From NCBI RefSeq assembly GCF_005473905.2, contig NZ_CP061336.1, positions 3,402,501 to 3,466,500 on the forward strand: 64,000 nucleotides of DNA, given 5' to 3'. This document shows, in pieces, positions 1-64,000 of this stretch. The translations under genes and the position numbers were made by a program. Source of the DNA: Ruminiclostridium herbifermentans (GTDB lineage: Bacteria > Bacillota > Clostridia > Acetivibrionales > DSM-1351). The first letter of the stretch is position 1. Each line of letters starts with the position of its first letter. The notes beneath the pieces were generated by a model. The model was not told the DNA's origin, did not search any database, and saw nothing but the letters and a program-made list of their open reading frames with translations.

Positions 1-995
1 GGGAATGTTACTGCCAAGCTAGCTTCAGCTAAGCCGTAAACGCAGAATAAAACATTTTTTTTGAGTCCAAAGCTGCTCATTTTATCCAAGAATACACTGC
101 AAAGATGTGCATCTATTGGCTCAGCACCGTTGAAAATTAGTTTAACGCATGATAAATCCCAATTTTTATGTTCTTTAGTTTCTATGTGATCTAAAAGATA
201 TTTATATCCGAAGTTTGGAGATGACAGAATTGTTGCATTGTATTCAGCTACCTTGTCCATCCATAAAGAAGGCCTTCTAATAAACAGAGCAGTTGGCATA
301 ATATACTGATCAATGCAAGCATATATAGGTGCAAGGTGGAAACCTATTAATCCCATGTCATGGGTAAGTGGCATCCAGCTAAATGAAGAATCCTCCTGTG
401 TGCATTTAGTTCCCTCTGCAATAGCATTAATATTAGTAAGTAAATTTTCATGAGAAAGTATAACACCCTTAGGGGTACCTGTTGAACCAGAAGAAAACTG
501 CAAAAAAGCAGTGTGTTCAAGGTCAGCATCGAATATTTCCCCATACGTTTCACTAAGTTCCTGATTATCAAGCAGGATTATACTCTTCTCTATAGCTTCT
601 ATATCCTTTGCAAATTCACTTATGTTCTGCATATGAGTTTTAAATCTGTTATAAGCATTAGCTGTTGAAATCATATGCGGTGAAAGCAATGACTGCCATA
701 CTTTGATAACCTTTAGCCTATGTTCGTCATTGCCTCCCTGTGTCAATGGTACTGGTATAATCCCACCTAAAACACAAGCCCAGAATATATAAATAAAATC
801 CTCATCATCATCTAATTGTAATATCAGTTGGTCTCCCGCTTTTAATCCATTATTTTGAAGCATAGCAAGAAACTTCTGTGCTTTTTCAAAAAGTTCTTTG
901 TAGGTTAGATGGCTTATATCCTGTTCTCCATTTATAAATGTTATTCCCTTTTGTGTGAGTGATGCTCTTTTAAGAATGTCTGCAAGGCTTCTCAT
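1..995 (-). CDS. Acyl-adenylate ligase (FAAL / acyl-CoA synthetase type), truncated by window edge
   Basis: The N-terminal ~331 residues of an ANL-superfamily adenylating enzyme run off the left edge of the window. The ATG at 995 follows a GGAGGA box. The P-loop-like A3 motif FSSGSTGTPKGV is present, followed by WMPLTHDMGLIGFHLAPI and, at the edge, YGLAEASLAVTFP (A5-like). The PLTHDMGLIG stretch resembles fatty-acyl-AMP ligases and acyl-CoA synthetases that load lipids onto carrier proteins of PKS/NRPS lines, rather than acetyl-CoA synthetases. The reaction would be ATP-dependent activation of a carboxylic acid. Whether it ends as a free-standing ligase or continues into carrier or condensation domains cannot be seen. 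The reading frame is open throughout with no internal stop. Confidence 0.85.
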   Translation of the reverse strand, partial: MRSLADILKRASLTQKGITFINGEQDISHLTYKELFEKAQKFLAMLQNNGLKAGDQLILQLDDDEDFIYIFWACVLGGIIPVPLTQGGNDEHRLKVIKVWQSLLSPHMISTANAYNRFKTHMQNISEFAKDIEAIEKSIILLDNQELSETYGEIFDADLEHTAFLQFSSGSTGTPKGVILSHENLLTNINAIAEGTKCTQEDSSFSWMPLTHDMGLIGFHLAPIYACIDQYIMPTALFIRRPSLWMDKVAEYNATILSSPNFGYKYLLDHIETKEHKNWDLSCVKLIFNGAEPIDAHLCSVFLDKMSSFGLKKNVLFCVYGLAEASLAVTF

Positions 996-1369
996 ATATT
1001 TCCTCCATCAAACAGCTAATTTGGACTTGTTGAACGTTAGTAAACATGCAAAAATACAACCTCGCTGTAATAACATTAATGATTACATGTACGGGTTTTA
1101 ATCTTTGCATTTAAAAGGAATATCATAAGTACAACTTAAATAAGCAGCTTGGCTTTTAATCCACTTATTAGTTGTCTTTTACATTTTCCAAATATGTTTC
1201 TCATCGTTAAGTTAGTCCAAATTAAGTATTTTTTATGAAATTTTTATAGAAATGATTTAACTCCTGTAAAATCTATAAAAAGTCTTATATATTGTTAAAT
1301 TGCTGTCCAACACTAATTAGAAATATAAAGACCTAATATATAATGCTTTTGCTAATTTTCAACTATTTA
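996..1369. other. Intergenic region
   Basis: AT-rich spacer between the adenylate ligase and the first CPBP gene, both on the minus strand. It must hold the ligase promoter. I see no convincing gene, repeat or structured RNA. Confidence 0.5.
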
Positions 1370-2203
1370 TTAATTTACTGATATGTCTTGGCTTCTGTCA
1401 ATTGTATTAGTCATTTGAGACTTTTGTTTCCAAAGATAATAGCAACCACTTACTATCATAACAATACTAAATAGGAATACCGGAATCATATAAATATCTC
1501 CGACATCACTTATAACACTCTCGATACCTAGCCTTCTAGAAACAAGCACTCCCAAGGTTGCAACAATATCAATCACATATACTGCAAGTAGTGAGTTTAC
1601 TTGAATATAAACAAAAGTATACAATAGAGCGGCTACAAAACAGAAAGTCATAAGTGGAATATCCATGAATATTACACCGTATAAAAGTGAAGATATCAAT
1701 ACAGATGGTATTAATGGAATTGATTCTTTGAGTTCATTAAAGATTAATCCTCTAAATAAGAACTCTTCAAGAAGTGGTCCGATGATTACTGCCGTTAAAA
1801 TACCGATAATTAAAGAACTGCTTTCATAGTTAAAGGATAGTAAATTATCAAATTGAGGAAAAGCTTTATCTATAAATGATATGTTTATTATAGAAGTATT
1901 AAAAATTAATGCACCTAATCCAATATAAATAGCTATTAAAGTATCCTTAAAGCTTATTTTTTTGAATCTTATATACTCTAAAATACTTTTATTTTTAATT
2001 GGTTTAGTTATTAATATATAAATTAAAATGGAAATTAAATATGTAGCCATTAAAGGTAAATGCGGATTTTCCCCGATTACTTCTCTAAATGATTCAATCT
2101 CCCAAAGGGAAGAATGATAAAATGTAAACTCCATTGATTTCATTACAGCAATATGTATCAGTATGTATAAGATTACTAAGCCAAAAGATTTTAAATACTT
2201 CAT
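1370..2203 (-). CDS. CPBP-family intramembrane protein, degenerate active site (277 aa)
   Basis: Multi-pass membrane protein of the CPBP (CAAX protease and bacteriocin-processing, Abi) family. Motif 1 is intact as EEFLFRG within GPLLEEFLFRGLIFNEL. The usual histidine of motif 2 (FxxxH) is not seen: the equivalent stretch reads LLYGVIFMD. The third-motif region (NSLLAVYVIDIVATL) also has no histidine. It may therefore be a pseudoprotease or a divergent enzyme; members of the family are linked to peptide maturation or self-immunity. The start at 2203 is chosen because GGAGG lies directly upstream; an in-frame ATG at 2227 has no such site. A paralogue lies at 2923-3732 in the same orientation. 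Confidence 0.75.
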   Translation of the reverse strand: MKYLKSFGLVILYILIHIAVMKSMEFTFYHSSLWEIESFREVIGENPHLPLMATYLISILIYILITKPIKNKSILEYIRFKKISFKDTLIAIYIGLGALIFNTSIINISFIDKAFPQFDNLLSFNYESSSLIIGILTAVIIGPLLEEFLFRGLIFNELKESIPLIPSVLISSLLYGVIFMDIPLMTFCFVAALLYTFVYIQVNSLLAVYVIDIVATLGVLVSRRLGIESVISDVGDIYMIPVFLFSIVMIVSGCYYLWKQKSQMTNTIDRSQDISVN

Positions 2204-2922
2204 AACTATTATACCTCCAAAAATCACCTGATATTTTTATATCATATTATATTATGTAGTTGTATTCATACACTGGAATTTAATATGTTTTATTGGGTCC
2301 GAGTTATAAGTGTTATTTATAGCAATATCAGTTCAAAATTAACAATAGTGTGTTGCACTAAACAACTTTAAGTAATTGTTTTAATTACAATTATTTATTC
2401 TCAGTGTTTCAGACACTTTTTAATTCATCAAAAATAATGTAATAGAGTACCTAAGTACTAGATAAATATCTCAACTGTTTTAGACAATAATATTTAATCT
2501 CATTTTTTATATGGTATGGTTTTAACTTAACATGTTATTGATACCTATTTTATGATATTTGCAGGACAAACTGTAATCTTTAATAAACTCAGCATAAATA
2601 TAAGCTTAAAGCAAAATTAGTGCTAGCTTTATGGTATTTTTCTGTGCAAACCTACCTAGATGGTACACTCACAAGATATTTGTTAATTTTAAATTGGTTC
2701 AATATAATAAATTGTACCGCCTACATTCAGCACTTTTGCTTCATTTTCATGTTAAAACCTACTTTTGTATGCTTACGGTAAAATCAACTATTCTTCTACC
2801 TCTAAGTTCTAACAAATATCTTAAGTTAATCATCTACTTATCAGTTGTACTGGCTTATATGTAACAAGCAGTAATAGTTTACCTGCAAACTAAATTAAAA
2901 TAATTTAGCTAACAAAGATAAC
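2204..2922. other. Intergenic region between two CPBP paralogues
   Basis: About 700 bases of AT-rich sequence. Short open frames exist on the plus strand but have no ribosome binding site or recognisable protein. I found no repeat or RNA element. Confidence 0.45.
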
Positions 2923-3732
2923 TTAATTAGTTAACGATTTAGAATCTTGTATGAAATTACTTCTTTGTTTATTGCTGTATAATAAAAATAGAGCAATACC
3001 TATAATAGCGGTACTTAAAATAAGTCCAAGCACTCTAAATCCTTCAAAAAAGTCTCCTGAAACATTTAAAATGAAGTATACACATATGTTATTTGTAGCC
3101 TGAGCGATATAAGGAGCCCAAAGGGTTTTGGTTGTGAAATATACGAGAATAACTACTATGTTTCCTAGTATTCCAAATATCGTTAAAGGTGGGTCGAAAT
3201 TAAAGAATAAAGCACCATATATTATTGCATCTAATAGAATTGCAAATATTAATGGCATTGCTTTTGACAATTCATTAAAAATAAGACCTCTAAACAACAT
3301 TTCTTTAAAGAATGTGCCTATTATAACAAATCCTGCGAAAACCAGCAGGTTACTGTCATAAATATATTCTATTAATTCGCTGAATTTAGAAATTTGCTTT
3401 ATGAAGGTAAGACCTAAAAAATTAACTAGAAATATTCCCATTCCAATACCTGTTAAAGTACTTAAAGCAGCACTACGGATGTTTATGCGTTTAACCTGTG
3501 TAACCTCTAAAATACTCTGCTTTTTTACCAAATAAATTAATACTGCAAATATTGGAATTGCACATACATCATTTAAAACTACAAGCCCTAGTTGATTTTC
3601 GCTAACCCATTCACCAATTATAGCATTATTCTTCAACACATCATACCATAAATAAACTACGGATTTGAAAATCGCAAAGTAAGCAAGTATGTAAAGTAAA
3701 TTCAAACCCAACATCTTACAGAATTTTTTCAT
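2923..3732 (-). CDS. CPBP-family intramembrane protein, degenerate active site (269 aa)
   Basis: Second multi-pass CPBP-like membrane protein, parallel to the gene at 1370-2203. The first motif is altered from EExxxR to KEMLFRG. Motif 2 reads IYGALFFNF without histidine, and the third-motif region reads APYIAQATNN, where most members have a histidine before the asparagines. Catalytic glutamate and histidine residues are thus missing at several positions, which argues against ordinary proteolysis. The ATG at 3732 follows GGAGGAG. The shared KxxxLFRGLIFNEL block and overall layout suggest a duplication with the first gene followed by divergence. Confidence 0.72.
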   Translation of the reverse strand: MKKFCKMLGLNLLYILAYFAIFKSVVYLWYDVLKNNAIIGEWVSENQLGLVVLNDVCAIPIFAVLIYLVKKQSILEVTQVKRINIRSAALSTLTGIGMGIFLVNFLGLTFIKQISKFSELIEYIYDSNLLVFAGFVIIGTFFKEMLFRGLIFNELSKAMPLIFAILLDAIIYGALFFNFDPPLTIFGILGNIVVILVYFTTKTLWAPYIAQATNNICVYFILNVSGDFFEGFRVLGLILSTAIIGIALFLLYSNKQRSNFIQDSKSLTN

Positions 3733-4614
3733 ATCTCCTCCACATATATTTTATTTTTACACAGAAACAACATATTTACCAAATAGCATTAACAAGTTAA
3801 TTATACATACAAGCCCTATAATTGTCAATCAGTGTAATAATATATTTTTGAAATATATTGTATTTTTTCTATTTATTTACTTTTTGAAAATCATGTAACA
3901 ATCCCTAAAAATCACTATTTTCAATAGCATTCAGGATTTTTGTCTCGATATATAACCAAAGCTATTCTAAGTTTAAATATTAATCACCTTCGATTATTGT
4001 TGTTTTTTGGCATCAATTGATTTGAATTTGCAATTTAGAATTGGATTATAAACACAATACATGACATAAACTTCTTACGCCTTAGAATAAAATATGTTAA
4101 AGTCAATTTATATTGTCTCAAGACAACTCCCTTAACTCATTTTTATAGCTGGCAGGATTTAATTTGTTCTCAAATAGTTATTGTAAAATTCTTAAAATTC
4201 TCAAAAATTTCCCAAATGGTTTCCAACAAATGTTTGGAGCGAACTACTTATCCCTTCGACAAAATCACTTTGTAATTACTCTGAATATTTTAATAACTAC
4301 CTTATAAATATAATTATAGTCTTCGACAAATAGCTTTGTAATTACTTTGCTCTGCTTTTAAGCTTAGAAGTGGCTTCCCTTATCAATCCCAAGTATTGTA
4401 ACTTACTTTTTGTAATTCTAATGATTAGTCTAAATAATAGAAATGGATTAGATGAACTTAAAACATATAGATTCCTATATGATAAAAAATGATATTTTAT
4501 CACATAGGCTTTAAATAGCAATTGACTTAATAAAGAGAGATACAATTCATTTTTGACTGAGAATTGAGAATAATTGATGACAGATTTGATTTTTGTAACC
4601 TAATATTTTTACTT
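3733..4614. other. Long intergenic region
   Basis: About 880 bases without a credible gene. A weak imperfect direct repeat containing GACAAA..GCTTTGTAATTACT-like sequence occurs near 4258-4282 and 4323-4347. A 67-codon minus frame at 4342-4545 has no ribosome binding site or recognisable features and is not called. Confidence 0.45.
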
Positions 4615-5571
4615 TCAGTTTTCTATTGAATATTCAAACAAATTTCTATATTGCTCTAAGCTTTTTAGTGGCTCAAGTTCCTTATCATCTTTCATATATT
4701 CTTCAAGTTCCTTGCTCAAACTAACAGCTTTAACTAAATCACAAATTGCCTGTTCAAACTTTTCTTGATGCACATAAAAGCAAGCTCTATTATAAAATAA
4801 AAATGAAGAGTTTGGGCAGTTATTTGTGCCCTTTGATATTATTTCTATAGCTTTCTCATAGTCATTTTGCTCTACATATATAATAGATAAATTTAAATAT
4901 GTATATGGATACTTCTCATTCTGTTCCATTGATTTAACATAATACTCTATTGCTTTATTTGAATATCCAAGTTTATTCATAATAACACCGGCATTAAACA
5001 ATGCCCTGTAATTATCTGGCTCAAGCTTCAAACCTTTTCTTATCGAAGCTAAGGCCTTATCATATTTGCCTAAATCTTCATAAACGGCAGCAAGATTATT
5101 ATATGCCCAAAAGTGGTCTGGCTCTAATTCGATAGCCTTTTCGTAATATTCTGCTGCTGTTTCCTTTTCACCACTTTCATCTAATACATTAGCTAGAAAA
5201 AAATATGCTTCAACATACTCCGGATCTATTTCAATAGCACGTTTATATGAGAAAATAGCATTAGTGTAATCCTTCTTGTCATCATAAATAATTGCCATTC
5301 CATAGTGCGCCCTAGCCTCTAATGGATTTATTTCAACTATCTTTTCATATAACAATAGCGCTTCATCTTTTCTTCCTAATATATCAAGATTTACAGCTAT
5401 ATCTAACAATATCCCTATAAAATCGACATTTAAACTTTTCTTTATATATATATCTAATGCTTTATTATAAATTTTTATTGAAAACTTAGGAATTATATCA
5501 ACTAATAAGCCAGCAATAAAATATAAAACTTTGTAATACTTTAAATATGAAATAGTCATTATATTCTGCAT
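4615..5571 (-). CDS. Tetratricopeptide repeat (TPR) protein (318 aa)
   Basis: About seven to eight consecutive 34-residue TPR units cover residues ~50-300, with classical signatures such as AHYGMAIIYDDKKDYTNAI and AYNNLAAVYEDLGKYDKAL, each ending in a proline at the helix boundary (IDPEY, LEPDH, LEPDN). TPR solenoids act as protein-interaction scaffolds; nothing here shows the partner. There is no clear signal peptide, although the N-terminal 35 residues are moderately hydrophobic. GGAGAAG lies about 12 bases upstream of the ATG at 5571. It is monocistronic by spacing (gaps to both neighbours). Confidence 0.85.
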   Translation of the reverse strand: MQNIMTISYLKYYKVLYFIAGLLVDIIPKFSIKIYNKALDIYIKKSLNVDFIGILLDIAVNLDILGRKDEALLLYEKIVEINPLEARAHYGMAIIYDDKKDYTNAIFSYKRAIEIDPEYVEAYFFLANVLDESGEKETAAEYYEKAIELEPDHFWAYNNLAAVYEDLGKYDKALASIRKGLKLEPDNYRALFNAGVIMNKLGYSNKAIEYYVKSMEQNEKYPYTYLNLSIIYVEQNDYEKAIEIISKGTNNCPNSSFLFYNRACFYVHQEKFEQAICDLVKAVSLSKELEEYMKDDKELEPLKSLEQYRNLFEYSIEN

Positions 5572-5703
5572 AAATATTAATACAACTTCTCCAATACATT
5601 TAATGTCTAACAGTTTACTTTTTTGTTACATAATGCTATAGTATATTTTACTATTGTTTGTAACATATTGTCAATAAACATATTTTTTTCTTATTTGCTA
5701 AAG

Positions 5704-6681
5704 TCAACCAGTATAGTTCATTAATTCATCCAATGCATCAAGAAGCTGCTTCCTTGCCCATTTATCACAATTCTCCCACGGGTATCTTCTGTAAGAGCAT
5801 TCAATAACCATTATCAAGAATAAATAGATGCTATACATTATTGAGCGAACTTTCTCATCTTCTTCTAGGTATGACCTGCCAATAAAGCTATTCATAAAAG
5901 CAGTATCATGTAAAAGAAAACCACATACAGGTTCTAATAAAATATCCCCATAAATAGCCCGTTCAAAGTCAAGGATGCCCGTGATTTCAGGATTTTGGGG
6001 ATTAACAAAAATATTTCCTTTCCACAAATCCTTATGCACTAAGGAGGCTTCCTCAACCTTATCCAAAATGTCACTATACTTCTTAATTAAATTGTAAATG
6101 GTATTATAATCGTAAGGTAATTTCACTCTAATATCTTTAGCATCATCTAATAATTCCTTTATCATAAATAAGAAGGTCTCACTCCATGTGCTAAATTGCT
6201 TTTCCTTTTTTGAAATATCACCAAAAAAATCAGATTTAATACCAGTAATCTGCTTAACGTATTTTCCAAGTTCTGAAGAAATGGAATTTCGTTGCGCCTC
6301 ATTTAGTTCATCATATATATTGTCAAGAGGCGTTCCTTCAATATATTCCATGAAAAAATACTCATTTTCAATAATGTCCCTATCACCATCATAATATAAG
6401 ACCTTTGCAACAGGCACATTTACTGAAGAACTTAATTTCTTCAAAACTTCTATTTCATTTTCCATTATATCTTTTTCGTATCTCATTACTTTTACATGCT
6501 TTGGAGGCGACACTTTTAATACTATTTTGCGACTCCCCTCTATAGTCAAACAATAGGCTGTATTAAAAAAACCTTCTTTTATTTCTTTTATTTTATTTAT
6601 CGCTGTATTCTCTCCGAATGCCTTTTTGACTATACTAACTATATTTTCATTCGAAATATTTGTTTTTGTTATACTGCTCAT
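5704..6681 (-). CDS. APH/choline-kinase-fold phosphotransferase (325 aa)
   Basis: Protein-kinase-like phosphotransferase of the APH family. The Brenner motif is HKDLWKGN (H216, D218, N223) and the metal-binding motif is ILDFE (D238), equivalent to the DFG aspartate. An N-terminal lysine in IVLKVSPP probably binds ATP, and FFMEYIEGTPL is the hinge. These features predict ATP-dependent phosphorylation of a small hydroxylated molecule. The substrate could be an aminoglycoside, a macrolide, a sugar or an amino alcohol, and no residue identifies it. AGGAG lies nine bases before the ATG. Confidence 0.8.
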   Translation of the reverse strand: MSSITKTNISNENIVSIVKKAFGENTAINKIKEIKEGFFNTAYCLTIEGSRKIVLKVSPPKHVKVMRYEKDIMENEIEVLKKLSSSVNVPVAKVLYYDGDRDIIENEYFFMEYIEGTPLDNIYDELNEAQRNSISSELGKYVKQITGIKSDFFGDISKKEKQFSTWSETFLFMIKELLDDAKDIRVKLPYDYNTIYNLIKKYSDILDKVEEASLVHKDLWKGNIFVNPQNPEITGILDFERAIYGDILLEPVCGFLLHDTAFMNSFIGRSYLEEDEKVRSIMYSIYLFLIMVIECSYRRYPWENCDKWARKQLLDALDELMNYTG

Positions 6682-7050
6682 GCGTATTTACTCCTAATCA
6701 AAGAAAGTTAATTTTTTACATTATTAACAGATGTCTATTTTAATAATACTACAATTCATATGTTAATAATACTAATCAATAACAAATTGCATAAATATTT
6801 TGTATAAAAACATACTTTTTTAGGTAAACACCTGAACTAAATTATTTTAAAACAAAAGCAGAAGAATTCAATATCTCTTCACAGCAATAAACTTTCTACT
6901 TTTTGGGCAAATTTCTACTTTTTGGGCAAATATTTTTAATATATACTTTTCCTATTTTATCAAGAGAAATAGTATAATATTTCGTACAAAATAATAGACC
7001 CATGGAGGTACAAATTTCTACCATCTTGAGTCTAATTAAGTTGCAAAGTT
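6682..7050. other. Intergenic region with a 19-bp perfect tandem duplication
   Basis: Contains the promoter side of the APH gene. At 6893-6930 a 19-bp unit ending in TTTTTGGGCAAA occurs twice in perfect tandem. Nothing else recognisable. Confidence 0.5.
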
Positions 7051-7097
7051 AATAGCAATTATTAAGATATCATACATCCTTAATAATAATTGCTATT
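7051..7097 (-). terminator. Hairpin terminator of the ABC transporter operon
   Basis: Inverted repeat with arms AATAGCAATTATTAAG (7051-7066) and its near complement (about 7079-7097), about 40 bases past the stop of the permease gene on the minus strand. The stem is AT-rich and the downstream T run is weak, so this is a probable rather than certain intrinsic terminator. Confidence 0.5.
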
Positions 7098-7137
7098 TTA
7101 CAATAAATACATATATGTGTCAAATAGGAAAAGCACA

Positions 7138-8694
7138 TTAATCCATTATTTCGCTATTCTCAAAAATCCCTCTGCTTAAAAAAGCAAGCAAAGTACTAGT
7201 AAGCAAATTAGTCAGCAATAAGCATGCTGCTGTAACTAACATATTAGGTATATCATTTAATACAAATGAAACTACAACTATTACTACAATAGCAGGAATA
7301 AAGGTAGCTAAAGCAAAACACATTCTCATAAAGGTTACTGCTACAGCATTAGCACTAGGCCCAATCATTCTATATGTTAACACTTCTGCAAATATAAATA
7401 AAACAACAAAACTCGCAAATATCAACAAATAACCTATTAAATTTACAGGTTCTAGTTTATAAACTAAACCAGCTATAGTAATTGAGATTACTCCACTTAT
7501 TAAAGTTTTAGTTAGTCCTGGCAAAATTGATACAATCAGCTTACTGAATGAAGATGCTGGAATTAAAAACACATATGGTTTCTTAAACTCCCTATGCCAG
7601 GAGTCATTTAATGACATAGTTAATGAACTAAATCCAATCATCATCATGACAAAATAAAAATCAAGCCCAAATATTACTCCAAAAGCTAGATAAATAAGTC
7701 CCATATACAATTCCCTGTATCTAGCTCCAAGACTTAATTTATTACTTTCAAGTTTCTGTCTTGAATAAATAGCACCTGCTCCTAAGCTAAACTCCACATT
7801 TGAAGCTTTTTTCTTTAGTTTAGCTACAGATCTGACATCGACATTTCCATTTGCCTTCTTGTCATCTAATAGCTTTTGAAGATTGATTGAGTCTTCTAAA
7901 GTCTTTTCATAAAAATCAGTTTTAGTATTGTATAATGCTATGCACAATATAACATTAACAAAAACTAGCAATGCCACAGCTGGAATAAAACCAAATAAGA
8001 TATTTTCAGTGAGCAAGGAACTTATGGCCCATTTTGCCCAACCAAATAGCGGAAATAGATTATATAAATAATGTGTGAATAGTCTCTGTGAAGTCTGTTT
8101 TAAATCAAAGCTTGTAATAATAAATAAAACCACGAACACAAGCACTAAAACTCCAATTAAGGTCAAAAATATTATCCTTGCATTCTTTTTAAAACCTGGT
8201 TTCTCTATATCTAAAATATAGAAATAGTAATAGGACAGATATATACAGCCAAATAAAAGACTGATAACAAGCAAAACTACTATAAATTTGGGTACTGTAA
8301 GCGCAGCTCCTAATATATACGGAAAGTAAAAGCAAATAAAAAGTGCGGTCAAAACAGAAACAGGAGCTGTTGAAATTAATATGTAGGCTAGTACAGTCCT
8401 CTTCTCAAAGGGTCCTGAAAACAGAAAATTTGCATCTGCCATTGTTAAAATGCCAGTATCTCTTGAAAGAAAAGAATTGTATAAAATAACCCCTATCAAC
8501 AAAATTATGCCTGCCATAATAGTTTCTGAAAATACACCGTCAGCAGCCTGCCGTTTTGCTATAAATGATAAAACAAAAGAAGATCCTAATCCAAATACTG
8601 CAACTACTGTAATAATAGTAGAAACTACACTGGAAAAGGCACGTTTAATTTTATTTATATAGTGTCTTTTGAGCAAATACAATATTGCCTCCAT
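7138..8694 (-). CDS. ABC-2-like exporter permease (518 aa)
   Basis: Large polytopic membrane protein with many hydrophobic segments, arranged in an N-terminal and a C-terminal block around a charged cytoplasmic loop (residues ~265-330). Its ATG overlaps the stop codon of the upstream ATPase as TAATG, which implies translational coupling and a two-gene transporter. It belongs to the loosely defined putative ABC exporter permeases found next to CcmA-like ATPases in Firmicutes. The substrate is not evident. A hairpin follows the gene. Confidence 0.78.
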   Translation of the reverse strand: MEAILYLLKRHYINKIKRAFSSVVSTIITVVAVFGLGSSFVLSFIAKRQAADGVFSETIMAGIILLIGVILYNSFLSRDTGILTMADANFLFSGPFEKRTVLAYILISTAPVSVLTALFICFYFPYILGAALTVPKFIVVLLVISLLFGCIYLSYYYFYILDIEKPGFKKNARIIFLTLIGVLVLVFVVLFIITSFDLKQTSQRLFTHYLYNLFPLFGWAKWAISSLLTENILFGFIPAVALLVFVNVILCIALYNTKTDFYEKTLEDSINLQKLLDDKKANGNVDVRSVAKLKKKASNVEFSLGAGAIYSRQKLESNKLSLGARYRELYMGLIYLAFGVIFGLDFYFVMMMIGFSSLTMSLNDSWHREFKKPYVFLIPASSFSKLIVSILPGLTKTLISGVISITIAGLVYKLEPVNLIGYLLIFASFVVLFIFAEVLTYRMIGPSANAVAVTFMRMCFALATFIPAIVVIVVVSFVLNDIPNMLVTAACLLLTNLLTSTLLAFLSRGIFENSEIMD

Positions 8695-9395
8695 TAAGCT
8701 TCAGCCCCCTCAGTAAGTTCAAAGAACATTTTTTTCAAATCTCCGCCCTCAAGCTGATCTTTTGTGACTTCGCATATAATTTTCCCCTTATTCATGATGT
8801 AGGCTCTGTCCCACACATCGTTAATTGTATCAATAATATGGGTGCTTACAAAAACACTCTTTCCACTAGCTTTAAGTTCCTCAAAAATACTCAGAACTTC
8901 ATTAATAGCCTTTGGATCCAGTCCAACCAAAGGTTCATCAAAAAGTACAGCCTTTGGATCTGTTAACAGCGCTAAAGCAATGCTCAACTTCTGTGTCATT
9001 CCTTTTGATAACTCACGTACATATTTATCCTTTTTATCATAAATTTCAAGTCTTTCGAAAATAACTTTAATTTTGTCTTTCCAATCATTATTTAGCTTGT
9101 ACGCTTTGGCTATAAACTCTGCATGCTCCCAAGGAGTCAACAGTTCATACAAGGCTGGTGTTTCAGGTATGTAACCAAATATCCTTTTTGCATCTATTGT
9201 TTTATTAGGAAATTCGCATATAGTTATCTCACCTTCAAATTTCAATAAACCAGCTATACTCTTAATGGTGGTTGATTTACCAGCACCATTAGGTCCTAAT
9301 AATATTGTAATTTCACCCGGTTTTGCAGTAAGTGATATGTTATCTACTGCCTTAATCTTTTTGTATTCCTTTGTTAAGTTTTTCACTGAAATCAT
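8694..9395 (-). CDS. ABC transporter ATP-binding protein (233 aa)
   Basis: Complete nucleotide-binding domain with Walker A GPNGAGKST (34-42), signature region LSKGMTQKLSIALALL (LSKGM in place of LSGGQ), Walker B VLFDEP and switch histidine in STH. This is the CcmA/ABC-2 type ATPase. The ATG at 9395 follows GGAGGA about 12 bases upstream. It powers the permease encoded immediately downstream; the two genes share one base. Drug, peptide or lipid export are all possible. Confidence 0.92.
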   Translation of the reverse strand: MISVKNLTKEYKKIKAVDNISLTAKPGEITILLGPNGAGKSTTIKSIAGLLKFEGEITICEFPNKTIDAKRIFGYIPETPALYELLTPWEHAEFIAKAYKLNNDWKDKIKVIFERLEIYDKKDKYVRELSKGMTQKLSIALALLTDPKAVLFDEPLVGLDPKAINEVLSIFEELKASGKSVFVSTHIIDTINDVWDRAYIMNKGKIICEVTKDQLEGGDLKKMFFELTEGAEA

Positions 9396-9870
9396 TTTAT
9401 TTTTGTTCCTCCAATTTATTGTTTATTGTGATTAACTCATCCCAATTTAAGTCATGCTAAAGCACAGTCTATATTTCTAGTTGCTCATTTGCATAAACAT
9501 TTATTAATAAACACACCATGAGAGCCATAAACCAAGAAAAACATAAAAATTCACGCTTAAATATTTTATCATATATGGTTTAAATTGTATATTAAGTATG
9601 CTTAAAGCCGTTTTATTTCCAAAACACATATACAACTAAAAAATAAAATTCATTTCTTATTTAAATTGCATTCACCCAAACTTATAAAGGTTTGACTCAA
9701 AAATACCTAGAAATTATAGCTAGTACTTACATGGTGCCATTTCGAATTATGAGTTCATCGATACTTTAAGCTGCCTTCCACATTCACCATCCATAGTACA
9801 TTAGTATTTTATGGTCTGCTGCAAAACAAGAATTATATAATCAACAGTATAGTGTTTATTAATACACCTG
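9396..9870. other. Intergenic region upstream of the ABC operon
   Basis: AT-rich spacer that must carry the ABC operon promoter. No gene or clear motif was recognised before the family A repeat begins near 9871. Confidence 0.45.
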
Positions 9871-10082
9871 TAAAGTATACTCCATGCACGTTCCCCAAAT
9901 TAGCACTGAAATAATTTGGGTGAAGAACAAGTACTTCCGCCAACTATATAACCAAAGCATCTAGTCTTTATTAATACTCCCAGTTACTTACTTCCGCTAT
10001 GTTGGCTATATTATTTGCTCTTCACCTACTATTTTTAGTATCAATTCCTAACCTAGCTTCGCAATTATATGTATTGCTACTG
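9871..10082 (+). repeat. Family A dispersed palindromic element, copy 1
   Basis: One of five related intergenic elements. The core is a long inverted repeat with GGTGAAGAACAAGTACTTCC on the left (from 9919) and TTTGCTCTTCACCTACTA on the right (to ~10030). The outer right arm carries the conserved AGTATCAATT and ATATGTATTGCTACT blocks. The left end GTATACTCCATGCACG corresponds to the GTACTC terminal repeat of the other copies. No open reading frame lies inside. Confidence 0.75.
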
Positions 10083-10189
10083 CGTAACATTTCTTATGAA
10101 AATCCTCAATATCATAAGTTGTTGTTTTGTAAAAGCCTCTATTATCAAATTAAAATAATGTAATCCAGTACAGCAAACAGTTAAATATT

Positions 10190-11239
10190 CTAATGATTTA
10201 ACACACGATAAATGTCCTCATTCTTGCACCCAGCCTTTCTCATAGGCTCTACAATATCTTTAACAAAGTCAGGGACATAGGTTTTTAAAGCTTTAAATGT
10301 TCCCGCCATCTTATACTCATTTAGCATAGCAGGCAAAAAAATAGTCTCTCCAGCCTTAAAATCAACCGTCATTTTCTCAGTTTCTATAACTCCATTACCT
10401 TCAATACATATAAACACATAGAACTTGCTGCCATCACAAATTTCAGAGACACTCCCATCTACATCATATCTCTCACAGGCAAAAAACTTGTTTGCTAAAA
10501 AAATTGTCTTATTACAGGTTTCATTTATTTTAATATCTACGCCTTCACACTTGATATTTTTGAAATTTGTATCAAATTTAATTACATCCATAGCCTTTTC
10601 CAATTGTAAAGGACGTTTGGCACCATTTTTGTCAACTCTGTTATAATCATAAACTCTATATGTTGTATCTGAACTCTGCTGTATCTCCGCAATTACTATC
10701 CCAGCCCCAATTGCATGAACCAATCCAGCTGGTATATTGATAACATCTCCAGGTTTAACCTCTATATTCTGAAGGCAATCTTCTATTCTATTTTCTCTAA
10801 TTGCATTGTCAAACTCTTTTTTTGTTACACCCGGTTTAAGACCTGCCACAAGCTTTGCCTCTGGCTTTACGTCCATTATATACCACATTTCATTTTTTCC
10901 TAAGCCTCCCTCGTACACTGCTGCATAGTTATCTTCACAATGCACTTGTACAGAAAGCTTGTCATTTGCATCTATAAGTTTTATTAATAGCGGTATTTCC
11001 TCACAATTGACAGGGAAATTTTTACCTAGAATATTTATAGAATCATTTTTAATTATCTCCGGAAGGGTTTTTCCTGCATGTTCACCATTTGCAATTACAC
11101 TAACACCATTTTTATGACAAGAAAGTTCCCAGCTTTCTGCAACAGTACCATCTGGAAGCTCTCTGTTTAACTTTTCGAAGTAACGACCACCCCAAAGGTA
11201 ATCCTTATAAACCGGCTTTAGCTTTATTGGATAATACAT
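10190..11239 (-). CDS. manA: Mannose-6-phosphate isomerase, class I (349 aa)
   Basis: Zinc-dependent cupin isomerase interconverting mannose-6-phosphate and fructose-6-phosphate. It feeds GDP-mannose synthesis or mannose catabolism. Metal ligands of the family are visible: Q98 and H100 in LSVQVH, E117 in KNEMWY and H175 in IPAGLVHAIG. The RVYDYNR and LQLEKAMDVI blocks near the C-terminal half are also typical. The start at 11239 follows GGGAG; extending to 11311 would add 24 residues of unlikely sequence. The gene is isolated from obvious sugar operons. Confidence 0.92.
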   Translation of the reverse strand: MYYPIKLKPVYKDYLWGGRYFEKLNRELPDGTVAESWELSCHKNGVSVIANGEHAGKTLPEIIKNDSINILGKNFPVNCEEIPLLIKLIDANDKLSVQVHCEDNYAAVYEGGLGKNEMWYIMDVKPEAKLVAGLKPGVTKKEFDNAIRENRIEDCLQNIEVKPGDVINIPAGLVHAIGAGIVIAEIQQSSDTTYRVYDYNRVDKNGAKRPLQLEKAMDVIKFDTNFKNIKCEGVDIKINETCNKTIFLANKFFACERYDVDGSVSEICDGSKFYVFICIEGNGVIETEKMTVDFKAGETIFLPAMLNEYKMAGTFKALKTYVPDFVKDIVEPMRKAGCKNEDIYRVLNH

Positions 11240-11549
11240 GTCGCTCTCCCATGTAATAAGTGCCAAGAGAATAACATTACATTCTTTCAGACTTATTATA
11301 CAGCATATCATTTCCTAAGACCATTATATGCAAGACCTAACATAGTGGCAACACGTAATAAATGTATGTTTTTCCAATTATACCACTAATTACTTTGGTA
11401 TTTATTATTGTATTTCCAATATTTTATACACTTTTTAGCACAATACCAATATTCCACAGTCAATTAATACATTTATTTTTCCACATTACTTCTAATTATT
11501 TTTCATCTATTGTAATATTACTTATTTATTTTTCATCTATGAACTTTTA

Positions 11550-12074
11550 TTATATGTTTTTATTCTTAAATTTGTGTATTTGCAGTGACAAATTAGTAAT
11601 TGAAAATGTAAAGAAGGCAAGTACAAACGCAGTTAAAAAACCTACTTGAGCTATAATATCATTACTTGGAAATTTAATTGCACTATAAATTAGTTTTCCT
11701 AGAAAAATAAATTCTAGCAAAAGACCGCCAATCATTATTCTCAACAATTTTTTGTTTCTAGCTATAAGAGCATCAAAATCAGTATATAGTTCTGGTCTCT
11801 CATCTTCATACTGCTTTCTTAATACATACCACCCCATACCAATTTGATTTATCTTCCAACCAGCATCATTAATTATTGATATATACTCAGGTGTCAATTT
11901 ATCCTGATAATCAATGCAATATCTAGCTTTAGTTGGAGTACAATTTTCGAAATAAAAAACCACTCCTTTAAATTTTGTTTTAACCAACCTCAAGCCACTA
12001 TTCTCCATACTTTCAAGCCAACTTTCTATTTTTTCATAATTCCATGCCCACCACCACTTAAATATCCTAATCAT
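11550..12074 (-). CDS. DUF2812 membrane protein (174 aa)
   Basis: The N-terminal ~105 residues match the DUF2812 pattern: short amphipathic start FKWWWAWNYEKIESWLESM, then GWKINQIGMGWYVLRKQ. Two hydrophobic C-terminal segments follow. DUF2812 proteins are usually encoded directly after a PadR regulator, exactly as here, where the ATG overlaps the PadR stop as TAATG with GGAGGG upstream. The family has no established biochemical function; it probably works in the membrane with the regulator as a stress or drug response pair. Confidence 0.82.
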   Translation of the reverse strand: MIRIFKWWWAWNYEKIESWLESMENSGLRLVKTKFKGVVFYFENCTPTKARYCIDYQDKLTPEYISIINDAGWKINQIGMGWYVLRKQYEDERPELYTDFDALIARNKKLLRIMIGGLLLEFIFLGKLIYSAIKFPSNDIIAQVGFLTAFVLAFFTFSITNLSLQIHKFKNKNI

Positions 12075-12397
12075 TATAATCCCTCCAATATACTATGACC
12101 ATTTTTACATAGTTCATCAATTCTTCTTAATTCCTCTTCTAAAAGCCAAACTCCATCATCGGTCAGCTTGTATAATTTTCTTCTGTCCTCTTCACCTGCC
12201 GATACAATTAGGTTATCCTTTTCAAACTTTGTGAGAGTACCATATATTGTCCCTGCCCCTAAAGTAATTCTGTTTTTTGTAATTTCTTTTACATATAGAA
12301 TTATCCCATAACCATGTCTCGGCTTTTTTAGTGATAGCAATATATAATATGCTGACTCACTCATTGGTAAATATGATTTTTTTAGTTGTTCTTTCAC
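12074..12397 (-). CDS. PadR-family transcriptional regulator (107 aa)
   Basis: Short winged-helix PadR protein. The HTH spans MSESAYYILLSLKKPRHGYG and the wing region includes GAGTIYGTLTKFEKDNLI and DRRKLYKLTDDG. The small size fits the PadR subfamily 2 (about 110 residues, dimer). The start codon is GTG at 12397, five bases after AGGAGG. Two ATATCA-N5-TGATAT palindromes lie ~300 bases upstream and are candidate operators. It is translationally coupled to the DUF2812 gene. Confidence 0.9.
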   Translation of the reverse strand: MKEQLKKSYLPMSESAYYILLSLKKPRHGYGIILYVKEITKNRITLGAGTIYGTLTKFEKDNLIVSAGEEDRRKLYKLTDDGVWLLEEELRRIDELCKNGHSILEGL

Positions 12398-12710
12398 CTT
12401 AACCTCCTCTCCCCTATTTAGGTATAAAATTTTGTAAAGACTTCTACGGGTCTCGTCTAATTAATAGTCAGTTCCTTTAGTAAAATTTTAAAATCCGCTA
12501 AAATGGTTTTCCTGCTTGAAAAAGCAGATTGCTCAATTTACAAAAAGCTACTCATTGTTTCATGCTATGTGAAAAATGCCATGAATACAGTAATATAAAC
12601 TCATCATTTTTCAAACCGATAGCCTCTACACCTTATTTTTAATGTAATTCTAGATTTTTCTCTAAGTACACATTACATTATGTATACAATTTTCCTATAA
12701 CACAAATACT

Positions 12711-12773
12711 ATATCACATTATGATATATCACAAGACGATTATATCACACCTTGATATATCATTTCAAGATAT
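12711..12773. promoter_or_regulatory. Twin palindromic operator candidate
   Basis: Two 17-bp palindromes of form ATATCA-N5-TGATAT begin at 12711 and 12742, exactly 31 bp apart, close to three helical turns. A third degenerate half (ATATCA-N5-AGATAT) begins at 12757. They sit between the minus-strand padR gene and the plus-strand gene at 12905. The architecture suits a dimeric winged-helix regulator such as the neighbouring PadR; binding is inferred, not shown. Confidence 0.5.
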
Positions 12774-12904
12774 ATTTTCCCTTTTTATTAAATCATTTTG
12801 CCCATTCAAAAATTAAGTTTTTGAATTTCTAGTCTAATAAAAAGCAACATATAAACCGATATAGTATGTATAAAAATTCCGAAGAATGTAAAGGAGCACT
12901 TACT

Positions 12905-13354
12905 ATGGAAGTATATGAATTAATGCAATACCTACAACAGACTCAAGACTATATCGAATATTCCTTCTACAAAAATTCATCTGAAATTATGGAAGCCATA
13001 ATGAAAAATGGATTAGACAAAGTATTAAATATAATATCTATTCACGAAAAACAAAAAGGCTTTTTTGAATGCTCAAGTACTTGGGAGGTAGATGCTAGCA
13101 CCTGTTATAGCAAATTTATTACAATAAATTTATCAGGTGAAATGATATTTATAACAGAAGTTTTAGATAATAGCAATACTTCTTCAGACTCTTCAAACTC
13201 TAAAAGTCATATAGAAAACATATTTGGAGCTACTACGTTTGATATTGATGTTCAAAAAGAGTATGGTGAGATAATAAGTCTATTAAAAAGCAAGCCTCTT
13301 AATAGTATTGAAAAAAATATCCTGACAAAAGTTGTTGCTGCTTTTTTTAGATAA
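12905..13354 (+). CDS. Hypothetical protein (149 aa)
   Basis: Not recognised. Acidic, soluble-looking protein with a helical start (MEVYELMQYLQQTQDYIEY), a serine/asparagine-rich linker near residues 100-115 and no signal peptide or membrane segment. The ATG at 12905 has AGGAG nine bases upstream; an upstream in-frame ATG at 12866 lacks a site. It is transcribed away from padR, with the twin palindromes about 130-190 bases upstream, so it could share that regulation. A hairpin of the family C type follows the stop. Confidence 0.7.
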   Translation: MEVYELMQYLQQTQDYIEYSFYKNSSEIMEAIMKNGLDKVLNIISIHEKQKGFFECSSTWEVDASTCYSKFITINLSGEMIFITEVLDNSNTSSDSSNSKSHIENIFGATTFDIDVQKEYGEIISLLKSKPLNSIEKNILTKVVAAFFR

Positions 13355-13493
13355 CATTTAATAAGCATGTTCTAATGTATATAGTTTAAAAAAGTTCAAA
13401 GCATAGATGATTGTCTTTTTTTATAAACCTTCTCTGAAATATCTAGCAGTTAATATTCCAGTTCAATTGATTATGTTTGAAGATTATGTTAAT

Positions 13494-13553
13494 AAATCAA
13501 CTTTCCAAGTTATAATTACTAGTATAGTGACTTATCAATGGAAAGTTGATTTT
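13494..13553. repeat. Family C hairpin repeat, copy 1
   Basis: Inverted repeat AAATCAACTTTCCA / TGGAAAGTTGATTT with a 31-base loop ending ACTTATCAATGG. Related sequences occur at 17574-17632 and 33131-33253. It lies between two convergent genes and may also act as a terminator. Confidence 0.6.
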
Positions 13554-13620
13554 ATTGCATAGATGTATTAAAGCAAATTATTAAATCAAAAGTTTTATAT
13601 TTTTGACTATTTCTTAAAGA

Positions 13621-14478
13621 CTATTCCTTAAAAATGCTTTGTGAATACTTTTTAGGCGAAACCCCAAACATTTTTGAAAAAGCTCTTGAAAAACTGGAAT
13701 AATCGTTAAATCCACATTTGCTTGCTGCATCAGCAGGTGATAATCCCTCATTGATGTAAGCAGCGCATTTTTGCATCCTCTTAAAATTAACATAATTATG
13801 TATTGTACAGCCTGTATTTGCCTTAAATTTATGCATCAAATAATATTTGTTAATATAAAACATTTTAGACAGCATATCAATACTTAAATCAGAGTCTAAA
13901 TTAGCATTTATGTATTTAATAATATTTTGGATTTGTTCATCAAATTTTACTTCAACTTCCTCTACATGTCCGCCTGGTTTCATCTGAAGTCTATTAATAT
14001 ATATAATAAATTCCAAAAATAATGCATTACATAAAATCCTAGTTCCAAATTGAACACCATTTTCTTCTAATTCAATTTTAGTAAGTATGGCCTTAATTGT
14101 ATTTATGGAATGTTTATAAAGTCTTAGTAAATGTCTGTTTTCTCTTGCTAATTTAAAGCAGGTTAAAAGATCATCTTCCTCATTGCCATGTTGTCTCAAA
14201 AAATCATCATTAATCCAAAGAACTATTCTCTCATATTCTTCATCAGGCTCAACTATGGGCTTATGTACTTGATTTCTCGGAACAAAAAGTATATCCCAAG
14301 GCATTAACTTATATGACTTCCCTTCAATATTGTAAATTACATTTCCAGATAAAAATATTATTATTTTATTGAATTCATGGTAGTGAAACTCAAATTGAAA
14401 ATCACTCCTGTCTTTTAAGTGAAAAAATTTATAGTCATTATTCAATTGTCCTCTTTTAACACCTTGTTCAATAAACAT
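13621..14478 (-). CDS. AraC-family transcriptional regulator (285 aa)
   Basis: N-terminal cupin sensor (HYHEFNKIIIFLSG, PWDILFVPRNQVHKP) followed by two helix-turn-helix motifs in the last 100 residues (DLSIDMLSKMFYINKYYLMHKF and SPADAASKCGFNDYSSFSRAF, ending FGVSPKKYSQ). The domain order and length are typical of ligand-sensing AraC activators. GAGGTG precedes the ATG by five bases. It is divergent from the EamA exporter gene at 14810, so it may control that exporter in response to a small hydrophobic molecule or sugar. Confidence 0.92.
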   Translation of the reverse strand: MFIEQGVKRGQLNNDYKFFHLKDRSDFQFEFHYHEFNKIIIFLSGNVIYNIEGKSYKLMPWDILFVPRNQVHKPIVEPDEEYERIVLWINDDFLRQHGNEEDDLLTCFKLARENRHLLRLYKHSINTIKAILTKIELEENGVQFGTRILCNALFLEFIIYINRLQMKPGGHVEEVEVKFDEQIQNIIKYINANLDSDLSIDMLSKMFYINKYYLMHKFKANTGCTIHNYVNFKRMQKCAAYINEGLSPADAASKCGFNDYSSFSRAFSKMFGVSPKKYSQSIFKE

Positions 14479-14809
14479 TTTTCACCTCAACAAAATAATA
14501 TTTAATTCTTAAACCAGTTCATATATATAGTACATTATATGTAAACCAAATAATTTTTGACTAAACATTCTTTTATCACACCAATTGTATATCTGTAGCA
14601 GCAAACACATGGAATAATTTAAAAGATTCAAATTTCAATCCAGCAATACTATATATTTAGTTATGCATCTAAAGAATAGATTTAGCTTTGATCTTCAATT
14701 TAATATAGACAGCTTTTGCGCACTTTTTAAGCATATTATGCAAAGAACTTGACCAACTTTCAGAATATACTATACTGTAAGGCAAATAAATATTCGGGCG
14801 GGGATGTTT
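14479..14809. other. Divergent intergenic region, araC-type gene / EamA exporter
   Basis: About 330 AT-rich bases carrying both promoters. No operator palindrome stood out. Confidence 0.4.
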
Positions 14810-15736
14810 ATGAAAATAATCACCAAAGCAAATGCTCAGTTTTTCTTATTGCTAAACGCCTTATTTTGGGGTTCCTCGTACATATGGTCAAAAATGTTAT
14901 TAAATATACTGCCACCTTTTTTCATCCTATTTATTTGTTCAATATTAGGATTATTAATAACTGTTGTACTTTTCAAAAAACATCTTACAGACTTTAACAA
15001 AAGAAATATTACAGTTTGTATATTGATAAGTCTTGTTTCTGTAGCCAGCAACACCTTCTGTATGCTTGCACTGACAAGAACCTCAAGTGCAAACACTGCA
15101 TTTATAGTACAGCTTTCTATAATAATTACACCAATAATAATGTCTATACTAGACAGAAAAGCTCCCACTCCGAAAATTATAATTTCTGCATTGCTTGCAA
15201 TGGGAGGTATTTATTTAATTACATGCTACGGAAAAGGTCTACAGATTAATTTAGGAGACATATTTGCTCTTTGCAATGCTGTATGTTTTTCACTGTACAT
15301 AGCATTGCAGAATAAGTTTTTAAATGAAGTTAATCCAGTACAGTTTACATTTTTTCAGCACGCTACTAATTTCATAGCCTTTTTAGTATTGTCACTTATG
15401 TTTGAAAAAAGTTCTATTGCTTTTGGGAATATTTTAAATCCATTGTTCTTTGTACTGATTGGGCTAAATGCTGTAGTGATAATATTTACATCCTTGTTTC
15501 AAAGTTCTGCAATAAAGTATATACGTCCTGAAAACGCCACCATTCTTTATTCCTTTGAGCCTGTAACAACTGCAATACTTGGAGCGGCTATTTTAGGTGA
15601 AAAATTTACTGGAATACATGCAGTAGTAGGCTGCTTTATCATCCTATTCGCTGCAATAATATCGTCTCTTAAACCCAGACATCTATTCAAAAAACGTATG
15701 TATAAATTATTATTTCAGATAAATACAAAAATTTAA
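14810..15736 (+). CDS. EamA-family (drug/metabolite) transporter (308 aa)
   Basis: Ten predicted transmembrane helices in two EamA repeats. The first repeat contains NALFWGSSYIWSKMLL and the second ends with the conserved YSFEPVTTAILGAAILGEKFT, typical of DMT exporters of amino acids or metabolites. The ATG at 14810 lies six bases after GGGG; an ATG at 14804 abuts that site directly and is less likely. It is divergent from the AraC regulator. A bidirectional hairpin terminator follows. Confidence 0.88.
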   Translation: MKIITKANAQFFLLLNALFWGSSYIWSKMLLNILPPFFILFICSILGLLITVVLFKKHLTDFNKRNITVCILISLVSVASNTFCMLALTRTSSANTAFIVQLSIIITPIIMSILDRKAPTPKIIISALLAMGGIYLITCYGKGLQINLGDIFALCNAVCFSLYIALQNKFLNEVNPVQFTFFQHATNFIAFLVLSLMFEKSSIAFGNILNPLFFVLIGLNAVVIIFTSLFQSSAIKYIRPENATILYSFEPVTTAILGAAILGEKFTGIHAVVGCFIILFAAIISSLKPRHLFKKRMYKLLFQINTKI

Positions 15737-15753
15737 AAATATTTAATAACTAA

Positions 15754-15808
15754 AACACGCATGTTTACAATATCCTAACTAACACTGATATTGCTAAACA
15801 TGCGTGTT
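15754..15808. terminator. Bidirectional terminator between convergent genes
   Basis: Long inverted repeat with arms AACACGCATGTTTACAATATC (15754-15774, near perfect) and its complement at 15787-15808. It separates the EamA gene from the DUF2680-like gene, with T-rich flanks on both sides. Confidence 0.8.
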
Positions 15809-15819
15809 AATATTATTTA

Positions 15820-16308
15820 CTATCTATGTCTTTCACTTTTTTCCTTAAACTTAGGGAAATTATTGCCATCCCAGTTCTCCAACTGTTTATTGAATTCCTG
15901 AATAGCCTTATCGCCTTCTTCTTTTGTCATGATTCCCTTTTTTACATTCTGCTCAATATGAGTCTTGAATTTTTGATTGATACGCTCTTTTTTCTGTGGT
16001 AATGTAAGACTGTCGAACTCCTTTATTTTTGCTATTCGTTCATCAATTTTTTTAGTTAGTTCCTCAGCCTTTTCCTTTGTTATATTACCTTCTTTCAATT
16101 CCTTCTCAATTTCCTTTTTTCTTTCCTCAAGTCTTTTTATTGGATCCTTATCACACTTGTCATGCTTATGATTCCTATTGAAAAAGCCTGCGTCCTGTTC
16201 AGTTGCACCTACCTGTTCTCCATTATTGATAGTTTGAACTGCAAATGTACTTGAAGATATTATTGAGAATATAAAAGCGATAGCAATCAGAATCTGTAGT
16301 TTTTTCAA
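15820..16308 (-). CDS. Secreted DUF2680-like protein (162 aa)
   Basis: Signal peptide (MKKLQILIAIAFIFSIISSS, cleavage probably after TFA) followed by a highly charged, helical, lysine/glutamate-rich domain. EGNITKEKAEELTKKIDER and KGIMTKEEGDKAI repeat the 'xGxITKEE' pattern of DUF2680 proteins. The start is taken as TTG at 16308, eight bases after a near-perfect GGGAGGTGAT site; a GTG at 16317 would lie inside that site. Function unknown. It is an extracellular or cell-wall protein. Confidence 0.75.
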   Translation of the reverse strand: MKKLQILIAIAFIFSIISSSTFAVQTINNGEQVGATEQDAGFFNRNHKHDKCDKDPIKRLEERKKEIEKELKEGNITKEKAEELTKKIDERIAKIKEFDSLTLPQKKERINQKFKTHIEQNVKKGIMTKEEGDKAIQEFNKQLENWDGNNFPKFKEKSERHR

Positions 16309-16548
16309 AACTATCACCTCCCTTCAACAATATATATCTTTCTCATCTATCGCATAAATATTGTGTGAAAATTATATTTTTATATAACAATGTTTACCAA
16401 TCTTTAAAGCAAAATATTTTATATAAAATTTCCCAAAAATGATGTTGCTACATCTATAATTTTCAACTATAAAAATGCGATACTTATTTACAACCCCATC
16501 TATATTACATATTGAAGGTCACATACAAGACACTTTACACCTTAAGAA

Positions 16549-17208
16549 TTATTTTGTTGAATTACTCATTTTATTTTTCAATAGGGTAATAACTGCTGGC
16601 ATTAGTGAAATCAGTATTATGACTATCGCAACAATAAAGAAATTGTTTTGAACCCATGGGATTGCACCGAAGAAAAATCCTCCGAATGAAAAAATAGCAA
16701 CCCAGCCAATTCCGCCAACAACATTATAACTAATAAATTTACTATAATTCATAGAACCCATTCCCGCAACAAATGGAGCAAAGGTTCTGATTATAGGAAC
16801 AAATCTTGCAATTATAATTGTTTTACCACCATACTTTTCATAAAATTCATGGGTTCTATCAAGATACTCTTTTTTGAAGATTTTTGAGTTCTCATTTTTA
16901 AATAATTTAGCACCGAAGAACTTTCCTATTTCATAATTGCACGAATCACCTAGAATTGCAGCTAACATCAGCACAGCAATTATAGCAGGAAAATTTATAT
17001 CCCCTGCTTTAGCTAAAGCTCCAAGCAAAAATATTAATGAATCTCCTGGAAGAAAAGGTGTAACTACCAAACCCGTCTCACAAAATATTACTAGAAACAA
17101 AATCAGATATGTCCAAATACCAAAGTCATTAATAATCTGAGGTAAATGCTCATCCATGTGCAACACTAAATCAATAAATTTAACTGCATATTGTACTAAT
17201 GTATCCAT
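16549..17208 (-). CDS. DedA-family membrane protein (219 aa)
   Basis: DedA/VTT-fold integral membrane protein. Conserved motifs are FCETGLVVTPFLPGDSLIF (E and PGDSL), GDSCNYEIGKFFG and ARFVPIIRTFAPFVAGMGSM, the G-R motif of the family. DedA proteins act in lipid carrier translocation and envelope homeostasis; some recycle undecaprenyl phosphate across the membrane. The ATG at 17208 is about seven bases past AGGGG; TTG at 17214 is too close. Monocistronic. Confidence 0.92.
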   Translation of the reverse strand: MDTLVQYAVKFIDLVLHMDEHLPQIINDFGIWTYLILFLVIFCETGLVVTPFLPGDSLIFLLGALAKAGDINFPAIIAVLMLAAILGDSCNYEIGKFFGAKLFKNENSKIFKKEYLDRTHEFYEKYGGKTIIIARFVPIIRTFAPFVAGMGSMNYSKFISYNVVGGIGWVAIFSFGGFFFGAIPWVQNNFFIVAIVIILISLMPAVITLLKNKMSNSTK

Positions 17209-17573
17209 TACCAAACCCCTTTACTCTTTTGTCTTATTTATTCTATATACTACAATTTAAACTAAAAGTCTCAATTCGTATACCCTTTATTAAAAAGTTA
17301 ACGATTTTTTAACATACTTTACCTTTAAAGCCCCTATAATAATGATACTTCATTATTTCGAATTTACATTTATTTCCCGTACAAATAAAATCCATACTGA
17401 AAATCCATACTGATAATATATTCTTGAATTTGATTAGAAATACTCAATCAGCAAAACAAGCAAAATATTATTTCAATTATTATTTAAATCACCATTTCGT
17501 ATACATGCCATAAATTATCTCAAAGCTGCCTGTACGCGGAAAAAATATCAAAGTCAGTTTAATATAAGCAATT

Positions 17574-17632
17574 CAACTTTCCCAGCACAAAATCTATCGG
17601 TATTTAAACTTATCAATGGCTTGATGAATAAG
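17574..17632. repeat. Family C repeat, copy 2
   Basis: CAACTTTCCCAG at the left and ACTTATCAATGG near the right, with AATCTATCGGTATTTAAAC between. It matches the reverse complement of 33201-33253 almost base for base. Confidence 0.55.
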
Positions 17633-17700
17633 GATAAATAACTTTAATCAAAAAAGGTCTGTTTCAAAACAAAAAAATGATATAATAAACAGCGTACTCC

Positions 17701-17936
17701 TTAAATAGTACTCACACGCAACATAATCTATTGCTTACCCCGAAAATATACGCTGAATTAAATAAGGTGAAAAACAAGCACCTTCGCCAACGGTATTATC
17801 AGAGCATCTTGTCCTGATTTATACTCACAGCTGCTTTCTTTAGCTGTGTCGGCTGCATACTTATTCTTCACCTAATACTTCTAGTATCAATTTCTAACCG
17901 TTCTTCACATTAGATATATTGCTGCTTACTATTTAT
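17701..17936 (+). repeat. Family A dispersed palindromic element, copy 2
   Basis: Starts with TTAAATAGTACTCACACGC and ends with GCTTACTATTTA, an imperfect terminal inverted repeat. The inner stem is AGGTGAAAAACAAG against CTTATTCTTCACCT, enclosing a nested hairpin CACAGCT-N9-AGCTGTG (17826-17848). It aligns along its whole length with the reverse complement of copy 3. Confidence 0.8.
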
Positions 17937-18048
17937 TTCAATAAGACATCAGTTTACAGAAAATTTTTCAACTACCCCTCTAAAGCTTTTAAACATGAAC
18001 ATTAAATTTCAATAAGCCCTAAGTCAGCTAGAATACAAAAGCAAAATA

Positions 18049-21000
18049 TCAAATCAACTCTGATTTCATGAGCAAATTCCTAACAATAACTGCAGTTTCT
18101 GCTCTTGTCATATTGCCATCAGGAGCTATCCTGTGACCATTTCTTCCAGATACTATTCCTGCTTTAACACATGCAGCAATACTTTCTTTTGCCCAATAAG
18201 AAGCCTGTTCTATATCTCCAAATGATTTAAGAATATCCTCAACTTCACCAAGCGAAAACTGAACGTTCAGACCGGTTATTTTCATTGCTTTTGCAATAAT
18301 AGTCATTGCTTCTTCACGTGTAATTCTATTATTGGGTCTAAATTCTCTATTATTGTAGCCTGATATCAAGCCATATTCACTGGCAATTGCTACTGAATTA
18401 TAGTACCATGCAGATTTATCTACGTCCTCAAAGCTGGACTTAAAGGTTCCGATTCTCATTAACCCCAACCCTTTTACTATAATTTCAGCAAATTCAGCTC
18501 TAGTTATGTAATTGTCCGGCTGAAAAATCTCATTTCCAACACCGCTTATAACAAGTCTTGACCCCATATCGTTGACAGCAGCTTTTGACCAATGCCCTTC
18601 AACATCGTTAAACCTTTTAGGACTCCAAATAACGGAGTAAACACTATTGGTTAAGCTATTAATCTTTGCATAATATTTACCGTCTATTTCTTCTATAGCA
18701 GTTGGTACATGTGATAAAGTACCATTATCGTTTAATACTATTCCTGTTGTTATTTTGCCAGAATCAGCGCTGTTTGGTATAGCAATTGTTCTTTTAACAT
18801 ACTTATTAAATTTTGATACATCTACTACTTTATTGCCATTAGTACAGGTTATAGAAAACTCTACAGGCTTAGTTATAACCTCATAATTATTCTTTTGGGC
18901 AGCAGATCTAATTAAATTTTGTATGTCTGTTGATACATCACTAATTTTAATAATTACATTAATATCCTTCAGTTCTATCTTTTGACCAATTTCTTCTCTA
19001 ACCCTTCCAATATTTACTTGATTAGCAGGCAAAGTATATGTAATTTCTCCTGCCACAATTTCAAAAACAGCTCCTTTATCTTCCATATTTTTTACTGTTT
19101 GCCCATTTAACTCAGTTATCTTTATTTGGGAAACAGTATTAATAGGAATGATAGCTTTCGGATACATTCCAATTTGTTCAATTTTTTCAGATAATTTTTT
19201 GTCATCAACTATTATTCTAGTAATTTCCTTACCATCCACATTCTCAGTTACACTTTTTGCTATATACTCAGTTTTTCCGTTAACAATTATAGGAGCATTA
19301 TTATCATTTTGAGTAACAACACTTGGAACAAACACACTACCGCTGCTACGTACTTTCCATTTTGCATATAGTATTATATCTTCAGTAACCTTATCCGTAG
19401 CAAAATCCCATGAAACAGTTAATGCAGAATTCTTATACCAGCCTTCAAAATCATATCCTTCTTTAGTAGGCTTAGGAGGCTCTGTAATTGTACTTCCAAC
19501 AATAACATCTTTTATGGCAGCCACTTTGCTTCCTCCGTTGCTGTCAAACATAACTGTGCAAGTTGATAATGGTTCCTTTTCAGTCCACTTTGCATATAGT
19601 ATAATATTTTCGTTAACCACATCTATATCAAAATCCCATGCATTTATATATTCAGCTTCTTTATACCAGCCTGCAAAAGTATACCCTTCTTTAGTAGGCT
19701 CTAAAGGTACTGTTATAGCACTTCCCGATGTGACATTTATGTCTGGAACAATACTTCCTCCAGTGGAATTAAATTTTACTATAAATACCGAAGGCTGTGG
19801 AGTAATTGCTGTCCATTTCGCGTACAATATAGTGTCTTCAGTAACTGTATCAGCTGTAAAATCCCATAAATCAGTTAACGCAGAATTTTTATACCAGCCT
19901 TCAAAAATATAACCCTCTTTGGTAGGTTCTAATGGCTCTGTAATTGTGCTTCCTTCAATAATGCCCTTAATGGCAGACACCTTACTTCCGCCGTTACTGT
20001 CAAACACTACTACAAAAGTTGGCTCTGCTGACTCTTTTATAACCCATTTTGCATATAATATCATGTCTTCGTTAACTGTATCAGTTGCAAAATCCCACAA
20101 ATCAGTTAATGCAGAATTCGTATACCAACCTTTGAAATCATATCCTGTCTTAGTTGGCTCCGCAGGTTCTGTAATTTTGCTTCCTTCAATTACATCCTTA
20201 ATGGCAGACACCTTGCTTCCGCCATTACTATCAAACATTACCACGAAAGTTGTCCCTACTGGTTCTTTAGCTGTCCATTTTGCATATAGTATTATATTTT
20301 GTGTAACCGTATCAGTTGCAAAATCCCATTCATTTATGCATTCTGATTCTTTATACCAGCCTCCAAATTCAAATCCCGCCTTAATTGGGTTCTCAGGCTG
20401 GGTTATTTTACTTCCTGATGCAATATTAGCGATAGCTGGAACAACACTTCCACCATCTACATTAAATGTTACTGTATATACAGTGGGTAGCGGAGTGCTA
20501 TTCACCCACTTTGCATATAATATTATGTTTTGCGTAACTGTATCAGTTTCAAAATCCCATTCATTTATGCATTCTGCTTCTTTATACCAGCCTCCAAATT
20601 CAAATTCCGCCTTAATTGGGTTCTCAGGCTGGGTTATTTTACTTCCTGATGCAATATTTACGATAGCTGGCACTGCACTTCCACCATCTACATTAAATGT
20701 TACTGTATATACAGTGGGCAGCGGAGTGCTATTCACCCACTTTGCATATAATATTATGTTTTGCGTAACTGTATCAGTTTCAAAATCCCATTCATTTATG
20801 CATTCTGCTTCTTTATACCAGCCTCCAAATTCAAATCCCGCCTTAATTGGGTTCTCTGGTTGAGTTATTTTACTTCCGTAATCAACAACTTGGCTTATAA
20901 TATCGCTTCCACCCTGAGAATCAAATACAATATTCTGAGAAAAATTTGCCTTCAGATCATAACTATTACCAGATACCAAATTGTAAGTTAAACTATCTGA

Positions 21001-22908
21001 TACTTTAGTGCCTGCTTGTGTCCAGCTGTCAAATATACTTCCCGAATGAGGAACGGCTACAACATAAAATTGAAATACTGAGTTTCTCGATAGTTCAACA
21101 TATCCGTTTCCATTAGCAGCTATATCAATACTTTTATTAGACACATTAACTTTTATATCTTTTAAATAATTATCATTACACTTTAAGTAATCTAAGCCCT
21201 TACTCTTGCTTAAATCCAGTGAAGTTAATTTATTAGTATAGCACCAAACTGTTTTCAAATTAGTATTTTGAGAAATATTTAAAGAAGTAATATTATTTGA
21301 ATGGCACCATAATTCCGTCAGCAGTTCATTGTTGCTCACATCAAGTTCAGTTAAGTTATTAAACTGACAATGTATTGTTGTCAAAGCGGTATTATTGCTC
21401 ACATCAAGTTCAGTTAGTTGGTTTGAACTGCAATCTATATTAGTTAACAGCATATTATTGCTTAGATTAAGCTCTGTGATTTGATTTGAATAGCATACCA
21501 GCTGAGTCAATGCTATATTTTTATCAACTGAAAGTTCACTCAGTTTATTTGAATAGCATCTCAAATTTACCAATTCTATATTTTTACTGACATCTAATGC
21601 CGTTAATTGATTCCCGTAACAAAATAATTCTTTTAATTCTGTATTATTGCTTACGTCTAACTGGCTCAGCTTATTTTCTTGACAATACAAATAAACTAAG
21701 CTGGTATTGGCACTCAAATCCAAAGAACCTATCTGATTTGAATAGCAAGCCAAAGAAGTAAGCAAGACATTTTTACTTACATCCAAATTGGTAAGTTTAT
21801 TTGTATCGCAAACAAGCTTAGTCAGTGCAACATTGTTTTGTAAATTTAATTCTGTCAGTTGATTAGAGTAGCATCTTAAATCATTCAGTTTCGTATTTTG
21901 ACTTACATCTAAGGTTGTCAATTTATTTGTATCACATTGTAGATATGTTAATTCCGTATTCTTACTTACATCTAGTTCAGTAAGCTTGTTTAAATCACAT
22001 CTTAACGAAGTCAATTTTGTATTATAACTCACATCAAGTTCCCCTAGAGGATTATTATTACATGATAATGTGGTTAAATTAACATTCTTGCTTAAATCTA
22101 AATGTGATATTTCATTTGTATAGCAGTGTAATGCAAGCAAATTTGTATTTGAACTTACATCTAGTGCACTTATTTTATTAGAATAGCAAGCTAAATAAGT
22201 AAGTGCAGTATTCTTACTTACATCTAAAGCAGTTAGTTTATTAGATTCACAGGCAAACTTACTAAGTAAAGTATTTGAACTTACATCAATTGAAGTTAAA
22301 AGATTTGAATAACAATAGAATTCATTCAATAACGCACAGGCACTGACATTTATCTCAGTTAATTTATTTGAATAGCAATACAAATACAATAGTGAGGTAT
22401 TTGCACTTAAATCCAAGGTACTTAAATTATTTGTATGACAGTATAGTGTATCTAATTTTAGATTTGTACTTAAATCTAAAGATGTCAATTTATTTGTATT
22501 ACAGCGAATGGAGGTCAATTTTGTATTACCAGTTACATTTAGCGAAGTCAGTGAATTTGAATCACAGACCAGCATTGTCAATGATTCACAACCGCTTATA
22601 TCCAAGTCACCAGACAGTGATTTTTTGCTCCAAGATATTGATTTAACGCGTTTTATAGCATCCTCAGTCCAAACAATTCCAGACCATGTTGCAGGATCAT
22701 TCTCATCATATGCTGTATTTATCATCTTTCCATTAGTTTTTCCTGCTACTGCAGAATTCAAATTTAAGAAAGTTTGCAGTTTAGTAAAATCATTTCCATT
22801 ATATGTAACACTACCAACAGTAATATCTGCTGCAAATGCATCGTTAGTGTAAAAAAACATTATCGCTAAAAAAGTAAAAAAAATAATTTTCAATATTCTA
22901 AATTGCAT
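18049..22908 (-). CDS. Giant S-layer-anchored surface protein: LRR, Listeria-Bacteroides and SLH repeats (1619 aa)
   Basis: Signal peptide (MQFRILKIIFFTFLAIMFFY, cleavage after AFA). Residues ~101-583 contain 23 uninterrupted 21-residue leucine-rich units of the form xLDVSxNTxLTxLxCxxNxLT, with one conserved cysteine in nearly every unit. Residues ~640-1150 contain seven Listeria-Bacteroides (InlB B-type) repeats ending in ILYAKW. A unique region follows, then three C-terminal SLH domains (~1420-1619) that anchor the protein to cell-wall polysaccharide. The start at 22908 follows GGGTGAT; an ATG ten codons earlier has no good site. Probable role: adhesion to substrate, cells or polysaccharide. 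Repeat DNA at 20260-20880 is nearly identical between units. Confidence 0.93.
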   Translation of the reverse strand: MQFRILKIIFFTFLAIMFFYTNDAFAADITVGSVTYNGNDFTKLQTFLNLNSAVAGKTNGKMINTAYDENDPATWSGIVWTEDAIKRVKSISWSKKSLSGDLDISGCESLTMLVCDSNSLTSLNVTGNTKLTSIRCNTNKLTSLDLSTNLKLDTLYCHTNNLSTLDLSANTSLLYLYCYSNKLTEINVSACALLNEFYCYSNLLTSIDVSSNTLLSKFACESNKLTALDVSKNTALTYLACYSNKISALDVSSNTNLLALHCYTNEISHLDLSKNVNLTTLSCNNNPLGELDVSYNTKLTSLRCDLNKLTELDVSKNTELTYLQCDTNKLTTLDVSQNTKLNDLRCYSNQLTELNLQNNVALTKLVCDTNKLTNLDVSKNVLLTSLACYSNQIGSLDLSANTSLVYLYCQENKLSQLDVSNNTELKELFCYGNQLTALDVSKNIELVNLRCYSNKLSELSVDKNIALTQLVCYSNQITELNLSNNMLLTNIDCSSNQLTELDVSNNTALTTIHCQFNNLTELDVSNNELLTELWCHSNNITSLNISQNTNLKTVWCYTNKLTSLDLSKSKGLDYLKCNDNYLKDIKVNVSNKSIDIAANGNGYVELSRNSVFQFYVVAVPHSGSIFDSWTQAGTKVSDSLTYNLVSGNSYDLKANFSQNIVFDSQGGSDIISQVVDYGSKITQPENPIKAGFEFGGWYKEAECINEWDFETDTVTQNIILYAKWVNSTPLPTVYTVTFNVDGGSAVPAIVNIASGSKITQPENPIKAEFEFGGWYKEAECINEWDFETDTVTQNIILYAKWVNSTPLPTVYTVTFNVDGGSVVPAIANIASGSKITQPENPIKAGFEFGGWYKESECINEWDFATDTVTQNIILYAKWTAKEPVGTTFVVMFDSNGGSKVSAIKDVIEGSKITEPAEPTKTGYDFKGWYTNSALTDLWDFATDTVNEDMILYAKWVIKESAEPTFVVVFDSNGGSKVSAIKGIIEGSTITEPLEPTKEGYIFEGWYKNSALTDLWDFTADTVTEDTILYAKWTAITPQPSVFIVKFNSTGGSIVPDINVTSGSAITVPLEPTKEGYTFAGWYKEAEYINAWDFDIDVVNENIILYAKWTEKEPLSTCTVMFDSNGGSKVAAIKDVIVGSTITEPPKPTKEGYDFEGWYKNSALTVSWDFATDKVTEDIILYAKWKVRSSGSVFVPSVVTQNDNNAPIIVNGKTEYIAKSVTENVDGKEITRIIVDDKKLSEKIEQIGMYPKAIIPINTVSQIKITELNGQTVKNMEDKGAVFEIVAGEITYTLPANQVNIGRVREEIGQKIELKDINVIIKISDVSTDIQNLIRSAAQKNNYEVITKPVEFSITCTNGNKVVDVSKFNKYVKRTIAIPNSADSGKITTGIVLNDNGTLSHVPTAIEEIDGKYYAKINSLTNSVYSVIWSPKRFNDVEGHWSKAAVNDMGSRLVISGVGNEIFQPDNYITRAEFAEIIVKGLGLMRIGTFKSSFEDVDKSAWYYNSVAIASEYGLISGYNNREFRPNNRITREEAMTIIAKAMKITGLNVQFSLGEVEDILKSFGDIEQASYWAKESIAACVKAGIVSGRNGHRIAPDGNMTRAETAVIVRNLLMKSELI

Positions 22909-23596
22909 ATAATCACCCATAAATTCTATATAATTCATCCACTTCAGTACTCAAACATAGTATCACATGTACGTTTTTATAATTTTACGTTGCATATTAA
23001 TAATTGTATTTTAATAGTTGAAACTTATCAGATTTTCTAATATATTACGAATATATTATATATATTACTTCTTTTTTCACCAAAATACAACTTTATAGTA
23101 TAAAACAAGCAAATTAATACTATCCAATACCTAAAAGTATCAATGATTTTTTGAATTTGAGGTTTCTCCCACTAAAATGGTCAAAATTTTACTTTTTTCT
23201 ATGCCGCATTAGAATGCATAAGAATAGAAAAAAATTCCTGTTTAACTCTTGTCAGATATCAAATTCAAAACTAAGCTGCATTTAAAATGTCATAAATTTC
23301 AACCCTCCTTGTAAAATATCACCACAGACTTGAACAGTAATTGACTTTAGACATAAATATATGGTTCATTGTCTATGAAATTTACGCGCTTAATCAAATC
23401 TATTATTTTTATGATTTTTAAAATACATCTAAAAAGTTCCATATAATATTTCCACAAATACAAACTTTGAAACAAAAAAATTATATGTTTAATAAAATAA
23501 CAGAATAAATATTTAAAAATAACAAATATTATTTACACTATGTGTTTTTACAAATATTAATTATTTTAAAAAATTTTAACCTTTGGAGGTAATAAA
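22909..23596. other. Divergent intergenic region upstream of the surface protein and PFOR genes
   Basis: About 690 very AT-rich bases with dyad-rich TATA tracts near 23035-23070. It must carry promoters for both directions. No riboswitch or known operator was recognised. Confidence 0.4.
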
Positions 23597-23788
23597 ATGA
23601 CAAAAAAAAATAATCAATTAGACGGTAGCAACAACAAACGTCTATCATCCTCAAAGCCTACAGACAATGAAGGAACTGCTGCATGGGCAAATGAAAAAAA
23701 CAAGCAAAAAAATTCTAATGTTTCCATTCCTTCCGTAGACAATGTTATAAACGCAAAAGAATGGGTAGATAATGGTAGTAAGCTTTAA
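23597..23788 (+). CDS. DUF3787-like small protein (63 aa)
   Basis: Short hydrophilic protein with strong GGAGG site eight bases before the ATG. The block EGTAAWANEKNKQKNSNVSI and the C-terminal NAKEWVDNGSKL match the pattern TAAW...V.IPS...V..AKEWVD of DUF3787 proteins, which are common in Clostridia. Function unknown. It lies 68 bases upstream of the first PFOR gene on the same strand and may be co-transcribed with it. Confidence 0.75.
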   Translation: MTKKNNQLDGSNNKRLSSSKPTDNEGTAAWANEKNKQKNSNVSIPSVDNVINAKEWVDNGSKL

Positions 23789-23856
23789 AAAATGTTAATG
23801 TACGTAAGTACCAAATTCAAGTTGCGTTTTATTATTATTGAAAAGGTGGTTAGTAT

Positions 23857-26800
23857 ATGTCAAAAATTAAAATGACGGTGGATGGTAATAACGCCGCTGC
23901 ATATGTAGCTTATGCATTTACAGATGTGGCTGCAATTTATCCTATTACCCCATCCTCGACAATGGCTGAATATGTTGATGAATGGGCAGCAAAAGGTAAA
24001 AAGAATATTTTCGGACAAAAGGTTAGTGTTGTCGAAATGGAATCAGAGGCAGGTGCAGCTGGTGCTGTACACGGTTCTCTGCAAGCAGGAGCATTGACAA
24101 CGACCTTCACTGCATCTCAAGGTCTTCTGCTAATGATTCCAAATATGTATAAAATAGCGGGCGAACTACTGCCAGGTGTTTTCCATGTAAGTGCAAGAGC
24201 AATTGCTGCTTCCTCTTTAAGTATATTTGGAGATCATCAGGATGTCATGGCTACAAGACAAACGGGATTTGCAATGCTTGCAACAGGCTCAGTTCAAGAA
24301 ATAATGGATTTAGCACCAGTAGCACACTTGGCAGCAATTAAAGGAAGATTGCCATTTTTGCATTTTTTTGATGGCTTTAGAACATCCCATGAGATCCAAA
24401 AAGTAGAAGCCTTAGAATATAGTGATTTGGCAAGCTTACTTGACAAAGAAGCTTTAAATGACTTCCGAAACAACGCACTTTCTCCTAATCATCCTGTTAC
24501 AAGAGGAACTGCTCAAAACCCTGATATTTATTTTCAAACTCGTGAATCATCAAATAAGTATTATGACGGCATTGTCGGCATAGTTCAAGATTATATGCAA
24601 CAAATGAGCAAGCTGACAGGAAGACAGTATGATTTGTTTGATTACTATGGTTCTCCTGATGCAGAACATATTATTATCGCTATGGGTTCTATAACACCTG
24701 TTATTGAAGAAACTATAGATTATTTAAATGCAGCAGGAGAAAAATATGGTCTTGTGAAAGTTCATCTTTACAGACCTTTCTCAGTAAAGCATTTACTTAA
24801 CACAATACCAAAAACCGTAAAAAAGATAGCTGTTTTAGATAGAACAAAGGAACCAGGCAGTTTAGGTGAACCTTTATATCTTGATGTAAAAGCAGCATTA
24901 TACGAAATGGAAAATGCACCTCTAGTTGTGGGCGGACGCTATGGTCTTGGTTCAAAGGATACTACTCCTTCTGAAATCAAAGCCGTTTTTGACAATCTTA
25001 AGTTGCAAAATCCTAAAAATGGCTTTACAATCGGAATTAATGATGATGTTACTCATACATCATTACCAGTAACTCAAAAAATTACTGCAGGCAGCAAGTC
25101 CACAATCAGATGTAAATTCTGGGGACTTGGTTCAGATGGTACTGTTGGAGCAAATAAGCAGGCTATCAAAATAATAGGTGACCACACAAATAAATATGCT
25201 CAGGGCTATTTCTCATATGATTCTAAAAAATCAGGAGGTGTTACAGTCTCCCACTTAAGATTCGGAGATGAACCTATTAAATCAGCATATCTAATTGATG
25301 AAGCTGATTATATAGCATGTCACAATCAATCATATGTTTATCAATATGATTTGCTTAAAGGACTAAAATCAGGCGGAACCTTTGTTTTGAACTGTTTATG
25401 GGCTGAAAACGAAATTGAGCAGCATTTCCCTGCAAAACTTAAAAGAGAAATTGCTCAAAATAATATTAGTTTCTATACTGTTAATGCAACTAAAATTGCC
25501 GAAACTATAGGTCTTGGAAATAGAATTAATATGATAATGCAGGCTGCCTTCTTTAAACTTACAAACATTATTCCAATTGATGAAGCTGTTAAGTATCTGA
25601 AGGAAGCTGTTGTTAAAGCTTATGGCAAAAAAGGCGAAAACATTGTTAACACAAACTATCAGGCAATTGATAAAGGAATTGAAGCTGTTGTTAAAATCAA
25701 TGTTCCCGAGAGTTGGAAAACTGCAGTAGAAGAACCTATACCTGACATTGACGAACCAGACTTTATTAAAAATATCTTAAGACCAATGAATGCAATGAAC
25801 GGTGATGATTTGCCTGTAAGTGCATTTAACGGTTATGAAGATGGAACTTTCCCAAATGGAACCTCTGCTTATGAAAAACGTGGTATAGCTGTTAATGTTC
25901 CCGAATGGATTTCTGACAACTGTATCCAATGTAACATTTGTTCTTTGGTCTGTCCTCATGCTGTTATCAGACCTGTACTTGCAACTAAAGAGGAATTAGC
26001 AAATGCACCAGCTACCTTTGTTACCAAGCAGGCAGTTGGAAAAGGATTAGAAGATTTGCAGTTTAGGATTCAGGTAAGTACTATGGATTGTACAGGTTGC
26101 GGAAACTGTGCAGATGTTTGTCCTGCAAAGGAAAAAGCTTTGGTTATGAAAAAGCTTGATACACAGACTGAAAAAGAAATTCCTAATTATAAGTTTGCAT
26201 CAACAAGCATTTCCTATAAGGGTGACAGATTTGGAACTAAAACTGTTAAAGATACTCAGTTCAAGGAACCATTAATTGAATTCTCAGGAGCATGTGCTGG
26301 TTGTGGCGAAACTGCTTATATTAAATTGGCAACCCAGCTATTCGGGGATCGTATGATGATTGCCAATGCAACAGGTTGTTCCTCAATATGGGGAGCATCA
26401 GCTCCAACTACTGCATATACAGTTAATCACGAAGGAAAAGGACCTTCCTGGGCTAATTCCCTCTTCGAAGATAATGCTGAATACGGATTTGGTATGTATC
26501 TAGGAGTTAAGCAGCTTCGTGAAAGAATAGCTGATATAGCCAACGAGTTGATATCACTTAATGTTGATGAAAAACTAAAAACAGCATTATCACAATGGCT
26601 TGAAAACAAAGAAGAAGGTGAGGGCTCAAAAACTGCCAGTGCAAATCTCTTAAATGTTCTAAATAGCTATTCACCTTCTGACGATCAGCAGAAGAAGCTT
26701 ATTGCAGAAATTTTTGAAAAGCAGGATTATCTCATTAAGCGTTCACAATGGATTCTTGGTGGTGACGGTTGGGCTTATGACATTGGTTTTGGCGGACTTG

Positions 26801-27384
26801 ACCATGTTCTTGCCTTAGGAGAAGATGTTAATGTATTGGTATTTGATACTGAAATTTATTCTAATACAGGAGGACAATCCTCAAAATCAACTCCTACTTC
26901 TGCTATAGCAAAATTTGCTGCTTCCGGTAAAAAAGCAGGCAAGAAAGACCTTGCTGCTCAAATGATGACTTATGGAAATGTATATGTTGCTCAGATAAGT
27001 CTTGGTGCAGACAGAGCCCAAACTCTCAAAGCCATTACTGAAGCCGAGGCATATAAAGGCCCTTCAATTATCATTGCATATGCACCTTGTATTAATCATG
27101 GTCTCAAGCAAGGTATGGGAAGAAGTGTTGCAAATGAGCAGTATGCAGTAGAATCAGGTTACTGGCATCTGTTCAGATACAATCCTGAACTAAAGGCTCA
27201 AGGCAAAAATCCATTTATTTTGGATTCAAAGCCTCCAAAATTAAGCTTCAGAGACTTTATAATGGATCAGGTAAGATTCTCTTCTCTTGCAAAGCAGTTC
27301 CCTGAGGAGGCTGAAGTTCTATTTAGCACTCTTGAAAATCAGGCAACTGAGAAGTATGAGAGATTGAAGAAGATGGCGGAGTAA
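23857..27384 (+). CDS. nifJ: Pyruvate:ferredoxin (flavodoxin) oxidoreductase, copy 1 (1175 aa)
   Basis: Full-length single-chain PFOR: pyruvate + CoA + oxidised ferredoxin gives acetyl-CoA + CO2 + reduced ferredoxin. Domain I contains YPITPSS, and a central 2[4Fe-4S] domain has CIQCNICSLVCP (from C689) and CTGCGNCADVCP (from C745). The distal cluster region has CAGCGET and ATGCSSIWG, and the TPP-binding motif is GDGWAYDIGFGG (~969-980). Length is typical for the family. AGGTGG lies eight bases before the ATG. A hairpin with T run follows. A second paralogue is encoded divergently at 33311-36856. Confidence 0.96.
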   Translation: MSKIKMTVDGNNAAAYVAYAFTDVAAIYPITPSSTMAEYVDEWAAKGKKNIFGQKVSVVEMESEAGAAGAVHGSLQAGALTTTFTASQGLLLMIPNMYKIAGELLPGVFHVSARAIAASSLSIFGDHQDVMATRQTGFAMLATGSVQEIMDLAPVAHLAAIKGRLPFLHFFDGFRTSHEIQKVEALEYSDLASLLDKEALNDFRNNALSPNHPVTRGTAQNPDIYFQTRESSNKYYDGIVGIVQDYMQQMSKLTGRQYDLFDYYGSPDAEHIIIAMGSITPVIEETIDYLNAAGEKYGLVKVHLYRPFSVKHLLNTIPKTVKKIAVLDRTKEPGSLGEPLYLDVKAALYEMENAPLVVGGRYGLGSKDTTPSEIKAVFDNLKLQNPKNGFTIGINDDVTHTSLPVTQKITAGSKSTIRCKFWGLGSDGTVGANKQAIKIIGDHTNKYAQGYFSYDSKKSGGVTVSHLRFGDEPIKSAYLIDEADYIACHNQSYVYQYDLLKGLKSGGTFVLNCLWAENEIEQHFPAKLKREIAQNNISFYTVNATKIAETIGLGNRINMIMQAAFFKLTNIIPIDEAVKYLKEAVVKAYGKKGENIVNTNYQAIDKGIEAVVKINVPESWKTAVEEPIPDIDEPDFIKNILRPMNAMNGDDLPVSAFNGYEDGTFPNGTSAYEKRGIAVNVPEWISDNCIQCNICSLVCPHAVIRPVLATKEELANAPATFVTKQAVGKGLEDLQFRIQVSTMDCTGCGNCADVCPAKEKALVMKKLDTQTEKEIPNYKFASTSISYKGDRFGTKTVKDTQFKEPLIEFSGACAGCGETAYIKLATQLFGDRMMIANATGCSSIWGASAPTTAYTVNHEGKGPSWANSLFEDNAEYGFGMYLGVKQLRERIADIANELISLNVDEKLKTALSQWLENKEEGEGSKTASANLLNVLNSYSPSDDQQKKLIAEIFEKQDYLIKRSQWILGGDGWAYDIGFGGLDHVLALGEDVNVLVFDTEIYSNTGGQSSKSTPTSAIAKFAASGKKAGKKDLAAQMMTYGNVYVAQISLGADRAQTLKAITEAEAYKGPSIIIAYAPCINHGLKQGMGRSVANEQYAVESGYWHLFRYNPELKAQGKNPFILDSKPPKLSFRDFIMDQVRFSSLAKQFPEEAEVLFSTLENQATEKYERLKKMAE

Positions 27385-27480
27385 AGGCTCAACCATGCAG
27401 ACAAATGATGAACACAACTTTCTCATATGAAAGTTTGTAGGTGTTTTAAAATCTAAAACCAAACTGACTAATTAAATAAG

Positions 27481-27534
27481 ACCTGTGCTACAGTTTTTGA
27501 TATATATTAGTTGTAGTGCAGGTTTTTATTTTTT
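27481..27534 (+). terminator. Intrinsic terminator of PFOR copy 1
   Basis: ACCTGTGCTACA (27481-27492) pairs with TGTAGTGCAGGT (27512-27523), followed by a long T-rich run, about 100 bases past the stop codon. Confidence 0.85.
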
Positions 27535-27579
27535 GAATAAATTCACTATAAAATTATGTGTGAAATAAATTGGGTGTAT

Positions 27580-27885
27580 TTCGCAGTAAACCCTTTACCT
27601 GTCGCAGCAGCAGTATATGTATCCCCTGAGAATACTTAACGAAATCATTTGAAATTTATATTCGCTCATTACAGATTTTTCACCACCGCGTAAACTCGCC
27701 TTCCGTGGCTCGGTTTGACGCTCAAAATGGCTTCCTGCCATTTTGACGGTGAAAATTCTGTTCTATCGCAAGCAAATTTATCAAATAATTTCTATCAAAT
27801 AATTTTTATCAAATAATTTCTATGCGTATTTCATTTGATACATATACTGCTCTGCTGGGATTGGTGAGTGCTAACTGCGAAATGT
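27580..27885. repeat. Large nested palindromic element with internal 14-bp tandem repeats
   Basis: The outer arms TTCGCAGT...GCAGTATATGTATC (27580-27624) and their near complement (27837-27885) enclose a second inverted pair, TTTTTCACC / GGTGAAAA. A perfect inner hairpin TCAAAATGGC-TTCCT-GCCATTTTGA sits at 27722-27746. Between them three tandem 14-bp units TATCAAATAATTTY cover 27779-27820. No coding capacity. It looks like a MITE-type or structured RNA element distinct from family A. Confidence 0.6.
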
Positions 27886-28032
27886 GAATTCATATATGGA
27901 AAACTCAAGCACAAATTTCATAAAAAGCATTATAGCGTAAATCTTCATATCATATACTTTTGACAAATATTAACTCTTATAGTATTATTTTAACATTGTA
28001 CATGAAATTATAATCAACGGAGGTGTATTAAT

Positions 28033-28248
28033 ATTTTTAAATTAGGCATTCAGTTTTTATTTGGTACCTTTACACATTTATTATTAATTTCTATTTGGAA
28101 TGAATTTATTTGGAATTATAATGGATGCTATGGATCAGCACCACTTTCAAATATCTCTGCGCTAAACTGGATAATAATTAGCATTGAATTAATTGTTTCT
28201 TTATCACTTATTTCAAAGGGATCAAATAAAAATAAAAGCAGTGAATAA
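28033..28248 (+). CDS. Small membrane protein with probable ATT start codon (71 aa)
   Basis: An open frame without ATG, GTG or TTG at its beginning but with a strong GGAGGTG site nine bases before ATT at 28033 (an in-frame ATT at 28027 is nearer). The product would begin FKLGIQFLFGTFTHLLLISI and contain a second hydrophobic stretch, LNWIIISIELIVSLSLI, followed by a lysine-rich tail and TAA: a two-helix membrane protein. An upstream in-frame stop at 28003 prevents a longer frame. A perfect terminator hairpin follows at 28361. The protein itself is not recognised. Confidence 0.5.
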   Translation: MFKLGIQFLFGTFTHLLLISIWNEFIWNYNGCYGSAPLSNISALNWIIISIELIVSLSLISKGSNKNKSSE

Positions 28249-28360
28249 TCAACCTGTGTAATTGATACATAACCAGTCAATCATATCCATCATATTAATG
28301 AAACTTATATAGTATCCCCTCTAGCTGAAAATTATTATGCCACAGTGCATGATATAGTTC

Positions 28361-28393
28361 AAAAGCCGTAAACATTTCCAGTTTACGGCTTTT
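28361..28393. terminator. Perfect hairpin terminator
   Basis: AAAAGCCGTAAAC (28361-28373) and GTTTACGGCTTTT (28381-28393) are exact complements with a 7-base loop and T-rich ends. It separates the small plus-strand gene from the minus-strand cellulase, so it probably works both ways. Confidence 0.85.
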
Positions 28394-28454
28394 GGTTTAG
28401 GAATTTTGGTTACATATAGGTTTATTGCTATTTATATGAGTAACATATAATTTT

Positions 28455-30268
28455 CTATTTCCCCACAACAGGAAAATCCTCATATGTCGCCATACCTAAT
28501 AAATATTTCTTGATAAAGCTTAAATCCAATGCTGTGATGCTCTTGTCACCGTCTACATCAGCGGCTGTAAATTTATCTCCTGTGAGTATTTCTATTCCTA
28601 GCAAATGCTTTTTAACAGTGGCAAAATCCAGTGCAGTTATGCTTCCATCTTGGTCTACATCACCGTATTTAACATCCTGTTGAGGATCGGTAACGCTGCC
28701 AGCGGTTAAAGAGCCATTAACTTTAAATGATGTAGGTCTTCGCCACTTCCGGAAACATTAAAGCCTAATGTGGTGGTTCCCCCATTTGCAGTTATTCTGC
28801 CGTTATAATCTGCATTTGTTATAACTACATAGGAACCGCTCTGAGTAAACTTTCCGCCCCAAATGCTGGTTATTTTCTGATCTCCCGGGAAATTAAATTC
28901 AAGTGTCCACGAGTCAATATGTAGTCTAAGCTTACTTTCAATAGTTATATTTACAGTACCGCTCTCACTTCTGTCGTAAGTAACTACAAAGCTGCCGTCT
29001 GGTATAGGTGTGGGTTCTACAACAATAGGCTCCACATTAGGGTCATAATCAGGTGTTGTTTCATTTGCTTCCATTATGGCATCAATAATTCCCTGCTGAG
29101 TAACAGCACCTGTATATCTGTCAAATATTCCAAAACCTGCGCTTCCGTTATAGCCGTTATCCCAGTATACAGGAACACCTCCGTATTTCTTTACCTTTGA
29201 GCATAATGCTTTTGCAAATATCTGACGATAGGTATTGTTATCTGGGTCAGACCTTGTTTTGTCTATTGAGCCATATTCTCCTACTATAAATGGATAGCCC
29301 TGCTTTACAAATTTATTGTACATTGTGTTAAACTGGGACTCCATATAGTCTTCCTGCCCCCATGTGACAGTCCTGTCAGGTACAGTTGCTGTAGCTCCCC
29401 ACTGGGTTATGTCCGACTCAGCACCGCAAAAATCCCAAGGCGTATAATAATGTACAGATATCGCTATTCTTTTTTCCGAAGCTGGAATTGAAGCCGATCT
29501 GTAATTATCAGTTGGAATTTTAAAGCCGAAATCACCAGTTGTATAATAAATATCGGTATTCCAGCCTGGTATCAGCAGCCATCTGGCACTGTTGTTTCCT
29601 CCTGTTTTTCTTACTGTATCTACAAATATCTGGTTATAGACATTTAAATTTGCATAGTCAGCTGGCTTAGGGTCGTCCCAATCCCCGTCAAATTCTTCAT
29701 TCATTGATTCAAAAATCAAATGCTCATCGTAGTTTATAAATTTATTAGCTATTTGCTGCCAAACCTTTTCATATTTTTCTCTAATTGTCTCTTGATCCAC
29801 TGCATCAACTATTAGCCATGAACCAACCACCGTTTTGTAGCCGTCACCATGCATATTTATGATAACGTACATATCCTGACTTATTGCGTAGTCAACAACT
29901 TCCTTGACTCTGTTAAGCCATGCTGCTTCAATAGTGTAATTAGGTCCGCTGCCTATTTTGTTTAGGTAGGAAACCGGAATACGAATTGTATTAAAGCCTG
30001 CATTTTTAACCTTTGTAATTAAATCTTTTGTTATAGTAGGATTATTCCAGCTTGTCTCAGATGGATTACCATTGACGGACGCTTCAAGGGAATTACCCAA
30101 ATTCCAGCCAGTTCCCATTTCTGAAAGAAGCTGTGCGTAGTTTAACTGTTTGAAATCAGGTGTTAGTTCTGATGCTGCCGAAACATTTAAACCAATTGAA
30201 AAAATTGAAATAACAAATAAAAAAGTCACCATTTGCAGAAAAACTCTAAATCTCTTACTTTTGAACAT
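28455..30268 (-). pseudogene. GH5 endoglucanase - CBM2 - dockerin, broken by a one-base frameshift
   Basis: Signal peptide (MFKSKRFRVFLQMVTFLFVI, cleavage after VSAA). The GH5 catalytic domain has GTGWNLGNSLEA, acid/base E191 in FESMNEEFDG and nucleophile E331 in FIVGEYGS. A CBM2-like cellulose-binding module (~426-513) follows. The first frame then ends early at 28706 with GEDLHHLKLMAL. In the next frame the sequence continues as PTSFKVNGSLTAG and a type I dockerin with two Ca-binding repeats (GDVDQDGSITALDFATVKKH and DVDGDKSITALDFSFIKKYL), stopping at 28455. Restoring one base at 28735-28736 (CC to CCC on the coding strand) rejoins both. The start at 30268 follows GGAGGT. The enzyme would be a cellulosomal beta-1,4-glucanase; as written it loses its dockerin. 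Confidence 0.88.
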
Positions 30269-30825
30269 TACATACACCTCCATTTTAATACTTTTCAATC
30301 CATTTTTTACCGCAAAAATGATACCATTTAACATGGCTTCACCTCTCGGCTTTGTTTAACATTTGCAGTTAATCCCCTTATCTGCACAAAGTCAATTACT
30401 ATTCTATTAAACCTTTATAAGTCAAAAACATATTTAAACCAAAACTTCATTAAACTAACAACTAGCCTAAATACCTATAACAAATGGACGAAGACTTTAC
30501 ACATAATTGATTTTAATCAACTATTATCAACTGAAAAACCCAAATGCTATCGGGTCATAGTTTGGGTTTAAGGATTTAACTGTATTTGACTTTTGTAATG
30601 ACTTGTGCTTATAAATAACATGTACTATAGAAAAGTATAGATTTAAACAAAAAAGAATTCTACATCAAATATTCTAAGACACTTACCCCAATAATTTGAC
30701 ATAGAACCAGAATTCTACATACTCTATAATTGTACAAAGAACCAATCACTATTTAAAGCAATCGGCCTTCAAAAATTCAGTTTACAGTTCTCCCCACTAT
30801 TGACATAGAACCTTTATTACATATC
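30269..30825. other. Intergenic region upstream of the cellulase
   Basis: Cellulase promoter region plus the 3' flank of the ATPase/TOPRIM operon. The motif pair GAACCAGAATTCTACAT/AGAATTCTACATCAAA repeats loosely near 30652-30667 and 30706-30721. A terminator hairpin lies at 30534-30570. Confidence 0.45.
30534..30570 (-). terminator. Hairpin with T run, minus strand
   Basis: On the minus strand AAACCCAAACTAT pairs with ATAGCATTTGGGTTT and ends in TTTTTC. It may be a second terminator behind the ATPase/TOPRIM operon. Confidence 0.55.
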
Positions 30826-30878
30826 AAAAGAGCCTCTGCACAATCACCTTAGTAGATAGTTACGCAAAGACTCTTTTT
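30826..30878. terminator. Terminator behind the ATPase/TOPRIM operon (family D copy 1)
   Basis: Stem AAAAGAG / CTCTTTT with inner GC...GC and a loop that on the minus strand contains AACTATCTACTAAGGTGATT. That loop is closely related to the hairpin at 32981-33026 on the other side of the two-gene module. Confidence 0.65.
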
Positions 30879-30916
30879 ATATTTAAAGTCCAATTAATAA
30901 TAGAATATTATTAAAC

Positions 30917-31573
30917 TTACACTTTTTCCACTCCTATAATGTCAAATAGTTCATACAAATTGGAATGAAAATAGCATAAAGCATCCTCACATATGTTCGT
31001 CTTCTTTATTTTAATAAGTTTATCTAACTTCTTATTATCTATAATATATTCATTAGATATGTATGGTTTTTTTGACCTAATTTTATTAATTGCATTTTTA
31101 TACGATCTTGAATTGCTATTAAGAAAATCATATATTTTTTCATCGGCTTTAAAATCTTCAAGACTTTTATATTTAAAGTTTCTAGTAATATATGCCGTAG
31201 TGTCGGAATCTTTATAATTTTTACAATGGGAGCAGGCAAAATACTCAAAATCTCTATTTGATGCTACTAAAAAATATGGTATCCTACCATTTTTATTTTT
31301 TCTTTTACAATACATAACAAGTTCTTCAAATGGCTTCTTTTGATTAGGTTCGCATATATATTTATCAAGATCAATAACTACAAATACAGCTAAAAATCCT
31401 AAATCTGATGATTTTTTAATTTCTTCTAAAAAACTTGTATATCCTCCACCTTCCATATTTATTTCTTTGTAAGTTATTTCAACATTGTTGTTCTTACGAA
31501 GCTTCTTAAAATAGTACTCTTCCGTATATCCCTCAACAAACAATTTTAGTTTCAGTTTACCTTCTCTATTCAT
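30917..31573 (-). CDS. TOPRIM/RloB-like nuclease-type partner of the AAA ATPase (218 aa)
   Basis: Small soluble protein with the acidic motifs of RloB/DUF4276-type TOPRIM-like proteins: E14 in LFVEGYTEEYYF, D68 and D70 in VVIDLDKY, and NRDFEYF at 106-112. Such proteins are the effector partners of ABC-type ATPases in OLD-like and AbiL-like phage defence systems, where the acidic residues would bind metal for nucleic acid cleavage. The ATG at 31573 has GGAGG eight bases upstream and overlaps the ATPase stop by eight bases (ATGAATAG), implying obligate co-expression. Function in this organism is inferred. Confidence 0.68.
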   Translation of the reverse strand: MNREGKLKLKLFVEGYTEEYYFKKLRKNNNVEITYKEINMEGGGYTSFLEEIKKSSDLGFLAVFVVIDLDKYICEPNQKKPFEELVMYCKRKNKNGRIPYFLVASNRDFEYFACSHCKNYKDSDTTAYITRNFKYKSLEDFKADEKIYDFLNSNSRSYKNAINKIRSKKPYISNEYIIDNKKLDKLIKIKKTNICEDALCYFHSNLYELFDIIGVEKV

Positions 31574-32804
31574 TAGGAACACCTCCGAGTATTCCTTTTA
31601 AATACAAATCATAAACATCTGCTTTTTCATATCTATAATCCTTGAAGTCTGCTAATGAATATAATTCAGATGAAAGAGACTCGCTATTCTTAGTTATAAA
31701 ATTTAATTGTTCCTTCATGTAGTTGTTGGTATTAAGATGCAACACATTATGTGTTGAAAAAATAAATTGTCCCTTATGTTTTGTTCCCTGTATTAAAGTA
31801 ATTATTTTTTCTGATAAAATTGCATTAAGTACACTATCCATTTCGTCTGCAAAAAGAACAGCATTTTTATTTATTACTTTCCAAATTTGAATAGACCATG
31901 CAAAAAATGACCTTGTTCCTGATGAATCTTTGTTTAGTTCAATTCTGAATTCATTATTATCTGCTGTTTTTCGTACTATAATTGTTTTGTCAAAAGGCTT
32001 TTCCTCATCAACTTCAATCGCAGTTATGCTAGAGTCAACTAACCTAAATATTTCTAAAAATTCATCTGTTTTTATTATTGCAAGATCTTCTTCATCTTTT
32101 TGTAACTTTTTATAAATATTTAATGAATAATCCTTTGGCAAATCAAGAATCAATGTGTTGTTAATCCAACTAACCATTGGTTTTACAATATTTACACCCA
32201 CTAATGCCAGGTAATTTAACGTTAATCCTGCCACATCGAATCTTTTATCATAATTTGATTCAATTACACTCATTAGTTCTTTGCTAACATATTTATCTTC
32301 AATATCTATGTCATAAGATATCTTTAGTGTTGTAGTTTTAATATCATCTCTATTTTTGCAATCCTCACATTTTATTCTTTTCGTACAAAATATCTGCTTA
32401 TTAGAGCTTTCTTCCTGTTTAGAATTTCTAATATATAATCTCTCTAAAACCAAAGATTTAGCATCAATTTCTAACTGGTAAGTATATATCATATCATTAT
32501 CAGCAAGCACAGTAAGTTCAAAGAATTGAGAATCCTCAACATTATAATTATGAGATAATGACTTAAGCATTATTTGATTACTTTCTAATTTAAATAAATA
32601 CTTTAAATAATCTAAACTTTGCATAAAACAGGTTTTACCACCTGCATTTTCTCCAACAATTACTGCAGTCTTTAATATCTTCAATTTTGGATTTATACAA
32701 ACAACATTATCCTCAAAACGGCTCATTACCTTTCCTGGCTTCATTGAAAAAACTACTTCATCCTTAAATGAGCAAAAATTTCTTACCTTATATTTTAATA
32801 GCAT
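31566..32804 (-). CDS. AAA_15/21-type ABC ATPase of a putative defence module (412 aa)
   Basis: SMC/OLD-like ATPase. It has Walker A GENAGGKT (51-58), signature-like DSSGTRSFF (~293), Walker B VLFADEMD (~316-323) and switch histidine in FSTHN (~350). A middle insertion contains CTKRIKCEDC, a cysteine cluster that could bind zinc. AGGAGG lies eight bases before the ATG. These features are shared by AbiLi-like and PARIS/OLD-like sensors that work with a TOPRIM or RloB effector, here encoded directly downstream. A 61-bp palindrome lies ~90 bases upstream of the start. Confidence 0.78.
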   Translation of the reverse strand: MLLKYKVRNFCSFKDEVVFSMKPGKVMSRFEDNVVCINPKLKILKTAVIVGENAGGKTCFMQSLDYLKYLFKLESNQIMLKSLSHNYNVEDSQFFELTVLADNDMIYTYQLEIDAKSLVLERLYIRNSKQEESSNKQIFCTKRIKCEDCKNRDDIKTTTLKISYDIDIEDKYVSKELMSVIESNYDKRFDVAGLTLNYLALVGVNIVKPMVSWINNTLILDLPKDYSLNIYKKLQKDEEDLAIIKTDEFLEIFRLVDSSITAIEVDEEKPFDKTIIVRKTADNNEFRIELNKDSSGTRSFFAWSIQIWKVINKNAVLFADEMDSVLNAILSEKIITLIQGTKHKGQFIFSTHNVLHLNTNNYMKEQLNFITKNSESLSSELYSLADFKDYRYEKADVYDLYLKGILGGVPNE

Positions 32805-32890
32805 TCACTTATCCTCCTATAAATACAATCATAGCACTAATATCAATCATAAACAATATATATGTTTATATTTTAAAAGGTATTATTGAT

Positions 32891-32951
32891 TTTATATAAT
32901 TTTGTACATAATAAACATATTTTATGTTTATTGTGTACAAAATTATATAAA
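32891..32951. promoter_or_regulatory. 61-bp near-perfect AT-rich palindrome
   Basis: Left arm 32891-32919 begins TTTATATAATTTTGTACATA; the right arm 32923-32951 is its complement with one mismatch in 29 bases and a three-base loop. It lies between the ATPase gene start (32804) and the terminator of PFOR copy 2. It could be a cruciform, an operator for a dimeric regulator, or a terminator-like hairpin; there is no GC-rich stem. Confidence 0.6.
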
Positions 32952-32980
32952 AATATACCTACCTTAAACCAAACACAACA

Positions 32981-33026
32981 AAACCCCCACGCAACTACCT
33001 TACTAGATAGTTGAATGGGGGCTTTA
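32981..33026 (-). terminator. Intrinsic terminator of PFOR copy 2 (family D copy 2)
   Basis: On the minus strand a G/C stem GCCCCC / GGGGG encloses a second stem CAACTA / TAGTTG and ends GGGGGTTTTG. It lies about 285 bases past the PFOR stop. The inner loop CTATCTAGTAAGGTAG resembles that of the hairpin at 30826-30878. Confidence 0.75.
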
Positions 33027-33130
33027 TTATTGTCCGATGTCTATGATTATTAGAACCAAAAGCATCCTACAATCACAGACCATTTTTATAATATATGTAG
33101 CTTTCCATCTTAAGAATTGTAAATGCGGAA

Positions 33131-33253
33131 GCTTATCAATGGAAAGTTGGTTTAGAAATATTGCATGAACCATTACTAATCCAAGCAACTATTTCGGCAA
33201 CAAACCATTGATAAGTTTAAACACCGACAGATTTTCTTAGTTGAAAAGTTGGG
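33131..33253. repeat. Family C repeat, copy 3
   Basis: GCTTATCAATGGAAAGTTGG (33131-33150) faces CCATTGATAAGT (about 33205-33216); the part from 33201 to 33253 is nearly the reverse complement of 17574-17632. It is therefore longer than the other copies and itself palindromic. Confidence 0.55.
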
Positions 33254-33310
33254 TTACTAATTAATTACGCCATGTTCTCTCAAACTTGGTTCTATAGCTT
33301 TTCAAACCGA

Positions 33311-36300
33311 TTATTTATAAAGCTCTACCAACTTTAACAAGTGTTCGTAACGCTCCATAGCAGCTTTTTCAGATGCTGCGAAGAGTTCCTTTGCACGTTC
33401 TGGGAACTGACGAGCCAAGCTTGTATAACGTGTTTCGTTATTCAAGAAATCTTGGTATGATCCATCACTTGGTTTTGAAGTCAATGTAAATGGATTCTTT
33501 CCTTCTGCCTTAAGAGCTGGGTTAAAGGAGAATAAGTTCCAGTATCCTGACTTAACAGCAGCCTTCATTTCATCCTGACAGTGGTTCATGCCACCCTTAA
33601 CTCCGTGAAGTTCACAAGGTGAATATCCAATGATAAGTGAAGGTCCTGGATAAGCTTCTGCTTCAGCAATAACTTTAATAGCCTGAGCTGGGTTAGCACC
33701 AAGAGCAATCTGTGCTACATATACATAGCCATAGCTCATAGCGATTTCAGCAAGGTTTTTCTTTCCGATTTCCTTACCAGCAGCAGCGAATTGACAAACC
33801 TCACCGATGTTGGAAGCCTTAGAAGCCTGACCACCTGTATTTGAATACATTTCTGTATCGAATACAAATACGTTTACATTATCACCTGATGCAAGTACAT
33901 GGTCAAGTCCACCGAATCCGATATCATATGCCCATCCATCACCACCGAGTATCCATACAGACTTCTTGGAGAGGTACTGTTTCTTGTCAAGAACTTCTTT
34001 TGAAAGCTCACATCCAGCAGCAGCAGCTTTTTCAAGTTCAACGATTAATGCATCAGCAGCAGCACCGTTTTCTCTTGTATTTTCTTTTGTTTCCATAAAC
34101 TTATCATAAGCAGCTTTAAACTCAGCTGTTACTTTATCAGAAGCAGCAATTTCGTTAAGCTTTTCGATAGCTTGGTCACGGAGTACTTTCTGACCTAAGT
34201 ACATACCATATCCGTGTTCTGCGTTATCTTCAAATAATGAGTTAGCCCATGCTGGACCCTTATTTGAATCCTTATTTACTGTATATGGACATGTTGCAGC
34301 AGGACCACCCCAGATAGAAGAACATCCTGTAGCATTTGAAATATACATGTGTTCACCGAAGAGCTGAGTAATTAAACGAGCATAAGATGTTTCAGCACAA
34401 CCAGCACAGCTTCCTGAGAATTCGAGAAGTGGCTGACAGAACTGTGAACCCTTAACTGTTGTAGCATCTGGCACTCCTGGTTTCTTACTTACATTAGCAA
34501 CTAAGTAATCAAATACTGGCTGCTCATGTGCTTGTGATTCCTGAGGTACCATTTTGATAGCATCCTTAGGACAAACTGTAATACACTCTCCACATCCCAT
34601 ACAGTCAAGTGGAGTAACACTCATTGTAAACTTGTATTCGCTAGCCTTTGGTTTAGTATCAGCAAGCTTAATATTTGAAGGAGCAGCCTTTACTTCATCC
34701 TCACTTAGTAAGAATGGACGAATAGTAGCATGTGAACATACAAATGAACAGCTGTTACACTGAATACATTTTTCTGGATCCCATTCTGGAACATTTACAG
34801 CAGTACCACGTTTTTCATAAGCAGCAGCGCCTAATTCAAACTGTCCGTCTGCAATATCCTTGAAGGCTGATACTGGTAGGCTATCACCATCCATTAATGC
34901 CATAGGAATCATAAGTTCTTTAACCATCTTAACTACTTCTGGACGGCCCTTTAATTCTGGTGCTGGAGCGTCTGGCTCAGGATTTGACCATGAAGCTGGA
35001 ACTTCAACTTTGTGTATAGCTTCTACACCAGCATCAATTGCCTTGTAGTTCATTTCTACAATTGCATCACCTTTTTTGCCATATGACTTCTTAGCAGCAG
35101 CTTTCATTAATTCAACAGCCTGCTCGATTGGCAATACATTTGCCAATTTGAAGAATGCAGATTGAAGAATAGTATTAGTACGTTTACCCATTCCTATCTC
35201 AGCTGCTTTATCAATAGCATTGATTGTGTATAATTGAATATTGTTATCTGCAATATATTTCTTTGCAGCAGCATTTAAATTAGCTGCTAATTCTTCATCA
35301 GACCATTGGCAGTTAATTAAGAATATTCCACCTGGCTTAACATCCTGAACCATCTTATATCCTTTAACAACATATGATGGACTGTGACATGCAACAAAGT
35401 CAGCCTGATTTATGTAATATGGGCTCTTAATTGGCTTATCACCAAAACGAAGATGTGATATTGTAATACCACCAGTCTTCTTAGAGTCATACTGGAAGTA
35501 TGCTTGTATGTACTTGTCAGTGTTGTCACCGATAATCTTTGTTGAGTTCTTGTTAGCACCAACAGTACCGTCTCCACCAAGACCCCAGAATTTACATTCT
35601 ACAGTACCTGGAGCAGATGTAATAGGAGCTGGCTTGATTTCTGGTAAGCTCAAGTTTGTAACATCATCTACGATACCAATAGTGAAACGTGATTTAGGTT
35701 CATCTTTTTTCAATTCTGTATAAACAGCAAATACAGATGAAGGAGGAGTATCCTTTGAACCAAGTCCATAACGTCCATTAACAACTACTATATCATGCAT
35801 TCCTGCTTCACGAAGTGTTGTAGCAACATCAAGGTAAAGTGGCTCACCTAATGCGCCTGGCTCTTTTGTACGGTCAAGAACAGCAATTTTCTTAACTGTT
35901 TTTGGAATAACTTTGAGAAGGCTCTTTGAAGACCAAGGACGGTATAAACGAACCTTGATAAGTCCAACCTTTTCACCTGCAGCTGTTAAGTAATCAACAA
36001 CCTCTTCAGCTACATCACAGAATGAACCCATACAAACGATAACGCGTTCTGCATCTGGAGCTCCGTAGTAATTGAATAAATCATAATTTGTACCTATTTT
36101 TTCATTTACCTTAGCCATGTATTTTTCAACTATAGCTGGCAATTCATCATAAACTTTATTACAAGCCTCGCGGTGCTGGAAGAAAACGTCTCCGTTTTCA
36201 TGTGAACCACGCATAGCTGGTTTTTCTGGGTTTAATGCATGATCACGGAAAGCCTTAACAGCATCCATGTTGCACATTTCTTTTAAATCTTCATAATCCC

Positions 36301-36856
36301 AAACTTCTATTTTCTGCATTTCATGTGATGTACGGAAACCATCAAAGAAATTTAAGAATGGAACTCTTCCTTCTATTGAAGCAAGATGCGCTACAGCACT
36401 CAAATCCATAACTTCTTGCGGATTTGATTCAGCTAACATAGCAAAACCTGTTTGACGACATGCATAAACGTCACTGTGGTCACCGAATATATTCAATGAC
36501 TGAGCAGCAACTGTACGTGCTGATACATCAAATACGCATGGCAATTGCTCACCAGCTATTTTATACATATTAGGAATCATTAAAAGCAGACCCTGTGATG
36601 CTGTAAATGTTGTTGTAAGAGCACCTGCAGCAAGAGAACCATGTACTGTTCCTGCAGCACCAGCTTCGGACTGCATCTCAACTACTTTAACTGTATTGCC
36701 AAAAATGTTTTTTCTGCCAGCAGCAGACCACATGTCACAGCAATCAGCCATTGGACTTGACGGTGTAATTGGGTAAATGCCGGCAACTTCAGTATATGCA
36801 TACGCTACGTGTGCAGCAGCTGTATTACCGTCCATTGATTGTTTACGTCTTGACAT
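33311..36856 (-). CDS. nifJ: Pyruvate:ferredoxin (flavodoxin) oxidoreductase, copy 2 (1181 aa)
   Basis: Second complete PFOR with YPITPSS near the N-terminus, ferredoxin motifs CIQCNSCSFVCS and CMGCGECITVCP, CAGCAET and ATGCSSIWG, and TPP motif GDGWAYDIGFGG. The first cluster has CS instead of the usual CP after its last cysteine. AGGAGG precedes the ATG by about eight bases. Gene order and strand differ from copy 1, so this is not a simple tandem duplication. Frequent preferred codons suggest it is highly expressed and may be the main catabolic enzyme. A strong terminator follows. Confidence 0.96.
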   Translation of the reverse strand: MSRRKQSMDGNTAAAHVAYAYTEVAGIYPITPSSPMADCCDMWSAAGRKNIFGNTVKVVEMQSEAGAAGTVHGSLAAGALTTTFTASQGLLLMIPNMYKIAGEQLPCVFDVSARTVAAQSLNIFGDHSDVYACRQTGFAMLAESNPQEVMDLSAVAHLASIEGRVPFLNFFDGFRTSHEMQKIEVWDYEDLKEMCNMDAVKAFRDHALNPEKPAMRGSHENGDVFFQHREACNKVYDELPAIVEKYMAKVNEKIGTNYDLFNYYGAPDAERVIVCMGSFCDVAEEVVDYLTAAGEKVGLIKVRLYRPWSSKSLLKVIPKTVKKIAVLDRTKEPGALGEPLYLDVATTLREAGMHDIVVVNGRYGLGSKDTPPSSVFAVYTELKKDEPKSRFTIGIVDDVTNLSLPEIKPAPITSAPGTVECKFWGLGGDGTVGANKNSTKIIGDNTDKYIQAYFQYDSKKTGGITISHLRFGDKPIKSPYYINQADFVACHSPSYVVKGYKMVQDVKPGGIFLINCQWSDEELAANLNAAAKKYIADNNIQLYTINAIDKAAEIGMGKRTNTILQSAFFKLANVLPIEQAVELMKAAAKKSYGKKGDAIVEMNYKAIDAGVEAIHKVEVPASWSNPEPDAPAPELKGRPEVVKMVKELMIPMALMDGDSLPVSAFKDIADGQFELGAAAYEKRGTAVNVPEWDPEKCIQCNSCSFVCSHATIRPFLLSEDEVKAAPSNIKLADTKPKASEYKFTMSVTPLDCMGCGECITVCPKDAIKMVPQESQAHEQPVFDYLVANVSKKPGVPDATTVKGSQFCQPLLEFSGSCAGCAETSYARLITQLFGEHMYISNATGCSSIWGGPAATCPYTVNKDSNKGPAWANSLFEDNAEHGYGMYLGQKVLRDQAIEKLNEIAASDKVTAEFKAAYDKFMETKENTRENGAAADALIVELEKAAAAGCELSKEVLDKKQYLSKKSVWILGGDGWAYDIGFGGLDHVLASGDNVNVFVFDTEMYSNTGGQASKASNIGEVCQFAAAGKEIGKKNLAEIAMSYGYVYVAQIALGANPAQAIKVIAEAEAYPGPSLIIGYSPCELHGVKGGMNHCQDEMKAAVKSGYWNLFSFNPALKAEGKNPFTLTSKPSDGSYQDFLNNETRYTSLARQFPERAKELFAASEKAAMERYEHLLKLVELYK

Positions 36857-37384
36857 TATACTTCCTCCTTAATTCTAATAATACTCTTCAACGAAATAGT
36901 CTATCATTTATTTGCTTTTTCGTAAAGGCTTCAAAAATTTAAGATACTATAATTTTGTATACAGTATTTTTATAATAGTATTATAACAAATAAATAAGCT
37001 GACATCAAACAAAAAACAATGTCAGCTAGCATAAAAATTAAAAATTTAACAATCTATTAACATATTGCAAGAAAAAGCATCAAAAAAAATTACGCATAAC
37101 GTCTTACTTATTAAAGTTTTATTTAATATTCTCTTTCGTATCTACAATTATATAAAGGCTTTTTAAGTTTTTTAGTAATTTTAAAACTTAACTTTTATAG
37201 TTGTAAATTCAGGATTATCTGGCAACACACCATCCTTAGGTCTAAAAAAACTTTTAAATTAAGATTTCTTGGCTCAAAAATACTATTTGCTGTGTTATGT
37301 CGTTATAAAGTGAGCCTTCAGCTTGGTCTCCAATACCAGTGTTACAAAACAATAATTCTGTATACTAATAACATTTTGCAAAAA
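36857..37384. other. Intergenic region upstream of PFOR copy 2
   Basis: Promoter region of PFOR copy 2. An exact 9-bp inverted repeat AGCTGACAT / ATGTCAGCT (36997-37005, 37019-37027) lies ~140 bases upstream of the start. No Rex-type operator was recognised. Confidence 0.45.
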
Positions 37385-37626
37385 AATAGTACTAAGCAAT
37401 ATATATCTAATTGCAAAGCTCGTTTAGAAATTGATGCTAGAAAATGTAGATGAAGAACAAGCATTGTAGCCGACACAGCTGCATGACGTAGCTGTGAATA
37501 TTAACCAGAGATAGAATGCCTTTATGTAATACGGTCAGCGAAAGTACTTGTTTCTCCACCGTAACTATTTCAGCATCAATTTCGTGAGCAAACTATAGAT
37601 ACATATTGCACGGGAGTACTATTTAA
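37385..37626 (-). repeat. Family A dispersed palindromic element, copy 3 (inverted)
   Basis: Ends AATAGTACTAAGCAATATAT and GGGAGTACTATT form terminal inverted repeats. The inner stem is GATGAAGAACAAGC against GTACTTGTTTCTCCACC, with nested ACAGCTGCATGACGTAGCTGT. It is the same element as copy 2 in opposite orientation, alignable end to end. Confidence 0.8.
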
Positions 37627-37815
37627 GCAATTCACCCTTGATATATCATATTTTTTGTTTTGCAATAGCCCAATTATATATTTTTTACAGATAAATTTTT
37701 AATTAGAATACACAATTTTATCCGTTAGAAATATTGCATATGTTCAATGATTTCTTATTGTAGGAAAATCTATCTATTCAAAAAACAATCTATTCGAAAT
37801 ATCTATCTGAATTTG

Positions 37816-38793
37816 CTAATCTAGATTATGTCTGTACCAATCAATAGTAAGTTTTATTCCTTTTGAAAAATCATAATTAGGATTATATCCCAATATTCTT
37901 TTTGCTTTACTTATATCAGCATTACTATGCTTGATGTCACCTTTACGCTCATAAGTAAAGACAGGTTTAATTTCTTTGCCTAAAACTCTGCAAAGTTCAT
38001 TATACACATCAATCAAGCATTCTCTTCCTCCATAAGCTATGTTAAAAACCTCGCCCGCCGCTTCCTTCGGAGCCTTACAGGCTTTGAAATTTGCCTCAAT
38101 TACATTTTCTATGTAAGTAAAGTCTCGGCTTTGCATTCCATCCCCATTTATTTCAGGCTGCTCATTATTTAACAGCTGTTTAACAAACCTTGGAATTACA
38201 GCTGCATAAGCCCCATTAGGATCCTGTCTTTTTCCAAAAACATTAAAATATCTTAAACCATAAGTGTCTAAACCATATAATTCTGAATATAATTTTGCAT
38301 ATTCTTCACCTACACGCTTTGTAACAGCATAAGGAGAAAGCAATTTCCCTTCTCTTCCCTCTTGCTTTGGCAAACTTGGCTCATCTCCATATACTGATGA
38401 ACTAGAAGCATAAACAAACTTCTTAACTCCATTTAATCTAGCAGCCTCCAGCATATTAAGAGTACCTTTAATATTAATTTCTTCATATAATAATGGCATT
38501 TCAATACTTCTAGGGATACTACCCCAAGCCGCCTGATGAAGAACATAATCAACATTTTTACATGCTTTCATACAGGTATCTAAATCCCTTATATCCCCGT
38601 TTATAAATTTGAAATTATGATTTTTTCTGAACAGTTCTATATTATCCTGTTTTCCAGTTGATAGATTATCCAAGCAACGAACCCTATATCCTCTGAAAAG
38701 AAGAGCCTCACAAAGATTAGAGCCAATAAAGCCGGCTCCTCCTGTGACTAAAAAAATGGCCTCTTTGCGAAATCTAATTTTACTATAACCCAT
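37816..38793 (-). CDS. NAD-dependent UDP-sugar 4-epimerase, WbpP/TviC type (325 aa)
   Basis: Extended short-chain dehydrogenase with Rossmann motif TGGAGFIG (17-24), the YASSSSVYG block and catalytic Y155-xxx-K159 (SPYAVTK). Length and motifs such as GDIRDLDTC and RYFNVFGKRQDPNGAYAAVIP match UDP-GlcNAc/GalNAc(A) 4-epimerases of the Vi antigen (TviC) and WbpP type. The neighbouring TviB-like dehydrogenase (18 bases upstream) fits a two-enzyme route to UDP-N-acetylgalactosaminuronic acid for a capsule or wall polymer. UDP-glucose epimerase activity cannot be excluded. Confidence 0.85.
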   Translation of the reverse strand: MGYSKIRFRKEAIFLVTGGAGFIGSNLCEALLFRGYRVRCLDNLSTGKQDNIELFRKNHNFKFINGDIRDLDTCMKACKNVDYVLHQAAWGSIPRSIEMPLLYEEINIKGTLNMLEAARLNGVKKFVYASSSSVYGDEPSLPKQEGREGKLLSPYAVTKRVGEEYAKLYSELYGLDTYGLRYFNVFGKRQDPNGAYAAVIPRFVKQLLNNEQPEINGDGMQSRDFTYIENVIEANFKACKAPKEAAGEVFNIAYGGRECLIDVYNELCRVLGKEIKPVFTYERKGDIKHSNADISKAKRILGYNPNYDFSKGIKLTIDWYRHNLD

Positions 38794-38811
38794 AGCTGCC
38801 CAGCCCCTTCA

Positions 38812-40131
38812 TTAAAGTCTCCAATATCTGTAACCAGCTTGCTGGAATTCATCTTTATTTAGTATAGCTTTAATATCAATCAGAACTTTGTTTTGGTTAG
38901 AAACCTGCTTAAACATTTTTTCAATATCTTCTTTTTTCAGCTGTAGAAATTCATTATGGCTAACTGCTATTATTACTGCGTCCATATTCCTGATATTATC
39001 TACGTTCTCAAATTCTATACCATATTCATGCTTCGCTTCTGCAATATCTGCTGTAGGGTCAGCAATTACAGGTATAATGCTATACTCCTTAAGTGCATTT
39101 ACTATATCAATAACTTTGGTATTGCGAGTATCTGGACAATTTTCCTTGAAGGTAAATCCAAGTATGGCTACCCTTGCAGCTTTTACAGAAACATCTGCCT
39201 TAATTAATTCCTTAACTAAATTGTCAACAACATATTTACCCATATCATCATTAATTCTTCTTCCAGCAAGTATTATTTGAGAATGATATCCCAATTTCTC
39301 TGCTTTATAAGTCAGATAATAGGGGTCAACACCTATGCAATGTCCGCCAACAAGTCCTGGTGAAAATTTCAGAAAGTTCCACTTTGTCCCTGCCGCCTTC
39401 AAAACTGCATTTGTATCAATATTCATTTTATTAAAAATTATTGAAAGTTCATTCATAAAGGCAATATTAATATCCCTCTGTGAATTTTCTATTACTTTAG
39501 CTGCCTCGGCAACTTTAATGGATTCAGCCTTATAAACCCCAGCAGACACTACTAAGGCGTATACTTTTGCAATAGTGTCCAGCGACTCTTCATCCATACC
39601 TGATACAACCTTTATAATGGTTTCGAGCCTATGCTCCTTATCCCCAGGGTTAATTCTTTCTGGTGAATATCCTACCTTAAAATCAACTCCAGATTTCATT
39701 GCTGACTCTTTTTCCAGAATAGGTATACAAATTTCTTCCGTAACACCAGGATAAACTGTAGATTCATACACAACAATTGAGCCTTTAGTAAGATTTCTGC
39801 CCACAGTACGGCTAGCTGCTTCCACACATCTTAGATCTGGAGTGTGGTCTGTATTAACAGGCGTTGGTACTGCAACAATGTGAAATTTTGCTTCTCTGAG
39901 TTTTAATTCATCTGAAGTAAACTCAACTGTTGTATTTTTTATTATTTCATCTCCCACTTCTTTTGTTGGGTCAATGCCTTTTTGGTATAGCGCTATTTTT
40001 TCATTGTTTACATCATAACCAATGACGTTGGCTTTTTTTGCAAAAGCAACCGCTATTGGCATACCAACATATCCAAGGCCAATCACCGATATTTTTACTT
40101 TATGGTTTAATATTTTTTCGTATAAGCCCAT
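38812..40131 (-). CDS. UDP-N-acetyl-hexosamine 6-dehydrogenase, TviB/WbpO type (439 aa)
   Basis: UDP-sugar dehydrogenase with N-terminal GLGYVGMPIAVAF NAD motif and catalytic C265 in GGHCIGVDPYYL. The AVPTPVN and STVYPGVTEEI blocks are typical of the TviB/VipA/WbpO group, which oxidises UDP-GlcNAc or UDP-GalNAc to the uronic acid with two NAD. AGGAG lies nine bases before the ATG. It is the middle gene of a three-gene minus-strand operon with the epimerase and a beta-propeller protein. Confidence 0.88.
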   Translation of the reverse strand: MGLYEKILNHKVKISVIGLGYVGMPIAVAFAKKANVIGYDVNNEKIALYQKGIDPTKEVGDEIIKNTTVEFTSDELKLREAKFHIVAVPTPVNTDHTPDLRCVEAASRTVGRNLTKGSIVVYESTVYPGVTEEICIPILEKESAMKSGVDFKVGYSPERINPGDKEHRLETIIKVVSGMDEESLDTIAKVYALVVSAGVYKAESIKVAEAAKVIENSQRDINIAFMNELSIIFNKMNIDTNAVLKAAGTKWNFLKFSPGLVGGHCIGVDPYYLTYKAEKLGYHSQIILAGRRINDDMGKYVVDNLVKELIKADVSVKAARVAILGFTFKENCPDTRNTKVIDIVNALKEYSIIPVIADPTADIAEAKHEYGIEFENVDNIRNMDAVIIAVSHNEFLQLKKEDIEKMFKQVSNQNKVLIDIKAILNKDEFQQAGYRYWRL

Positions 40132-40224
40132 TTCACTTTCTCCTTTAATATCAGCAAAATACTTGTTAGCAAGCCTGTGTCATAAGCCAAATGCAAATGA
40201 AAAAATAAACTAATAAAAATATAA

Positions 40225-41466
40225 TTATTTAATTTTCAATGAATAAACTTGACGGTATTTCCCTGGAGCTCCATCAAAGCAAATTTCAGTGGAGTCTCTT
40301 TTCCACCTTGGATGCAAATCACATCTATTTTCATTTTTATAGCTAATGTTTGTGTATACTTTTGCTATTTTTGTAATCTTCTCAGTTTCCAAATTGCATA
40401 AAATTAAGCTTTGCTTTCTGTTAAAGCTTGGATAAGTATCCGTTATCATATATTTTCCGTTTGGAGAATAGGATGGATGTCCGTCAGTATTTAACACCTT
40501 GTCTCCAAAGATATGCTTTTCTTGGGATTTATCTGTTAGTAGATAATAATGTAATCCATCTTCATGGGTATTTGCCCAAGCTATAATTGTATTGTCATTC
40601 TTCCAATTACAATGGGACACCATGTTATCATCTAATAATACATACAGGTTTTCCCCATTTATATCAGCCGTAATCAGCCTGTCATACTTTACACCATTTA
40701 AAATCCAGCTATGTATAAACATGAATCTATCAGCAGATGGATTTATCATAATATGATTAACCTTATGAAACGCATGCATCATATCTATTCTTGTATAAAA
40801 CCTAAACAAGTCACGGTACGTAAACATAGGCTTTATTTCTTTAGTAAGTAAATTGAGCCTCCAAATGCAAGTAGTATCAGGACAACTCTTATTTGCAGTG
40901 TCGTCAGGTATATTTATGTAACCAAACCCATGTCTAAATGTGTTTAGTCTTGAAAAGTCAAGTGTCAACGCAAAAGTACCATCTTGAGATATTGAGTAAA
41001 TTGGCAATGGAAGTATTTCTTCTTCACCAGAAATGATGTTTAAAATAACTGAGCAGTATTTACCATTTCTGAAGTCATTGTAAATAATTCTGGTGTTATA
41101 ATCAGGTCCAAGCCATTGCAGCATACATCCCTGCTGCGTATTCCAAGTTCTTGTTTTGGCTAATACTATTTCTTCATTTGTAGAAAGATTTTTCAAGATA
41201 ATATCTGCAAATTGTGCTGAGACCGAATACTTGTCAGCATTAGCTACACGCAAATATATCATTCTGCTGCCGCTGGCATCCCACGGGCTTTTGTCATAGT
41301 ATCCAAACATGTGCTCGCTCGTACTTCCGCTTATTTGCTTAATATCTGAGGGAAACGATTTTCTATCACTTAGTATATTACCAATATACTGATATAAATT
41401 TTTTAAAAACCGTTTTATTTGAGGATGCTTTGTCAGCTTATTTGCAATCTTACGCAATATAGACAT
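40225..41466 (-). CDS. Beta-propeller protein resembling oligogalacturonate lyase fold (413 aa)
   Basis: Cytoplasmic-looking protein with repeated propeller blades (DASGSRMIYLRV, SADRFMFIH, SPNGKYMITDTYP, KRDSTEICFDG). The early GYYDKSPWDASG and late CDLHPRWKRDS are reminiscent of PL22 oligogalacturonate lyases and relatives in polysaccharide loci. No glycosyltransferase motif is seen. Its place 93 bases upstream of two uronic-acid synthesis genes suggests a role in making, sensing or trimming a hexuronate-containing glycan; activity is not established. AGGGG precedes the ATG. Confidence 0.6.
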   Translation of the reverse strand: MSILRKIANKLTKHPQIKRFLKNLYQYIGNILSDRKSFPSDIKQISGSTSEHMFGYYDKSPWDASGSRMIYLRVANADKYSVSAQFADIILKNLSTNEEIVLAKTRTWNTQQGCMLQWLGPDYNTRIIYNDFRNGKYCSVILNIISGEEEILPLPIYSISQDGTFALTLDFSRLNTFRHGFGYINIPDDTANKSCPDTTCIWRLNLLTKEIKPMFTYRDLFRFYTRIDMMHAFHKVNHIMINPSADRFMFIHSWILNGVKYDRLITADINGENLYVLLDDNMVSHCNWKNDNTIIAWANTHEDGLHYYLLTDKSQEKHIFGDKVLNTDGHPSYSPNGKYMITDTYPSFNRKQSLILCNLETEKITKIAKVYTNISYKNENRCDLHPRWKRDSTEICFDGAPGKYRQVYSLKIK

Positions 41467-41827
41467 ATTCCAACCCCTTACCCTTTAAATACACAAGTTG
41501 ACATAGTAGTATGTTTTTTCAATATACTTTGTCATACCCAAAACAGTAAAAACTGCTGTCCAATGTTTTATGTTAATTAAAAAGCTGAGATAGATTAATT
41601 TTTTAGTTCTACATCATTTTCAACCACATTAATTTTAGTATCAAGCGGTGCAAATGGTATTACCAATCAAAGAATCGCCTTCAGCTAATTACTATCATCT
41701 TTAGTTATTATATAAAATCATACTATGCAAGAAGCTTAAGAATTGTTCCAAATTATTTGAAATTTTAAGTCATAAACAAGTTAGCGAGAAATATTACGAT
41801 ATTATTTAACTAGAATAAGACTATAAT
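41467..41827. other. Intergenic region upstream of the uronate operon
   Basis: About 360 AT-rich bases holding the promoter of the minus-strand operon. No repeat or RNA element was recognised. Confidence 0.4.
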
Positions 41828-41861
41828 AGAAAAAGAACTCTATAAAAATCATGTAGAGTTC
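41828..41861 (-). terminator. Intrinsic terminator of the RloB module
   Basis: On the minus strand GAACTCTA pairs with TAGAGTTC (41854-41861 and 41835-41842), then TTTTTC. It lies ~145 bases after the RloB stop. Confidence 0.8.
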
Positions 41862-42004
41862 ACTTTACAAATACAAACTGGTTAGCTGATGCTATACTTT
41901 ATTTATTTTGCCTAAAAAAAAGCAATTAATTTTTTATTTTTCGTTATAAATATCAATTTCATAACTAAACCGACTAATTACAATGTATAACTCAATTGTA
42001 CATT

Positions 42005-42880
42005 TTACTTATATTTCTTCATCTCCTCAATTAGTTTCCAAATATTACACCCTATATTTGTTACTAATTCCTCTTCATCATTAGCAAATTGTTTTGCACG
42101 TTCTATTGCATCGTCAATATGCATCAAATAATTCTTTTTAAAATTAATACCACTTTTACCATGATGCATTTTTTCAGATACCTCTTTACTATTAAAAGTA
42201 TGTTTGTCAGTCACTTTTGGATTCTTTTGTATTATATCAAGCCTTTCTTTATATTCTTCTTTTACATCAGATAGATGTAAAAGAAGCCAAAACTCAAAAC
42301 AAGGATTAACTATGTAACATTTATAATTTCTAGCTTTATCTTTGCAGTATTGAATACATTCTATCATGTTAGTTTCTGAATGAGTCTGAATGTCTCTATC
42401 AATTAAAATGCAAAACTCATCTAAATCCTTATCATATTTCTGTAAATACCTTCTATAATTAATATCATATCCTATCTTCATCAAATCTGTTACAAAAGCA
42501 TTTTTCTTTTTTTTAGGAATATCATTAGGATTGTTTAGATATTTTAAGATAAAGTCATTTCCATATTTATTTATAAATTCATTTGGTATGTCCTGAATTA
42601 AATTTTCCTTTCCAAGGTTACGTAATCTAATATATTCTTCTAATAATTCTATTACTTGCTGTGGAGCACAGTTAGTGTCCTTACTCCCCCTCTTTAATAC
42701 TTCTACATCTACTTTAGAATTAATTCCAAGTTTTTTTCTATTAGCTGATATACCTTCAAAGTATTCTTTTTCTGTTGCATTACCTTCTACAGATAAAAAA
42801 TAAATTTTTTGTGGTTCAACCTTATCTTCTTCCTTTTCTCGATCAAATGTTGTAGAAGCCAATCTATATCTATTTATCAT
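42005..42880 (-). CDS. RloB-family protein of a putative defence module (291 aa)
   Basis: RloB-type TOPRIM-like protein: FLSVEGNATEKEYFEGI (E32, E37), CILIDRDIQTH (D161, D163) and the hallmark NPCFEFWLLLHL (192-203). RloB proteins accompany ABC-type ATPases in restriction-linked and abortive infection loci, for example AbiLii with AbiLi. Metal-dependent nuclease activity is the likely effector function but is not proven for this copy. The start follows GGAGGAAG and lies 12 bases after the ATPase stop, so the two are one operon. Confidence 0.85.
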   Translation of the reverse strand: MINRYRLASTTFDREKEEDKVEPQKIYFLSVEGNATEKEYFEGISANRKKLGINSKVDVEVLKRGSKDTNCAPQQVIELLEEYIRLRNLGKENLIQDIPNEFINKYGNDFILKYLNNPNDIPKKKKNAFVTDLMKIGYDINYRRYLQKYDKDLDEFCILIDRDIQTHSETNMIECIQYCKDKARNYKCYIVNPCFEFWLLLHLSDVKEEYKERLDIIQKNPKVTDKHTFNSKEVSEKMHHGKSGINFKKNYLMHIDDAIERAKQFANDEEELVTNIGCNIWKLIEEMKKYK

Positions 42881-42892
42881 CTGCTTCCTCCA

Positions 42893-44248
42893 TTAAAATT
42901 TTTCTTCATCAAATATAGGAATTGCACCATATCTTCCTAATAAATAATCCTTTTCAATCCTTTTATCAAATCTTTCTTTAAATTTATTTAATGAATAAAT
43001 TCTTGAACTATGATCTTCCTGTCGTTCAACAAACCATATTTCATCTTGCCTTAATAATTCTAAATCCAACAAATTAGAATCATGAGTTGTGGCTATTAAT
43101 TGGCAATTACTATCCTTCGTTATGCTATAAAAACGTTCTAAAAAACGTCTTATTAAGACTGTATGAAGACTTCTGTCTATTTCATCAATCATAATTACAC
43201 TATTTCTTTTATTTTCATAAAATAGTGGAACTAAATCAAACAAACGTTTTGTACCATCTGATTCATCAGCATATTCAAATAAATCTTCAGAATTCCCATG
43301 ATTAAGAAGCATTTTGTTATATATGATATCTCCATTTTCATCTTTTCGTAAAATAAACACTTGATTATCCAGCTTAAACATTATCGGATTTTCACTAGCT
43401 TCATTTGAAATATCTATTTTAATCCTTTCTAACTCTTCCCTAGGTAAATCTTCTAATATTTTGTCAAAATCCATTGCTTGACATTGACCTTCTATAGACT
43501 CAATACCAGTGTCAAAATAACTCATTATTTTTGAAAAAAATAATTTTTTATCATTATCAGTTGCTACCTCATTTAATCCATTGTATTTAGAATTTGGAAA
43601 TATAACTATTATATTTGTAAACCATTGATACACACCTGCTATTTCTGCAAACACTTTCTGCTTATCGTTTCCTCTCAAAGCTATATCACTCAAAATGGTT
43701 TTTCTTCGAAATGATTCCGAAATATTCTCACCAAAGTCTTCTAAATAGATACGCATTCTTGTATTTTCTTCTTGTGTTCCATGAGCGATTTCTGATTCAA
43801 TATGACTAACACCACTTTCATCAACATTTCTATTAAACAAGTAAGTTTCTTCTCCATTTTTTTCTATTCTAACTAACCATTCTGATATAATTTCTTTCTT
43901 GAAATATGATATTGCTATGCCATAGGAATACTCATTCTGATTTATTATAATTCTATATTCAAATACTCCTGGTTTTTTATACTCTTCTTTATCTATTCTA
44001 AAATATTTCTTGTTCAAATCAACACTGTCAAGCCCAAAAAGCACAATTTCTCTAGAGAAATGTACCGCTTTGATTAGATTACTTTTCCCACCAGCATTTG
44101 CACCATAAATCAAACCACTTTTCAATATTTTTTTATTACCTGCTAAAAAAGTATGTTCTTTATGTCTAGAAATCTTACTTGCTATAAAAGATATACTTTG
44201 AGGTTCTTTAAATGATTTAAAATTTTTCACAGAAAAACCAACCAACAT
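42893..44248 (-). CDS. AAA_15/21-type ABC ATPase partner of RloB (451 aa)
   Basis: ABC-type ATPase with an N-terminal GFSVKNFKSF strand, Walker A GANAGGKS (49-56), signature-like DESDGTKRLFDL, Walker B VIMIDEIDRSLH and switch histidine ATTHD. This is the AbiLi/OLD-like sensor ATPase class. The start at 44248 is preferred: AAGG lies eight bases upstream and the longer frame would begin with TTG at 44281. It is only distantly similar to the ATPase at 31566-32804, so the two modules are not a recent duplication. It is divergent from the CIRCE-controlled operon. Confidence 0.82.
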   Translation of the reverse strand: MLVGFSVKNFKSFKEPQSISFIASKISRHKEHTFLAGNKKILKSGLIYGANAGGKSNLIKAVHFSREIVLFGLDSVDLNKKYFRIDKEEYKKPGVFEYRIIINQNEYSYGIAISYFKKEIISEWLVRIEKNGEETYLFNRNVDESGVSHIESEIAHGTQEENTRMRIYLEDFGENISESFRRKTILSDIALRGNDKQKVFAEIAGVYQWFTNIIVIFPNSKYNGLNEVATDNDKKLFFSKIMSYFDTGIESIEGQCQAMDFDKILEDLPREELERIKIDISNEASENPIMFKLDNQVFILRKDENGDIIYNKMLLNHGNSEDLFEYADESDGTKRLFDLVPLFYENKRNSVIMIDEIDRSLHTVLIRRFLERFYSITKDSNCQLIATTHDSNLLDLELLRQDEIWFVERQEDHSSRIYSLNKFKERFDKRIEKDYLLGRYGAIPIFDEEKF

Positions 44249-44438
44249 ATTAATGCCCTTCTTTCTACATTTCTTTAACAATTACAGCCTTTATTATATT
44301 TATACTATATTTATATTATATTGATGCTATATTATTATATTATATTGTGAATTATTCACAATTGTCAAACAAATTTTATTATTTCCCCAAAAATATATTA
44401 TTATTCAAAAATAATTTTGAGATTTTTTCACATTTATA
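44249..44438. other. Divergent regulatory region upstream of the ATPase/RloB operon
   Basis: TATA-type tracts repeat at 44290-44345. A perfect palindrome ATTGTGAAT-T-ATTCACAAT sits at 44344-44362, about 95 bases upstream of the ATPase start, and may be an operator for this operon. Confidence 0.5.
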
Positions 44439-44467
44439 TTGACAATAAATTCTATTAGTGATATCTT
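44439..44467 (+). promoter_or_regulatory. SigmaA-type promoter
   Basis: TTGACA at 44439-44444 and TATCTT at 44462-44467 with a 17-base spacer. Transcription would begin near 44474, just before the CIRCE element, as in classical groE promoters. Confidence 0.75.
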
Positions 44468-44478
44468 TTATGTAGGGT

Positions 44479-44507
44479 GTTAGCACTCCTCTTTAGTGAG
44501 TGCTAAC
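44479..44507. promoter_or_regulatory. CIRCE element (HrcA operator)
   Basis: Exact consensus TTAGCACTC-N9-GAGTGCTAA at 44480-44506 (one more G/C pair on each side). This is the binding site of the heat-shock repressor HrcA. It sits just behind the predicted start of transcription. No groES, groEL, hrcA or dnaK gene follows; the downstream genes are two small proteins at 44666 and 44942. Confidence 0.95.
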
Positions 44508-44520
44508 AAAGTGGTAAAAA

Positions 44521-44548
44521 AAAGATGGCCAATTAACCATCTTTTAAA
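44521..44548 (+). promoter_or_regulatory. 5'-leader hairpin after CIRCE
   Basis: AAAAGATGG and CCATCTTTT pair around an 8-base loop. The T run is short (TTTTAAAATG), so this may be an attenuator, an mRNA-stabilising stem or a weak terminator. It is followed by ~115 bases of leader before the first gene. Confidence 0.5.
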
Positions 44549-44665
44549 ATGAATCTGTGTTTCACAAATTCAAAGTCGCATTTGAATAGTACCATAATTA
44601 GAGTGAAACATCAATCATTTTGTAATTTATCTCTTTCCCGAGTAATTAAAGAAAGGAGAACAAAT

Positions 44666-44923
44666 ATGCAATTTGATGGAGCTAAAATAGAAGAGCAAGG
44701 AGTTACGTTTGCTATTGCTGTTGTTAAGCCTCATATTCTTTCTAGTCCAAACAAAGAGAAAATACGAATGTGGTTTACTTCATTTTTTGGAAATATTCCA
44801 ATTGTTTTAGTGGCTCAAAATTCAAGAGGCAATTTTACTTATTATGGCAGACATGATATTGTAAATTTTCTTGCTAATATCAATCCAGCAAGAATACCTT
44901 GGAAACGTTATACTACTAACTAA
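44666..44923 (+). CDS. Small CIRCE-controlled protein (85 aa)
   Basis: Not recognised. A soluble, compact protein with a hydrophobic core strand (GVTFAIAVVKPHIL) and the stretch PIVLVAQNSRGNFTYYGRHD before a C-terminal ARIPWKRYTTN. AGGAG lies eight bases before the ATG at 44666; the in-frame ATG at 44549 overlaps the leader hairpin and is unlikely. It is the first gene behind the CIRCE element and 18 bases upstream of the DUF2188 gene, so both should be induced when HrcA is titrated by misfolded protein. Confidence 0.75.
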   Translation: MQFDGAKIEEQGVTFAIAVVKPHILSSPNKEKIRMWFTSFFGNIPIVLVAQNSRGNFTYYGRHDIVNFLANINPARIPWKRYTTN

Positions 44924-44941
44924 GTAGAGAAAGGATTAATT

Positions 44942-45169
44942 ATGGCAAAACAGCATGTAATTCCTAATAATGGTATATGGCAAGTAAAACGCGAAAACTC
45001 TACTAAAGCAACAAAGAACTTTGATACTCAAAAAGATGCTATTGCTTTTGGTCGTAACATTGCCATTAATCAACAAAGTGAGTTAGTCATACATGGGCGT
45101 AATGGTCAAATACGTAATTCAAATAGTTATGGAAATGATCCTTGCCCACCAAAAGATACAAAATTTTAA
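44942..45169 (+). CDS. DUF2188 protein (75 aa)
   Basis: Matches the DUF2188 pattern: HVIPNNGIWQVKRENSTKAT, FDTQKDAIAFGR, ELVIHGRNGQIRNSNSYGND and a C-terminal PPKDTKF. DUF2188 proteins are small and conserved in many bacteria, but their function is unknown. AGAAAGGA precedes the ATG. It is the second gene of the CIRCE operon. A strong hairpin follows 13 bases later, closing the operon. Confidence 0.88.
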   Translation: MAKQHVIPNNGIWQVKRENSTKATKNFDTQKDAIAFGRNIAINQQSELVIHGRNGQIRNSNSYGNDPCPPKDTKF

Positions 45170-45181
45170 TCTTATTTAACA

Positions 45182-45218
45182 GAAAAGGTATGCTGTCAAA
45201 TCAACAGTATACCTTTTC
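45182..45218 (+). terminator. Terminator of the CIRCE operon
   Basis: AAAAGGTATGCTGT pairs with ACAGTATACCTTTT and is followed by CCGTTTTAA. Located 13 bases after the DUF2188 stop. Confidence 0.85.
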
Positions 45219-45277
45219 CGTTTTAATTCCAAAATTGTTCAAGTCAATTTCTTTTTCTTTAGGCTCCTACATTCACC

Positions 45278-46189
45278 CTATTGATTCTGCTGAAAAGCCT
45301 CCACCAGCACCTTTAAATTTTCATCCATAGCTTTTATGTAGCTATCTGCGGAAGCATCTTTTTCACCTGTTACCACAGGGTCTAGCAAATAAACCTTTGC
45401 ACCGGTTTGCTTTGCAATAGACTCTGCTGCCTTTTGTGAATATTGTGGTTCAGCAAAAAGCACCTTACAGTTTGTTTTCTTTATTGTATCAATCAATTCT
45501 GCAAGTTCTCCTGCACTTGGCTCTGTTCCAGGCTCACGTTCTACGACAGAAACAATATTAAGTCCAAATTCTTTTGCAAAGTATGGGAATGCTTCGTGGA
45601 AGGTAACGATATCTTTATTTTTAAATGCTGCTAATTCCTTATGCATTTTTTCACTTTGGGCTTCAAGGAGTTTAATGTATTCCTCTGCATTTTTCTTATA
45701 GGCTTCAGCATTTGAAGGGTCTAATGCAGCCAATCCATCCGCAATGTTGCTTACCTCTTTAATTGCTCCTGAAATACCAACCCATACATGTGCATTTTCT
45801 TCCCCGTTTTCATCTTTAATTAACTCTATTCCTTTTGAAGCTTCGATAATGTTTAAATCCTTTCTTTGCTCCATTACTTTTTCCATAAAGGATTCCATTC
45901 CTGCACCATTGATAACAAATGCATCTGCTTGTTCTAAGGTTTTTAAGTCTGCAGGAACTAACTGATAATCATGCAAACAGCCTGTTTGCGGCTCTGTCAT
46001 GTTTTCTACCTTAACATTTTGAATGTCTTTAACAACGTTCACGGTAAAAATATACATTGGATAAAAAGAAGTAACTATTGTGAAATCCTTTTCATCTTCT
46101 GTATTTGTTGCTGTATTATTTGAACAGCCTGTAAAAATTAATAAACATAAAACTAATATAGTTGTAATTCTTAATACTTTAGCTTTCAT
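45278..46189 (-). CDS. Zinc/manganese ABC transporter substrate-binding lipoprotein, ZnuA/AdcA type (303 aa)
   Basis: Lipoprotein signal ending in lipobox IFTGC (C22). Metal ligands of cluster A-I binding proteins are visible: histidine in TGCLHDYQL, histidine in AHVWVG, histidine in VTFHEAFPYFAKEFG and an acidic residue in the C-terminal EKDASADSYIKAMDENL. The central segment lacks the long His-rich loop typical of many zinc proteins. The start at 46189 is followed by a clean signal peptide; a longer frame from 46222 adds residues before it. No permease or ATPase gene is adjacent, so it is an orphan in this window. Confidence 0.88.
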   Translation of the reverse strand: MKAKVLRITTILVLCLLIFTGCSNNTATNTEDEKDFTIVTSFYPMYIFTVNVVKDIQNVKVENMTEPQTGCLHDYQLVPADLKTLEQADAFVINGAGMESFMEKVMEQRKDLNIIEASKGIELIKDENGEENAHVWVGISGAIKEVSNIADGLAALDPSNAEAYKKNAEEYIKLLEAQSEKMHKELAAFKNKDIVTFHEAFPYFAKEFGLNIVSVVEREPGTEPSAGELAELIDTIKKTNCKVLFAEPQYSQKAAESIAKQTGAKVYLLDPVVTGEKDASADSYIKAMDENLKVLVEAFQQNQ

Positions 46190-46254
46190 AATGTATTCAT
46201 GCCCCTTATGTGGATGGCACAAACTAAGTCCCCCTTTTTTAATAATATTTAAAG

Positions 46255-47157
46255 TTATGAATTTATCAAATCATTTATCATTTCTACGCTTGGTGGATTT
46301 AACGCAAATGGAAATCTGCTGCAAACTGTTGCTGCTGTAGCTGCTGCAAACTTAACAATATCTTCATCTGACATTTCTTTCAGCACACCATAAATTGCTC
46401 CTGCCTTAAAGGTATCCCCTGCTCCTAACGTACTTTGAACTTTAACCTTATAGGGCTTTAATCTATTTATAGGCTGATTTTTTCTTCCAAACATTATTTC
46501 TCGTGAGCCAAATGTAAATATTACAAGACCATTTGTATTTTCAGTATACATTTTAAATAATTCTTCTACATCCATATTAGGATAATTATTTCTTATAAAT
46601 TCATTTGATACAACATTAACCTCACAGTACTTATTTATAAAGGAATCTGGCTTACAATCTATTGTTACGTATTTTTTGCCTAATTCATGACAATATTGTG
46701 CAACTAAATCAGTCTGCTCCATAAAAAACGGATCCAGCCCAACAACCTTTGCATTTGCAATATCCTCTTTAACGGGAGCATTCCACCTTTTAATAACATC
46801 ATCATAATAGGCCCCAAACCTTCCAAAACAGGTCCTTGTATTTGTCCCTATCAAAATCATGTCTTGAACTCCGTCAAAGGTAGGGTCAACATATACACTT
46901 GACATATCAATACCAAATTTCTCAACTAAATATTTATTAAGGACTTCTATCGTTTTATTTCCCTGAAAATTCCCATCTATTTTTACAGAACATCCTAGTG
47001 CTGCCAATGCTATCGCACAGCTGCCGGTTTCTCCTCCCGGAAGTATGTAGCTTTCTTTAATTTCACCATAGGTGTCCGCTTCAGGATACTCACCTATTAA
47101 TAAATTCATTGTGGATACAAGGGTCATTCCATACAAATATACATCATACTTCGTCAT
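46255..47157 (-). CDS. PfkB-family carbohydrate kinase (300 aa)
   Basis: Ribokinase-fold kinase with the N-terminal LPGGETGSCAIALAALGC motif and the anion-hole/catalytic TLGAGDTFKAGAIYG motif (GAGD) near residue 245. It would phosphorylate a sugar or nucleoside hydroxyl group with ATP; the substrate is not identifiable. AGGAGG lies nine bases before the ATG. It is 65 bases upstream of the ZnuA-like gene, possibly co-transcribed, although the pairing is functionally odd. Confidence 0.88.
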   Translation of the reverse strand: MTKYDVYLYGMTLVSTMNLLIGEYPEADTYGEIKESYILPGGETGSCAIALAALGCSVKIDGNFQGNKTIEVLNKYLVEKFGIDMSSVYVDPTFDGVQDMILIGTNTRTCFGRFGAYYDDVIKRWNAPVKEDIANAKVVGLDPFFMEQTDLVAQYCHELGKKYVTIDCKPDSFINKYCEVNVVSNEFIRNNYPNMDVEELFKMYTENTNGLVIFTFGSREIMFGRKNQPINRLKPYKVKVQSTLGAGDTFKAGAIYGVLKEMSDEDIVKFAAATAATVCSRFPFALNPPSVEMINDLINS

Positions 47158-47196
47158 AGTTATTTCCTCCTTGATTTCTTAATTATATACCTGCAA

Positions 47197-48438
47197 TTAT
47201 AGTAATTTCATTAGCCTTACAATAAACTTTACACCTTGTCCTTCTTGACTATAAGCATAAATTGAGCCTCCCTGCCCTTCAATTATTGTTTTAGTAATAT
47301 ATAAGCCTATTCCAATATTTGTTGGACTGCTGCTATTAGAACCCTTGTAAAATCTATCAAAAATTTTAGGCAAATCTTCCTTTGAAATGCCAGAACCGTT
47401 ATCGCTTATTACAATCTGAACAAATACATTATTTTCTTCCCAGCATATATTAATTTCACTGCCATATACACAATGCTCTATACTGTTTTTAATAATATTA
47501 GAAAAAGCCTCTGTAGTCCAGTTAATATCATGCATTACTGTTACTTTATTACTGCCCGAAACATTTATACTTATATTCTTCTCAGAAGCAATAAGCTTTA
47601 AACCAGCTATGCTTCTTTTTATAGTTTCAGATATTAAAGCTTCCTTCTTGTCAAATTCAACTACTCGTGCCTCCAGCTTTGCCATTTTCATCATATTTTT
47701 TATTAGCCATTCCATTCTGTCTAACTGGTTTTTACTCTCTCTAAGAAATTTGCGTTGCTCCTGTTCAGACATAGCTTTGTCATTTTCCAATATATCATTA
47801 AACATAATAAGGGATGCAAGAGGAGTTTTAAGTTGATGCGAGATATCAGTTATCAGCTTCTTAAGAAATAATTTTTCATTTCTTAAGGCTTGTAAAGTTT
47901 CGCTTAATCTTTCACTCATTGTATTTAATTGATATGTTAAATGGCCAATATCTCCCTCTTCTGTATCTCCGTCAGCTATGATGTATTTGCCTTCAATAAC
48001 GGCTTCGGCATTAACACTTAACCTGCGAATCTTATTAAATATTTTACTAAAAGATAATGTAATAAATACTAAAAAAACTATTGCAAAAATAGAAATTACT
48101 ATATATATTTTTGTATACGCATTTTTGTAAGCATTTTGCAGTGAACTATTTTTATCAATACTAAGGTTTTCATTATATGAGTATTTCTCTAATATCTTTT
48201 TACCATACTCGTAATTGTCTTGAAAGCCTTTAGTATAATTGCTTACAATTTCCTCTTCAATTTGTGGATATTGCTTTGCTATAGCACCTACTACAGCTAT
48301 ATTCTGCCGCAGCTGCATCGTATTTATAGTATTAGCAAAATCACTGAATACATAAATAACCATTGTACCAAATAATAAAACTAAAAATATCAATACTCCA
48401 AAAGTTAACTGTACCTCTTTATTTTTAAGCAGCTTCAA
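47197..48438 (-). CDS. Sensor histidine kinase (413 aa)
   Basis: Two membrane segments (11-33 and 111-130) flank a short extracellular domain of ~75 residues. A HAMP-like linker follows, then the DHp helix with H201 in ITDISHQLKTPL, and an HATPase domain with NIIKNSIEH (N box), DNGSGI (G1) and IGIGLYITK (G2). The start codon is TTG at 48438, overlapping the regulator stop as TTGA, with GAGGTGG upstream. With the OmpR-type regulator it forms a two-component system next to the MacB-like transporter genes, a layout typical of antimicrobial-peptide sensing. Confidence 0.93.
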   Translation of the reverse strand: MKLLKNKEVQLTFGVLIFLVLLFGTMVIYVFSDFANTINTMQLRQNIAVVGAIAKQYPQIEEEIVSNYTKGFQDNYEYGKKILEKYSYNENLSIDKNSSLQNAYKNAYTKIYIVISIFAIVFLVFITLSFSKIFNKIRRLSVNAEAVIEGKYIIADGDTEEGDIGHLTYQLNTMSERLSETLQALRNEKLFLKKLITDISHQLKTPLASLIMFNDILENDKAMSEQEQRKFLRESKNQLDRMEWLIKNMMKMAKLEARVVEFDKKEALISETIKRSIAGLKLIASEKNISINVSGSNKVTVMHDINWTTEAFSNIIKNSIEHCVYGSEINICWEENNVFVQIVISDNGSGISKEDLPKIFDRFYKGSNSSSPTNIGIGLYITKTIIEGQGGSIYAYSQEGQGVKFIVRLMKLL

Positions 48439-49124
48439 GGCTCTACCACCTCATTTTTCCACATATAGCCTATACCTCTTATGGTTTCAATGTGCTTATA
48501 AGCATCTGTCTCAATCTTTTCACGAAGCCTTTTCATATATACATTAAGAGTATTATAATCTACAAAATTTCCATCTATATCCCACAGTTTTTCAATAATA
48601 GTATTTCTGTTTAATACTTTACCTTTATTTTCAATTAACAAAAGCAGCAGCTTATATTCCACCGCAGTTAAATATACCTCTTCTCCATTTACACTAACCT
48701 TACATTTCAATGGCTCAACAACTATATTTCCACTTGTAATGGAGGTTGTCCCCACGCCTCCTAAGCTATTTTTCTGCCTTCTCATTAGGGCATTTATCCT
48801 TGACACCAATTCACTTGTACGAACTGGCTTTGTTATATAATCGTCCCCCCCAATATCCAAGCCAAATACCACATTGGGCTCATCATCAAGTGCAGTCATA
48901 AATATAATTGGCACATCACTTGTCAAACGAATATTTTTACAAAAATCATATCCATTTCCATCAGGAAGAGTAACATCGAGAAGAATTAAATTTATTTCTG
49001 CATTAAAAAAAGCATGAGCTTCTTTTATATTCTTTGCAATTGTTACAGAAAAGCCCTGTTTCTTTAATGTATACTCTATTCCCATCGCCAGAGGAGCATC
49101 GTCCTCTACTAACAAAATGTTCAT
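48435..49124 (-). CDS. OmpR-family response regulator (229 aa)
   Basis: Receiver domain with phospho-acceptor D50 in LILLDVTLPDG and acidic pocket VEDD; C-terminal winged helix with LTAVEYKLLLLLIENKG and TLNVYMKRLREKI, ending ETIRGIGYMWK. AGGAG precedes the ATG at 49124. Four-base overlap with the sensor kinase gene. It probably controls the ABC transporter at 49537-52734. Confidence 0.95.
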   Translation of the reverse strand: MNILLVEDDAPLAMGIEYTLKKQGFSVTIAKNIKEAHAFFNAEINLILLDVTLPDGNGYDFCKNIRLTSDVPIIFMTALDDEPNVVFGLDIGGDDYITKPVRTSELVSRINALMRRQKNSLGGVGTTSITSGNIVVEPLKCKVSVNGEEVYLTAVEYKLLLLLIENKGKVLNRNTIIEKLWDIDGNFVDYNTLNVYMKRLREKIETDAYKHIETIRGIGYMWKNEVVEP

Positions 49125-49289
49125 TTTGCAATCTCCTATATATTATTGAACCACCATTTACTAATAATAGTCTTTTATATAGTAATAGTCGAATAGCCTA
49201 TTCCCATTTATTTAAGCTGAATATGCTATTAATTATAACTTACATATCTTCTTACTCCAAGACAGTAGTGATAATGCTGTAAACTCTTT

Positions 49290-49490
49290 CTTGGAAGTAG
49301 CCCATTTAGATAAGTTTGTACGGGAGTACAAGTAAACCAGTAATATAATTTTAACATCAAGGCTTATAAAATAATTAGCATAACGTGTTACTTTATCTAG
49401 TTATGCTAATTATTCTAAACTGAGTTTACAGATAACTACTCATTACTAATACTTGTACGCGAGTACAACTTAGATAGATGGAGTACGTCA
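49290..49490. repeat. Family B palindromic repeat element, copy 1, with ABC-operon terminator
   Basis: Contains TTTGTACGGGAGTACAAGT (~49314) and CTTGTACGCGAGTACAACT (~49453), and between them a perfect 14-bp hairpin ATAATTAGCATAAC / GTTATGCTAATTAT (49371-49384 and 49400-49413) that ends in TTTTAT on the minus strand and can terminate the ABC operon. The 49410-49475 part aligns with 52995-53065 beyond the other end of the ABC genes. Confidence 0.65.
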
Positions 49491-49536
49491 TTACCAGCAC
49501 TCTATTTTATTTTTAACTATTCTCCTAATTATTCTT

Positions 49537-52053
49537 CTATTCTTCCAATCTAAGGGCTTCCACGATATTCATATCGTTTAGTTTTCTTAGTGGGAAAAGT
49601 GCTGCCAGCAGGGTAATTATAATTATGCCTACGCCACCTGTTACATATGGCCAGATAGCAGCACTATAGCCTATCTCGCCCAATGGATTATTATTTACAA
49701 CTCCAAAATAGGTAAGGAAAAATGATATGGGCAGCCCTATTATACATGCAATAATACCAAACAATGCACCTTCTAACAGTACCAACTTTTTAAACTGCCA
49801 CTTTGTCATTCCTATTGCTTTAAATGTTGCATATTCTCTCTTTTTAACCAAAAGGTTTATAGTCACCGTATTGATGATATTGACAGTTGATATCAGAATA
49901 ATCAGACCAATGAAACCGTAGACAAGAACTGATATCTGAAGCTGTAAATCATCACTTTGCTTTTTTAGTGTATATACATCAAAATAAATAGCATTATTTT
50001 CATCAGCAATGGCATTAAATTTTTCAAAATACTTATTAGAGTAATCAGGCGAATCAAAATTCATTCCAATAACAGACAGACCATCTGTACCCGTCAAAGC
50101 TTTATAGTTTTCTGATGACATTATTATTCCATAGCTGTCGTAAGTTAATGTATTATTTATTATCTCATAATCAACTACTCCTGCCACTTTGAAGGTAATA
50201 ACTTCACCACTGTCTATAATCTTTTTCATTTTTTCTTCATCTGGTTTTTCCAAATAATCAGAGGTAAGTACTGGAAGTTTTATTTCATCGCCAACCTTAT
50301 ATTTTGTGAAGTTATCATAAAATCTTGTATTATTTTCATCAAAACCACCAGCTTTTTGGAATATAATAACCTCCTTGTTTTTGTTAAAACTCTGATAGTC
50401 AACTTTCAGCTTATTTTCTGTTGCTAGCAGCTGCAAAGTATTTTCATCGTACCCTATTAACTGAGTTCTGCTGACAATATATTTATCCTTGTATTCCTTA
50501 GTTGTTTTTAGCTTTTTAATAGATATAGCAAATTTATCATTAACTTTGCTCTTATCTATTGAATATGGAATTTCGCAGTTATTTGTTTTAAATATTTCTT
50601 TTACACCTTCAAAATTCTCAACTTCCTTTGCTAATTCTTCCTTTAAGTAACTGCTTCCAGATTCTTTCTGAGTAAAAGCACCTTCAATCTTAACACTCTG
50701 TGTTGCTATTTTATTACTTTGAAAAAATATATCAATAAAATTTGAGAAAAATACAAACATTATCAAAGATATCATTAACGAAATACAGGTTACATAAAAT
50801 CTCTTCCTGCTTCTCTTTATGTTTTTATAAGCCACCTGTCCTTCAAATTTAAAAAACAATTTTGCTAATATGGCTCTTCTTCTCTTTACTTTGTCACCCT
50901 TAACAACCATTGTCCCCCTTATAGCATCTATAGGAGAAACCTTTGACGCAGTTCTTGCTGGAAAAAATGCCGAAATAAATACAGTTGCAACACCTAATAC
51001 CCCTGCCCCTGTTATTACCTGAGGATAAAACCCAATTTCAAAGGCTCCTAGAAAATCATCCAGTAATAAATTAAAGGTAATCATTATTCCTGCAAAGCCT
51101 GTCAAAATACCAATTGGAACAGCTATTGCACTCATTAAAGCAGCCTCTTTAAATACCAGCTTTCTTACCTGTGCTTTAGTTGCACCAATACTTCTAAGAA
51201 TTCCAAAATGCTTAATGCGTTCCATTACAGATATATTGAAGGCATTATAAATAACCACCACTGTACATAGAACCACAATTGCTAATATCAAGCTAAAAAC
51301 TTTTTCTATATCATCATTTTTTTCTTTATCCGGCCCTTCTCCTATTAGGTATAAAAGTTTTTGGTTAGCATCTAGCTTTACATTGTTAGCTTTTGCTATC
51401 TCTTGGGCTAAAGCAACCTTTCCCTTTTTCTGCTTTAGATTTGTAAAATAGTAATAGTCCTTTGAATCATCAGATGAATCAATGTCCAAATAGCTTATTG
51501 CCAAATTCTTCACTTCACTGCTTTCAAAAGCACCAACAATTGTGTATTTAGCTTCTGTAGCAGAACCTTCTTTGGGTTTAAGCTGGCCAGTTAGCGTATC
51601 TCCAAATTTCTTATCCTTTAATATTGCATAAAATTTTTTATCAACAATAACTTCTGAACCGTTATTAGGTAGTCTGCCTTCAGTAATTTTTACTCTGAAC
51701 ACATTCTTAAAAGCTTCAGCATCATAGGCTCTAACTGCTATGTTTCTAAGAGAATCTGTAAGAATATTAGTATCTATTTCAAACATGCCCTCCTCTTTAA
51801 CAGCAGCTCCATTTTTGATTTCTGCATTTTTTGAAAGTATACTTACTTGTTCTTTGCTAGCATTATAAAATACTACCTCATAATCTCCTTTATCTTCTTT
51901 AGCCCTCTCTATTTCACTGTTTATAGCGCTGTAGTATATGCTTCCAATGCATGTAAACATAGCAATTGCTATAATTATTCCAATTAAAGTAAGCACTGTT
52001 CTTCCTCTATGCTTCTTTAAATATTTCGTGGTAAGAACTGAATATTTTTTCAT
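49537..52053 (-). CDS. MacB/FtsX-type ABC transporter permease (838 aa)
   Basis: Full-length permease with an N-terminal membrane helix, a periplasmic-type domain, a three-helix FtsX core, a second helix with large extracellular domain, and a C-terminal FtsX core (KKREYATFKAIGMTKWQF, then PLRKLNDMNIVEALRLEE). The ERIKHFGILRSIGATKAQ motif is the coupling-helix signature. Its ATG directly follows the ATPase stop (TAAATG). MacB-like transporters export peptides or antimicrobial compounds, or pump by mechanotransmission without translocation. Next to a two-component system, resistance to peptides is likely. Confidence 0.92.
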   Translation of the reverse strand: MKKYSVLTTKYLKKHRGRTVLTLIGIIIAIAMFTCIGSIYYSAINSEIERAKEDKGDYEVVFYNASKEQVSILSKNAEIKNGAAVKEEGMFEIDTNILTDSLRNIAVRAYDAEAFKNVFRVKITEGRLPNNGSEVIVDKKFYAILKDKKFGDTLTGQLKPKEGSATEAKYTIVGAFESSEVKNLAISYLDIDSSDDSKDYYYFTNLKQKKGKVALAQEIAKANNVKLDANQKLLYLIGEGPDKEKNDDIEKVFSLILAIVVLCTVVVIYNAFNISVMERIKHFGILRSIGATKAQVRKLVFKEAALMSAIAVPIGILTGFAGIMITFNLLLDDFLGAFEIGFYPQVITGAGVLGVATVFISAFFPARTASKVSPIDAIRGTMVVKGDKVKRRRAILAKLFFKFEGQVAYKNIKRSRKRFYVTCISLMISLIMFVFFSNFIDIFFQSNKIATQSVKIEGAFTQKESGSSYLKEELAKEVENFEGVKEIFKTNNCEIPYSIDKSKVNDKFAISIKKLKTTKEYKDKYIVSRTQLIGYDENTLQLLATENKLKVDYQSFNKNKEVIIFQKAGGFDENNTRFYDNFTKYKVGDEIKLPVLTSDYLEKPDEEKMKKIIDSGEVITFKVAGVVDYEIINNTLTYDSYGIIMSSENYKALTGTDGLSVIGMNFDSPDYSNKYFEKFNAIADENNAIYFDVYTLKKQSDDLQLQISVLVYGFIGLIILISTVNIINTVTINLLVKKREYATFKAIGMTKWQFKKLVLLEGALFGIIACIIGLPISFFLTYFGVVNNNPLGEIGYSAAIWPYVTGGVGIIIITLLAALFPLRKLNDMNIVEALRLEE

Positions 52054-52734
52054 TTATCTCACCACCTCATCAGAAGATATCCTGCCATCAACTATACTGA
52101 TAACTCTGTCCGCCATTGACGCAATGTTCATGTCATGGGATATTAATATTAAGGTCTGATTATATTTTTTTGCTGAATATTTTAGCAATTCCAAAACCTC
52201 TCTTGAATTCTTTGTATCCAAATTACCTGTTGGTTCATCTGCTAATATAATGGATGGCTTGTTTGCCAATGCTCGCCCAATGGAAACACGCTGCTGCTGT
52301 CCTCCTGATAATTCTGACGGAAGATGCCTTCTTCTATCCTTCAAATCAAGTATTGTCAACAGTTCTTCAATATACTCCTTGTCTTCTTTTCTATTATCTA
52401 AAAGAAGAGGCATCAATATGTTCTCTTCAGCTGTTAAAACAGGAATCAGATTATATGCCTGAAATACAAAGCCTACCTTTCTTCTTCTGAGTATTGAAAG
52501 ATCATTTTCTTTGAGTGAGTAAATATCCATATTGTCTATGAATACTTTACCAGATGTAGGCTTGTCTACTCCACCTAATAAATGCAGAAGTGTACTTTTA
52601 CCCGAGCCACTGGGTCCAACGATAGCAACAAATTCTCCTTTTTTCACTGAGAAACTTATATTATCAACTGCTATTACCTCATTTTGACCTTTACCATATT
52701 TTTTAGTTAAATTTTCAATTCGTAATACTTCCAT
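52054..52734 (-). CDS. MacB/LolD-type ABC ATP-binding protein (226 aa)
   Basis: Walker A GPSGSGKST (40-48), Q-loop VFQAYNLIPVL, signature LSGGQQQRVSIGRALA, Walker B IILADEPTGNLD and switch histidine ISHD. The TGNLDT tail is the hallmark of the LolD/MacB/BceA group. It works with the permease encoded immediately downstream. The upstream flank holds family B copy 2. Confidence 0.95.
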   Translation of the reverse strand: MEVLRIENLTKKYGKGQNEVIAVDNISFSVKKGEFVAIVGPSGSGKSTLLHLLGGVDKPTSGKVFIDNMDIYSLKENDLSILRRRKVGFVFQAYNLIPVLTAEENILMPLLLDNRKEDKEYIEELLTILDLKDRRRHLPSELSGGQQQRVSIGRALANKPSIILADEPTGNLDTKNSREVLELLKYSAKKYNQTLILISHDMNIASMADRVISIVDGRISSDEVVR

Positions 52735-53259
52735 TTTATCCTCCCTTGCCTAGCATAGGCTTAAAAAATATTATCTTTAACTGCTGCCACTTTATACGTA
52801 GCTGCATTATTTCTGTATCTATTTGATTTACCCTCATAAACCTATAGACATTAATCAGGTGCTTTAATATCCCAACTTTACAAACACATTATCTTATATA
52901 TTTGATTATACGAATTGAAAATTACAAATACATAAATTTAAAACTTACAATTATGTAATTTAAATATGTAATCTTTGAATTAACTCGATGAGTAATTATT
53001 ATTAACTAAAGTTCAGATAAACTACTTATTACTAATACTTGTACGCAAGTACAAGTAAACCAGTACAATATTAATACCCTTAGCTTGTACTAATGCAAGT
53101 ACGGCTTAGAAAATGGGCTACCTGACTAAAGTTGTTATTTCAGTAAATATTTTAAAATTTATTATCGTTTAAAATCTAAGTATTTATTTTTCATAATTGT
53201 TAATAATACTTTTAATGAGATTAAGGTATAAAATAAAGTTTTTACCTATGGAGGTAATG
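52735..53259. other. Divergent intergenic region, ABC genes / ger operon
   Basis: Carries the ABC promoter, family B copy 2 and the ger promoter. A sporulation-type promoter for ger could not be confirmed by eye. Confidence 0.45.
52985..53118. repeat. Family B palindromic repeat element, copy 2
   Basis: The 20-bp palindrome ACTTGTACGCAAGTACAAGT lies at 53038-53057, preceded by AACTACTTATTACTAATA and followed by AAACCAGTACAATATTAAT, all shared with copy 1. The far end (AAAATGGGCTACC) is the reverse complement of the copy 1 left end (GTAGCCCATTT). Confidence 0.6.
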
Positions 53260-54804
53260 ATGTTTAAAAAGATAATAAATAAAATTACAGCAAAAAATAA
53301 TTCTAAAAATGAAAATAATACTGATAATTTATTTATTTTAAGCAAATCTTTAGAAGAAAATATTTCAAATATTAAAGAGCAGTTTGCAGATGATGATACT
53401 TTGATTATTCGTTCCTTTGAAAATGCTCAAAATAAAGATATAAAGTTTAGCATTGTGTTTACTGACGGAATGGTAAGCAGTACTCAGCTCAATGATAATA
53501 TCATTAAGCCTTTATTAACATATACCGGATTTAATACTAAATTAAACTTAATGGATGCAATAATATATCATGTATTATCCTCTAATAGCGTAAAAAAATT
53601 AACAGATGAAAATGAAATAATTGATTCAATAGTAAGGGGAAATCCTGTCCTTTTTGCACAAGGTGAATCTGAAGTTGTAAGCATTGACTCAAAGGGTTGG
53701 CAAACTAGAGCCATCTCAGAGCCTGAGGTAGAAAAGTCATTGCGTGGTTCAAGGGAAGGATTTACAGAATCTTTGCTTATGAACCTTACAATGATAAGAA
53801 GAAGACTTGCAACAAATAAATTAAAATTTAAAATGCAAGTTTTAGGTAAGCAAACGAAAACCAAGATTTGCATATGCTACTTGGACGGTATCGCTAATAA
53901 GAAAATTTTAGATGAACTTAATAAAAGGCTGGATAAAATAGATATTGATGGAATTACCGGTTCAGGAATTATTGTAGAATTCATTAAGGACTATCCATAT
54001 TCTCCTTTTAAAACAATTGGGGGGACTGAGAGACCTGATGTTATAGCCACAAAATTACTAGAAGGGCGCATTGCAATATTTGTAGATGGCACCCCCTTTG
54101 TATTGACTTTGCCCTATGTATTCATTGAATATTTTCAAACAAGTGAGGATTATTACCTTAATTTTTATTATGCTTCAATAAATAGACTCTTAAGAATACT
54201 CAGCTTTTTTATAACAATAAGTGCACCTGCATTATATATTGCCATAACAACCTTTCATCAGGAAATGATACCAACAGTATTTGTTAGAAGTATTATAGCA
54301 GCAAGGCAAGGGGTACCATTCCCAACAGTTTTGGAAATGGTAATGCTTTTAATTGTATTTGAATTGCTAAGAGAGACAGGTGTACGTATGCCATCATTTT
54401 CCGGAACAGCAGTAAGCGTGGTTGGCGGTTTGGTTTTAGGCTCAGCAGCTGTTGATGCCAGAATAGTAAGTGCACCTGTAGTAATTGTTGTAGCACTAAC
54501 TGCTGTTACAGGGTTGACTACTCCAAAGATTAAAGGCCCCGCTATTCTATTAAGATTTATACTAATAGCACTTTCAGCAACAATTGGATTGTATGGATAC
54601 TTATTCGGAATATCAGCGCTGTTAATACACTTATTGCAATTGCGTTCTTTTGGTATTCCTTATATGCTCAGTATAACAAATTTCAGATTAAACGATATGA
54701 AGGATACAGTAATCAGAGCACCTTGGAATTTTTTGAAATACCGTTCTGAATTTATAGCTCCGGACAATCTTGTCAGGAATAATTCTGGGGGTAAAAAGAA
54801 ATGA
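53260..54804 (+). CDS. GerA-family spore germination receptor subunit A (514 aa)
   Basis: Receptor A subunit: soluble N-terminal half (~1-280), then five or so membrane helices. Diagnostic stretches are GTERPDVIATKLLEGRIAIFVDGTPFVL, ITISAPALYIAITTFHQEMIP, RETGVRMPSFSGTAVSVVGGLVLG and FRLNDMKDTVIRAPW. The start is taken as ATG 53260, five bases after GGAGG; two other in-frame ATG codons lie nearby. It forms an inner-membrane germinant channel with subunits B and C, also encoded here. The stop overlaps the next gene by four bases (ATGA). Confidence 0.93.
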   Translation: MFKKIINKITAKNNSKNENNTDNLFILSKSLEENISNIKEQFADDDTLIIRSFENAQNKDIKFSIVFTDGMVSSTQLNDNIIKPLLTYTGFNTKLNLMDAIIYHVLSSNSVKKLTDENEIIDSIVRGNPVLFAQGESEVVSIDSKGWQTRAISEPEVEKSLRGSREGFTESLLMNLTMIRRRLATNKLKFKMQVLGKQTKTKICICYLDGIANKKILDELNKRLDKIDIDGITGSGIIVEFIKDYPYSPFKTIGGTERPDVIATKLLEGRIAIFVDGTPFVLTLPYVFIEYFQTSEDYYLNFYYASINRLLRILSFFITISAPALYIAITTFHQEMIPTVFVRSIIAARQGVPFPTVLEMVMLLIVFELLRETGVRMPSFSGTAVSVVGGLVLGSAAVDARIVSAPVVIVVALTAVTGLTTPKIKGPAILLRFILIALSATIGLYGYLFGISALLIHLLQLRSFGIPYMLSITNFRLNDMKDTVIRAPWNFLKYRSEFIAPDNLVRNNSGGKKK

Positions 54805-55964
54805 AAAAAGCAATATTTTCAAAGAAATTTATTATATTACTAGTGCTAATAATAGTTATAAATTCAATACTATCTTGTGGCTGCTGGAATTATAAAGATA
54901 TTGAAAACTCATTACTGGTAACAGGCTTTGCTATTGATAAAAGTGAACGGGAAGGTAAGTATCTTGTTACAGTTGAAGTGCTTGATTTTGAAATGTCAGG
55001 AAAGGAAGCAAAGCAAACTACAAAGTTTATTGAATTAAAGGGTAAAACAATCTTTGACGCAATAAGAAATGCAATCAATCTAGGTGGTAAAAAGCTTTAT
55101 TGGCCACATGCAAATATCGCAATAATTAGTGAGCAAATAGCTAGAGAAGGAATTACTCCCATAATAGATTTCATATATAGAGATTCCGAAATACGAAGTG
55201 AATTGAATTTAGTAATATCTAAGGAAAATACTGCAAGAGAAGTGTTAATGCAGGATATGCTCATATCCCAAACCAGTTCAGATTGTATTCATAATATGAT
55301 ACACGGACAAAAAATAGCAGGAAAGTTCCACAATATTATGACATATCAGCTACTAAGCTATATAGTTTCGGTTGATGGTATATTGCCTGCAATTGAACTT
55401 AAGGAGAATCTTGGCAAAAAAACAGCCCAACTTACAAGTACCGCTATTTTTAAGTCCGACAAGCTGGTTGGATATTTTGATGAAGAAGAATCCCAAGCTC
55501 AGCTTCTTATATTAGACAAAATAATGGGAGGAGTTATTACAATTAATGAAGATAACTCTACTACCTCCGAGATAGCCTTGGAAATATTTAAATCTAAGAC
55601 AAAAGTTAAGCCAAGATACATTGATAATAAACTGACAATAGATATAGATGTTAAAATAGAGGCAGCAATTGCTGAAAATGCAACAAATGAAAATTATATG
55701 AGTGGCAAGAACTTCTTAAAATTAAAAGAAGATGCTGAAAAAAAGGTAAAAGAATCTATTGAAAATGTAATTAAAAAATCACAGCTAGAATATAATGCGG
55801 ATGTCGTTGGCTTTGCACTAGAGGTACAACGTGATTTACCCAAATTATGGAGACAAGTTGAAAATAATTGGGATTACACTTTCAAAAATATAGAATCTAA
55901 TGTTAATGTGTCAATTCAAATAATAAACAGTGGATTTACTAAAAAGTCAATAACAGTCAAGTAA
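54801..55964 (+). CDS. Ger(x)C-family germination lipoprotein (387 aa)
   Basis: Signal peptide with lipobox ILSC or LSCGC, then the family start CWNYKDIENSLLVTGFAIDKS. The conserved LYWPHANIAIISEQIAREGI, EIRSELNLVISKENTAREVL and LPAIEL stretches follow. Subunit C is a lipoprotein on the outer face of the inner spore membrane. Overlap with the gerA-type gene as ATGA. Confidence 0.93.
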   Translation: MKKAIFSKKFIILLVLIIVINSILSCGCWNYKDIENSLLVTGFAIDKSEREGKYLVTVEVLDFEMSGKEAKQTTKFIELKGKTIFDAIRNAINLGGKKLYWPHANIAIISEQIAREGITPIIDFIYRDSEIRSELNLVISKENTAREVLMQDMLISQTSSDCIHNMIHGQKIAGKFHNIMTYQLLSYIVSVDGILPAIELKENLGKKTAQLTSTAIFKSDKLVGYFDEEESQAQLLILDKIMGGVITINEDNSTTSEIALEIFKSKTKVKPRYIDNKLTIDIDVKIEAAIAENATNENYMSGKNFLKLKEDAEKKVKESIENVIKKSQLEYNADVVGFALEVQRDLPKLWRQVENNWDYTFKNIESNVNVSIQIINSGFTKKSITVK

Positions 55965-56016
55965 CAACTTAAGCAAATAATATAACTTGGTATTAAATGA
56001 AACATCGGAGGTTATC

Positions 56017-56241
56017 ATGCCAGTAATTTTAATATTTTGTACCATAACTGTTGCTCTATTTATTATTTTTGAATTGCTTCCTTTATTCAGAGAAAAAAAA
56101 TGGAAGGCATTTTGGACATATTTAATTCTAATTTCACTTGCATATATAAATGAAGTACTAATAAACTTTGGTATCAAATTACCAAGTCCCTCTACGCCAA
56201 TTGCTAAAATACTTACATTTATTTTTAGGTTAGAGGAGTAA
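56017..56241 (+). CDS. Small two-helix membrane protein of the ger operon (74 aa)
   Basis: Start at ATG 56017 with GGAGG six bases upstream. Hydrophobic segments MPVILIFCTITVALFIIFEL and TYLILISLAYINEVL flank a lysine-rich turn. It lies between the C and B subunit genes. Small two-helix 'D' subunits occur in other ger operons and tune receptor activity; this is a plausible member by position and topology, not by motif. Confidence 0.75.
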   Translation: MPVILIFCTITVALFIIFELLPLFREKKWKAFWTYLILISLAYINEVLINFGIKLPSPSTPIAKILTFIFRLEE

Positions 56242-56278
56242 AAAATATTAAAATGAATATAAAGGTGGTGCTAAGCCC

Positions 56279-56308
56279 ATGCCAAATCTTATTATCTTGA
56301 TATTCTAG
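56279..56308 (+). other. Nine-codon leader peptide candidate
   Basis: ATG at 56279 with AAAGGTGGTG 14 bases upstream, reading MPNLIILIF and stopping with TAG at 56306-56308. The gerAB-type ATG follows eight bases later with no good site of its own. The mini-frame may deliver ribosomes to gerAB, or be a relic of a duplication of the upstream gene, which begins MPVILIF. Confidence 0.35.
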
Positions 56309-56316
56309 TATTTGGT

Positions 56317-57456
56317 ATGGACATAATTATGAAAAAAGAAATAATCCCTATCAGACAAGGAATATATATAATAATAATGTTTTTTACTGGCAGCTTTGTT
56401 TTGGTAGGTACAAACATCCAAGCAAAGCAGGACGTGTGGTTATCTGTTATACTGACAACAATAGTATCTATTCCAATACTATTTGTTTACTCAAAATTAC
56501 TTACAACATTTCCAGGAAAAAATATACATGAAATATTTGTTGAAGTATTTGGAAAAATAGCAGGTAGAATAATATCTCTGTTATTTATTTGGTATACATT
56601 TCATCTAGGATCATTGGTAATACGTAATTATTCCGAATATGTTAATATAGTAGCTTTTCCTGAAACTCCTCAAACGGTAAGTGTGTTTTTAATTGGCTTA
56701 TTGTGTATATGGATGTCAAAAGCCGGAGTTGAGGTATTAGGACGTTGGGCGTCTTTTACTGCTCCATTTATTTTAGCCATCCTTGTAGTTGCAATTTGTC
56801 TTTCCTTAACTAACGCAGACTATGAAAATATAAAGCCAATTTTATATAACGGAATATCACCAGTTATATCAACCTCAGTTTCGTTTTTGTCCTTTCCATT
56901 TCTTGAGGTGGTAATATATACAGCGATTTTTAACACTCTAAATGATAACAAAAAGACCTTTAAAGTTTTTTTTATTAGTGCAATAATTGGAAGTATAATA
57001 CTACTATTGGTTTTGATGAGAAATATACTTGTGTTAGGTTCAAATATTATTAATGATACATTTTTTCCTGCAATACTTGCAGTAGAAGTAATAAATATTG
57101 GTGTTTTTATTCAAAGAATAGAAGTAGTAGTGTCAATTGTATTTATTTTGGGAGCATATGTTAGAATTAGTTCTTGTCTTTTAGCTACCTCTGTTGGTGT
57201 TGCTACGGTGCTTGATATTGATAATAAAAATTATCTGATAGCACCATTGGGATTTTTGATGATGTGTATCTCAATTCTTGTTTATAACAGTACTATGGAA
57301 ATGTTTGAATGGCTTAGAAAATATTACACATATTATGCTTTCCCTTTTCAAATAGGTTTACCAGTTATTACGTTAATTGTTGCAAAAATCAAAATGAAAT
57401 TTCAGAAAAACAAACAAAAAGAAGGAATCAAAATCAGTGAACCTCAAACACAATGA
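56317..57456 (+). CDS. GerAB-family germination receptor permease subunit (379 aa)
   Basis: Ten-helix amino acid permease-like (endospore permease) protein. Typical motifs are GIYIIIMFFTGSFVLVGTNIQAKQDVW, LFIWYTFHLGSLVIRNYSEY, NADYENIKPIL and FPFLEVVIYTAIFN. Subunit B of GerA receptors binds the germinant. The start is uncertain: ATG 56317 or ATG 56329 (MKKEIIP), neither with a clear ribosome binding site. The operon order A-C-(small)-B is one of the known variants. Confidence 0.92.
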   Translation: MDIIMKKEIIPIRQGIYIIIMFFTGSFVLVGTNIQAKQDVWLSVILTTIVSIPILFVYSKLLTTFPGKNIHEIFVEVFGKIAGRIISLLFIWYTFHLGSLVIRNYSEYVNIVAFPETPQTVSVFLIGLLCIWMSKAGVEVLGRWASFTAPFILAILVVAICLSLTNADYENIKPILYNGISPVISTSVSFLSFPFLEVVIYTAIFNTLNDNKKTFKVFFISAIIGSIILLLVLMRNILVLGSNIINDTFFPAILAVEVINIGVFIQRIEVVVSIVFILGAYVRISSCLLATSVGVATVLDIDNKNYLIAPLGFLMMCISILVYNSTMEMFEWLRKYYTYYAFPFQIGLPVITLIVAKIKMKFQKNKQKEGIKISEPQTQ

Positions 57457-57503
57457 ATAAGTAGCAGTTGTAACACAAAAAACAGATCATTCAACAGTCA
57501 ACT

Positions 57504-57755
57504 GCTTAAATAAGTATCCACCCATTCAGTATAACTAATAGACGCTGAAATAATCGTGTTGAAGAACAAGCAATTATGCCGACCATATAACACAAGGAAT
57601 CCTGTCTTGATTAATTACTCACAACTCCTTAACTTTCGCTGCAGGCTAAAATACTTGTTCTTCACTTACTATTTATAGCATCTTATTAAATTTTATAGTA
57701 TCAAAATCTAACCTAGGTTCGAAATTGTATATATTGCTACTATTACTATTTATTG
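57504..57755 (+). repeat. Family A dispersed palindromic element, copy 4
   Basis: Ends GCTTAAATAAGTATCC and ACTATTACTATTTATT. Inner stem GTTGAAGAACAAGC against ATACTTGTTCTTCACT. It has an extra ~25-bp internal duplication (ATAGCATCTTATTAAATTTT) and then the conserved TAGTATCAAAATCTAACC. It separates the convergent ger and corA genes. Confidence 0.75.
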
Positions 57756-57823
57756 TAATAATTCATCATTATATAGAAAGCATTGTATTTCTCCAATCCC
57801 CGCTGAGTATAGAAACTTAGAAA

Positions 57824-58888
57824 TTACCACCACTTTTTTTTCTTAAAATAATATAACATTGTGCCTGCAATTGACAGCATAACTAGCCATAAAGCTGGAT
57901 ACATCCATCTCCAACTCAGTTCAGGCATATTGGGGATATTCATTCCATATACTCCAACAATAAAGGAAAGTGGCATGAATACTGTTGAGATTATGGTCAA
58001 AACCTTCATGATTTCATTCATCCTATTGCTTGTGCTAGAAAGATATACATCCATCATTCCAGACAGAATATCCCTAAGTGTTTCAGTTGTATCCATAACC
58101 TGTACTACATGCTCATATAAATCCCTGATATATATTTCTGTAGCTTCCTTTATCAAATGGCTATCTCCTCTTCCGAGAGAAGACAGAACATCTCTTAAGG
58201 GCCATACACCTTTATGCATAAACAATACCTGTCTTTTTAATTTATTTATTGTTATAAGCGTTTTATCTGATGTATGGTTAATCATATCATCCTCTGCTGC
58301 TTCTATTGTCTCGCTGATACATTCTAATACATTAAAGTAATCATCAACAATTATGTCCAATAAACAGTACAACAAATAGTCTGCACTTAGTTTTCTTTCA
58401 CGAATCATACCCTGCTGCAATCTTTTTATAACAGGCTCAAACACATCAATGTCTCTTTCAGAAAAGGAAATGATATAATTGCTGCCCAAAATAAAGCTAA
58501 TCTGCTCAATATTAAATTCATTATCCTTAGAATTATAAAATAGCATTTTAGCTGAAATATACATATATTTGTCGTAATATTCTATTTTAGGTCTGTGATC
58601 GGTATTCAAAATATCTTCCATTGCAAGAGGGTGTATATCAAATACTTCACCAATTCTAGAAAGAATATCAATCTGATAAAGTCCTTCAACATTTATCCAT
58701 TTAACAGTTTTCCTATTGTAATCCAATTCAGATAAATCATCCAGCTTTAGTTCTCTTTGTTCAAAGAACTCTTCATCGTATTCAATTAGAGATATTAAGG
58801 TTTTATCTCTTTTTTTATCGCCTATGTAGACCAAGCTTCCAGGTGGTAAGCCTCTATTTTTAGAACGTGATTTGATTATCTTATGCAT
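57824..58888 (-). CDS. corA: CorA-family magnesium/cobalt transporter (354 aa)
   Basis: Large cytoplasmic N-terminal domain, long alpha helix, then two C-terminal membrane helices with the signature YGMNIPNMPEL between them. MEDILNTDHRPKIEYYDKYMY is a typical CorA stretch. The protein forms a pentameric Mg2+ channel. The start at 58888 is chosen because GGAGGG lies five bases upstream; an in-frame ATG 90 bases earlier lacks a site. The gene ends KKKKWW. Confidence 0.95.
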   Translation of the reverse strand: MHKIIKSRSKNRGLPPGSLVYIGDKKRDKTLISLIEYDEEFFEQRELKLDDLSELDYNRKTVKWINVEGLYQIDILSRIGEVFDIHPLAMEDILNTDHRPKIEYYDKYMYISAKMLFYNSKDNEFNIEQISFILGSNYIISFSERDIDVFEPVIKRLQQGMIRERKLSADYLLYCLLDIIVDDYFNVLECISETIEAAEDDMINHTSDKTLITINKLKRQVLFMHKGVWPLRDVLSSLGRGDSHLIKEATEIYIRDLYEHVVQVMDTTETLRDILSGMMDVYLSSTSNRMNEIMKVLTIISTVFMPLSFIVGVYGMNIPNMPELSWRWMYPALWLVMLSIAGTMLYYFKKKKWW

Positions 58889-59072
58889 ACATACCCTCCA
58901 CGCTTTCTTTTTTAGCTCACACCATACTGCAAAATCACTTGCGGTTTTGTGGATGTAAAATGCACCATATTGGTACAAAAGGAATACTCAAAAATAAGAA
59001 AAGATTGATAACTGCACGAAATGTACGCTTCACCATTCATAATCTAATCCCCATGACAATTACAATTAGCAA

Positions 59073-59795
59073 CTAAAGTTCAATTTCCAGTTTTATCAAT
59101 TTTGCTATTACCTTTATTTCTTTTATGCTTATAGTCTCGGTTATTAGGTTTCCTTTGTTGTAAATCAGAAGCAGCTTATCAGCCTGAATTCTCTTGACCT
59201 GCCTTACAGCTCTTAACCCATTATACTCAACAAAATAAATACCGTCTTTATCTATTTCACTTACCAAAACTGAAAAGGCTCTATCTCCTTTATGAATTCT
59301 AAAACCAGACATATCACTATCTTCTATATTAAGATAAAAAACCTTTTCCTTGGTAAATCCCTCAACCTTATTTTTTTCAATTGGTAAAAGTTTTTTGTCT
59401 ATTACTCTATCCATTTTGTAGTCATATATAGGAACAGTTTTAAGAATATTGCCAAAAGCATCATCCCATACTTCTTGTATAGGTTGTTGAGAACCAGATT
59501 TTTGAGTAGTACTTACAGCAACTTTTGGCTTTATACCAACAGTGGCATGGGGAACTCTCCCTGTGTCCTCGTCCTTTGACGGAGCAATATCATCTGAAGC
59601 AAATAGTCCAATTGGACCAAGTTCAAAATCTAATGCCTTTGAAAACCTACCTATCATATCATCACTAACAATTTTTCTACCTGATTCTATGTCAAGAACA
59701 AATCCCTCAGATACACCTAATTTCTTAGCAAGCTGCTTTGGAGATATGCCTTTTTGTATCCTTAATTTGTTAATTTCCTGGCCTATCCTACTCAT
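59073..59795 (-). CDS. XRE-type regulator with C-terminal S24-like domain (240 aa)
   Basis: HTH_3 domain at residues 5-60 (LRIQKGISPKQLAKKLGVSE, FVLDIESGRKIVSDDMIGRF). A linker of ~70 residues follows, then a beta-rich domain (DSDMSGFRIHKGDRAFSVLV, DGIYFVEYNGLRAVRQVKRI) resembling the LexA/S24 fold. A canonical catalytic serine-lysine pair is not obvious, so it may sense a ligand rather than cleave itself. AAGGA precedes the ATG at 59795. Confidence 0.8.
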   Translation of the reverse strand: MSRIGQEINKLRIQKGISPKQLAKKLGVSEGFVLDIESGRKIVSDDMIGRFSKALDFELGPIGLFASDDIAPSKDEDTGRVPHATVGIKPKVAVSTTQKSGSQQPIQEVWDDAFGNILKTVPIYDYKMDRVIDKKLLPIEKNKVEGFTKEKVFYLNIEDSDMSGFRIHKGDRAFSVLVSEIDKDGIYFVEYNGLRAVRQVKRIQADKLLLIYNKGNLITETISIKEIKVIAKLIKLEIEL

Positions 59796-59845
59796 CTTAA
59801 TACATTCCTTTCCTTTTTTTAATTCTGTGAATAATCAACTTCCCA

Positions 59846-59985
59846 CTTAAATAGCACATAGCAGGTGAAGAACAAGTACCTACATAGCTTTTGAATATAG
59901 CTGTAAGTATCATACCAAGTACAAATGCAGTATGCTTTGTGGTATATGGTATGCGAAAAAACTTGTTCTAAACCTCAAGCATTTC
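59846..59985 (+). repeat. Family A element, copy 5 (shortened)
   Basis: Starts with ACTTAAATAGCACATAGC, then AGGTGAAGAACAAGTACC, and after a diverged middle (with its own GGTATATGGTATGC hairpin) AAAAAACTTGTTCTA. It lacks much of the right outer arm seen in copies 1-4. Confidence 0.6.
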
Positions 59986-60131
59986 AAATTGAATTGGGTA
60001 GCGAACCCTAATTGACTTTAGTTATTGTGTTCCGATTCTATATTTTATATATATTTAACAACATCTCTTTAAATAAAACTATCAGCAACTACGTGATTTG
60101 GCATTTATAAAAGTAAAGTAAATACCAAATA

Positions 60132-60857
60132 TCACCTAGCCCATAAAACCAACATAAATGAATTATATTTATCAAAAGCATTTCCTGCAAAATCTCCAAA
60201 GAGATTAACATTTTTAAAACCAGCATCAGTTACTGCTTGCAGCAATTCTTCTTCAAGCAGCGGATATAGAGGTATTTCATTTTCAAAGGATTTATTATCA
60301 ACTGTTAATTTTGTATTAAAATATATTGAATGCTGCTGCTTATTATAGCTGTAGTTTCTCTCAAAGGTAAGTCCAATACTTTCGTCAGTAATGGTAGGCA
60401 AGCTTTTTATATTCTTTAATAAAACTCTATCAAAGTTAATTATCTGTAGAATCAAGCTTCCGCCAGTATTTAATAAATTATGTGTACTGCATATAAAGCT
60501 TTTTATTTGCTCCAAATTTTTCAGATGCACAATAGAATTTCCAATGCAAAAGACTACATCAAATTTACAGAATATTTTACTTTCTAAGTCCAGCATATTT
60601 GCCTGTATTGACTCAATAGGCTTTCCAACTGTCTCTGATTTAATCCGCAGCTGTCGAACCATCTCAGCGTCTATATCTGATGCCGTAAGTTCATAGCCCT
60701 GCTTTGCCAATTCAAGAGAATATCCTCCTGTTCCGCAAGCAATATCCAATATAGTTTTAGGCGGTTTTCCAGCAACCTCTTTTATAAATCTAACCTGCTC
60801 ATTCCCTGTTGGAAATATATAGTCGTAATACTGCGATATCTGTTCATAAAATCCCAT
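60132..60857 (-). CDS. Class I SAM-dependent methyltransferase (241 aa)
   Basis: Rossmann-type methyltransferase with motif I ILDIACGTGGYSLELAKQG, motif II acidic TASDIDAEMV, and motif IV FDVVFCIGNSIVHL. The Ubie/Methyltransf_25 pattern does not indicate a substrate. AGGAAG lies about eight bases before the ATG. It is followed upstream by trmB in the same orientation, with a gap of 157 bases. Confidence 0.9.
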   Translation of the reverse strand: MGFYEQISQYYDYIFPTGNEQVRFIKEVAGKPPKTILDIACGTGGYSLELAKQGYELTASDIDAEMVRQLRIKSETVGKPIESIQANMLDLESKIFCKFDVVFCIGNSIVHLKNLEQIKSFICSTHNLLNTGGSLILQIINFDRVLLKNIKSLPTITDESIGLTFERNYSYNKQQHSIYFNTKLTVDNKSFENEIPLYPLLEEELLQAVTDAGFKNVNLFGDFAGNAFDKYNSFMLVLWAR

Positions 60858-61014
60858 ATGAATTCTTCCTTTATAGTTAAGATTTATATACTACTGCTTT
60901 GCGAAATCATTGCTATCAGCTAAACATCCGATGATATTGGACGATAGTTTGAGTTTGAAAGCTACTCGATATCTTTGCACGAACATAATGCAATTAATTT
61001 TTTTCACAGAGCTT

Positions 61015-61677
61015 TTATTTGTTTAGCAACGCTATTAGGAATTTTGTTGGTATTCCCTGCTCAGTAAACATTATTTCATGCTCTGTAGGAATGCTTCCCT
61101 CAAATCCGCTTGCATGTAAATCCTCAGTTATATACTTTATTATAAACCCATTTTCTTCAAAATATTTTATTGAATGCTGGAAGAGTTCATCATTATCAGT
61201 TTTAAACCAAATTTCTCCACCATCCTTGAGAAATGTCTTATATTTAACAAGCTGTTTGCTATGGGTAAGCCTTTTCTTATTGTGTGCCCTTTTAGGCCAT
61301 GGGTTACAAAAATTAATATATATTCTTTCTATATCATCAGTGCTGTCAAGCATATTATCAATCAATTCTATATTATGTGACATAAGCTTTATATTGTTAA
61401 CAGAAGTAATACCTGCTTCATCATATTTCTTTACAATTTTACGCTTTGCAAGGGCTAAAACTTCACTTTTTATATCTACAGCAATATAATTTATATGCTG
61501 ATTAGCAGCACCCATTTCAGAAATAAATACACCTTTACCACACCCAAGTTCTAAATGAATTGGATTGTTATTATTAAAAAGTTCCTGCCATCTACCCTTG
61601 TATTTAGGAGGGTCAGAAATAAAGAAATGGCAAGCTGCTAATTCGGGCCTTGCCCATGGTTTTCTTCTAAGTCTCAC
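61015..61677 (-). CDS. trmB: tRNA (guanine-N7-)-methyltransferase (220 aa)
   Basis: TrmB: starts [14 protein letters not shown], motif [16 protein letters not shown], motif IV-like [19 protein letters not shown] and the C-terminal [16 protein letters not shown] and [11 protein letters not shown] blocks, all diagnostic. It methylates G46 of tRNA. The start codon is GTG at 61677 with AGGATG upstream. Its promoter must lie in or before the tandem array that begins at 61740. Confidence 0.95.
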
Positions 61678-61739
61678 ATTAACACATCCTATATTTATTA
61701 TTTTAAAATTTTAAAGTTTAAATACTTTTTTACATATTG

Positions 61740-62493
61740 AAAACCCACACGTGGGTTTTTGCTGCTCGAAAATGCATCATGTTTGCACAAATTATAATTT
61801 CGAGCTTATATCATGTAGCTAAAAATTTGATACTTTAGCCATACACTTTAAGTATAATTTAAAATTTTAGTATGCTCACATGCATTTTATATTCTACCCA
61901 TCACACTGCTAAAAACCCACACGTGGGTTTTTGCTGCTCGAAAATGCACCATGTTTGCACAAATCATAATTTCGAGCTTATATCATGTAGCTAAAAATTT
62001 GATACTTTAGCCATACACTTTAAGAATAATTTAAATTTTTAGTATGCTTACATGCATTTTAAATTCTACACATCACACTGCTAAAAACCCACACGTGGGT
62101 TTTTGACGCTCGAAAATGCACCATGTTTGCACAAATCATAATTTCGAGCTTATATCATGTAGCTAAAAATTTGATACTTTAGCCATACACTTTAAGTATA
62201 ATTTAAATTTTTAGTATGCTCACATGCATTTTAAATTCTACCCATCACACTGCTAAAAAACCACACGTGGGTTTTTGCTGCTCGAAAATGCACCATGTTT
62301 GCACAAATCATAATTTCGAGCTTATATCATGTAGCTAAAAATTTGATACTTTAGCCATACACTTTAAGTATAATTTAAATTTTTAGTATGCTCACATGCA
62401 TTTTAAATTCTACACATCACACTGCTAAAAACCCACACGTGGGTTTTTGACGCTCGAAAATGCACCATGTTTGCACAAATCAAATTTTCGAGC
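61740..62493. repeat. 172-bp tandem repeat array, about 4.4 units
   Basis: CCCACACGTGGG-type blocks recur at 61744, 61916, 62088, 62260 and 62432, an exact period of 172. Units are almost identical. Each has a compact hairpin AAAACCCACACGTGGGTTTT and a longer imperfect stem GCTCGAAAA...ATTTCGAGC. An AAGTATAAT box lies in three of the four full units (unit 2 reads AAGAATAAT). The fourth unit has one change (ACCACACGTGGG). Unit types alternate TGCTGCTCG and TGACGCTCG. No reading frame is conserved. Confidence 0.9.
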
Positions 62494-62805
62494 TAGTCAC
62501 ATCTAATTTTACAGTTAGTATCACACTTGTGTCTACTATAAATTTAAACATATTTTTGTAGCATATTTCACCTAGATTTTTTCATACATACATATTAGCT
62601 ATATATTATTTATTTCCCAAAACTCAGACAAACTCATGTTATACACGTAAAAATAATTTGGAAATATCAGCAATAAATACAGCTTGTAAAAATTATTTCA
62701 AATATCATTGTAATATATGTTATTATATGAAATATGCTTATCTTAGAATATAAAGAAAAGGCCATTAGCTAAAAAGAATGTGGAAGTAGTAGTCAAAAGA
62801 CGCAT
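62494..62805. other. Intergenic region, array to uppP leader
   Basis: About 310 AT-rich bases with the uppP promoter, probably TATTATATGAAATATG-like elements near 62710-62735. No further repeats. Confidence 0.4.
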
Positions 62806-62855
62806 ACCTCCACCATATCTTTATCAAATTTAGTGCCTTAATCCGGCGTGGAGGT
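62806..62855 (+). promoter_or_regulatory. 5'-leader stem that can hide the uppP ribosome binding site
   Basis: ACCTCCAC (62806-62813) is the exact complement of GTGGAGGT (62848-62855), the latter containing the uppP Shine-Dalgarno sequence; the loop is 34 bases. This could be a translational on/off switch. No known riboswitch class was recognised. Confidence 0.45.
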
Positions 62856-62859
62856 TAGT

Positions 62860-63705
62860 ATGGATAGTATATTGTTTATTTTAAAATCAATTATATTAGG
62901 TATCGTTGAAGGAGTTACCGAATTTTTACCAGTTTCTTCAACTGGACATCTAGTAATTTTTGAGAATTTATTAGGTTTTAAAACTATAAGTTCAAACTAT
63001 GTTGAGATGTATACTTATGTTATTCAGCTTGGTGCTATATTAGCTGTTATAATTTTATACTGGAGCAAGATTAAAGATACACTTGTAAATTTCTTCCCAC
63101 ATAAGGTTGGTTATTCAAAATCTGGTTTCAAATTCTGGTTTATGATTTTTATTGCTTGTATTCCCGGTGGAATATTTGGAGTGTTACTTGATGATATAGC
63201 TGAAGAGTACTTATTCAAGCCCTTACCTGTTGCAATTACTCTGTTTTTAGGAGCTATATGGATGCTATACGCAGAAAACAAATTCAGAAACAACAATCTT
63301 GTAAAGCAGGAATTAAGTGTTACACCTAAGCAAGCTTTGATTGTTGGTGCATTTCAATGTTTGGCAATAATTCCGGGCATGTCTCGCTCAGCTTCAACTA
63401 TTATAGGAGGTTGGGTATCAGGTCTTTCAACTGTTGTTGCAGCTGAATTCTCCTTCTTTTTAGCAATACCTGTAATGGTGGGCATGAGTTTTCTGAAGAT
63501 AGTTAAAATGGGCGGCTTTGCTACTCTTACTCCTCTAGAAATGACTTCTCTAATTGTTGGGTTTATTGTTTCGTTTTTAGTAGCATTAGCTGTAATTAGC
63601 AAGTTTATTAATTATCTAAAAAAGAAACCTATGAAGGTTTTTGTATATTATAGAATGATATTTGCTGTGATTGTGTTGTTAGCTGGGTTAGTTGGGTTAT
63701 TTTGA
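62860..63705 (+). CDS. uppP: Undecaprenyl-diphosphate phosphatase (281 aa)
   Basis: BacA/UppP family: GIVEGVTEFLPVSSTGHLVI and IIPGMSRSASTIIGGWVSGL are the two signature blocks that bracket the active site, followed by AAEFSFFLAIPVMVG. It dephosphorylates undecaprenyl diphosphate to recycle the lipid carrier for peptidoglycan, and confers bacitracin tolerance. The ATG at 62860 is five bases from GGAGG; a GTG at 62848 lies within that site. The upstream leader can base-pair with the site. Confidence 0.95.
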   Translation: MDSILFILKSIILGIVEGVTEFLPVSSTGHLVIFENLLGFKTISSNYVEMYTYVIQLGAILAVIILYWSKIKDTLVNFFPHKVGYSKSGFKFWFMIFIACIPGGIFGVLLDDIAEEYLFKPLPVAITLFLGAIWMLYAENKFRNNNLVKQELSVTPKQALIVGAFQCLAIIPGMSRSASTIIGGWVSGLSTVVAAEFSFFLAIPVMVGMSFLKIVKMGGFATLTPLEMTSLIVGFIVSFLVALAVISKFINYLKKKPMKVFVYYRMIFAVIVLLAGLVGLF

Positions 63706-63765
63706 TTACACTATCAATTAAAATAAAGTTTTATGTTTTCATATAGTGTAGTTTTCAAGACAATT

Positions 63766-63806
63766 ACTATCGGCTATATATAAAATGATATAAGCCGATA
63801 GTTTTG
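63766..63806 (+). terminator. Terminator of uppP
   Basis: ACTATCGGCTATATAT pairs with ATATAAGCCGATAGT and is followed by TTTTGTTTATTTT. Confidence 0.88.
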
Positions 63807-63851
63807 TTTATTTTAATAAGTTTATAGTTAATAGATGCGAAAGATAATTTA

Positions 63852-64000
63852 TTAACATAGACTAATACCTAAATAGTTCTCAAGTTCTTCTATAAACAAA
63901 AAGTGCTTGTACAAGGCGATTTATCTGCGTAAAATTTTTTATATAAACTATCTTTATATAACTTTTTAGCGTTCCTGCATGCCTTTTTAAGATTAACCTC
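63852..64000 (-). pseudogene. Possible C-terminal fragment of a gene cut by the window edge, with apparent frameshift
   Basis: From the edge an open frame reads KKACRNAKKLYKDSLYKKF and ends within 40 codons. One base added at the AAA at 63920-63922 would join it to IALYKHFLFIEELENYLGIS and a TAA at 63852. Another frame is also open for ~38 codons, so this is weak. Confidence 0.2.

Follow-up and report, generated by a model that had tools for sequence, protein, structure and literature searches.

HrcA binds the CIRCE operator. HrcA needs GroEL for its activity and is released once unfolded protein titrates GroEL (PMC3842655, PMC6362236). The locus described here, found in a window of 64,000 nucleotides from the genome of Ruminiclostridium herbifermentans, shares with this class I heat-shock regulon an exact TTAGCACTC-N9-GAGTGCTAA right behind a sigma-A-type promoter, at a spacing like that of groES and hrcA. 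It differs from the regulon in that the operator precedes genes for two small proteins of a probably mobile defence-type locus, an 85-aa protein (P1) and a DUF2188 protein, rather than for chaperones, and in that a structured leader separates operator and gene.

Alongside the abortive-infection system AbiL (AbiLi/AbiLii), PARIS (AriA) is a related ATPase-led pair. As in AbiL, an AAA_21 ATPase gene is followed here by a gene for an RloB-type protein, and both PADLOC models match; unlike AbiL, the locus has an added divergent P1-DUF2188 operon, putatively under CIRCE control, and paired palindromes spaced by 72 bp. We know of no phage activity of this AbiL-type clade. In IetAS, a defence and maintenance system of Rhizobium plasmids, a DUF2188-P1 pair also lies divergently beside an ATPase-led two-gene module, but the effector is an S8 peptidase, the order of the small genes is reversed and there is no CIRCE. 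A likeness at another level comes from AbiD1 of Lactococcus lactis, where a phage protein and temperature control translation of an Abi gene (PMC2661086), as the translation initiation region limits expression of the Abi locus until an infection or stress signal arrives; AbiD1 answers a phage protein and low temperature, whereas here a heat-shock operator lies upstream of the leader. By its predicted folds, the leader may resemble translational riboswitches, with one strand pairing exclusively with either the outer helix or the ribosome site, but it has no Rfam match or known ligand and occurs in one gene context only. How bacterial defence loci are silenced and switched on is a largely open question.

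CIRCE in front of the P1-DUF2188 operon

A sequence scan of the window at up to three mismatches yielded a single CIRCE, located at 44480-44506 on the plus strand, which reads TTAGCACTC-CTCTTTAGT-GAGTGCTAA and matches the HrcA operator exactly; shuffled sequences contain on average 0.01 sites at this threshold. The preceding sigma-A-type promoter (44439-44467, plus strand) consists of TTGACA at 44439-44444 and TATCTT at 44462-44467, separated by 17 bp. From the end of the -10 box to CIRCE there are 12 nt, while groES and hrcA in the same genome have 13 nt and 11 nt, respectively. The operon comprises the open reading frames of P1 (44666-44923, plus strand) and of the 75-aa DUF2188 protein (44942-45169, plus strand), and ends in a hairpin resembling a terminator, AAAAGGTATGCTGT/ACAGTATACCTTTT, and a T-rich stretch behind it (45183-45224, plus strand). 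Thus, the initial annotation had correctly described the promoter, the exact CIRCE just behind the predicted start site, both small genes and the closing terminator, as well as a divergent ATPase/RloB operon, on which the Pfam and PADLOC matches agree.

In the whole genome, exact CIRCEs are found at four places, namely groES, hrcA, htpG and the P1-DUF2188 locus. The hrcA gene itself is present behind its CIRCE (L002), named from its sequence rather than by a family search.

A search for P1 over 85,000 species genomes returned eight relatives, six of which have a DUF2188 gene directly behind P1 and, about 190 bp ahead of P1, a CIRCE with one to three mismatches. Five of these six (L008-L012) stem from metagenome-assembled genomes filed as Lachnospiraceae or Thermoflexaceae, and the sixth (L013) from Anaerovorax sp. 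IOR16. Including the window, CIRCE is therefore kept with zero to three mismatches in all seven loci with the P1-DUF2188 pair, so that, for close homologues, the locus passes the conservation check proposed in the initial annotation. The operator lies 12-13 nt behind the -10 box across the related loci, as at groES and hrcA; in L008 the automatic scan picked another box, but the corresponding position reads TTGACT-N17-TATCTT. The seven loci are kin and represent about five independent lineages, with P1 of the related loci being 68-74% identical to that of the window. In a comparison of five representative loci, identity is 96% and 80% for the arms of CIRCE but falls to 46% in its spacer, 39% in the start-site stretch and 27% between the two palindromes described below.

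No CIRCE was found at about 50 P1 homologues lacking DUF2188 and AbiL, nor at 17 viral DUF2188 loci, indicating that the operator belongs to this constellation and not to either protein family. The proposed membership in the HrcA regulon was thus strengthened for the locus, where CIRCE is conserved in the promoter geometry of groES and hrcA, but does not extend to the P1 or DUF2188 families, neither of which is generally linked to CIRCE. Judged by its sequence, the P1-DUF2188 operon looks like a genuine HrcA target.

The four-gene unit and the company of P1 and DUF2188

The ATPase (451 aa, 42893-44248, minus strand) is AbiLi-like, with matches to Pfam AAA_21 (1.8e-31) and PADLOC AbiLi (2.8e-79). 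It is followed by the second gene of the AbiL-type pair, encoding an RloB-family protein of 291 aa (42005-42880, minus strand; Pfam RloB 9.3e-27, PADLOC AbiLii 1.7e-20). Two further AbiL-like ATPase matches were noted in the same genome (G000:C1:1353448 and G000:C1:589949). All seven CIRCE loci carry the ATPase, RloB, P1 and DUF2188 genes in two divergent operons, and in L008-L012 the ATPase is 69-71% and the RloB protein 69-73% identical to that of the window. The ATPase of L013 is more distant and comes with an RloB protein of its own, which suggests that CIRCE and leader stayed with the accessory operon as the effector diverged or was replaced. Beyond the unit, the genes vary and include, named by eye, a sugar epimerase, mobilisation and primase-like genes, tuf/fusA and a resolvase. 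Since these outer flanks differ and no other genome of the genus has P1, the four-gene unit is probably mobile.

Most AbiL-like systems do not have a CIRCE. Among about 12 other long AbiL-like matches, one was found at L065 only, where it precedes a different gene. There (L065 1306-1332; L091 4126-7209, genome G216), a CIRCE with one mismatch lies before an operon for an MBL-fold hydrolase, which is divergent from another AbiL-like ATPase and has its own promoter, TTGACT-N17-TATACT. The MBL-fold gene matches PADLOC PDC-M48B (1.4e-13). As homologues of this gene in two other genomes have no CIRCE, the second link between CIRCE and defence is suggestive only.

The predicted promoter of the ATPase-RloB operon, TTGACA-N18-TATAAT (44339-44368, minus strand), matches the consensus, and the same layout is present in L008, L009 and L011. 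Its spacer is filled by an operator-like palindrome, TGTGAATTATTCACA (44346-44360), which is exact at the homologous place in L008-L012. A second palindrome, TGAGATTTTTTCACA (44418-44432), has one mismatch and immediately precedes the -35 box of the CIRCE promoter. Both are of the form TGTGA-N5-TCACA, and in six of the seven loci (the window and L008-L012) they are exactly 72 bp apart; the mean identity of palindrome 2 is 87%, against the low value given above for the stretch between the palindromes. TTGTGA-N5-TCACA occurs at one other place in the whole genome. A global regulator of the CRP type was rejected as the binding protein on account of the N5 spacing and because this motif is almost unique to the ATPase promoter in the genome. 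Palindromes with at most one mismatch were also found before AbiL-like ATPase genes in L111, L112, L113 and L065, and neither P1 nor DUF2188 is present in the stretches of these four loci that were examined. The regulator is therefore more likely part of the ATPase-RloB module. The palindromes of L111, L112 and L113 hint that the AbiL family may share a conserved operator.

P1 matches PHROG 23950 and has no Pfam or NCBIfam match. Relatives were found in IMG/VR contigs, plasmids and genomes but not in sequenced phages. Its AlphaFold2 model is confident, with a pLDDT of 92.5; the structure search gave no match below E 0.001, and the best one, to tRNA-splicing endonucleases (E 0.0095), is weak. 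The model thus weakly resembles nuclease-like folds, which we regard as a lead and not as an assignment. The DUF2188 protein matches PF09954 over profile positions 1-62 of 62 (E 4.9e-25) and the phage-defence candidate PDC-S16 of PADLOC (6.9e-36). Its model is moderate (pLDDT 82.6), and the structure search returned nothing usable, with no match below E 0.001.

Outside the seven loci, DUF2188-P1 pairs are divergent from IetA-IetS on Rhizobium plasmids (L230, L232 and L233), P1 adjoins IetS in Leptolyngbya, and a DUF2188-P1 pair adjoins a restriction endonuclease in Gemmobacter. P1 and DUF2188 also occur apart, in prophage-type contigs, and so need not act on AbiL. This gene company across phyla points to P1-DUF2188 as a defence accessory and not as a chaperone helper, because the partners are either the AbiL-type ATPase and RloB, in all seven CIRCE loci, or IetAS, and because the DUF2188 protein is a PDC-S16 match. 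On the same grounds, the suggestion in the initial annotation that the two proteins are small protein-quality factors found no support, whereas its statement that this is not a chaperone operon holds, and the locus proved real and conserved.

Further small genes were seen beside P1 in other loci. A small third protein is encoded near DUF2188-P1 on the three Rhizobium plasmids, with a CxxC...HH pattern in two of them. P1 directly follows a small YjzC-like protein, identified by eye, in L014 (1640-2197) and L029 (3800-4261), and in L015 and L042 it stands beside a lysine-rich small protein, also identified by eye. By this arrangement of genes, P1 appears to move together with several families of small proteins.

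The leader RNA

Between CIRCE and P1 lies a structured mRNA leader of about 160 nt (44507-44665, plus strand), characterised by alignment, helix tests and two alternative folds. RNAalifold and inspection resolve it into an outer helix, a side hairpin, a long central helix with a terminal hairpin, and a hairpin at the ribosome-binding site. The central helix is capped by AUUCAAA-NNCGCA-UUUGAAU. The leader hairpin reported in the initial annotation is hence real, but is merely one part of a larger conserved structure. Across the five representatives the leader is 71% identical, compared with 63% at third codon positions of P1. Tested against shuffled segments, the outer helix gave p values of 0.011-0.031 in L008, L009, L010, L012 and L013, with a weaker signal in L011 and the window; for the inner (P5) helix, p was 0.003-0.025 in the window, L009, L010 and L013, and there was no significance in L008, L011 and L012. 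The outer helix pairs via different bases in different loci (AAG/CUU, UUG/CAA and UAG/CUA). The covariation term of RNAalifold is not favourable for the automatic alignment of about five independent sequences; as the seven loci are related and fall into some five lineages, covariation in the leader is limited.

The Shine-Dalgarno sequence of the P1 gene, GGAGA (44655-44659, plus strand), has a mean unpaired probability of 0.10 at 37°C in the window. For a UCUC strand at 44630-44633 (plus strand), the predicted folds give two alternative partners, one at the 5' end of the leader (about 44511-44514) and one at the ribosome-binding site (about 44656-44659). When the ribosome site is held open, UCUC reaches the 5' end in all seven predicted folds. 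Left unconstrained, four of the seven leaders (window, L009, L010 and L011) are predicted to fold with UCUC on the ribosome site, and the other three (L008, L012 and L013) with UCUC on the 5' end. The two predicted folds of the window leader differ by 3.3 kcal/mol. By these models, the leader may have the layout of a translational switch.

Other kinds of leader were considered. An RNA thermometer was rejected, as the predicted Shine-Dalgarno pairing is nearly constant from 25 to 48°C. The same applies to a leader peptide, given that the leader's ATG lacks a ribosome site and that the frame in the window and L013 is not kept relative to the others. A known leader RNA was likewise discarded, no credible Rfam match being obtained up to E 10. 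There are no credible further copies in the genome, and the core motif of the leader has ten scattered matches in viral contigs.

Possible roles of the P1-DUF2188 operon

On balance we lean towards a transferable four-gene defence-type locus, with a P1-DUF2188 accessory operon that is held by HrcA, released by stress and subject to a translational gate. In unstressed cells, active HrcA maintained by GroEL would sit on CIRCE and block the operon behind its start site. When GroEL is occupied by unfolded protein, as under heat, proteotoxic stress or plausibly a burst of phage protein, HrcA would come off and the operon would be transcribed. The leader would act as a second, translational gate, leaving the ribosome site free when UCUC is paired with the 5' end and closing it when UCUC is paired with the ribosome site. 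A locus-specific regulator on the two palindromes would tie the accessory operon to the ATPase promoter, and P1 and DUF2188 could in turn modulate or aid the ATPase-RloB module. Sequence and comparison show the operator, the geometry of the promoter, the accompanying genes, the palindromes, and a conserved leader with two predicted folds; from these we infer HrcA binding, induction, switching and an action of P1 and DUF2188 on AbiL. The dependence of HrcA on GroEL, the AbiD1 precedent and the anatomy of the locus together suggest that P1-DUF2188 may be a stress-released accessory of the AbiL-type module.

The arrangement in seven genomes suggests that these bacteria couple part of an immune locus to an alarm for protein-folding stress. 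A conserved heat-shock operator in a putatively mobile defence-type locus could make HrcA-sensed chaperonin load an infection alarm or a heat-stress safety catch, with the leader RNA and the two-site palindrome as further layers of control. More tentatively, and with some doubt, HrcA-GroEL might serve as the infection sensor itself, with phage proteins titrating GroEL and freeing CIRCE, P1 and DUF2188 arming or disarming the AbiL-type effector, and the leader providing a second checkpoint. If so, chaperonin titration would be a new trigger of immunity.

The safety-catch function would fall to P1 or DUF2188 if one of them silences ATPase-RloB as an antitoxin or repressor, with HrcA/CIRCE raising the silencer under heat or folding stress and thereby preventing misfire in uninfected cells. 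The palindromes linking the divergent promoters, the small predicted folds of both proteins and the description of IetA/IetS, the Rhizobium partner, as an antitoxin/toxin pair (PMC5006074) are in line with such a role. However, the AbiL-like pairs of L111, L112, L113 and L065 carry the palindrome without P1 or DUF2188, so that these proteins are not needed for AbiL control in general, and we consider silencing rather unlikely.

P1 and DUF2188 could instead be ordinary heat-shock accessories, that is, small proteostasis factors merely travelling with defence genes, as an exact CIRCE in the promoter layout of groES and hrcA might suggest. This is improbable in view of the other genomes of the genus that lack P1, the different backgrounds in which the pair or P1 follows defence modules, and the other P1 and DUF2188 loci without CIRCE. 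It is very improbable that the operon stands outside HrcA control, with its CIRCE a mere remnant or coincidental match, since despite the two and three mismatches in L008 and L013 the operator is exact in the window, where about 0.01 would be expected even at three mismatches, and its position and arms are kept in all seven loci against diverged surroundings.

The component families of the locus are of known kinds. In the open-licence literature, no paper joining CIRCE with DUF2188 was found, and judging by their abstracts none of the few papers containing both HrcA and phage-defence terms seemed relevant. Within this literature, the proposed HrcA-regulon wiring of a probably mobile defence-type locus together with an unassigned structured leader appears to be new.

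A viral origin of the CIRCE unit was also considered and rejected, as viral CIRCEs precede hsp20-like, groEL-type or unrelated genes and no AbiL-like unit was noticed among them. In IMG/VR contigs resembling cyanophage (L129, L141, L147, L151, L162, L174, L194 and others), an exact CIRCE lies 28 nt before an Hsp20-like gene, named by eye. Such contigs suggest that phages place HrcA operators of the host in front of a small heat-shock gene of their own. Another viral contig has three exact CIRCEs 49 bp apart in front of a gene for a 202-aa protein (L144, 5424-5548).
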